This document shows, one piece after another, positions 1 to 35,463 of a stretch of DNA of 35,463 bases (positions are counted from its first letter, which is position 1; each line of letters begins with the position of its first letter). Below the pieces are notes generated by a model that searched no databases, was not told the DNA's origin, and saw only the letters and a list, made by a program, of their open reading frames with translations. Source of the DNA: Synechococcus sp. CS-1329. GTDB lineage: Bacteria; Cyanobacteriota; Cyanobacteriia; PCC-6307; Cyanobiaceae. The stretch lies in contig NZ_JAHLYS010000044.1 of NCBI RefSeq assembly GCF_025128055.1, forward strand, positions 1-35,463, in the 5' to 3' direction. Position numbers and translations under genes: made by a program.

Positions 1-231
1 ATCTTGGTGGAGAGGCTGTGGCGCACCGTCAAGTACGAGGAGGTGTACCTGCGTGCCTACAGCGATGGCTGGGAGGCGGAAGCCAGCCTGGCCCGCTTCC
101 TGTGGAGGTATTGCCATGTAAGACCCCACAGTGCACTGGGGGGCAGAACTCCACAAGAGGTCTATACTGAGAGAGAACCCTGTTCCTCCCTTTCTGGACT
201 AACGATGTCAGGGGCCCAAGCTGTCCAATAA
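1..231 (+). CDS. IS3-family transposase (OrfB), 3' end only
   Basis: This is the C-terminal part of an IS3-family integrase-type (DDE) transposase; the 5' part lies outside the window, and the frame is open from base 1. The segment VERLWRTVKYEEVYLRAY and the later RPHSALGGRTPQEVY are hallmark C-terminal sequences of IS3-family OrfB proteins. The Glu in VERLWR is at the place of the third catalytic acidic residue of the DDE triad. The frame ends with TAA at 229-231. It lies 58 bp from the end of ligA on the opposite strand, so the element sits next to core genes. The family assignment is recognition from sequence; whether the full copy is intact cannot be seen. Confidence 0.85.
   Translation: MLVERLWRTVKYEEVYLRAYSDGWEAEASLARFLWRYCHVRPHSALGGRTPQEVYTEREPCSSLSGLTMSGAQAVQ
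195..227. repeat. Putative right terminal inverted repeat of the IS3 element
   Basis: The segment begins TGGACT and ends TGTCCA, which fits the 3' terminus of an IS3-family element; it overlaps the last codons of the transposase. The partner repeat is outside the window and no target duplication can be tested, so the exact boundary is a guess. Confidence 0.35.
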
Positions 232-289
232 AAGGCACCCACCTCACCTGGCCGATCAGCTCAGGCAGAAGGCGTTCCCTTCGCCAGTG

Positions 290-2395
<2,106 letters not shown>

Positions 2396-2827
2396 TCAGG
2401 CCGCGGCCAGTTTCTGGATCCGCTCCACCCGCCAGGAATCTTCCACCTTCACGAAGGTGAAATCCAGGGGCAGCTCATCTTTGGCTTCTGATTTGAGCTT
2501 CACGGTGAGGATGATCTGGCCCTCCTGCAGGCGGGGCCGACCCGATTTGAGGTTGCGGTACTTGTTGAGCTGCAGCCCCGCCAGGAAGCGGATGAACTGC
2601 TGCCGGTTCACGTGGGAGCGGTAGTTCTTGGTGGTGAGCAGATAGGCCCCGTCGATCTGCCCCGAGGCCACCTGGGTGAAGAACTGCTTGAGCAGCGGGT
2701 TGATGCCGCGGGCGCTGATCACCAGCCGCACGGCGGTGTAGGTCCAGTAGAGGAGCAGAGCCCCAGCTCCGGCCAGCAGGGCCTTGGTGCCGATCGTTTG
2801 GGCCAGACCCCAGTCCATCGTCTGCAT
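2396..2827 (-). CDS. Conserved membrane-anchored protein of unknown function
   Basis: From the ATG at 2827 the protein is 143 aa. It has one hydrophobic segment near the N terminus (about residues 13-30) and then a soluble domain of about 100 residues with alternating beta-type sequence, ending VEDSWRVERIQKLAAA. The fold resembles small NTF2/DUF4864-like accessory domains, but I cannot name the family firmly. It ends 6 bp before ligA and is probably cotranscribed with it. The reading frame stays open upstream to 3091, but that would run into the divergent protease gene. Starts at 2818 (ATG) or 2911 are alternatives; 2827 leaves a 98-bp divergent promoter region. Confidence 0.75.
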   Translation of the reverse strand: MQTMDWGLAQTIGTKALLAGAGALLLYWTYTAVRLVISARGINPLLKQFFTQVASGQIDGAYLLTTKNYRSHVNRQQFIRFLAGLQLNKYRNLKSGRPRLQEGQIILTVKLKSEAKDELPLDFTFVKVEDSWRVERIQKLAAA

Positions 2828-2925
2828 GAGCGCGTTCAGCTTGCAGAGTCTGACCGACAGCCCCGCCGGCCCGGGAGCCAAGCCCCCACACTGGGGCCAC
2901 GCCTGCGTCATCCGCTGCCTGCGAC

Positions 2926-3468
2926 ATGCCCCTGTCGCCCCTGCTGCCCCTGTTCCATTGCCTCGACCGCGAGCACTTCGGCGGTGCCCTGGCCCCGGGC
3001 GGCCGGCCCCTGCTGGAGCTGCGCTGGAGTGACGGACGCATGAGCCGCACCGCCGGCCTCTACCGCCGTGGCCGCCGGCGAGATGGCTCAATCCTTTGCG
3101 AGATCGTGCTCTCGCGGCCAGTCCTGGCCCCCCTGCCCGCCAGCGCCACCCTGGGCACCCTCTGCCACGAAATGATCCACGCCTGGATCGACCGGGTGCT
3201 GCAGGCCCGCGAGGTGCACGGCCCCCACTTCCGGGCAGCGATGGCGCGGATCAATGCCGCCCAGGCGGAGTTCGAGGTGAGCCTGCGCCACCACTACCCG
3301 CTGCCACTGGCGTCGGCCGCCTGGATCGCCCGCTGCCCCTGCTGCGGTGTCAGCGCGGCCTACCGCCGCCGGGTGCGGGGCCTGGCCTGCCGGCTCTGCT
3401 GCGAGCGGCTGCATGGGGGCCGCTGGGATGCCAGCTGTGCCCTGGTGTTCGAGGCCCGTGCGGCCTAG
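2926..3468 (+). CDS. SprT-like zinc metalloprotease domain protein
   Basis: This 180-aa protein carries the zinc-protease motif HEMIHAWID, with metal ligands His81 and His85, catalytic Glu82 and a candidate third His near residues 98-101 (VHGPHF). The C-terminal third has paired cysteines (CPCC and CRLCC) that can form a zinc ribbon, as in SprT/Spartan-like proteins. SprT-like domains in eukaryotic Spartan cleave DNA-protein crosslinks; the bacterial role is not settled. It is transcribed away from the gene at 2827. Family call is firm, physiological role is inference. Confidence 0.88.
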   Translation: MPLSPLLPLFHCLDREHFGGALAPGGRPLLELRWSDGRMSRTAGLYRRGRRRDGSILCEIVLSRPVLAPLPASATLGTLCHEMIHAWIDRVLQAREVHGPHFRAAMARINAAQAEFEVSLRHHYPLPLASAAWIARCPCCGVSAAYRRRVRGLACRLCCERLHGGRWDASCALVFEARAA

Positions 3469-3492
3469 GGTTCCGCCACTGAGCCGGGACCC

Positions 3493-3633
3493 GTGGATCT
3501 GTTTCTGTGGGTGCTGCAGGGAGGGGGTGTCTCGATCGCCCTGCTGGGTCTGGGGCGGGAGCGGCGGATGCGCTCCCATCGCCTGGGCCTGGTGGGCCCT
3601 AGCACGAGCCCGCGCCGGGCCGCCGGCCCATGA
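3493..3633 (+). CDS. Possible 46-aa hydrophobic small protein
   Basis: A GTG-initiated frame lies 24 bp after the protease gene. It encodes a short hydrophobic stretch (LFLWVLQGGGVSIALLGLG) followed by an Arg-rich tail (RERRMRSHR), the pattern of a tiny single-pass membrane protein with a positive-inside tail. Codon third positions are GC-rich like the neighbours. No homologue is recognised, and the ribosome-binding site is weak, so this is tentative. Confidence 0.4.
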   Translation: MDLFLWVLQGGGVSIALLGLGRERRMRSHRLGLVGPSTSPRRAAGP

Positions 3634-3665
3634 GGGGCCGTTAGGGTCAGGTCACATCGGTTGCG

Positions 3666-4265
3666 ATGGCACAGGCGAGGGCCATGAACGGTTCGGGAGA
3701 TCCTCCCCGCCGGGGACGTCGCCGCAGCGGCGGTTCCCTGGATCAATGGATGTCGGCAGGACGGCAGCTGGTGGATGGAGTGGCCGGGGCTCGCCCTGGC
3801 TCGCGTGCGCAGGCCCGTGGAGCCGAGCGCCGAGCCGGCGGGCGCCCGGGCCTGGAGGGTCTGGGCCGCTGGGTGGAGAACCGCATCGACTGGTTCCTCG
3901 AAGGCGACGACGACTGGCCGGAACCCTGGCAGGAGCGCGCTGAGGCTCCAGAACGCCGCAGGCCCCCGCTGCGCCAGGACGGCTCGCCCTGGCAGCCCCA
4001 GGACGAACGTCAACCACCACCGCCATTGCCACCGCAACCGCCATTGCCATCGCCGCTGTCACCCCAGCGCCAGCCATCGCCCAGGCCTTCGGCGGCTGAG
4101 GCTGGAGCCCGCCGGCCCCTGGAGGCCATCTCCCGCCGCGCGGCCCCCCTGCTGCCTCCGGCCCGCGCTCAGGCCCCGATCCCGCCCGCACCAGGCGTCG
4201 TCCAGCCGCTGCCGGAGCAATCTCGGCCCCTGCCCCGCTCCAGCCGGCGTCCCCGCCAGGGGTGA
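3666..4265 (+). CDS. Proline/arginine-rich conserved cyanobacterial protein, unknown function
   Basis: A 199-aa protein. The N-terminal half is basic and contains a compact segment around residues 60-90 (LEGLGRWVENRIDWFLEGDDDWPEPW) that looks like the only folded part. The C-terminal half is low-complexity and Pro/Gln/Arg-rich and probably disordered. No catalytic motif, signal peptide or membrane segment is visible. An alternative ATG lies at 3684. I do not recognise a function. Confidence 0.65.
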   Translation: MAQARAMNGSGDPPRRGRRRSGGSLDQWMSAGRQLVDGVAGARPGSRAQARGAERRAGGRPGLEGLGRWVENRIDWFLEGDDDWPEPWQERAEAPERRRPPLRQDGSPWQPQDERQPPPPLPPQPPLPSPLSPQRQPSPRPSAAEAGARRPLEAISRRAAPLLPPARAQAPIPPAPGVVQPLPEQSRPLPRSSRRPRQG

Positions 4266-4307
4266 AGCCCTTAGCCTGGGGCTCTGTTCCAACACTTCCC
4301 AGCGTCC

Positions 4308-4829
4308 ATGAGCAACCTGATCGTGGTTGGTTTCCCCAAGGTTGAAGAGGCTGAAGCCGTGCGCAAGGAGCTGGTCGCCATCCAGCAGGAGCATCTGATC
4401 TCCCTGGAAGACGCCGTGGTGGTGGAGCGTGACAACGACGGTCAGGTGCACCTGCGCCAGGCCATCAACCTGACCACCGCCGGTGCCCTGGGCGGTGGCT
4501 TCTGGGGATCGCTGGTGGGGCTGCTGTTCCTCAATCCTCTGCTGGGTGCCGCCGTCGGCGCCGGCATGGGGGCGGCGTCCGGTGCGCTCAGTGATCTGGG
4601 CATCAACGATGGCTTTCTGCGGGAGCTCGGTGAAACCCTGCCCAAGAGCAGCGCCGCCCTCTGCCTGCTGGTGCGCGATGCCACCCCGGATCGGGTGATC
4701 GAGCGCCTGCGCAGCTTCGCGCCCCACGCCAAGTTGCTGCGCACCAGCCTCAGCCACACCGATGAGGCCCAGCTCAGCGAGCTGCTGGAGACCAGCCGCA
4801 AACAGGCCGAAGCCCTGCGCCTGGGCTGA
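4308..4829 (+). CDS. DUF1269-family membrane-associated protein
   Basis: This 173-aa protein has a ferredoxin-like N-terminal part (residues 1-50) with the segment SLEDAVVVERDNDG, typical of DUF1269. A glycine/alanine-rich hydrophobic hairpin follows (about residues 58-95). The C-terminal alpha/beta part contains a conserved core around LCLLVRDATPDRV. Members occur across bacteria and are often described as stress-associated, but biochemistry is unknown. It is the last plus-strand gene of this block and converges on the gene ending at 4862. Confidence 0.85.
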   Translation: MSNLIVVGFPKVEEAEAVRKELVAIQQEHLISLEDAVVVERDNDGQVHLRQAINLTTAGALGGGFWGSLVGLLFLNPLLGAAVGAGMGAASGALSDLGINDGFLRELGETLPKSSAALCLLVRDATPDRVIERLRSFAPHAKLLRTSLSHTDEAQLSELLETSRKQAEALRLG

Positions 4830-4861
4830 GCGGAACGCCGCCCAGCCCAGGCCGCGGAGCC

Positions 4862-5401
4862 TCAGTGGCTGCTGCGGTGCACCCGGCTGCGGCCGGAGCT
4901 CATCTGGCCATGGTGCTGGGCGCTCGGCTGGGGGCGAGAGGGGTGGTGGCTCACCTGAAAATCCCAGCCCTTGTCCTGCAGCTGGCGGTTCACGGCCCCC
5001 ACCAGCTCATGGGGCAGATCCTCCGCCATCTGCTCGGCGGAGGTGGCGATCGAGGGGGAGCCCTGCTTCAGGGCCCAGAGCAATTCCGCCCATTGCTCCA
5101 CCAGGGTGGGTTGCTGGACCGGGCGCGGGGAGTTGCCGCCAAGGGCGGCGGCACAGCCGGCCTGCTGCCAGAGGGTGGCGCGACCCCGCTGCAGGGCCTG
5201 GCCACCGGACCGGGCCAGCCCCCGCTGCAGGGCCCGCTCGGTGGGACGTCCATCGAGCTGGCGCAGCCCGGCCTGAATCAGCAGGCGGCCACAGCTCACG
5301 GCTGAAATGCCGAGCGAACGACCCAGATCGGTGAGGGAGATCCACTGATCGGCGGCTTCGGGCGCGGAAGGTTCTCCTGCGCTCTCAAGGGTGGTGGTCA
5401 T
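4862..5401 (-). CDS. Conserved cyanobacterial protein of unknown function
   Basis: From the ATG at 5401 the protein is 179 aa. The N-terminal region contains WISLTDLGRSLGISAVSCGRLL, which reads like a helix-turn-helix-style segment (a helix, a GIS turn, then a second helix). The middle is Gln/Ala-rich, and the C terminus is basic and Ser/His-rich. No enzymatic motif is visible. The frame is open upstream to an ATG at 5464 that would add 21 residues; the internal start is preferred because conservation-like sequence begins later. It is the last gene of the minus-strand run that begins at 9696. Confidence 0.6.
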   Translation of the reverse strand: MTTTLESAGEPSAPEAADQWISLTDLGRSLGISAVSCGRLLIQAGLRQLDGRPTERALQRGLARSGGQALQRGRATLWQQAGCAAALGGNSPRPVQQPTLVEQWAELLWALKQGSPSIATSAEQMAEDLPHELVGAVNRQLQDKGWDFQVSHHPSRPQPSAQHHGQMSSGRSRVHRSSH

Positions 5402-5492
5402 CGTCAAACTGGCAAAAGCAATGACGCCATCCTGCACAAGCTGCCAAGACGCGCAAGTTGTCAAGTGGAAACCGCCACAGATCGCCGTGACT

Positions 5493-6098
5493 TCATAAAA
5501 CTTTATGGAGATCTTCCCCGTGGCGGCTCGGCCCCAGCCAGCGCTCCAGGGCCGGTGAGAACACTTCGCGGATCACCGTGAGTTCTCGCCCCTGCCGGAA
5601 AAAGCGGTAATGACGGCTCCAGAACGGTCCTGGTGCGGCGAATCCCTGCTCCAGCCAGTCGGCGTTCACCTGGGCCAGACCGTCCACTTCCCGAAACAGC
5701 TCCGCCCTCTCACTGGTCAGGCTCAGCCAGATGGGTTGCTGACGGTCGCGCAGATACTGCTCGGCCTCCGCCTGGTTCCACCAGCTCTCGGCCCAGGCCA
5801 GGGCCTGGCCGTTGCAGCGCAGCCACACCTGCCGCCGCAGCAGTGGCGGCACCAGCTCCGCCACTTCGGCGGGCCGGCCCCGCGATTCCAGCTCGGCCCC
5901 CATGGCGATCAGATCGATCGTGATCGGAGTGCCGGTGAGCAGGTGCAGATGGCGGGTGGGACTGCCATCGCCCAACAGCAGCAGCTTCCAGGCACCGCTG
6001 AGCTGGTCGCCGGCCCGGGCGTTGAGCACCTCGCTGATCGGTGCTTCCCAGAGCGAGGTGGGCGAGACCCATGGCCTGGTAAGCAGTGTATCGGCCAT
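5493..6098 (-). CDS. Chorismate pyruvate-lyase family protein (Ycf21-like)
   Basis: Chorismate lyases split chorismate into 4-hydroxybenzoate and pyruvate, which in cyanobacteria supplies the ring of plastoquinone. The 201-aa protein has the family core: WKLLLLGDGSPTRHLHLL, a conserved Arg/Leu-rich strand (LVPPLLRRQVWL) and a C-terminal segment (PLAxARSxW-like region replaced by FSPALERWLG). It follows the GspC-like gene by 34 bp on the same strand. The family call is from the N-terminal motif and length; activity on chorismate is family knowledge. Confidence 0.8.
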   Translation of the reverse strand: MADTLLTRPWVSPTSLWEAPISEVLNARAGDQLSGAWKLLLLGDGSPTRHLHLLTGTPITIDLIAMGAELESRGRPAEVAELVPPLLRRQVWLRCNGQALAWAESWWNQAEAEQYLRDRQQPIWLSLTSERAELFREVDGLAQVNADWLEQGFAAPGPFWSRHYRFFRQGRELTVIREVFSPALERWLGPSRHGEDLHKVL

Positions 6099-6132
6099 CA
6101 GCCTCGGCTCAGGGGGGCCAGGCTAAGGAGGC

Positions 6133-6882
6133 TCAGAAGCCACCGCTGATGCTCACCCGCTGCTGCTGGCCGTTGCGCTCAATCACCACTGAGTTGCCGT
6201 TGGCGGAGTGCAGGCGCCAGCCGGTGGCGCCGATCGTCTCGCCCACCGCGGCGCTGGTGGAACTGCCGCCCATCTGGAAGATGGCGGAGCCGCTCTGGCC
6301 GGGCACCTGCACCACCCCCACCAGTTCGGGCGCGTCCCCCACCACTCCGGTGGCGGCGTCGGCTGCCGCTCTGGCCGGCTCAGGCGGAGCCCACCGGTTG
6401 ATCGGGTCGCCCACCGGCGTGCCCACCGGCAGTCGCAGCGGCTCCAGCTGCGGCACCCAGGCGTCCTCCGCTGGGGGCAGCGGGGGCGGCGGCAGGCTGC
6501 TGACGGCGCCGCTGGAGGAGGTCTCAGCGGTGGAGGCGGCCGTTGACTCCGGCTCGGCCGCCTCCAGGGGACCCAGCGCGCGCAGCTGCTCCAGCAGTCG
6601 CAGCGTGCGTTCCTGCTGCAGAGCGGTGCTGGCCTGGGTCCAGCCCCGCCACACCAGCAGGGTGCTGCCGGCCCCCAGCAGCGACAGGAGTGCCATCAGG
6701 ATCAGCCCAGGCCTTGGGTTCTGGGGCCTTGCCGTCCCTGAAGGGGCCGCGCTCACCACCACATCGATCGGCGCAAGAGCCGAACCAGGCAGAGCCGCAG
6801 AAAACACGCGGTCCATCACCTGCTCGGCCTTCAGCTCCCAGAACGCCCGGGAGGAGGAGATGGGGCGCTGATCACCGCCCAT
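6133..6882 (-). CDS. Single-pass membrane protein with GspC/PilP-like C-terminal domain
   Basis: This 249-aa protein has a cytoplasmic N terminus (about residues 1-58), one membrane segment (about 59-80, LILMALLSLLGAGSTLLVW), a Ser/Pro/Ala-rich linker and a compact C-terminal domain (about 190-249). The last domain reads LVGVVQVPG...AIFQMGG...AAVGETIGATGWRLHSANGNSVVIERNG. That is the sequence rhythm of the periplasmic domain of secretion or pilus proteins GspC/PilP. It starts 11 bp after mnmG and is probably translated from the same mRNA. A role in type IV pilus or secretion assembly is inference only. Confidence 0.7.
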   Translation of the reverse strand: MGGDQRPISSSRAFWELKAEQVMDRVFSAALPGSALAPIDVVVSAAPSGTARPQNPRPGLILMALLSLLGAGSTLLVWRGWTQASTALQQERTLRLLEQLRALGPLEAAEPESTAASTAETSSSGAVSSLPPPPLPPAEDAWVPQLEPLRLPVGTPVGDPINRWAPPEPARAAADAATGVVGDAPELVGVVQVPGQSGSAIFQMGGSSTSAAVGETIGATGWRLHSANGNSVVIERNGQQQRVSISGGF

Positions 6883-6893
6883 GGCCGCTGGGC

Positions 6894-8846
6894 TCAGGAG
6901 GGAGTTGTGGCGATCGTAGGGGTGGTCTGTTGATTCGACAATCGCTGCTCCTGCCCCTCACGCCGGCGGCGCAGTTCCAGCCACAGCAGCAGGGCGGTGG
7001 TGTCGGCCGGACTCACCCCGGGGATACGCGAGGCCTGCCCCAGGTTGAGCGGCTGCACGGCGGCGAGTTTCTCGCGGGCCTCCTTGGAGAGGGTGGCAAT
7101 GGCGCTATAGTCGATGCCGCCGGGGATCGGGCGCTGATCCTGCTTCCGCACCTGATCGATCTGCTGCTGCTGGCGGGCCAGGTAGCCGCTGTATTTGAGA
7201 TCGATCTCCGCCCCCTCGCGCACGCCGGCCGGCAGGCCCGCATCGGCCAGGCCCAGATCCACCAGATCGCCGCTGTGGAAGCCGGAGCGGCGCAACAGAT
7301 CCGCGAGGGTGATCGAGCCCTTGATCGGCGCGCCCGAGCGAGCTTCCGCCTGCGCCGCCACCGGATCACTGACCTTGAGCCGCACTGTTTCCAGCCGCTG
7401 CTTCTCCGCGGTGATGGCGGCCTGTTTGGCCTGGAACAAGCTCCAGCGGCGGTCGTCGATCAGGCCCAGTTCCCGGCCCAGGGGGGTGAGGCGTCGGTCG
7501 GCGTTGTCACCGCGCAGCACCAGGCGGTACTCGCTGCGGCTGGTGAGCACCCGGTAGGGCTCGCGCAGGTCCTTGGTGACCAGATCATCGATCAAGGTGC
7601 CGATGTAGCTGCCTTCGCGGGGGAAATGCACAGGCTCCTGGCCGCGCAGCAGCCGGGCGGCGTTGAGGCCGGCCACCAGCCCCTGGGCGGCGGCCTCCTC
7701 GTAGCCGGTGGTGCCGTTGAGCTGGCCGGCGCTGAACAATCCATGTACCCGCTTGGTCATCAGCGAGGGCAGGCACTGGGTGGCGGGCAGATAGTCGTAC
7801 TCGACCGCATAGGCCGGACGCAGCATCACGCACTGCTCCAGGCCGGGCAGGGTGCGCAGCAGCTCCAGCTGAAGTCGCTCCGGCAGGCCGGTGGAGAAGC
7901 CCTGGATGTAGAGCTCAGGGGTGTCGCGGCCCTCCGGCTCCAGGAAGATCTGGTGGCTGTCCTTATCGGCGAAGCGCACGATCTTGTCTTCGATCGAGGG
8001 GCAATAGCGCGGACCCTTGCTGTCGATGAAGCCGCCGTAGATGGGCGTGAGATGGAGGTTGTCGCGGATGAGCTGGTGGGTGGCGGCGGTGGTGCGGGTG
8101 AGGTGACAGGCCATCGGCTCACTGCTCACCCAGGCGGCTGGATCGAAGGAGAAGTAGCGGCCCTCGGCATCGCTGGGTTGTTCTTCGAGCTGTTCGAGGC
8201 GCACACTGCGGCGATCCACCCGGGCCGGGGTGCCGGTCTTGAGGCGGTCGGTGTGGAAACCGAGGGCCTGCAGCGATTCGGTGAGCCCTTCGGCGGCCTG
8301 CTCGCCGGCGCGGCCGGCACGCATCGACTGCTGGCCCACCCAGATCTGACCGCCCAGGAAGGTGCCGGTGGTGAGGATCACGGCCGACGCGGCATAGACG
8401 CTGCCGAAGAAGGTGCGCACGCCGCTGATCCGGCCCTCGGGCTCCAGCTCCAGCCCCGTGACCATCGCCTCGCGCAGCTGCAGGTTGGGGGTGTGCTGCA
8501 GCAGCTGCAGCATCTGGCGGGCGTACTGGCGCTTGTCGGTCTGGGCGCGCAGGGCCCACACCGCCGGCCCACGGCTGGCGTTGAGCACCCGTTTCTGCAG
8601 GGTGGTGGCATCGGCGAGGCGGCCGATCACGCCACCGAGGGCATCCACCTCATGCACCAGCTGGCTCTTGGCCGGCCCACCCACCGCCGGGTTGCAGGGC
8701 TGCCAGGCGATGCGATCGATGTTGAGCGTGAACAGGGCCGTGGAGATCCCCAGCCGTGCCGCGGTGAGCGCCGCCTCACAGCCGGCATGGCCGCCGCCGA
8801 CCACGATCAGCTCAAAGGTTTCGCTGGGGGCTGCGCTGAGGGCCAT
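6894..8846 (-). CDS. mnmG: tRNA uridine-5-carboxymethylaminomethyl modification enzyme MnmG (GidA)
   Basis: With MnmE this FAD enzyme modifies U34 in the wobble position of several tRNAs. The 650-aa protein begins with the Rossmann FAD motif [19 protein letters not shown] and has the family signatures [30 protein letters not shown] and [16 protein letters not shown], and near the FAD-site end [21 protein letters not shown]. The C-terminal helical domain is present ([21 protein letters not shown]). Length fits the family. It lies between a fatty-acid-hydroxylase-like gene (4 bp upstream) and the GspC-like gene (11 bp downstream). Confidence 0.98.
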
Positions 8847-8850
8847 CAGC

Positions 8851-9696
8851 TCAATGTATGGCGCCCAGATCGCCAGGGGGCTCCAAGGCCGCGGCGTAGC
8901 TGGGGTCTTCCGTGCCGCCGATCCGGTCCCAGAGGGTGAAGTAGAGGCCGAAGTGCACGCCCGGGTGGCGATGGTGCAGCGAATGGTGGGCGGGGCCGAT
9001 CACCCAGCGGCCCAGCCAGTGGTGGGGGAAGCCGCTGGGCAGGTGGTCGAGGCCGAGGTGATTCACGATCGCCCACACCGTCATGGTGCTCAGCACCGCC
9101 ATCAGGGTGATCAGGTGCAGCGGCACCAGCATCACCACCAGCACCAGCACCAGGGCCTGCACCACGGCCTCGGGGGGATCAAAGGCGAAGGAGGTCCAGG
9201 GGGTGGGCTGGCGCGTGCGGTGATGACCGTGGTGACACCAGCTGTAGAGCCAGCGGTGGTGGAAGAGGCGATGGCTGGCGTAATACAGCCCGTCCTGGAG
9301 GATCAGCACGGCGGCGTAGCTCACCGCGAGGTACCACCAGCCGTAGGTGTCGGGTCTGGCATAGAGGCGGGTGAGCCCATGGCTCTGGAGCGAGAGCACC
9401 GCGGCGGTGGCCAGGGCGAACACCGCCGCCGAGAGCACCGAGAGGCGGATGTCGGCGCGGATGCCATCGGCGCACTGGTGCCTTTGGGCGGGCGTGGGTT
9501 GCGGAGGCCTGGATCCAGGCGGGGTGGACCCGGGCTCTGCTGCGGCTGAACGCGCATAGAGCCACCACCAAGACCCACCGGCCAGCAGGAAATAGCGGGC
9601 CAGGATGATGCCGAAGAAAACAAGTCCGTAAAACACGAAGGAGTGATCACCGAGCGAACGGATCACTGTTTCAGTGTCGATCTGTGCGATCGCCAT
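8851..9696 (-). CDS. Sterol desaturase / fatty acid hydroxylase superfamily membrane protein
   Basis: This 281-aa integral membrane protein has several hydrophobic segments and the histidine clusters of the superfamily: HRLFHH at residues 142-147, HHGHH at 155-159, a conserved NHLGLDHLP region near 212, and HHSLHHRH around 237-244. These histidines bind two irons that activate O2 for C-H hydroxylation or desaturation of lipids. The C-terminal segment [17 protein letters not shown] is also typical. The substrate is unknown; carotenoid or fatty-acid hydroxylation are both possible. It heads the minus-strand run and is divergent from the protease-like gene at 9769. Confidence 0.88.
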
Positions 9697-9959
9697 GGAC
9701 TGGTTGACCTATCGACGGCGTCAACACCCAGCCTAGGGACCCCCCACCGCCCTGAACCGCCCCCGGCCATGCAGCGCTACCGGATCCTGCACCTCACCAC
9801 CTACAGCTTCGAGGCGCCCGTCCGGCTTGACGCCCATGCTCTGCGGCTGAGGCCCCGGGAGGGCCATGAACTGCGGATCGAATCCTCCAGCCTGCGCATC
9901 ACACCTCCGGCCCAGCTGCGCTGGCACCGCGACGCGGAGGACAACTCGGTGGCGATCGC
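9686..9959. repeat. Two HIP1 octamers (GCGATCGC)
   Basis: The octamer occurs at 9686-9693 and 9952-9959, with further copies at 1416-1423 and 30314-30321. HIP1 is strongly over-represented in many cyanobacterial genomes and supports the organism assignment. The list may be incomplete. Confidence 0.7.
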
Positions 9960-10629
9960 GAGCTTCAGCGAGCCCACGGTCCAGCTGCTGATCGAGAGCG
10001 AGCTGGTGGTTCAGCAGTACCACCAGGCGCCCCTGGATTTCCTCGTGGATGACGAGGCCCTGCACTTCCCCTTCCGCTACAGCGACGAGGACCTGCTGCT
10101 GCTGGCCCCCTACCGCCAGAGGCCCCGGGCCAGCCCCGCGCCGCTACTGACGGACTGGGTGGCCGGGCTGCTGCAGCCCGGCGAGCGGATCGAAACCTAC
10201 GCGCTGCTGGAGCGGATCAGCGCTCGCATCCACGCCAGCCTGCGCTACCAGCGCCGGGAGGAACCGGGCGTGCAGACGCCCGAGCACACCCTTGGGGGCG
10301 GCTCCGGCTCCTGCCGCGACTTCGCCACTCTGTTCCTGGGGGCCGCCCGCCTGCTGGGCTTCGCCGCCCGCTTCGTGAGCGGCTACCTCCACGACCCGGC
10401 CGCCGCCGCCGCCGGCTCGACCCACGCCTGGGCGGAGGTCTATCTGCCCGGTGCCGGCTGGAAGGGCTTTGATCCCACCATCGGCGCCCTCGCCGGCCCT
10501 CACCACATGGCGGTGGCCGTGGCCCGTGAGCCCGAGGCGGTACCGCCGGTGGCGGGCGCCTACGTGGGTCCGAGTGGCGCCACCCTCAGCGTGGGGGTGT
10601 GGGTGACGGAGTTGGAGGCGCGGCCATGA
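9769..10629 (+). CDS. Transglutaminase-like cysteine protease family protein
   Basis: From the ATG at 9769 the protein is 286 aa. It has the N-terminal bacterial transglutaminase-associated domain (MQRYRILHLTTYSFEAPVRL onward). The papain-like core carries a visible Cys-His-Asp triad: Cys182 in GSGSCRDFA, His219 in STHAWAEVYLPG and Asp235 in GWKGFDPTIG. Such proteins are usually peptidases or peptide-modifying enzymes, often encoded beside circularly-permuted ATP-grasp or alpha-E genes, which are not seen here. An upstream in-frame ATG (9643) would overlap the divergent gene, so the inner start is chosen. Confidence 0.88.
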   Translation: MQRYRILHLTTYSFEAPVRLDAHALRLRPREGHELRIESSSLRITPPAQLRWHRDAEDNSVAIASFSEPTVQLLIESELVVQQYHQAPLDFLVDDEALHFPFRYSDEDLLLLAPYRQRPRASPAPLLTDWVAGLLQPGERIETYALLERISARIHASLRYQRREEPGVQTPEHTLGGGSGSCRDFATLFLGAARLLGFAARFVSGYLHDPAAAAAGSTHAWAEVYLPGAGWKGFDPTIGALAGPHHMAVAVAREPEAVPPVAGAYVGPSGATLSVGVWVTELEARP

Positions 10630-10633
10630 GCTT

Positions 10634-11557
10634 GTGGGTCGTGGATCCTGTCGTTGCACCCCGCCTTGGTGCACCAGCGCAAACTCCAAACGCTCGCCAT
10701 CGTGCGAACGCACAGCGCCCTGCCCGAGGCTGTTGCGGCGTTCACTGGCCGCCTTCTCAAGCCGTTCCCTCGAGGAGCGGGGAGCCTGGTACACCCCTGC
10801 GGCCGAGGCCTATGCCCGAGGGCGTCCCGCCTACGACCCCGCCCAGATCGCTCAGGTGGTGGCTGCCGCTGGCCTGACGGCCTCCTCCCGCATCCTGGAG
10901 TTGGGATGTGGCCCGGGCACCGCCACGGCTGCACTGGCGCCCCTTGGCTGTTCGTTGCTGGCCCTTGAGCCCAATCCAGCCTTCTGTGCGTTGGCCAACC
11001 AGCGTTGCCGTTCCTTCAGCAATGTCACGGTCGAGCCGCTGGCGTTTGAGACCTGGCCCCTGCAGGCAGCGGCATTCGATACGGTGCTGGCCGCCAGCTC
11101 CTTCCACTGGATCGAGCCGGCCGTGGCCTGCACCAAGGCGGCGGCGGCCCTGCGCCCCGGTGGCGCCCTGATCCTGCTCTGGAACAAGGAGCTGCAGCCC
11201 AGCGAGGCCTTCCACCAGCGCAGCGCCCCGCTCTACGCCGAGCTTGCACCGCAGCTCCATCGCCGCGAAGATCGCAGCACCCAGGTGGCGATCCTCAACG
11301 CCCTTGAGGCGGTGCTGATCGACCCGCAGGTCTTCTCGCCTCCCCTCAGCGGGCTCGTTGACAGCCGCTTCAGCTCTTCAGCGGAACGCTATCTGGATCT
11401 GCTGGCCAGTTACTCCGGCTATCTGCAGCTGGACCCGGAGGTGCGCAACCTCCTGTTCGAGCGTCTGCACCTGCTGATGGAGAGTGAATGGGATGGGCAG
11501 CTGCCCCTCACGTTGCTCTCGGGCTGGCAGGTGGCACGCAAGATCGATGGCGGTTGA
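10634..11557 (+). CDS. Class I SAM-dependent methyltransferase
   Basis: The methyltransferase core starts at about residue 46 with LEERGAWYTPAAEAYARGRPAY. Motif I (RILELGCGPGTATAALA) binds S-adenosylmethionine, an acidic residue at the end of the next strand follows (LLALEPNP), and then come FDTVLAASSFHWI and the LRPGGALILLWNKE strand. Substrate is unknown. The start is doubtful: GTG at 10634 gives 307 aa, but the first 40 or so residues (Cys/Ser/Arg-rich) do not look like this family. A TTG at 10733 would give about 274 aa. It follows the transglutaminase-like gene by 4 bp if the early start is used. Confidence 0.82.
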   Translation: MGRGSCRCTPPWCTSANSKRSPSCERTAPCPRLLRRSLAAFSSRSLEERGAWYTPAAEAYARGRPAYDPAQIAQVVAAAGLTASSRILELGCGPGTATAALAPLGCSLLALEPNPAFCALANQRCRSFSNVTVEPLAFETWPLQAAAFDTVLAASSFHWIEPAVACTKAAAALRPGGALILLWNKELQPSEAFHQRSAPLYAELAPQLHRREDRSTQVAILNALEAVLIDPQVFSPPLSGLVDSRFSSSAERYLDLLASYSGYLQLDPEVRNLLFERLHLLMESEWDGQLPLTLLSGWQVARKIDGG

Positions 11558-11583
11558 GGTGGCGGTGGCGGCTGGAGTTCTGC

Positions 11584-12108
11584 TCAGAAGCCAATTCGAA
11601 TGCGCTGATGCTCCAGCTGATTGGTCACCTTGGCCTCCACGGCCCCCTGCACCGTGGCGCCCACATCTCCGCGAACGCTGGCGCCCACATCGCCGGCCAC
11701 CTGGGCGTTCACGGCGCCACTGACCGTTGCATTCACAGGGCCCTTGACCGCGACGCCGATTCCCTGGCTCAGCTCCGGCACGTTCACCGCCAGGGGTGAG
11801 GCCAGATCGATCGGTTCAGTCATCGTCACCTTTGCTGTGATCGGAATCGTTCTGATCGGGGCGGTGCGGATCGGCTCGGCGATCCTCTCGACCACCACCG
11901 GGCTCTGAATGGCGTCCACATTCACCTGGGCGGCCACCGGCAGGGGCTTCGTCAGCACCAGTTCAATCTTGATCGGCTCCTGCAGGACCCTGCCCAGAAA
12001 GGCCGCCCCGATCCCCACCGCGGCCACCAGGGCGACGGGCCAGCGCAGGGCCAGCGCCCAGCCCAGGGCGACCGGCTGGGTGGAGGGGCTGGTGGTGGGC
12101 TCGCTCAT
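11584..12108 (-). CDS. Membrane-anchored octad-repeat protein, unknown function
   Basis: This 174-aa protein has a short polar N terminus, one membrane segment (about residues 23-40) and an extracytoplasmic region. Residues 123-162 are five consecutive eight-residue repeats of the form G-x-V-x-A-x-V-x (GPVNATVS, GAVNAQVA, GDVGASVR, GDVGATVQ, GAVEAKVT). Strict alternation of small/hydrophobic and polar residues suggests a beta-solenoid or beta-sheet stack. The last residues are basic (HQRIRIGF). It is downstream of dnaB on the same strand (54 bp). I do not recognise a family. Confidence 0.65.
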   Translation of the reverse strand: MSEPTTSPSTQPVALGWALALRWPVALVAAVGIGAAFLGRVLQEPIKIELVLTKPLPVAAQVNVDAIQSPVVVERIAEPIRTAPIRTIPITAKVTMTEPIDLASPLAVNVPELSQGIGVAVKGPVNATVSGAVNAQVAGDVGASVRGDVGATVQGAVEAKVTNQLEHQRIRIGF

Positions 12109-12162
12109 CGGTTGTCAGCAGGCGTTTGTCCCCATGTTGCTGCCGCTGCGGCCGGAGAAGAA

Positions 12163-13629
12163 TCAGGGGGCGGCCAGGTTGCGGAAACGGGTGAACTGGG
12201 GCTCGAACAGCAGCTTCACCGTGCCCACCGGGCCGTTGCGGTGCTTGGTCACGATCACTTCGGTGATGCCGCGATCGGCTGTTTCCGGGTTGTAGTACTC
12301 ATCGCGGTAGATCATCAGCACCAGGTCGGCGTCCTGCTCGATCGAGCCCGATTCGCGCAGATCACTGAGCATCGGCCGCTTGTTGGTGCGGCTCTCCACG
12401 CCGCGGCTGAGCTGGGAGAGGGCGACCACCGGCACGTTCAGCTCCCGGGCCATGCCCTTGAGGCCCCGGGTGATGCGCGAGAGCTCCTGCACCCGGTTGT
12501 CGGGGGTGGAGCCCTCCATCAGCTGCAGGTAATCGATCACGATCAGCCCCAGTTCCTTGCCCTGCTCGGCCATCAGCCGGCGGCAGAGGGAGCGCATCTC
12601 CAGCACGCCGGCGTTGGGCTTGTCGTCGATGAACAGCGGCAGCTGGCCAAGGGTGTTGATGCCCTGGCCCAGCAGCGGCCACTCCTCCTGCTGCAGCCGG
12701 CCGGTGCGCAGCCGGCCGCTCTCGATGCCCACCTCCATCGACAGCAGCCGGTAGGTGAGCTGGGCCTTGCTCATCTCCAGCGAAAACACACACACCGGCA
12801 GCTGGTGGATCTGGGCCACGTTCTTGGCGATGTTGAGCACGATCGAGGTCTTTCCCATCGCCGGCCGCCCGGCCACGATGATCAGATCGCTGCGCTGCAG
12901 GCCCTGAGTGATGGCATCGAGGTCGTAGAAGTTGACCGGGATGCCGGCCACCGAGGTGCCCAGGGAGCGGCTCTCGATCTCGTTGAAGGTGCTGGTGAGG
13001 ATTTCGGCGGTGGGGGTGAGCCCCACCGAGGGTTTCTCCTGGCTGATGGCGAAGATCTGCTGCTCCGCCTCATCGAGCACCTGCTCCATCGGCTTGGCCT
13101 GATCGAAGCCGAGCTTGATCACTTCGTTGCCCGAGCGGATCAGCTGCCGCCGCAGGTATTTGTCCATCACCAGGCGGGCCACCTGGTCGATCGAGGCGGT
13201 GCTGAGGGTGCGCTCCACCAGCTCCACCAGCCGGTTGCTGCCGCCCACTTTCTCCAGCTGGCCGGTGTCCGCCAGCCAGGCGGCCATGGCCGTGAGGTCG
13301 GTGGGTTTGCCCTGGCTGTGCAGCATCAGGGCCGTGCGGTAGATCTCCCGATGGGCACTCAGGTAGAAGGCCTCGGGCCGCAGCACATCGGCGATGCGGC
13401 CGAGGGCGTCGGGGTCCAGCAGGATGCCGCCCAGCACGGCTTCTTCCGCCTCCAGGTTCTGGGGCGGCACCTGATCGGGCAGGGCCTCGAAGCGGGCTTC
13501 GTCCTGGCCCTGACCGCGGCGGCGAAAAGCCGGCGTCAGCGGTGCAGCCGTCGGGGCCGGGTCGCTGCGCTCAACGGCGGGCCCCCACTCGGGGCCGCCA
13601 TCGGGGGCCGGCAGGGGAACACTCACCAT
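12163..13629 (-). CDS. dnaB: Replicative DNA helicase DnaB
   Basis: Hexameric 5'-3' helicase that unwinds the fork and recruits primase. The 488-aa protein has a cyanobacterial-type N-terminal extension (about 48 residues), the DnaB N-terminal domain (VPPQNLEAEEAVLGGIL) and the RecA-like C-terminal domain. Visible motifs are Walker A (GRPAMGKTS), the H1a-H2 region (VFSLEMSK), Walker B (LIVIDYLQLM), QLSRGVE and the arginine-finger region (SDLRESGSIEQDAD). No intein interrupts the Walker A or other conserved sites, although cyanobacterial dnaB often carries one. It follows rplI by 38 bp, a common bacterial arrangement. Confidence 0.98.
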   Translation of the reverse strand: MVSVPLPAPDGGPEWGPAVERSDPAPTAAPLTPAFRRRGQGQDEARFEALPDQVPPQNLEAEEAVLGGILLDPDALGRIADVLRPEAFYLSAHREIYRTALMLHSQGKPTDLTAMAAWLADTGQLEKVGGSNRLVELVERTLSTASIDQVARLVMDKYLRRQLIRSGNEVIKLGFDQAKPMEQVLDEAEQQIFAISQEKPSVGLTPTAEILTSTFNEIESRSLGTSVAGIPVNFYDLDAITQGLQRSDLIIVAGRPAMGKTSIVLNIAKNVAQIHQLPVCVFSLEMSKAQLTYRLLSMEVGIESGRLRTGRLQQEEWPLLGQGINTLGQLPLFIDDKPNAGVLEMRSLCRRLMAEQGKELGLIVIDYLQLMEGSTPDNRVQELSRITRGLKGMARELNVPVVALSQLSRGVESRTNKRPMLSDLRESGSIEQDADLVLMIYRDEYYNPETADRGITEVIVTKHRNGPVGTVKLLFEPQFTRFRNLAAP

Positions 13630-13667
13630 GGTCCGAGGCTAGGCCCAGGCCGGGGCTGGGCTGGTGC

Positions 13668-14126
13668 CTAGTGGCTGACCACTTCCAGGTTGATCTCGGC
13701 GGTGACTTCGGGGTGAAGCTTCACCTGCACCTTGTAGGAGCCGGTGCGGTGGATCTCGGGCACGGCGATGTCACGGCGGTCCAGTTCTTTCTTGGTGGCC
13801 GCTTCGATCGCTTCGGCCACATCGCCGTTGGTCACGGTGCCGAAGAGCACGTCGTCGCCGCCGGTCTGCTTCTTGACGGTGAAGCGGCCGATGGTGGTGA
13901 GGGCCGTACGGAAGGCTTCGGCCTCCTGCTTCAGGGCCGCCTGGCGCTCGGCTTCCTTGGCGCGGCGGTGCTCCACCTGGCGCAGCACCGCTGGGGTGAC
14001 GGCCACGGCCTTGCTCTGGGGCAGCAGGAAGTTACGGGCGTAACCGGGAGCCACCTCCACCATGTCCCCCTGCTTGCCGAGGCTGTAAACGTCCTCGCTG
14101 AGGACGACGGAGACGCGCTTGGCCAT
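13668..14126 (-). CDS. rplI: 50S ribosomal protein L9
   Basis: A 152-aa L9 protein of the large ribosomal subunit. The N-terminal rRNA-binding domain contains the signature [25 protein letters not shown]; a long connecting helix (residues about 45-75, [21 protein letters not shown]) and the C-terminal domain follow. Normal length. It is the first gene of a likely rplI-dnaB operon. Confidence 0.98.
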
Positions 14127-14204
14127 GGAAACAGAACGGCGGGAACAGGGGATCGGGCAGGGACCGCCGGCTTGGCGGCCCGCATCCTGGAGCGATCAGT
14201 GATC

Positions 14205-15212
14205 CTAGATCACGGCTTGGGAGGCCCTGCCGGCGTCGGCGGGCAGACGCACCTGGGTGGCCAGGCCCAGGGCCCGCAGCAGGCGGATGTGCTGCCAGGT
14301 GAGGTCGAACTGGCGGGCCCCGAAGCCGTGACGCGCCGAGTGGGGGTAGGCGTGGTGGTTGTTGTGCCAGCCCTCGCCGAAGGTGAGCGCCGCCACCCAG
14401 GGGTTGTTGCGCGACTGATCGCCGCTGTCATGGGAGACGCTGCCCCAGCAGTGGGTGGCGGAGTTCACCAGCCAGGTGCAGTGGTACAGCACCACCAGGC
14501 GCAGGGGAATGCCCCAGAGCACCAGGGCCCAGCCGCCGGCACCGGTGACGCTGCCGATCCAGAACAGCAGCAGGCCCACCGGGATCTGCAGCAGCAGGAA
14601 GTTGGTGTTCAGCCAGCGGTAATAGGGGTCGCGCTGCAGGTCACCGGTGAGGCGGGGCACCGCGGCCATGGCGGGGATCTCCTCGAACATCCAGCCCATG
14701 TGGCTCCACCAGAAGCCCCTGTGGCTGTTGTGGTGGTCGGCGTCGGTGTCGGAGAACTTGTGGTGGTGGCGGTGCAGACCGGCCCAGTCGATCGGACCGT
14801 GCTGGCAGCTCAGGGCGCCGCAGGTGGCAAAGACGCGCTCCAGCCACTGGGGCACCCGCAGGGCCCGGTGGGCCAGCAGGCGGTGGTAGCCGAGGGTGAC
14901 CCCCAGACAGCCGGTGACCCAATAGAGCACCAGCAGGCTGGCCAAAGCCGGCAGGCTCCAGAAGCGGGGCAGCAGGGCCACCAGCGCCAGGGCGTGGATC
15001 ACGGCCATGAAGCCGATGGTGGCCCAGCGGGTGCCCTTGGGGGCTTCGGGGACAGGTTGGCCGGCCCGGGGCCGGTGCAGGGCACGGGCCTGCTCAAGGG
15101 CCATGGCGGCCGGCGCCAGGTGGGCCACTCCGGCGGGGCGGCGGGATGGTGGCCGCTGGGCCTGCGCTGGGGCGGCCTTCGGCGGGGTGCTCTGGCGTGG
15201 GGTGACCGTCAT
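14205..15212 (-). CDS. desC: Acyl-lipid/acyl-CoA delta-9-type fatty acid desaturase
   Basis: An integral membrane di-iron desaturase that inserts a double bond into fatty acyl chains; in cyanobacteria DesC acts at C9 of membrane-lipid acyl groups. Three histidine boxes are present: HRLLAH, HRHHHKFSD with an extra DADHHN, and HNNHHAYP near the C terminus. Hydrophobic pairs flank the first two boxes. I chose the ATG at 15212 (335 aa) because AGGAG lies 10 bases upstream; TTG at 15233 would add 7 residues. A close paralogue lies at 15993-17021. The symbol is by family; regiospecificity is not proven. Confidence 0.9.
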   Translation of the reverse strand: MTVTPRQSTPPKAAPAQAQRPPSRRPAGVAHLAPAAMALEQARALHRPRAGQPVPEAPKGTRWATIGFMAVIHALALVALLPRFWSLPALASLLVLYWVTGCLGVTLGYHRLLAHRALRVPQWLERVFATCGALSCQHGPIDWAGLHRHHHKFSDTDADHHNSHRGFWWSHMGWMFEEIPAMAAVPRLTGDLQRDPYYRWLNTNFLLLQIPVGLLLFWIGSVTGAGGWALVLWGIPLRLVVLYHCTWLVNSATHCWGSVSHDSGDQSRNNPWVAALTFGEGWHNNHHAYPHSARHGFGARQFDLTWQHIRLLRALGLATQVRLPADAGRASQAVI

Positions 15213-15267
15213 GCGGGGTCGACTCCTGATCAATCCTTAGAATGGTAGCAGTACGAATCCAGATCAG

Positions 15268-16029
15268 GTGGGATATCAGGCCGAAATCGAATCAGGCCGC
15301 GAAGCTTTTTCGTATCTGATCAGGGCCTGGCATGAGCGCAACGGCTGGTCCCACCGGGTGCTGCCCGGCCTGGCTGAGGTGCTCGACCTGGGTCGCATCC
15401 ACAACTCCCAGGTGTCGATGCTGCGCAACCGCAAGCTCGCCTCCCCCGGCCCCGAGGTGTTCCTGGCCCTTGGGCGCATCAACCAGTGGCTGGTGGCCGG
15501 GGCCGGGGATGGCCCCCTGGCGGGCCATCCCGATCTGATCGAGGCCCTCTCCCAGGGCTCCCGGCCCCTGCTCAGCAACAGCGGCGAGCCCCTGGGCCCC
15601 GGTGATCTGCTGGAGATCTTTGTGGGCCTGGTGCCACCACCTCGGGCCTTTGATCTGCGCATCGCCGAGGACGAGGCCCCAGGCCTCAGCTTTGCCCTGG
15701 CGGAGTTGCTCTGTGCCGGGCGGCCCTGGCGGCTCTGCCGCGACCAGGTGCTGGCGGCCTACCCGGCGGCCAAGACCCAGCGCCGGGAGCGCTTTGCGGC
15801 GGTGATGAGCGGTCAGCGCGACTACAGCGCCACCGAGCTCGACGCCGAGCTGATGGACCTGCACCGCACCCTTGAAGGGCTGGGGGTGGCCACCGAGCAG
15901 GCGATCAGCGCCGATCGCTTTCTGGAGGTGCTGCGCCAAAAAGCCCGCCTGCAGCAGCAGACGCGCCCCTTGGATCTCGCCGAGGCGATCCGTCAGGAGC
16001 TGGTGGCCGAAGCCGAGGGCAGCGGTTGA
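15268..16029 (+). CDS. Unknown cyanobacterial protein between two desaturases
   Basis: A 253-aa soluble protein starting with GTG at 15268. Its first 70 residues (REAFSYLIRAWHERNGWSHR, then a stretch ending in LRNRKLASPGPEVF) resemble an XRE/HTH-like helical bundle without a clear family match. The rest is helical and Leu/Ala/Arg-rich, ending in an acidic helix. No catalytic motif, signal peptide or membrane segment is seen. It is divergent from one desaturase gene (55 bp between starts) and converges on the other, overlapping its 3' end by 37 bp (15993-16029). A regulatory role is possible but unsupported beyond position. Confidence 0.65.
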   Translation: MGYQAEIESGREAFSYLIRAWHERNGWSHRVLPGLAEVLDLGRIHNSQVSMLRNRKLASPGPEVFLALGRINQWLVAGAGDGPLAGHPDLIEALSQGSRPLLSNSGEPLGPGDLLEIFVGLVPPPRAFDLRIAEDEAPGLSFALAELLCAGRPWRLCRDQVLAAYPAAKTQRRERFAAVMSGQRDYSATELDAELMDLHRTLEGLGVATEQAISADRFLEVLRQKARLQQQTRPLDLAEAIRQELVAEAEGSG

Positions 16030-17021
16030 CCCAGGTGGGCCACCCGGATCCGTTTGGCCAGCCCGAGGGCACGCAGCAGTTTGATGTGCTGCCAGGTGAT
16101 GTCGAACTCGAACCAGCGCAGGCCATGGCGGGCGCTGGCGGGATGGGCGTGGTGGTTGTTGTGCCAGCCCTCACCGAAGGAGAGGATCGCCACCCACCAG
16201 CAGTTGCGTGAGAGATCGGGGCTGTCGAAATTGCGGTAGCCGAAAGCGTGGGTGGCGCTGTTCACCAGCCAGGTGACGTGATAGACGATCGCCAGGCGCA
16301 GGGGGATGCCCCAGAGCACCAGACCCAGGCCGCCGCCGGGCACACCGGCCCGCTCGCCGTACCACCACAGGGCGGCACCCAGGGGCACCTGTAGCAGGAG
16401 GAACCAGCGGTCGAGCCAGCGGTAGAGGGGATCACGCTGGAGATCACCGGTGAAGCGGCTCATCTGCCGCACCGCCGGAATGTCGTGCAGCATCCAGTCG
16501 CTGTGGCTCCACCACAGACCGCGGCCGGCGTCGTGGTGGTCGTTGGGCTGGTCGGAATACTTGTGGTGGTGGCGGTGCAGCCCCACCCATTCGATCGGTC
16601 CGCTCTGGCAGGCCAGGCTGCCCATCAGCACCAGGGTGTGCTCCAGCCATTTCGGCGCCACGAAGCTGCGGTGGGCCAGCAGACGGTGCAGCCCCAGGGT
16701 CACCCCCAGCACCGTGGTCCAGTAGAGGGCCGCCAGCACCGCCACCCCCTGCCAGCTCCAGAAGCGCGGCAGCAGGGCAAAGACGGCACCCACGTGGATC
16801 GCCAGCATGAAGCTGGTGGTGCCGAATTTGTAGTTGCGCTGACTGGGGGGCAGCGGCTGACGGCGTCCACTCACCGAAGCGCGGACGGCGGCGTCCTGAT
16901 GCTCGGCGGCGTGGCCCCGCAGGGCCTGACCCGCGGGCTCGACTTGGGGCAAAGCGGATGCTGGATCTGAAGCGGCAACCAAATGACTCTCGCGGTGGTG
17001 GCGCAGGCTGGAGTCCGTCAT
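15993..17021 (-). CDS. desC: Second DesC-like fatty acid desaturase
   Basis: A 342-aa paralogue of the desaturase at 14205-15212. The histidine boxes HRLLAH, HRHHHKYSD (followed by NDHHDAG) and HNNHHAHP are all present, as is the shared block ITWQHIKLLRALGLAKRIRVA near the C terminus. The N-terminal 60 residues are low-complexity and differ from the paralogue. Two DesC-like enzymes may serve different acyl positions or temperatures; that is inference. The 3' end overlaps the unknown plus-strand gene by 37 bp. Confidence 0.9.
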   Translation of the reverse strand: MTDSSLRHHRESHLVAASDPASALPQVEPAGQALRGHAAEHQDAAVRASVSGRRQPLPPSQRNYKFGTTSFMLAIHVGAVFALLPRFWSWQGVAVLAALYWTTVLGVTLGLHRLLAHRSFVAPKWLEHTLVLMGSLACQSGPIEWVGLHRHHHKYSDQPNDHHDAGRGLWWSHSDWMLHDIPAVRQMSRFTGDLQRDPLYRWLDRWFLLLQVPLGAALWWYGERAGVPGGGLGLVLWGIPLRLAIVYHVTWLVNSATHAFGYRNFDSPDLSRNCWWVAILSFGEGWHNNHHAHPASARHGLRWFEFDITWQHIKLLRALGLAKRIRVAHLGQPLPSASATSS

Positions 17022-17102
17022 CTCCCCTGCGGCGGGCGATCCCGTTGCAGGGAACCCATCAGGCTGAGGTGCGACCCTGACTGTGATGCCGGCAGAAGTG
17101 TC

Positions 17103-17116
17103 GCCGATGCATCGGC
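17103..17116. promoter_or_regulatory. 14-bp perfect palindrome in a divergent promoter region
   Basis: GCCGATGCATCGGC is a perfect inverted repeat between the divergent starts of the desaturase (17021) and the PLP enzyme (17180). Its symmetry and position suggest a binding site for a dimeric regulator; the regulator is unknown. Confidence 0.4.
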
Positions 17117-17179
17117 TGGAAATCTAGCGGCGTGGGGGAAGCCCCCAGGCAGCATGGCGGCGAGAGCTGGTATCAGGCC

Positions 17180-18454
17180 ATGACCACAATGGCAATCAAC
17201 ACTGAAACCCACGCCGGCTGGGCCCGGGAGCGGCTGGCCGCCGCCGCTGAGCGGACCGCGCCTTTGGCCGCCGCCCGCACCGCTGCCGTGCAGCCGGCAC
17301 TGGCACGGGTGCTCGACGCCTTCGCCGCTGAGCGGCTGGGCACCCACCACTTCGCCTCCGTCAGTGGCTACGGCCATGGCGACCTGGGCCGGGAAGTGCT
17401 CGATCGCGTCTTCGCGCGGGTGCTGGGGGCCGAGGCCGCCGCCGTGCGCCTGCAGTTCGTGAGCGGAACCCACGCCATCACCGCCGCCCTGTTCGGGGTG
17501 CTGCGCCCCGGTGATCGAATGCTGGCCCTCACCGGCCGCCCCTACGACACCCTGGAGGAGGTGATCGGTCTGCGCGGTACTGGCCAAGGCTCCCTGGCCG
17601 AGTTCGGCATCCACTACGACGAGCTGCCGCTCACGGCTGCCGGTGCGGTGGACGAGGACGGCCTGGCTGCGGCCCTGGCGGTGCCCACGCGCCTGGTGTT
17701 GATCCAGCGCAGCTGCGGCTACAGCTGGCGGCCCGCCCTCAGCCTGGAGGTGATCGCCCGCCTCTGCCAGCGGGTGGAGGCCCTGCAGCCCGGCTGCATC
17801 CGTTTCGTTGACAACTGCTACGGCGAATTGGTGGAACCCCTGGAGCCGCCGGCGGTGGGTGCCGACCTGATCGCCGGCTCGCTGATCAAGAACCTCGGCG
17901 GCACCATCGCCCCCACCGGCGGCTATGTGGCTGGTCGCGCCGAGCTGGTGGAGCAGGCCTGCTGCCGGCTCACGGCGCCGGGCATCGGCAGCGAGGGCGG
18001 CACCGGTTTCGATCTCTATCGCCTGCTGTTCCAGGGCCTGTTTCTGGCGCCCCAGATGGTGTCGGAGGCGCTGATCGGTGCTGATCTCACCGCCGCGGTG
18101 TTCAGCGATCTGGGCTATGCCGTGCAGCCCCAGCTGGGGGAGCACCGCAGCGACCTGATCCAGGCGGTGCGCTTCGGCGCCCCCGAGCCCCTGATCCGGG
18201 TGTGCCGGGCCTTCCAGTCGTGCTCACCGGTGGGGAGTTATCTCGATCCGGTGCCGGCGCCGATGCCCGGCTACGCCAGCGAGCTGGTGATGGCCGGCGG
18301 CAGTTTCATCGATGGCAGCACCAGCGAGTTCTCCGCCGATGGCCCCCTGCGCGAGCCCTACGTGCTCTTTTCGCAGGGCGGCACCCACCGCACCCACGTG
18401 GCCCTGGCGCTGGAGCGGGCCCTGACGGCCCTGGGCCCCGGCGGGGGCTCCTGA
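17180..18454 (+). CDS. Methionine gamma-lyase-like PLP enzyme (aluminium-resistance protein family)
   Basis: A fold-type I PLP enzyme of the Cys/Met-metabolism superfamily, usually annotated as methionine gamma-lyase family or aluminium resistance protein. The protein is 424 aa from the ATG at 17180. Family features are the early FASVSGYGHGDLGREVLDRVFA, FVSGTHAITAALFGVLRPGD, FVDNCYGELVE with the PLP-ring Asp, and GSLIKNLGGTIAPTGGYV with the Schiff-base Lys at about residue 237. The substrate of cyanobacterial members is uncertain. It lies 55 bp upstream of gcvH on the same strand. An earlier GTG (17132) and an ATG at 17189 are alternative starts. Confidence 0.88.
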   Translation: MTTMAINTETHAGWARERLAAAAERTAPLAAARTAAVQPALARVLDAFAAERLGTHHFASVSGYGHGDLGREVLDRVFARVLGAEAAAVRLQFVSGTHAITAALFGVLRPGDRMLALTGRPYDTLEEVIGLRGTGQGSLAEFGIHYDELPLTAAGAVDEDGLAAALAVPTRLVLIQRSCGYSWRPALSLEVIARLCQRVEALQPGCIRFVDNCYGELVEPLEPPAVGADLIAGSLIKNLGGTIAPTGGYVAGRAELVEQACCRLTAPGIGSEGGTGFDLYRLLFQGLFLAPQMVSEALIGADLTAAVFSDLGYAVQPQLGEHRSDLIQAVRFGAPEPLIRVCRAFQSCSPVGSYLDPVPAPMPGYASELVMAGGSFIDGSTSEFSADGPLREPYVLFSQGGTHRTHVALALERALTALGPGGGS

Positions 18455-18509
18455 GCGCGGCGCCCCCCCCCGGGAGCCACACTGGGTCGAAACCTCTCTC
18501 CGGTCCGCG

Positions 18510-18899
18510 ATGGCCCTCCAGGTCCCCGACGACTGCCGCTACGCCGACAGCCATGAATACGTGCGACCGGAGGGGGAGTTGGTGCGGGTGGGGGTGAGTG
18601 CCTTCGCCGTCGATCAGCTCGGCGACATCGTCTTTGTGGAGCTGCCCGAAAACGGCGCCCAGCTGGAGCGGGGCAGCAGTTTCGGCACGGTCGAATCGGT
18701 CAAGGCCGTCGAGGAGATGTACGCCCCGATCAGCGGCACCGTGGAGCGGCGCAACGAGGCGGTGCTCGCCAGCCCCGAGGAGCTGCAGAACGATCCCCAC
18801 GGCGAGGGGTGGTTGCTGCTGATGCGCCCCAGCGATCCCGCCCAGCTCGACGACCTGCTCGATCCCGCCAGCTACCGCGCCAAGCTGGAAGGCTCCTGA
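18510..18899 (+). CDS. gcvH: Glycine cleavage system H protein
   Basis: The lipoyl carrier of the glycine decarboxylase complex. The 129-aa protein has the lipoyl-domain motif FGTVESVKAVEEMYAPISG, with lipoyl-Lys at residue 65. It shuttles the aminomethyl group from P protein to T protein; in cyanobacteria the complex participates in photorespiratory glycine recycling. It is followed by gcvP (57 bp) on the same strand; gcvT is not in the window. Confidence 0.97.
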   Translation: MALQVPDDCRYADSHEYVRPEGELVRVGVSAFAVDQLGDIVFVELPENGAQLERGSSFGTVESVKAVEEMYAPISGTVERRNEAVLASPEELQNDPHGEGWLLLMRPSDPAQLDDLLDPASYRAKLEGS

Positions 18900-18956
18900 A
18901 CCCTGGTCCGGCGGGGCGAAGTCCCTAGGATCCACCCCTAAGCCGGACTGGGTGGC

Positions 18957-21998
<3,042 letters not shown>

Positions 21999-22079
21999 GA
22001 TCCGCGCAAGTTGATCAATCCTCAGATTTTCTTTCGAATCCACGGGTTGATTCTTTGCGTCGAGCTGTGAGAAATGCGA

Positions 22080-22092
22080 CCGGAAGTTCCGG
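22080..22092. promoter_or_regulatory. 13-bp palindrome (CCGGAA-N-TTCCGG) before a small gene
   Basis: A perfect inverted repeat with a single-base centre lies 47 bp before the ATG at 22139, in the 140-bp gap after gcvP. It is too tight to form a hairpin but could be a DNA-binding site. No regulator is recognised. Confidence 0.3.
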
Positions 22093-22138
22093 CTTCGCTC
22101 CTCTTTCCAATCCGCCCCATCGCTGAGCCGAGCCACCC

Positions 22139-22450
22139 ATGAACGGCAACAACGACGACAGCTCCGGCCCTGCGGCCATTCGTCGCCTGGTGATGGCTGA
22201 CGCCCAGGCAGCCCGTCAGCCGGGATCGCCACCCAGGCAGGGTCCTTCATTGCCGCCGGTTCCCACCACCCTGTCCAGTTCCCACGACCGGGGAGAAACC
22301 TTCCACGAAGAAGGAACCAACGTGCTGCGGGTTCCCTTTGGAGTCCGTCAGGCCAAGCGTTACCGCGGTGAACGCCCCGAGCGCTGGGCCACCCTGGTGC
22401 TGCCATTCCAGGCCGGCGGCCCCACCCCCACGCCACCCCAGGCGGCCTGA
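22139..22450 (+). CDS. Small Pro/Arg-rich protein of unknown function
   Basis: A 103-aa protein with a polar, partly disordered N-terminal half and a short conserved-looking C-terminal strand region (TNVLRVPFGVRQAKRYRGERPERWATLVLPF). No membrane segment or catalytic motif. It follows gcvP by 140 bp on the same strand and converges on the gene ending at 22466. I do not recognise it. Confidence 0.55.
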   Translation: MNGNNDDSSGPAAIRRLVMADAQAARQPGSPPRQGPSLPPVPTTLSSSHDRGETFHEEGTNVLRVPFGVRQAKRYRGERPERWATLVLPFQAGGPTPTPPQAA

Positions 22451-22465
22451 GGGCTCAGTGGGGGA

Positions 22466-22693
22466 TCAGGCGGCTCGGGTGAGGCGCCAGTCCACCAGTG
22501 CCTTCACATCCTCCAGGGAGCTGGCGGGCGCGCGGAAGGGCAGCACCGGCATCGGACTGCGCTCGGGCCGCACCAGCCAGCTGAGATCAGACTGGGGCAT
22601 CAGCACGAAGCCGCGGTAGCGCACGATCCAGCGCTTGGGCTCCAGGTCGGGAACCGCCCGCAGGCCCAGGGTGTAGGGATCGTGGCTCGCCAT
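22466..22693 (-). CDS. Small conserved protein of unknown function
   Basis: A 75-aa protein with a compact strand-rich core (RWIVRYRGFVLMPQSDLSWLV) and a C-terminal helix (SSLEDVKALVDWRL). There are no cysteine clusters or hydrophobic segments. Size and codon use fit a real gene. Function is unknown. It lies 129 bp after the DUF924 gene on the same strand. Confidence 0.6.
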   Translation of the reverse strand: MASHDPYTLGLRAVPDLEPKRWIVRYRGFVLMPQSDLSWLVRPERSPMPVLPFRAPASSLEDVKALVDWRLTRAA

Positions 22694-22822
22694 GACCAGG
22701 GGCGCAAGAAGATCTGGATCTTCATTGCAACGGCAGGCCCGCTCAGGTTCCGCATCGGCTGCTGCCTTTCCAGCAGATGGTCATGAATCATCACATCTTG
22801 CGCCTGGCATCGGCTGGTGCCG

Positions 22823-23374
22823 TCAGAAGCGGGAGCCTGGCTGCTCCAGAAAGGCCAGCTCCTCGGCGCTGGAGCTGCGTCCGAGGGCCTCGTTGCGGTG
22901 GGGGAAGCGCCCGAACCGGGCGATCACATCGCGGTGACGCCGGGCGAACTCCGTGGTTTTGGTGTCGGTGAAGCGCTCAAACAGCTTCAGTCCCTGCTCC
23001 TGGATCGCCAGGTCTTCGCTGTGCATCACGGGCATCAGCCAGAACTGGCGCCGACTGGGCTGGGCTTCAGCTTCGATCCAGCCCCTGGCCAGGGCCGCCA
23101 GGCTCAACTCCAGAGCGGCGGCATCCCCGGCGAAGGCCCCGGGCTGATCGCGCCGGAGTTGCCTGGGGAGCTGATCGAGCAGCAGCACCAGAGCCAGGGC
23201 TGAGCCCGGCTGATCAGCCCACGGCTGTAGGTCCCCGGCCAGGGCCCGCTCGCTCAGTGGCCCGAAGCGTTCGCGCACCTGCTGATCGAAGGCGGGATCC
23301 TTGCGGAACCACTGGGCCGGCTGACACTCCTCGAACCAGAAGCGCAGCAGATCGGGGGCGCCAGGGTCGCTCAT
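22823..23374 (-). CDS. DUF924 family protein
   Basis: A 183-aa helical protein with the DUF924 features: start LLRFWFEECQPAQWFRKDPAFD, the central LLLDQLPRQLRRD, FWLMPVMHSEDLAIQEQGLKLF, and near the C terminus RRHRDVIARFGRFPHRNEALGR. The fold is TPR-like and members are widespread; the biochemical role is unknown. The start codon overlaps the pirin stop (4-bp ATGA overlap), so the two are translationally coupled. Confidence 0.9.
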   Translation of the reverse strand: MSDPGAPDLLRFWFEECQPAQWFRKDPAFDQQVRERFGPLSERALAGDLQPWADQPGSALALVLLLDQLPRQLRRDQPGAFAGDAAALELSLAALARGWIEAEAQPSRRQFWLMPVMHSEDLAIQEQGLKLFERFTDTKTTEFARRHRDVIARFGRFPHRNEALGRSSSAEELAFLEQPGSRF

Positions 23375-24102
23375 GCCAGCTCAAACAGCAGCAGATCGGT
23401 GCCGGCCGCCGTGGCTGTGAGCTCCCCTGATTCGCCGGCGAGGAAGCCGAGGCCATCGCCGGCCCCCAGGGGCTGGGACCCGTCTGGTCCGCTCAGCTCC
23501 ACGGCCCCATCGATCAGCTGCAGCCAGGCCTGGCGCCCGGCCGCCAGGGGCAGCTGGAGGCTGACACCTGCACTGGGCTGGGCCCGCCACAGCCGCACGG
23601 GCCGGTGGATCGCCATGGCTCCCTCACTCTGCTGGGGGTCCAGCAGCAGGGTCCAGTGGTCGCCGAAGGCGAAGGGCTTCTGTTCATAGGCCGGCTCGAT
23701 GCCGCGGCTGCTGGGCTCGATCCAGATCTGCAGCAGCCGGCAGGGGCTGGTGGATTCATTGATCTCGCTGTGGACCACGCCAGTGCCCGCACTCATGCGC
23801 TGCACCTCCCCCACCCGCAGCACGGCGCCGTGCCCCATCGAATCGCGGTGGCTGAGCTCCCCCTCCACCATCACCGTGATGATCTCCATGTCGCTGTGGG
23901 GATGCATCCCGAAGCCACGCCCGGGGGCGATGGTGTCTTCGTTGATCACCCGCAGGGGGCCGAAGCCCATCCAGGCGGGGTCGTAGTGGTGGCCGAAGCT
24001 GAAGCTGTGCCGGCTCTCGAGCCAGTCGAGCTGGCCATGGAAGCGTTCGGTCGCCGGCCGTAGCAGCGTGCCGCTGCGCCGGCCGGAGGTGGTGGTGGGC
24101 AT
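23371..24102 (-). CDS. Pirin family protein (quercetinase-like)
   Basis: A bicupin of 243 aa. The N-terminal cupin holds the metal ligands of the family: His67 and His69 (GMHPHSDME), His111 and Glu113 (GVVHSEIN). Bacterial pirins such as YhhW show quercetin 2,3-dioxygenase activity; physiological roles differ and include redox sensing and metabolic control. It lies downstream of rubrerythrin and overlaps the DUF924 gene by 4 bp. Confidence 0.92.
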   Translation of the reverse strand: MPTTTSGRRSGTLLRPATERFHGQLDWLESRHSFSFGHHYDPAWMGFGPLRVINEDTIAPGRGFGMHPHSDMEIITVMVEGELSHRDSMGHGAVLRVGEVQRMSAGTGVVHSEINESTSPCRLLQIWIEPSSRGIEPAYEQKPFAFGDHWTLLLDPQQSEGAMAIHRPVRLWRAQPSAGVSLQLPLAAGRQAWLQLIDGAVELSGPDGSQPLGAGDGLGFLAGESGELTATAAGTDLLLFELA

Positions 24103-24136
24103 GGCAGGGAGAAGATGGGGCAGGCGAGGCCGGCGT

Positions 24137-24850
24137 TCAGGCCGCCAGCAGCTCCGGCTCGCGGTAGGGCTCGAAGCTGGCCTTGCGGACCCCGCAGATC
24201 GGGCATTCCCAGTCGTCGGGGATGGCCTCGAAGGGGGTGCCGGCGGCGATGCCGGAATCGGGATCGCCGATGGCGGGGTCGTAGATCATCGAGCACACCT
24301 TGCAGATCCAGAGGCCGGGCAGGGGCTCACTGGCCTCACCAGCGGTGCCCTCGCCGGCGAGGGCCCGCAGGGCGATGCCGTAGCGGTCGGCGTGGTGCTG
24401 CTCAATGGGGGTGAGGAAGCCGAAGTTGCTGGCGGCCTTGCGGAAGACACCGGCGTGGTCTTTGGATTCAGCGATCTGCTCGTTGAATTCGGCTTCGGCG
24501 CTGGCATCGCGCTCGGCGCGGGCAGCGGCGGCGAATTCCGGGTACATGGTGGTGTACTCGTAGGTTTCGCCCTCGATCGCCAGCTCCAGGCAGCGGGCGA
24601 GCACCGCCTGCTTCTGCTGCTCGCTGAGGGAGGCGGGATCGGCGACCACCAGCTCGGGATGGAGCAGGCGGAAATGGGCGAAGGCGTGTTCGGTCTCCTG
24701 GTTGGCAGTGTCGCGGAAGAGGCGGGCCAGCTCGAGGTGGCCGAGCGTCTTGGCCACATTGGCGAAGAAGAGGTATTTGCGGTTGGCCATGCTCTCGCCG
24801 CCGAAGGCGGCTTCGAGGTTGGCGCTGGTGGCGGGGTTGGAGAGATCCAT
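24137..24850 (-). CDS. Rubrerythrin
   Basis: A non-haem di-iron peroxidase. From the ATG at 24850 the protein is 237 aa, with a ferritin-like four-helix domain containing ETEH (residues 52-55), a middle EGETYE and a late EQHH (150-153). A C-terminal rubredoxin domain has CKVC (183-186) and CPIC (216-219) as the iron-sulfur-free Fe(Cys)4 site. It reduces H2O2 with electrons delivered through the rubredoxin. An upstream GTG/ATG-type start at 24940 would overlap flv1. It lies 73 bp after flv1 on the same strand. Confidence 0.93.
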
Positions 24851-24923
24851 GGGTGGAGAAGGCTGGAAGCGCCGGTCTCCCCTCAACCTAGCACTAAGTC
24901 GGAGTGAGTATGAGTTAGCGCGA

Positions 24924-26789
24924 TCAGTAGTTGGCCCCACTGCGCCGCTTGTGCACCGCCGTGGTGCCGGAGGGATCCAGCAGGGCGCCGTGGCTCACCT
25001 CGGCGTAGATCAGCCAGTGATCTCCGCATTCCATTCGCTGGCTCACCCGGGCCTCCAGCCAGGCCAGGGCCTCGGGCAGCACCGGCTGGCCCTCCGGGCT
25101 GTTCTCCAGCTCCAGACCTGCCAGACGATCGGCGCCGGGGGGGAACGGCTGCAGGAACTGCTTCATCGGCCCGCTCTCGCGGCCGGCGGCCAGCACGTTG
25201 AGGGCAAAGCCATCGCCCACATGCAGCAGCGCCTCGACAGCGCGGTCTTTGGCCACCGCCACCGTGAAGCCGGGTGGACTGAAGCTGGCCTGGCTGACCC
25301 AGCTGGCCACCATTGCCCCCGCCAGCGCGCCCTCCCCTTCCCCCTTGCGGGTGGTGAGCACGCAGAGGGAGCCCACCACCCGACCGAGGGCCAGCACGGC
25401 CGGGTTGCTGCGGCTCTCACTCAGGCCACCGGCGGCCACCCGCTTCTGACGTTTCTGGCGCTGCTGCAGCTCGCGCCCAAGGGCCGTGCCGGTTTCCTCC
25501 AGCCGTTTGAGGGTGGCGCCATCGGGGCTGAACTTCACCCGGATCGGCTCGAAGGCGAAGCGGAAGCCCCCGTCGCGCAGCTTGCTTTCCAGCAGGTCGA
25601 TCGCCTCGCCACTCCAGCCGAAGCTGCCGAACACCCCCACCGGCTTGTCGCGGTCGCCCTCCGCCAGCAGGGTGCCCAGGGCGGAGACGATCGGTGTGGG
25701 GGCATGGCCCCCGAGGGTGGGGGAACCGATCATCAGGGCGTCGCAGCCGCGAATCGTCTGCAGCAGCTGCTCGGGGGGCGCGAATTCACAGTTCAGGCTC
25801 TCGACCCGGACCCCCGTGCGCGCCACCCCCTGGGCCAGCGCGTCAGCGATGGCGGCGGTGTTGCCGTAGGCGCTGGCATAGAGCAGGGCCACCGAGAGCT
25901 GGGCCTTCTCCTGGCTCTCGCCCCAGCGGCGGTAGTCGGCCAGCAGGCTGCGCCAGCTTTCGCTGATGGCCGGGCCGTGGCCCGGGGCGATCGTGCGGAT
26001 CGGCAGCTCATCGAGGCGATCCACCACCGTTTCCACCTGGCGGGCCATCGGCGCCATCAGGCAGTCGTAGAAGTAGCGGCGATCCTCCTCGGTGCTGTCG
26101 CGGTTGGTCTCGGCCCAGCGCTCGCTGCAGCGGTGGGCGGCGAAGAACTTGCCGCTCATCAGCAGGCCGCTGCCCTCCTCGAAGGCCACCAGGGCACTGG
26201 GCCAGCGGGGGGTGGGGGTGGGAATCAGGTTCAGCCGATAGCCGCCCGCCAGCTCCCGGCTCACCTCCTGCTTGATCACATCGATCGGGGGCAGGGGCGG
26301 CAGGGGCGGCTCCGGCTCGGCATCGGCGCCAGCTCCCCCAGCAGGGGCGGTGGGCCGACGCTGGCTCCAGAGGTCCTGCAGCAGGCGGGCACCGGCATTG
26401 GAGGCCACCAGCATCAGGGCCGGCCATCGCAGCGCCAGCTCCCGCAGCAGCGTCACCCGGTTGGGGTTGAGGTGGCCCACCACCACCTTCAGGGCCGCCT
26501 CACTGGGCACCAGCTCACTGAGCTGCTCCAGGAACGGCGCCGAGAACGAGGCCCCCGGGGGATGCACCAGCACCGGCGGGATAGGGGTGCCGGTGCTGCT
26601 GCTGCCGGCCTCGAACAGAAACGCGTTGGCGGTGGTGCCCCGCTCCAGGCCGTATTCCACCTCGAAGCGCAGGCGCTTGGGGCTGAGGCCCCGCAGGCAG
26701 ATCAGACCGGGCTCGATCGGCAGCAGAATCACGCGCCTGTCGGAGGCCGCGGCAGCGGCGCTGGGCGCGGCGGCAGAGGAGCTGGCCAT
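24924..26789 (-). CDS. flv1: Flavodiiron protein Flv1-type (with flavin reductase domain)
   Basis: Class C cyanobacterial flavodiiron protein of 621 aa: metallo-beta-lactamase-like domain, flavodoxin domain (about residues 315-460) and C-terminal NAD(P)H:flavin reductase domain. The canonical di-iron motif HxExDH is replaced by HLNPNR at 106-111, and the Asp position in the next ligand region is Lys (LLMSGKFF). These substitutions identify the Flv1 side of the Flv1/Flv3 pair. Together they reduce O2 to water with photosynthetic electrons without releasing ROS. Its ATG overlaps the flv3 stop (TGATG). Confidence 0.93.
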
Positions 26790-28621
26790 CAGTAGTGGTT
26801 GCCCACCTTGCGGTGGTGCACGGCGGTGGTGGCTTCACTGTCGGCCACGGTGCCCTCCTCCACCTCGGCGTAGATGATCCAGTGGTCGGGGCCCTCCATG
26901 CGCTGGACCACCCGGCAGCCCAGGAAGGCCAGGGCATCCCCCAGCACCGGACCACCTGCTGACACCCCATCGAGGGTGGAGACACCGGAGAAGCGATCGG
27001 CCCCGGGCGGAAAGCGCTTGAGGAAGTGCCGCAGCAGCTCCTGGTGGTTGTCCTCACGCAGGACATTGAGCACGAAGCGGTCGCCCACCTGCATCAGGGC
27101 CTCGATGGCCCGGTCCTTGGCCACGGCGATCGAGAGGCCCGGCGGATCAAAGCTGGCCTGGCTCACCCAGCTGGCCACCATGGCGCTGCTCCGCTCCCCC
27201 TGGCGGGCGGTGACGATGTAGAGCCCGCCGCTGAGGCGGCCGAGGGCCTTGTCGAGGTCGCCATCCAGCGACTTCATCGCGGCGATCGTGCGGGCGCGAC
27301 CGAGCAGCTGGCCCAGGTCAGTGCCGGCCTCTTCGCAGCGCTGGTAGTCGTTGCCATCGGGCACCTGGCGGATGCGCAGCGGCTCGAAGGCCTCTTTCTG
27401 TCCGACGCTGCGCAGCTGGGCGGCGACGCTGTCGATCGGCTGGTCGTTGCCGCCGTAGGCGTCGTAGACCGCCACCCATTGCTTGGGCTTGAGGGCGGCC
27501 AGCAGGGTGCCGATCGACTGCTGCAATTCCGGGTCGGCCTTGGCGGGCCAGGTGGGCACCACCACGGCGCTGGCCTCACCCACCAGGGCCGCCAGTTCCT
27601 GGGCATCGGTGGCGCGCAGATCCACCAGCTGCACCTGGGCTTCGGCCTTGCCGATGCCGCGGGCGATGGCCTGGCTGAGCCGGTCACAGAAGCCGTACTG
27701 GCTCACATAACAGACGGCCGCATAGGTTTCACCGGCGCTGCGCTGGCTGCTCCAGTCGCGGTAATCGCCGGTCCAGAGACCGAGGTGATCGCGCAGCAAC
27801 GGGCCATGACCCGTGGCGATCATCTGGATCGGCGGCAGGGCGTCCATGCGCTTGAGGGCCTGCAGCACGCTGCGGGCGTTGGGGCCCATCAGGCAGTCGT
27901 AATAGAAGCGGAAATCGGGGGCGATGGCGCCGGGATCGACATCGAAGATGTCGTCGCCGCAGTAGTGCAGACCGAAGGCATCGCAGGTGTAGAGGATGCC
28001 CGTGCCGTGATCGAACGAAAAGATCGTGTCGGGCCAGTGCAGGTTGGGCGCGCTCAGGAATTCGAAGCGGTGCTGCACGCCGCTGCTGGGATTGACGCCC
28101 AGGTCGAGTTCTTCGCCGCTCTTCACCGCCCGACTGCGGAAGGGCCGGTGCACCTGATCGGCGAGAAATTGGATCGCCACCTTCGAGGCCACGATCTCGA
28201 TCTCGGGATTTCGCTCCAGCAGGTGGCCGATCAGGCCGGAGTGGTCAGGCTCGGTGTGGGACACGATCAGGTGATCGATGGCCAGCGGATCGATCTGCTC
28301 CTCCAGCAGGGGCAGCCAGGTGTCGGCGAATTTGAGATGACTGGTGTCGATCAGGGCGGTGCGCTCTCCCCGCACCAGAAAGGCGTTGTAGGTGGTGCCG
28401 TTGCGCAGGCCGAACTCGATGTCGAAGCGGCTGCGCTCCCAGTCGAGGGAGCGGATGGTGGTGGAATCGGCTCCGATCTCTGCGGCCTGGAGGGAGAGGC
28501 GGGGCGGTGCAGCGGTGGCGACGGTCATCGACGGCGTCTGCGAGGGAGTCGACTCTAGAAACGCCATTGGGCTTTCTTCGGCTGCAGTGGCGCCCAAGGC
28601 GGTCTGGGCCGATTCGGCCAT
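26789..28621 (-). CDS. flv3: Flavodiiron protein Flv3-type (with flavin reductase domain)
   Basis: Partner of the neighbouring Flv1 protein. In this 610-aa protein the di-iron ligands are conserved: HTEPDH at 122-127, His195 and Asp214 (YTCDAFGLHY). The flavodoxin domain and the C-terminal flavin reductase domain follow. In cyanobacteria Flv3 and Flv1 act as heteromers in a Mehler-like reaction, protecting photosystem I during light changes. The start is ATG 28621; ATGs at 28567 and 28528 are alternatives and would remove a low-complexity N terminus. It is transcribed divergently from sbtA. Confidence 0.93.
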   Translation of the reverse strand: MAESAQTALGATAAEESPMAFLESTPSQTPSMTVATAAPPRLSLQAAEIGADSTTIRSLDWERSRFDIEFGLRNGTTYNAFLVRGERTALIDTSHLKFADTWLPLLEEQIDPLAIDHLIVSHTEPDHSGLIGHLLERNPEIEIVASKVAIQFLADQVHRPFRSRAVKSGEELDLGVNPSSGVQHRFEFLSAPNLHWPDTIFSFDHGTGILYTCDAFGLHYCGDDIFDVDPGAIAPDFRFYYDCLMGPNARSVLQALKRMDALPPIQMIATGHGPLLRDHLGLWTGDYRDWSSQRSAGETYAAVCYVSQYGFCDRLSQAIARGIGKAEAQVQLVDLRATDAQELAALVGEASAVVVPTWPAKADPELQQSIGTLLAALKPKQWVAVYDAYGGNDQPIDSVAAQLRSVGQKEAFEPLRIRQVPDGNDYQRCEEAGTDLGQLLGRARTIAAMKSLDGDLDKALGRLSGGLYIVTARQGERSSAMVASWVSQASFDPPGLSIAVAKDRAIEALMQVGDRFVLNVLREDNHQELLRHFLKRFPPGADRFSGVSTLDGVSAGGPVLGDALAFLGCRVVQRMEGPDHWIIYAEVEEGTVADSEATTAVHHRKVGNHY

Positions 28622-28693
28622 CTGATGGCAGGCATAGGCAGGGCTTGGCCCATCGGCAGGCTTCCGCTTTCAAGCCCCTGGCACTGAGTCATC

Positions 28694-28712
28694 AGATAAA
28701 CCAGGCTTATCT
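28694..28712. promoter_or_regulatory. Inverted repeat AGATAA-N7-TTATCT upstream of flv3
   Basis: Six-base perfect arms separated by seven bases, centred about 82 bp upstream of the flv3 ATG. The arrangement has the symmetry of a dimeric LysR-type operator. Whether it binds a regulator (for example a CcmR/CmpR-like protein) is unproven. Confidence 0.4.
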
Positions 28713-28958
28713 TAGGGATTTGCAACTCTTTGCGCAGCGGGCACCCAGTGCCATCGGGATGGAATTACCGTCTTGCAGACTTAATTTATTACCAATCATG
28801 TCTGTCCGTTGAGGGCACCGGATCACTCCTCTGGATAGGGCCTCTCTCTGCCATCCAGGCGTGAACTCCCTATGCGCTCTGCCCCATTTTCATCGGCTGC
28901 CACAACGCGCCTTTCTCATCCCTTGCCACCTCGCTGCCAATCCATGCTGCCTGTCTGA

Positions 28959-28987
28959 AGATAAATTACGGTCTGAGCTTTTTATCT
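28959..28987. promoter_or_regulatory. Second inverted repeat with AGATAAA / TTTATCT arms
   Basis: Seven-base perfect arms with a 15-base centre, in the middle of the flv3-sbtA spacer. The same AGATAA...TTATCT hexamers occur at 28694-28712, so this may be a second site for one regulator or a weak hairpin. No assignment beyond that. Confidence 0.35.
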
Positions 28988-29374
28988 GAGCCTTCTCAGA
29001 AAGTGCATGACGCGTAGCCTCAGCCGCCAACTCTCGTTTCTGAAATTGGCGAAAGATGGTTGCACTGATCGCCAGAATCAAACGAGAAGCAAGGTCCTTG
29101 CTTGTCTCTCATTTCAGGCAACTCACCTGGTTGAGATTCTCGCAATTGCTCATCCTTGCTGACGTTTCTGAGGGCTTCGGCCTCTCCCGGATATCGAAAT
29201 CATGGCACCTGATTTCTTTTTCTGCTGTGGCGATGACAGAGGCTCACTCATCCAGCGGTGTGCTCGATAGCCAGGACTGAAGTTCATTCATTGAATTTCA
29301 GGCCTGGCTGCAATGCATGCCCTCTCTATTGATTTTTCAACGACTCAAGCCATCAACAAACGTGAGGATTCGAA

Positions 29375-30370
29375 TTGTCTGATTTTCTTGAGCTATTCAT
29401 AAAGCAAGTTCAATCTCCGACACTTGGCTTTTTGATCGGCGGTATCATTGTTGCTTCATTCGGTAGCCAGCTGGCCATCCCGGATTCGATCTACAAGTTC
29501 ATCACCTTCTTCCTGCTGCTGAAGATCGGATTGAGCGGTGGCATCGCCATTCGCAACTCCAACATTTCTGAGATTCTTCTCCCGGCCCTGGCGGCTGTGG
29601 TGATTGGTGTTCTGATTGTCTTCATCAGCCGGTTCACCCTGGCGAGATTGCCGGGCATCAAATTCGTTGATGCTGTAGCAACCGGTGGCCTGTTCGGTGC
29701 CGTGAGTGGCTCCACCCTTGCGGCCGTACTGCCCCAGCTGGAGTCCTCCGGCATCAAGTTTGAGGCCTGGACTGCCGCCCTCTACCCGTTCATGGACATT
29801 CCGGCGCTGGTGACGGCGATCGTGGTGGCCAGCATCTACACCAGCAAGAAGACCGGGAACTCTGCTGAAAATGTTGAAATCTGGCCCATTATCAAGGAAA
29901 GCCTGCAGAGCTCGGCTGTCTCGGCATTGCTGCTGGGCGTTGCCCTTGGCATCGCCACCAAGCCTGAGCCTGTGTACGAGAGCTTCTTCAACCCGCTCTT
30001 CCGCGGCTTCCTCTCGATCCTGATGATCATCATGGGGATGGAGGCTGCTCAGCGCATGAATGAGCTGCGTAAGGTGGCCCAGTGGTTCGCGATCTATGCC
30101 TTCATCGCGCCGCTCCTGCACGGCTTTATTGCTTTCGGCATTGGCATGGTCATTCACCAGATCACCGGCTTCAGCATTGGCGGTGCCGTGGTGCTGGCTG
30201 TGATCGCTGCCTCCAGCTCTGATATCTCCGGCCCACCGACCCTCCGAGCCGGCATCCCTTCAGCGAATCCCTCTGCCTACATTGGCGCCTCCACCGCCAT
30301 CGGCACTCCAGTGGCGATCGCCATCGGCATCCCTCTGTTCATTGGGATTGCCGAGATGATCGGTGGCTAA
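29375..30370 (+). CDS. sbtA: Sodium-dependent bicarbonate transporter SbtA
   Basis: High-affinity Na+/HCO3- symporter of the cyanobacterial CO2-concentrating mechanism. The 331-aa protein starts with TTG at 29375, seven bases after a GAGG ribosome-binding site. Family blocks include TLGFLIGGIIVAS, LLLKIGLSGGIAIRNSN, ATGGLFGAVSGST, ALYPFMDIPALVTAIVVA and ASSSDISGPPTLRAGIPSANPSAYIG. Hydrophobicity suggests ten membrane segments in two inverted halves. The cytoplasmic loop between halves (about residues 156-168) is only about 13 residues, versus a much longer loop recalled for Synechocystis SbtA. It is followed by sbtB after 35 bp. Confidence 0.95.
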   Translation: MSDFLELFIKQVQSPTLGFLIGGIIVASFGSQLAIPDSIYKFITFFLLLKIGLSGGIAIRNSNISEILLPALAAVVIGVLIVFISRFTLARLPGIKFVDAVATGGLFGAVSGSTLAAVLPQLESSGIKFEAWTAALYPFMDIPALVTAIVVASIYTSKKTGNSAENVEIWPIIKESLQSSAVSALLLGVALGIATKPEPVYESFFNPLFRGFLSILMIIMGMEAAQRMNELRKVAQWFAIYAFIAPLLHGFIAFGIGMVIHQITGFSIGGAVVLAVIAASSSDISGPPTLRAGIPSANPSAYIGASTAIGTPVAIAIGIPLFIGIAEMIGG

Positions 30371-30405
30371 GCTGTTAAAATTAAAACCAATCGCAGGTTA
30401 AAGCC

Positions 30406-30720
30406 ATGAGTCAACAGGTCTGGAAGTTGGTGATTGTTGGGGAGGAAATCCTCTCCAAGAAGCTCATCAAGCTCATCAAAGCGGCGGGTGCCACCGGGTA
30501 CACCGTGAATTCAGCTGGTGGAGAAGGCAGCCGCAATGTGCGCTCCACGGGAGATCCGGTCGTCTCGCATACGCTCTCAAACGTGAAAATCGAGGTGCTC
30601 ACCGGCACCCGCGAGCTGGCCGACAAGATCACCCATGAGATCGAGGCCAAGTTTTACGCGGATTATTCGATCATTACTTATATCTACCAGGTGGAAGCCC
30701 TGCGCGATCACAAGTTCTGA
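30406..30720 (+). CDS. sbtB: PII-like regulator SbtB (truncated C terminus)
   Basis: SbtB is a trimeric PII-like protein that binds adenine nucleotides and controls SbtA. This 104-aa protein has the core [27 protein letters not shown], the T-loop region [14 protein letters not shown], and the final [16 protein letters not shown]. The C-terminal redox loop CGPEGC known from Synechocystis SbtB is absent: the protein stops right after the HKF that aligns with HTF before that loop. The pair sbtA-sbtB looks cotranscribed and ends at a terminator at 30741-30777. Confidence 0.95.
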
Positions 30721-30740
30721 CTTGACCTGATCAGATCTGC

Positions 30741-30777
30741 ATCTCGGCTGTGTGCTTGCGCATGGCCGAGATTTTTT
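30741..30777 (+). terminator. Rho-independent terminator after sbtB
   Basis: Eight-base arms ATCTCGGC / GCCGAGAT with a 16-base loop are followed by six T residues (30772-30777). It lies 20 bp after the sbtB stop and between convergent genes. Confidence 0.85.
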
Positions 30778-30791
30778 GTATGTGCTGCTCT

Positions 30792-31649
30792 TCAGGGATT
30801 GCACAGCGGGCAATGCTGCGGATCGGCCTCAGCCCATCCATCAAGGCGCGGGCGCTCCTCGCTGTGGGAGCAACTGATGCAGCCGAACCGCTCGCTTCGC
30901 ACCAGGGAGGTGGGCCTGCCGCACCAGCTGCAGGGCAGGCCGTACACCACCTCCACCTTCCCCCAGCCCGGCACGCCGCAGGCCTTGCAGGGAGTGGAGA
31001 TCCGCTTCGCCAGCCCGGTGGCGAGGGTGCGCAGACAGGCCATGCGGGTGGGGTTGCGGTGGGCGCGCATGTCGGTCTCCACCAGGGCCCGGCCGTTGCT
31101 GGAGCCGGCTGCGGCTGCGACGATCGTCTCAGCCAGCCGCTGCTGATCTGCCAGATCCTTGAAGAGCAGCTCCTGGGCGTCAGGCCAAGGTTGTTCGGGG
31201 CGCACGATCAGGCCATGGGCGGGAAAGCCCACCCGTTGAGGCCAGCTCTCCAGCTCCGCCGGTTCAGCGACACAGCGGTGATCAAAGTTGGTGTGCCGGG
31301 CGATCCGCCGCTCCCAGATCTCCAGGCCGCGCTCCCGATCCAGGAACACCATCAACTCCAGACCCGCCGCCAGGAAAGGCAGTTGGGGGTGGGGGCCAAA
31401 GCTGCCCTCACTGGCCAGACCGAGCGGCAGGTTCAGGCTCTCCATGCCCAGTTGGGCCTTGCGGCGGCAGGCCTGCTCAGGGCTGCCCGTGCGTGGTACC
31501 CGTCCGTCGAAGCTGCCCAGTTGATCTGTGTCCAGGTGGGCCGGGAGTTCCAGCTCCAACCCGAGCAGAGCGCGAAACGGGCGAGCGAGTGCCCTCTCCT
31601 TGCCGTGCATGGTGGCCAGGGCGGCCTTAGCCCCGAAATAACACTCCAT
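30792..31649 (-). CDS. DUF6671 family protein with zinc-ribbon C terminus
   Basis: From the ATG at 31649 the protein is 285 aa. The family core is visible: AKAALATMHGKERA, DTDQLGSFDGRVPR and LASEGSFGPHP. The C terminus has four CxxC pairs (CKAC, CSWC, CISC, CPLC), able to bind two zinc ions in ribbon folds. Function is unknown. The frame is open upstream to an ATG at 31775, but those 42 residues do not look conserved. It is divergent from the NRAMP-like transporter at 31922 and converges on sbtB. Confidence 0.8.
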   Translation of the reverse strand: MECYFGAKAALATMHGKERALARPFRALLGLELELPAHLDTDQLGSFDGRVPRTGSPEQACRRKAQLGMESLNLPLGLASEGSFGPHPQLPFLAAGLELMVFLDRERGLEIWERRIARHTNFDHRCVAEPAELESWPQRVGFPAHGLIVRPEQPWPDAQELLFKDLADQQRLAETIVAAAAGSSNGRALVETDMRAHRNPTRMACLRTLATGLAKRISTPCKACGVPGWGKVEVVYGLPCSWCGRPTSLVRSERFGCISCSHSEERPRLDGWAEADPQHCPLCNP

Positions 31650-31712
31650 GACGGCTGGGGGATCCCAGACGGAATCCAGCTCAGATGAGGGCTCAAACCT
31701 AAGCAAATGTTG

Positions 31713-31756
31713 GCCAATCCAAAATGGAGGCCTGAGGCTGAAGGCGATGGATTGGC
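31713..31756. repeat. Nine-base inverted repeat between DUF6671 and NRAMP-like genes
   Basis: GCCAATCCA (31713-31721) and its exact complement TGGATTGGC (31748-31756) are separated by 26 bases, in the divergent intergenic region. It could be an RNA hairpin or a spaced protein-binding site. No riboswitch class is recognised. Confidence 0.35.
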
Positions 31757-31921
31757 AACACAGAACCCACTCCATCCAGCCAGGAGAGCCTTCGCGCCTG
31801 ATTCAGCCGAGGCCGAACAACGTTTGAGGCTGCGAAGGCAGGTGGCCTTAGCCCACAGGAGTGCAGGGGGGGGAATCCAGCTGCTCTCGATTGGTCAAAC
31901 TGATGGCTGCCCAGGGCCGCC

Positions 31922-33211
31922 ATGATCCCCACCACTGATGCCAGCCGGCTGAGCCTGGCTGGCCTGCGCCAGAGCCTCGGGCCTGGAATCCTGCTGGCTG
32001 GAGCCGCGATCGGGGGCTCGCACCTGGTGGCCTCCACCCAGGCGGGAGCCCGCTACGGCCTGGGGTTACTGGGACTGGTGCTGTTGATCAACCTGATCAA
32101 GTACCCCTTTCTGCTGGTGGGCACGCGTTTCACGGCCGCCACCGGGTTGAGCCTGCTGGAGGGGTATCAACGCCAGGAGCGCTGGTATCTGCCCCTGTTT
32201 CTGTTGATCACGGCCGCCACCGGGGTGGCCAACATCGCGGCGGTGGCGGCCGTGACGGGCAGCCTGGCCACCAGCCTGCTGCCCGCCTCGATCGGGCCGC
32301 TGCTCTCGAGCACCAGCCTGGCCGTGCTGCTGTTGGGGTTTTGCCTGGTGCTGCTGCTCTGGGGTCATTACCGCAGCCTGGATCGTCTGAGCAAGGTGGT
32401 GATTGCGATCCTGGTGCTGAGCACCACCGCCGCCAGCCTGGCGGCCCTGCTCAGGGGGCCTGCCTCCGGGGCGGCAATCGGCGCCATGTTCAGCCCCAGC
32501 CCCTGGACCCTGCCGGCGCTGCCATTCCTGATCGCCCTGATGGGCTGGATGCCCTGCCCGTTGGATCTGGCGGCCTGGTCGTCGCTGTGGATCTTCGCTC
32601 GCCGTGAGGATTCCGGCCATCGCGGCAGCCGGGCTGAACTGGAGGCCGACTTCAACCTCGGCTACGCCGCCACCGTGCTGATGGCGGTGCTGTTCCTGGT
32701 GCTGGGAGCCTGGGTGATGCACGGCACCGGCCGCAGTTTCTCACCGGCCGGTGCCCGCTTCGCCCAGCAATTGATCGAGCTCTACACCGCCAGCCTGGGG
32801 AGCTGGGCCTACCCGCTGATTGCCCTGGCGGCCTTCACCACCATGTTCAGCACCACCCTCACCTGCCTCGATGGCTATCCCCGCTCGGCCTCGGCCGGGC
32901 TGCGGCTGCTGCGGGGATGTCGTGGCCGCGACGTTCAGGACCGTGGCGATCACAGTCTCTGGATGGCCGTGCATGGCCTGGCGGCCGCTGGTGTTCTGCT
33001 CTTTCTGGCCCCATCGATGGGTGCTTTGGTGCAGCTGGCGATGGTGGTGTCATTCGTGACCACGCCCCTGCTGGGCTGGATGAATCTGCAGGTGATCCAG
33101 GGTCGGCAGGTGCCTCCGGACGGGCGGCTGGGGCCAGCGCTGCTGACCCTGGCCCGGGCGGGCCTGGTGGTTCTCACCGGCTTTGTGGTGATCTTTGCTC
33201 TGAGTCGTTGA
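31922..33211 (+). CDS. NRAMP-family-like transporter with non-canonical metal-site motifs
   Basis: A 429-aa polytopic membrane protein (roughly eleven hydrophobic segments) with the NRAMP/LeuT-type start GPGILLAGAAIGGSHLVASTQAG. Canonical NRAMPs have DPGN in membrane helix 1 and MPH in helix 6; here the corresponding positions read GGSH and MPCPLD. The metal-coordinating set is therefore altered, as in NRAMP-related proteins such as the magnesium transporters, so the cargo may not be Mn or Fe. It is divergent from the DUF6671 gene. Confidence 0.85.
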   Translation: MIPTTDASRLSLAGLRQSLGPGILLAGAAIGGSHLVASTQAGARYGLGLLGLVLLINLIKYPFLLVGTRFTAATGLSLLEGYQRQERWYLPLFLLITAATGVANIAAVAAVTGSLATSLLPASIGPLLSSTSLAVLLLGFCLVLLLWGHYRSLDRLSKVVIAILVLSTTAASLAALLRGPASGAAIGAMFSPSPWTLPALPFLIALMGWMPCPLDLAAWSSLWIFARREDSGHRGSRAELEADFNLGYAATVLMAVLFLVLGAWVMHGTGRSFSPAGARFAQQLIELYTASLGSWAYPLIALAAFTTMFSTTLTCLDGYPRSASAGLRLLRGCRGRDVQDRGDHSLWMAVHGLAAAGVLLFLAPSMGALVQLAMVVSFVTTPLLGWMNLQVIQGRQVPPDGRLGPALLTLARAGLVVLTGFVVIFALSR

Positions 33212-33228
33212 GTTGTTGAGTTGTTGAG
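33207..33228. repeat. Tandem octamer repeat over the NRAMP-like stop codon
   Basis: Two full copies plus six bases of the octamer GTTGAGTT run through the stop codon (33209-33211) of the transporter gene. A short direct repeat of this kind could arise by replication slippage. Confidence 0.5.
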
Positions 33229-33625
33229 CCGCAGAGTTCCTGAGTCCGGACGGAGGCAGGTGCTCCAAGATCACCGGTGAACGGGCTGAGAAGCAGGTGA
33301 GTATTTGCAGCATTGGTTTAGGGGAATTGTTCGTATTTCAGGTCTGCATCCTGTGAGTGACTGCGATGAAGTGCCTGGATTGATTGCCTGGGCTTATTGC
33401 GGGTATACGTAATCCTTCCCTGCGCAAATGCCAAGGTGTGACCACATGCGATTAAGGTCTCTCGACCGCCGCAACGGTGACCACATGCTTCTTCCCTAAG
33501 GGCTCCGATTCGGCCATGGGTGCTCCCAGTATTCGAGCCGCGTTCATTAGCTAGTTCTCAAAGCTCAAATTCCTTTTCCGGATCGACATTCAGTCGAACC
33601 GTCGTTTTCCCCTGCCATTGATTCC
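33212..33625. other. 414-bp non-coding region upstream of nrtA
   Basis: No gene is supported here. It should contain the nrtA promoter. Notable contents are the tail of the octamer repeat and two copies of GTGACCACATGC (33438 and 33477). A clear NtcA site (GTA-N8-TAC) was searched for by eye and not found. The sequence is less GC-rich than the coding regions. Confidence 0.7.
33438..33488. repeat. Two direct copies of GTGACCACATGC upstream of nrtA
   Basis: Copies at 33438-33449 and 33477-33488 are exact and spaced 39 bp start to start (about four helical turns). They lie 140-190 bp before the nrtA ATG, where repeated activator sites could act. No known regulator motif was recognised. Confidence 0.4.
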
Positions 33626-34960
33626 ATGTCCAAGCGTCGTCAATTCCTCTCCCTTGCGAGTGCAGCCCTGGTGGGCTCCATGATGCTGGGAGGCTGCATG
33701 GGCACTCCCCCAGACAAGGGCGGTGGTGCTGCTGATACCTCCGCACCGTCGGCCACGGCTGACAAGGGCCTTGAAACCAAAACGATCAACCTTGGCTTCG
33801 TGCCGATCCTCGAGGCTGCTCCCCTGGTGGTGGCCGTTGAGAAGGGCTATTTCGCCAAGCATGGCCTTGATGTGAATCTCACCAAGCAGGCCAGTTGGCC
33901 CGCTGCCCGCGACAACGTGGTGCTGGGCTCCAAGGGTGGTGGCATTGATGGCGGTCAGTGGCAGTTGCCGATGCCGCAGATGATCAGTGAGGGGGCCATC
34001 ACCGACGGCAAGAAGGTGCCGATGTACATCCTGGCGATGCTGATGAGCCAGGGCAACGGGATCGCCGCCTCCAATAACATCAAGGGCGCCAACCTCACGG
34101 TTGACCTCAAGAAGTCGGCGGGGTTCTTCTCTGATTTCTCCAAGAAGGAAGGCCGTAAGTTCCGCGCCGCCTACACCTTCCCGAAAGCCAACCAGGACAT
34201 CTGGATCCGCTACTGGCTGGCGGCTGGTGGGATTGATCCTGACAAGGAGGTGGAGCTGCTGACTGTGCCCTCCACCGAGACCCTGCAGGGGATGCGCAAC
34301 GGCACGATGGAAGCCTTCTCCACCGGCGACCCCTGGCCCTCCAGGATCGTCAAGGACGACATCGGCTACCTGCCGGCGATCACCGCCCAGATCTGGAAGT
34401 CGCACCCCGAGGAGTATCTGGCCGTCCGTGCCGACTGGGTCGACAAGAATCCCAAGGCCACCATTGCCCTGATCAAGGGCCTGATCGAGGCCCAACAGTG
34501 GATGGACAAGGCCGAGAATCGCTCGGAAGTGGCCAAGATCCTCAGCTCACGCAAGTGGTACAACACCCCTGTTGCAGTGCTGGAGGAGTCGATCAAGGGT
34601 CAGTACCTCATCGGAGCCGACAGAAAGCCCGAAACTGATCCAGCCATGGGCCCGCTCTATTGGGACAGCGATCGTGGCGTGATCTCCTATCCCTACAAGA
34701 GCCTGACCCTCTGGTTCCTGGTGGAATCCCTGCGCTGGAAGTTCTATCCCGGCACCGTTGACACGATTGCCCAGGCCAAGGCCATCAACGACAAGGTGAC
34801 CCGTGAGGATCTCTGGATCCAGGCGGCCAAGGAGCTGGGCCTTCCCGCTGCCCAGATTCCCACCAGCTCCAGCCGTGGCAAGGAAACCTTCTTCGATGGT
34901 GTCGTTTACGACCCAGAGAATCCCCAGGCCTACCTCGATTCCCAGAAGATCAAAAAGTAG
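33626..34960 (+). CDS. nrtA: Nitrate/nitrite ABC transporter substrate-binding lipoprotein NrtA
   Basis: Periplasmic binding component of the NrtABCD nitrate/nitrite importer. The 444-aa precursor has a twin-arginine-like N terminus (SKRRQFL) and a lipobox LGGC with lipid-modified Cys24. Family blocks: FVPILEAAPLVVAVEKGYFAKHG, SKGGGIDGGQWQLPMP, NQDIWIRYWLAAGGIDPD, GTMEAFSTGDPWPSRIV and ETFFDGVVYDPENPQAYL. These match NrtA better than the related bicarbonate protein CmpA (which has THDLWxRYW and FCVGEPW). The His that contacts nitrate in Synechocystis NrtA appears to be Tyr183 here. nrtB follows but is cut off. Confidence 0.92.
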   Translation: MSKRRQFLSLASAALVGSMMLGGCMGTPPDKGGGAADTSAPSATADKGLETKTINLGFVPILEAAPLVVAVEKGYFAKHGLDVNLTKQASWPAARDNVVLGSKGGGIDGGQWQLPMPQMISEGAITDGKKVPMYILAMLMSQGNGIAASNNIKGANLTVDLKKSAGFFSDFSKKEGRKFRAAYTFPKANQDIWIRYWLAAGGIDPDKEVELLTVPSTETLQGMRNGTMEAFSTGDPWPSRIVKDDIGYLPAITAQIWKSHPEEYLAVRADWVDKNPKATIALIKGLIEAQQWMDKAENRSEVAKILSSRKWYNTPVAVLEESIKGQYLIGADRKPETDPAMGPLYWDSDRGVISYPYKSLTLWFLVESLRWKFYPGTVDTIAQAKAINDKVTREDLWIQAAKELGLPAAQIPTSSSRGKETFFDGVVYDPENPQAYLDSQKIKK

Positions 34961-34975
34961 ACGTTCATAACGTCT
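34959..34975 (+). promoter_or_regulatory. Inverted repeat AGACGTT-CAT-AACGTCT at the nrtA stop codon
   Basis: Perfect seven-base arms with a three-base loop begin on the nrtA stop codon. As RNA this makes a small stem-loop, the first of three consecutive hairpins between nrtA and nrtB. Confidence 0.5.
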
Positions 34976-34976
34976 G

Positions 34977-35010
34977 GCGACAGCCTCAAGGACTCCCTCA
35001 AGGCTGTCGC
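34977..35010 (+). terminator. Intercistronic stem-loop after nrtA
   Basis: Ten-base perfect arms (GCGACAGCCT / AGGCTGTCGC) with a 14-base loop. There is no long T-run afterwards, so it is more likely a transcript-stabilising or attenuating hairpin than a complete terminator. Such hairpins often raise expression of a binding-protein gene over its permease. Confidence 0.55.
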
Positions 35011-35015
35011 ATGTT

Positions 35016-35045
35016 GGACCCCTGACCGCTCGCGGTTAGGGGTCC
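35016..35045 (+). terminator. Second intercistronic stem-loop between nrtA and nrtB
   Basis: Fourteen-base arms, paired except for one G-U/mismatch, with a two-base centre (GGACCCCTGACCGC / GCGGTTAGGGGTCC). Followed by CTCTTTC rather than an uninterrupted T-tract. Confidence 0.55.
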
Positions 35046-35128
35046 ACTCTTTCGATTCATCTACTCCGCTGGCGGTCATCGCCTGCCTCAGCGGATCCAC
35101 CTCTTCCCACGTTCAGGACTTCCCGTTC

Positions 35129-35350
35129 ATGGTCCCCACCCCTGCCTCCCGGAAGGCTGCGTCATCAAGTCCCCTCGGTTGGCTCACCAAGAGTTCCGCC
35201 AACTGGCTCCCGCCCTTGCTGGGCACAGGCGGATTCCTGCTGCTCTGGCAGATCCTCTCGATGACCGGACTCATCGCTCTGCCGGCTCCGGCCAGCCTAT
35301 TCACGGAGGAGCGCACCCGCACACCTGACTGCCCGACACTTCTCAATTGA
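35129..35350 (+). pseudogene. nrtB: nitrate permease gene nrtB, 5' fragment interrupted by an insertion
   Basis: The first 55-60 codons read like the N terminus of NrtB, the membrane permease of the nitrate ABC transporter: a short polar leader and then the first hydrophobic segment (WLPPLLGTGGFLLLWQILSMTG) and LPAPASLF. After about base 35304 the frame changes to unrelated residues (RTRTPDCPTLLN) and stops at 35348-35350, so about 220 residues of permease are missing. The remaining sequence to the window edge appears to belong to a mobile element. Loss of NrtB function is inferred, unless the rest is elsewhere or the strain is a mix. Confidence 0.75.
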
Positions 35351-35352
35351 GA
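35341..35352. repeat. 12-bp palindrome TCTCAATTGAGA near the insertion end
   Basis: A perfect palindrome, four bases before the stop codon of the minus-strand frame that begins outside the window. It lies between the nrtB break and that frame, so it may be part of the end of the mobile element. Confidence 0.35.
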
Positions 35353-35355
35353 CAG

Positions 35356-35463
35356 TCATGCGACCGCCAGCTGCGCTGTTGGGTTTGGCAGTGGCGGCAG
35401 TTCCACCCGCGTGAACCAGGGCTGTTTCTGCCGCCGCTGCACGCCGCGGCTGGGAATGCAAGG
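35356..35463 (-). CDS. 3' end of a probable transposase gene
   Basis: A minus-strand frame is open from the window edge to TGA at 35356-35358 and gives 35 residues ending WFTRVELPPLPNPTAQLAVA. It is basic and coding-like in third-position use. It lies directly beside the interrupted nrtB, on the side where an insertion sequence would be. The family cannot be assigned from so little sequence; transposase is inferred from context. Confidence 0.5.
   Translation of the reverse strand, partial: PCIPSRGVQRRQKQPWFTRVELPPLPNPTAQLAVA

Follow-up and report, generated by a model that had tools for sequence, protein, structure and literature searches.

Locus and gene content

The window, that is, the whole stretch of DNA analysed, covers 35,463 nucleotides of contig NZ_JAHLYS010000044.1 from Synechococcus sp. 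CS-1329 and carries, near its end, a plus-strand open reading frame (31922-33211) which starts with ATG and encodes 429 amino acids with zero internal stops. The open reading frame and its Nramp homology are real: Pfam PF01566 (Nramp) scores 40.8 bits against the protein, above the curated cut-off of 29.8, and the nearest solved fold is that of DraNramp, so that the assignment to an Nramp-like transporter, made in a preliminary description of this DNA, holds. The cut-offs of the NCBIfam Nramp_1 equivalog (43.1 bits; cut-off 50), TIGR01197 (28.2 bits; 272.5) and the NCBI MntH model (23.1 bits; 430) are not reached. The best NCBI model name for the protein is 'Nramp family divalent metal transporter', at a score below that model's cut-off; the same model is matched, with E up to 0.001, by all 28 rows of one alignment of the clade to which the protein belongs, for which the name SH was coined in this analysis. 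By profile search, the gene is the sole PF01566 match in the host genome. Its features, in window positions, are as follows.

31922..33211, plus strand: SH-type transporter gene, 429 amino acids, predicted LeuT fold (ORF translation, Pfam, AF2 model, fold search)
32012..32023, plus strand: codons G31-G32-S33-H34 in TM1, in the place of DPGN (D56-N59 of DraNramp) (ungapped alignment; conserved)
32237..32248, plus strand: codons A106-A109 in TM3, in the place of the proton-path acids, with no acid (phmmer and MAFFT alignment)
32543..32566, plus strand: codons G208-W-M-P-C-P-L-D215 in TM6, with C212 at M230 and L214 at H232 of DraNramp (alignments; helix break at 208-212 in the model)
32849..32872, plus strand: codons S310-T311 to D317 in TM8 (MAFFT alignment; D317 conserved)

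At 23371-30720, minus-strand genes encode Pirin, a rubrerythrin-rubredoxin and a pair of flavodiiron-type proteins; divergent to them run sbtA, of the Na+-dependent bicarbonate transporter family, and an sbtB-like gene of the PII family. Together they make up an oxygen-stress and carbon-uptake cluster. Between this cluster and the transporter lies a minus-strand DUF6671 gene (30792-31775), divergent from the transporter; in SynAce01 and ATX 2A4 the SH gene has the DUF6671 gene on its opposite flank, in convergent orientation. Downstream, the gene of an NMT1_2-family lipoprotein (33626-34960), which we take to be a substrate-binding protein of the NrtA/CmpA type, is followed by sequence that the contig end cuts off.

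Predicted fold and motif sites

An AF2 model from 27 rows (pLDDT 83.7, pTM 0.85) has the LeuT fold of the solved Nramps, the best solved structure being DraNramp 6d91 (Z 38.8, rmsd 3.0, 382 residues), followed by human NRAMP1 (Z 34.9), EleNRMT (33.5), the amino-acid antiporter AdiC (32.3) and the YcsG model 9a52 (31.6), which was found by the fold search and is absent from the sequence-search matches. DSSP describes TM1 of the model as a single helix (residues 21-45) with no visible unwinding, and the TM6 helix is broken at 208-212.

GGSH and MPCPLD, reported in the preliminary description as the helix-1 and helix-6 sites, are located in the translation at residues 31-34 and 210-215, respectively. 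As also claimed there, DPGN and MPH are both missing from the whole 429-amino-acid protein, and the metal-site residues of true NRAMPs are absent, with GGSH in place of DPGN and W-x-x-C-P-L in place of A-x-x-M-P-H. The register was taken from phmmer (against human NRAMP2), MAFFT (a broad set) and hhalign (profiles), which all agree and are gap-free at both sites; anchored on the common glycine G208, C212 corresponds to M230 of DraNramp, P213 to the next proline and L214 to H232. The canonical MP aligns two residues downstream of the visible 'MP' of TM6; MPCPLD therefore marks the region of the helix-6 site but is not an edited MPH in register, and a reading of the visible 'MP' as the canonical one with only the histidine changed was rejected since all three aligners give the other register. 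Against the canonical signature (DxxN in TM1, A/CxxM in TM6) the protein presents GGSH and WxxC followed by P-L, and against the NRMT signature DxxG-TxxA/T (PMC8806188) it presents GxxH-WxxC; it has neither signature.

The proton-path positions of TM3 are A106 and A109, which are A, T, S, V, G or L in all SH rows with letters there, an acid occurring in none. In TM8, the S/T pair 310-311 presumably resembles the Na2 site of LeuT; canonical Nramps also have S there in the MAFFT alignment, and the pair is thus uninformative on a Na+ site. The D317 position is L in the six canonical rows of that alignment.

Conservation and distribution of the SH clade

Conservation was determined over 94 distinct rows from 106 loci, a set that omits strong matches without a locus from the picocyanobacterial and Bacteroidota genome surveys, and in which each site is without letters in one row. 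G31, M210-P211, a D or E at 215, and D317 are each present in 93/93 rows with letters, H34 in 92/93 (the single R belongs to L011, the frame of which is broken there) and P213 in 89/93. G-W-M-P of TM6 is invariant or nearly so, and position 212, in the place of the methionine, is variable (I in 26 rows, A in 25, G in 23 and C in 19), giving an SH signature of I/V-G-x-S-H in TM1 and G-W-M-P-x-P-x-[DE] in TM6. Relatives share 73-89% identity in Cyanobium/Synechococcus, 45-58% in most further picocyanobacteria, 35-43% in Flavobacteriaceae and other Bacteroidota, and 36-37% in Neisseria, Photobacterium and Pseudoalteromonas; the Neisseria gonorrhoeae record (L100, NZ_CP119140.1), a PLSDB plasmid of 2.17 Mb, is probably a chromosome. 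Judged from these alignments, the substitutions are more than chance, being kept in relatives at 35-89% identity.

The SH gene is present in 44 of 151 genomes of the picocyanobacterial family, in one piece in 42 (including G158, with an in-frame TAG) and split in two; three more weak matches in this survey are canonical-type proteins or a fragment of one. Canonical-type proteins occur in 20/151 genomes, whole in 18 and as fragments only, classed by score, in two; all 18 whole proteins have both DPGN and MPH. The two types occur together in 2/151 genomes versus 5.8 expected (hypergeometric p 0.033, kinship not controlled), and 42 of the 44 SH-bearing genomes encode no second PF01566 protein; SH is likewise the only PF01566 protein in the Synechococcus single-cell genome of L012. 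In Bacteroidota, a strong match (E under 1e-100) was obtained in 41/198 genomes. None of the eight further genomes searched from the genus of the window has the SH gene, and its distribution is therefore patchy. The split genes, in-frame TAG or broken frame seen in G099, G155, G158 and L011 may reflect decay or sequencing faults.

Phylogenetic placement

In a 52-row tree the SH clade forms one group (support 99), nearest to which are GASH proteins of Azospirillum/Skermanella and one haloarchaeal protein, and next other proteins with G at the position of D56. In a 50-row tree, a branch with support 100 sets SH apart from the remaining rows, and so does one (100) for the canonical rows together with all D-bearing NRMT-like rows. 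SH does not group with the typical Mn transporters: an AU test rejects SH and canonical rows forced together (p 1.6e-6), the latter being E. coli MntH and five cyanobacterial-phylum proteins, with clade B, clade C and eukaryotic Nramps absent from the trees. It also rejects SH forced together with the NRMT-type rows (p 1.7e-66), represented not by EleNRMT itself but by seven cyanobacterial-phylum proteins named by motif, of which six fit DxxG-TxxA/T and L083 has S at the last place. In a 57-row tree, in which the deepest split is weak (78) and the long rows L131 (second copy), L132, L196 and L198 are unsurely placed, the SH clade is whole (100), and a G-type group linked to oxoprolinase genes falls on the canonical side, not beside SH. 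L099 was omitted from all three trees, and L087 and L133 from the 50- and 57-row trees.

Profile comparison by hhalign gave E values of 1.6e-30, 1.4e-22 and 1.4e-19 over 384, 373 and 392 columns, respectively, for SH against three groups with G at D56, 1.2e-9 over 374 columns against full-length NRMT-type rows, and 1.4e-6 over 372 columns against full-length canonical rows. SH is a real clade, distinct and well conserved, within the Nramp-related ('outgroup') part of PF01566.

Gene neighbourhoods and regulation

Among 26 cyanobacterial SH rows (some being the same contig twice), flavodiiron-type genes are near in 12 and sbtA in five; other neighbours are hemL, Hsp20, MEKHLA and lineage-specific genes. 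Rubrerythrin and flavodiiron-type proteins, which are iron proteins, are among these neighbours. A bicarbonate link through the sbtA-sbtB genes near the window gene was dropped because these are missing beside most relatives. The order ECF sigma factor, SH gene, lipA is found in 17 of 19 non-cyanobacterial loci (L015-L034 without L026), much of the region being syntenic; 18 of these loci are titled Bacteroidota and one, L023, Candidatus Rokubacteria, the latter having the Flavobacteriaceae arrangement and possibly being a misbinned contig. Other Bacteroidota neighbours include genes for HlyIII-like, peptidase M14, DUF218, amidohydrolase, sulfatase, serine dehydratase, acetyl-CoA synthetase and acyl-CoA hydrolase proteins, of which only HlyIII-like and DUF218 directly adjoin the SH gene in the same orientation. 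The annotated part of the SH-clade neighbours contains no catabolic gene that is adjacent and co-directional, no metal regulator and, like the neighbours in the window, no pxp (5-oxoproline) gene; an acyl-CoA hydrolase (L189), an acetyl-CoA synthetase (L194) and amidohydrolases (L181) are in opposite orientation or separated by another gene. The SH gene neighbourhood gave no lead to a substrate.

Fur-box-like sequences were searched for in the 26 cyanobacterial rows, 30-260 bases before the GPG codon (some coding sequence included), against 100 shuffles. One row, L106 (12/19), has a match beyond all shuffles; L121 has 14/19, reached by five of 100 shuffles, and the window gene 9/19, not beyond shuffles. 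A scan for sigma-70-type promoters found none.

Cargo of the SH proteins

The SH proteins have a LeuT-type predicted fold and form a clade of their own, and they have lost both metal motifs as well as the acids of TM3. With the metal-holding amino acids missing, the usual label 'manganese/iron transporter' is doubtful. The cargo specificity is probably different from that of true NRAMPs, as the preliminary description had proposed, given the loss of the metal site and the strict requirement for aspartate at position 56 of DraNramp, the only protein in which D56G was tested and where it led to no Mn2+ import (preprint PMC13060092).

The best overall explanation, to which we assign a probability of roughly one half, is that of a LeuT-fold, Nramp-related carrier of a small organic cargo, transporting neither Mn/Fe nor Mg. 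Such a protein would operate as a secondary transporter by alternating access and would hold its cargo with mid-TM1 on one side and the broken TM6 on the other, where H34, D/E215 and the backbone may stand in place of the D-N-M metal cage; it would be neither a proton-coupled Mn2+/Fe2+ importer nor an NRMT-type Mg2+ carrier. The cargo would most likely be a small organic solute, such as an organic anion, a lactam/amide or an amino-acid-like compound, an even bet made by analogy and argued as for the relatives PxpT/YcsG. The non-metal substrate suggested in the preliminary description is favoured by distant relatives and would be a candidate for the SH clade. Na+ as the coupling ion would be a guess from the fold and from many marine hosts (hosts not counted).

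The relatives in question were found in 23 plasmid regions (5/8, 12/34, and 6 among 60 matches listed), which were picked for diversity and not at random; three regions, with members of the SH clade, are without annotation, and the 20 annotated ones were counted. In 19 of these 20 the relative has G at position 56, and in L198 it has E. Seven have a same-strand enzyme of acid/amide metabolism within 85 bp, all with G at D56: a thiolase behind CoA-transferase genes, a UxaA hydrolase, a phosphoglycerate dehydrogenase behind an aldolase, an FAD-binding oxidoreductase, an amidase and, in two regions, hydantoinase/oxoprolinase A and B. One further relative lies 8 bp behind a GH43 gene, and the other 12 regions have no such enzyme neighbour within that distance. 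On haloarchaeal plasmids (L197:3998-8868 and L199:3989-8825) the Nramp-related gene leads without a gap into hydantoinase/oxoprolinase A and B, a hint that this G-type group may carry a lactam or hydantoin. Growth on 5-oxoproline depends on the actinobacterial PxpT, which shares 50% identity with YcsG; the authors of that study leave metal transport possible (PMC13274462). Counting against an organic cargo, the organic-acid-linked relatives are distant from SH (about 24% identity), two relatives lie close to a dihydroxybenzoate-siderophore cluster and to iron ABC genes, respectively, and the cyanobacterial neighbours of SH include the iron proteins mentioned above.

That the protein still imports divalent transition metals, through a rebuilt site and independently of protons like the clade B Nramps, is a rather unlikely reading that nevertheless has several points in its favour. 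H34, D/E215, D317 and C212 could bind metal in another geometry, and H34 and D/E215 are kept in all but one row with letters, but the methionine position 212 is occupied by I, A, G or C, and D56, M230 and the TM3 acids have no counterpart. YcsG raises cellular Mn2+, importing it in vivo, and was renamed MntG (PMC10448178), clade B imports metal without the proton path (PMC12873925), and N59 of DraNramp tolerates other polar residues (PMC13060092). SH and canonical genes also seldom share a picocyanobacterial genome, as if interchangeable; against this, the SH clade is far from the canonical Nramps, the partly annotated neighbourhoods show no metal regulator and the Fur-box scan gave its single hit beyond shuffles. 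Magnesium, the other cargo put forward in the preliminary description, is unlikely, and an NRMT-type Mg2+ transporter is highly improbable: the fold is common with EleNRMT, and canonical Nramps become less selective when the methionine is lost (PMC8806188), but NRMTs keep the TM1 aspartate where the window protein has GxxH-WxxC, and the forced grouping is rejected by the AU test. That the protein is a transceptor, or a decayed transporter that no longer transports, has an equally slim chance; the site is without metal ligands and the gene is split or has an in-frame stop in three of the 44 SH-bearing picocyanobacterial genomes (G155, G099 and G158), but TM1, TM6 and TM8 residues are near-invariant across phyla.

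The SH proteins, which are widespread in marine picocyanobacteria and Bacteroidota and carry the label of Mn/Fe importers, may be organic-solute carriers, perhaps Na+-coupled, and represent one of several such lineages within Pfam Nramp, from which kind the metal Nramps would have arisen by gaining the TM1 aspartate, a tentative view held at somewhat less than even odds. Earlier work cited in PMC4072509 placed the Nramp outgroup as a link that connects metal transporters with those of non-metal substrates.

Relation to known systems

Canonical Nramp/MntH proteins (DraNramp, E. coli MntH) and SH share the Pfam family, the whole-length LeuT fold and aligned landmarks, namely GPG and AGA-FG of TM1, the G and P of TM6 and the S-S/T of TM8, whereas they differ in both metal motifs, in the acid-free TM3 of SH and in their clades. 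EleNRMT (Mg2+) shares with SH the fold and a position 230 without methionine; NRMTs differ in retaining the TM1 aspartate, and SH lies outside the NRMT-type clade. The 'G-motif' proteins, YcsG-MntG and PxpT resemble SH in having G at D56 (if 'G-motif' means that), no MPH and, for the YcsG model, the fold, YcsG and PxpT being likened to SH by fold model (YcsG) and description and not by sequence clade. Other G groups have D, E, T, S or H as the fourth residue, whereas SH has H together with its own TM6 signature GWMPxPx[DE].

Nramp-related proteins without DPGN/MPH have been described as paraphyletic below the canonical Nramps and mostly uncharacterised (PMC12873925), and no study recognisable as one of the SH clade was found in the open-licence literature. 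Added here to these published proteins are the SH clade, its register and its likely misannotation in marine picocyanobacteria. A 'Mn2+ and Fe2+ NRAMP-type transporter' was reported in 38/48 marine picocyanobacteria and in no freshwater strain (PMC9361551), and NRAMP Fe/Mn was counted under iron transport in PMC10545762. This gene of marine Synechococcus, CK_00001683 or 'NRAMP Fe/Mn transporter', which both papers call a metal transporter, is probably the SH gene, since SH is the only PF01566 protein in 42 of the 44 genomes that carry it; the identification comes from genome content and not from the cluster sequence. Counts of this gene are used in ocean papers for iron adaptation and the marine/freshwater divide, and these inferences would need correction if the SH gene carries no metal. 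The clade also offers a clean test of which members of the Nramp family gave up metal transport or lacked it from the start. A second PF01566 protein accompanies SH in the Dokdonia genome G310 (L138:1429-2640, 300 bits), its TM1 reading IGPGT, a G-type motif like that of the haloarchaeal oxoprolinase-linked proteins.
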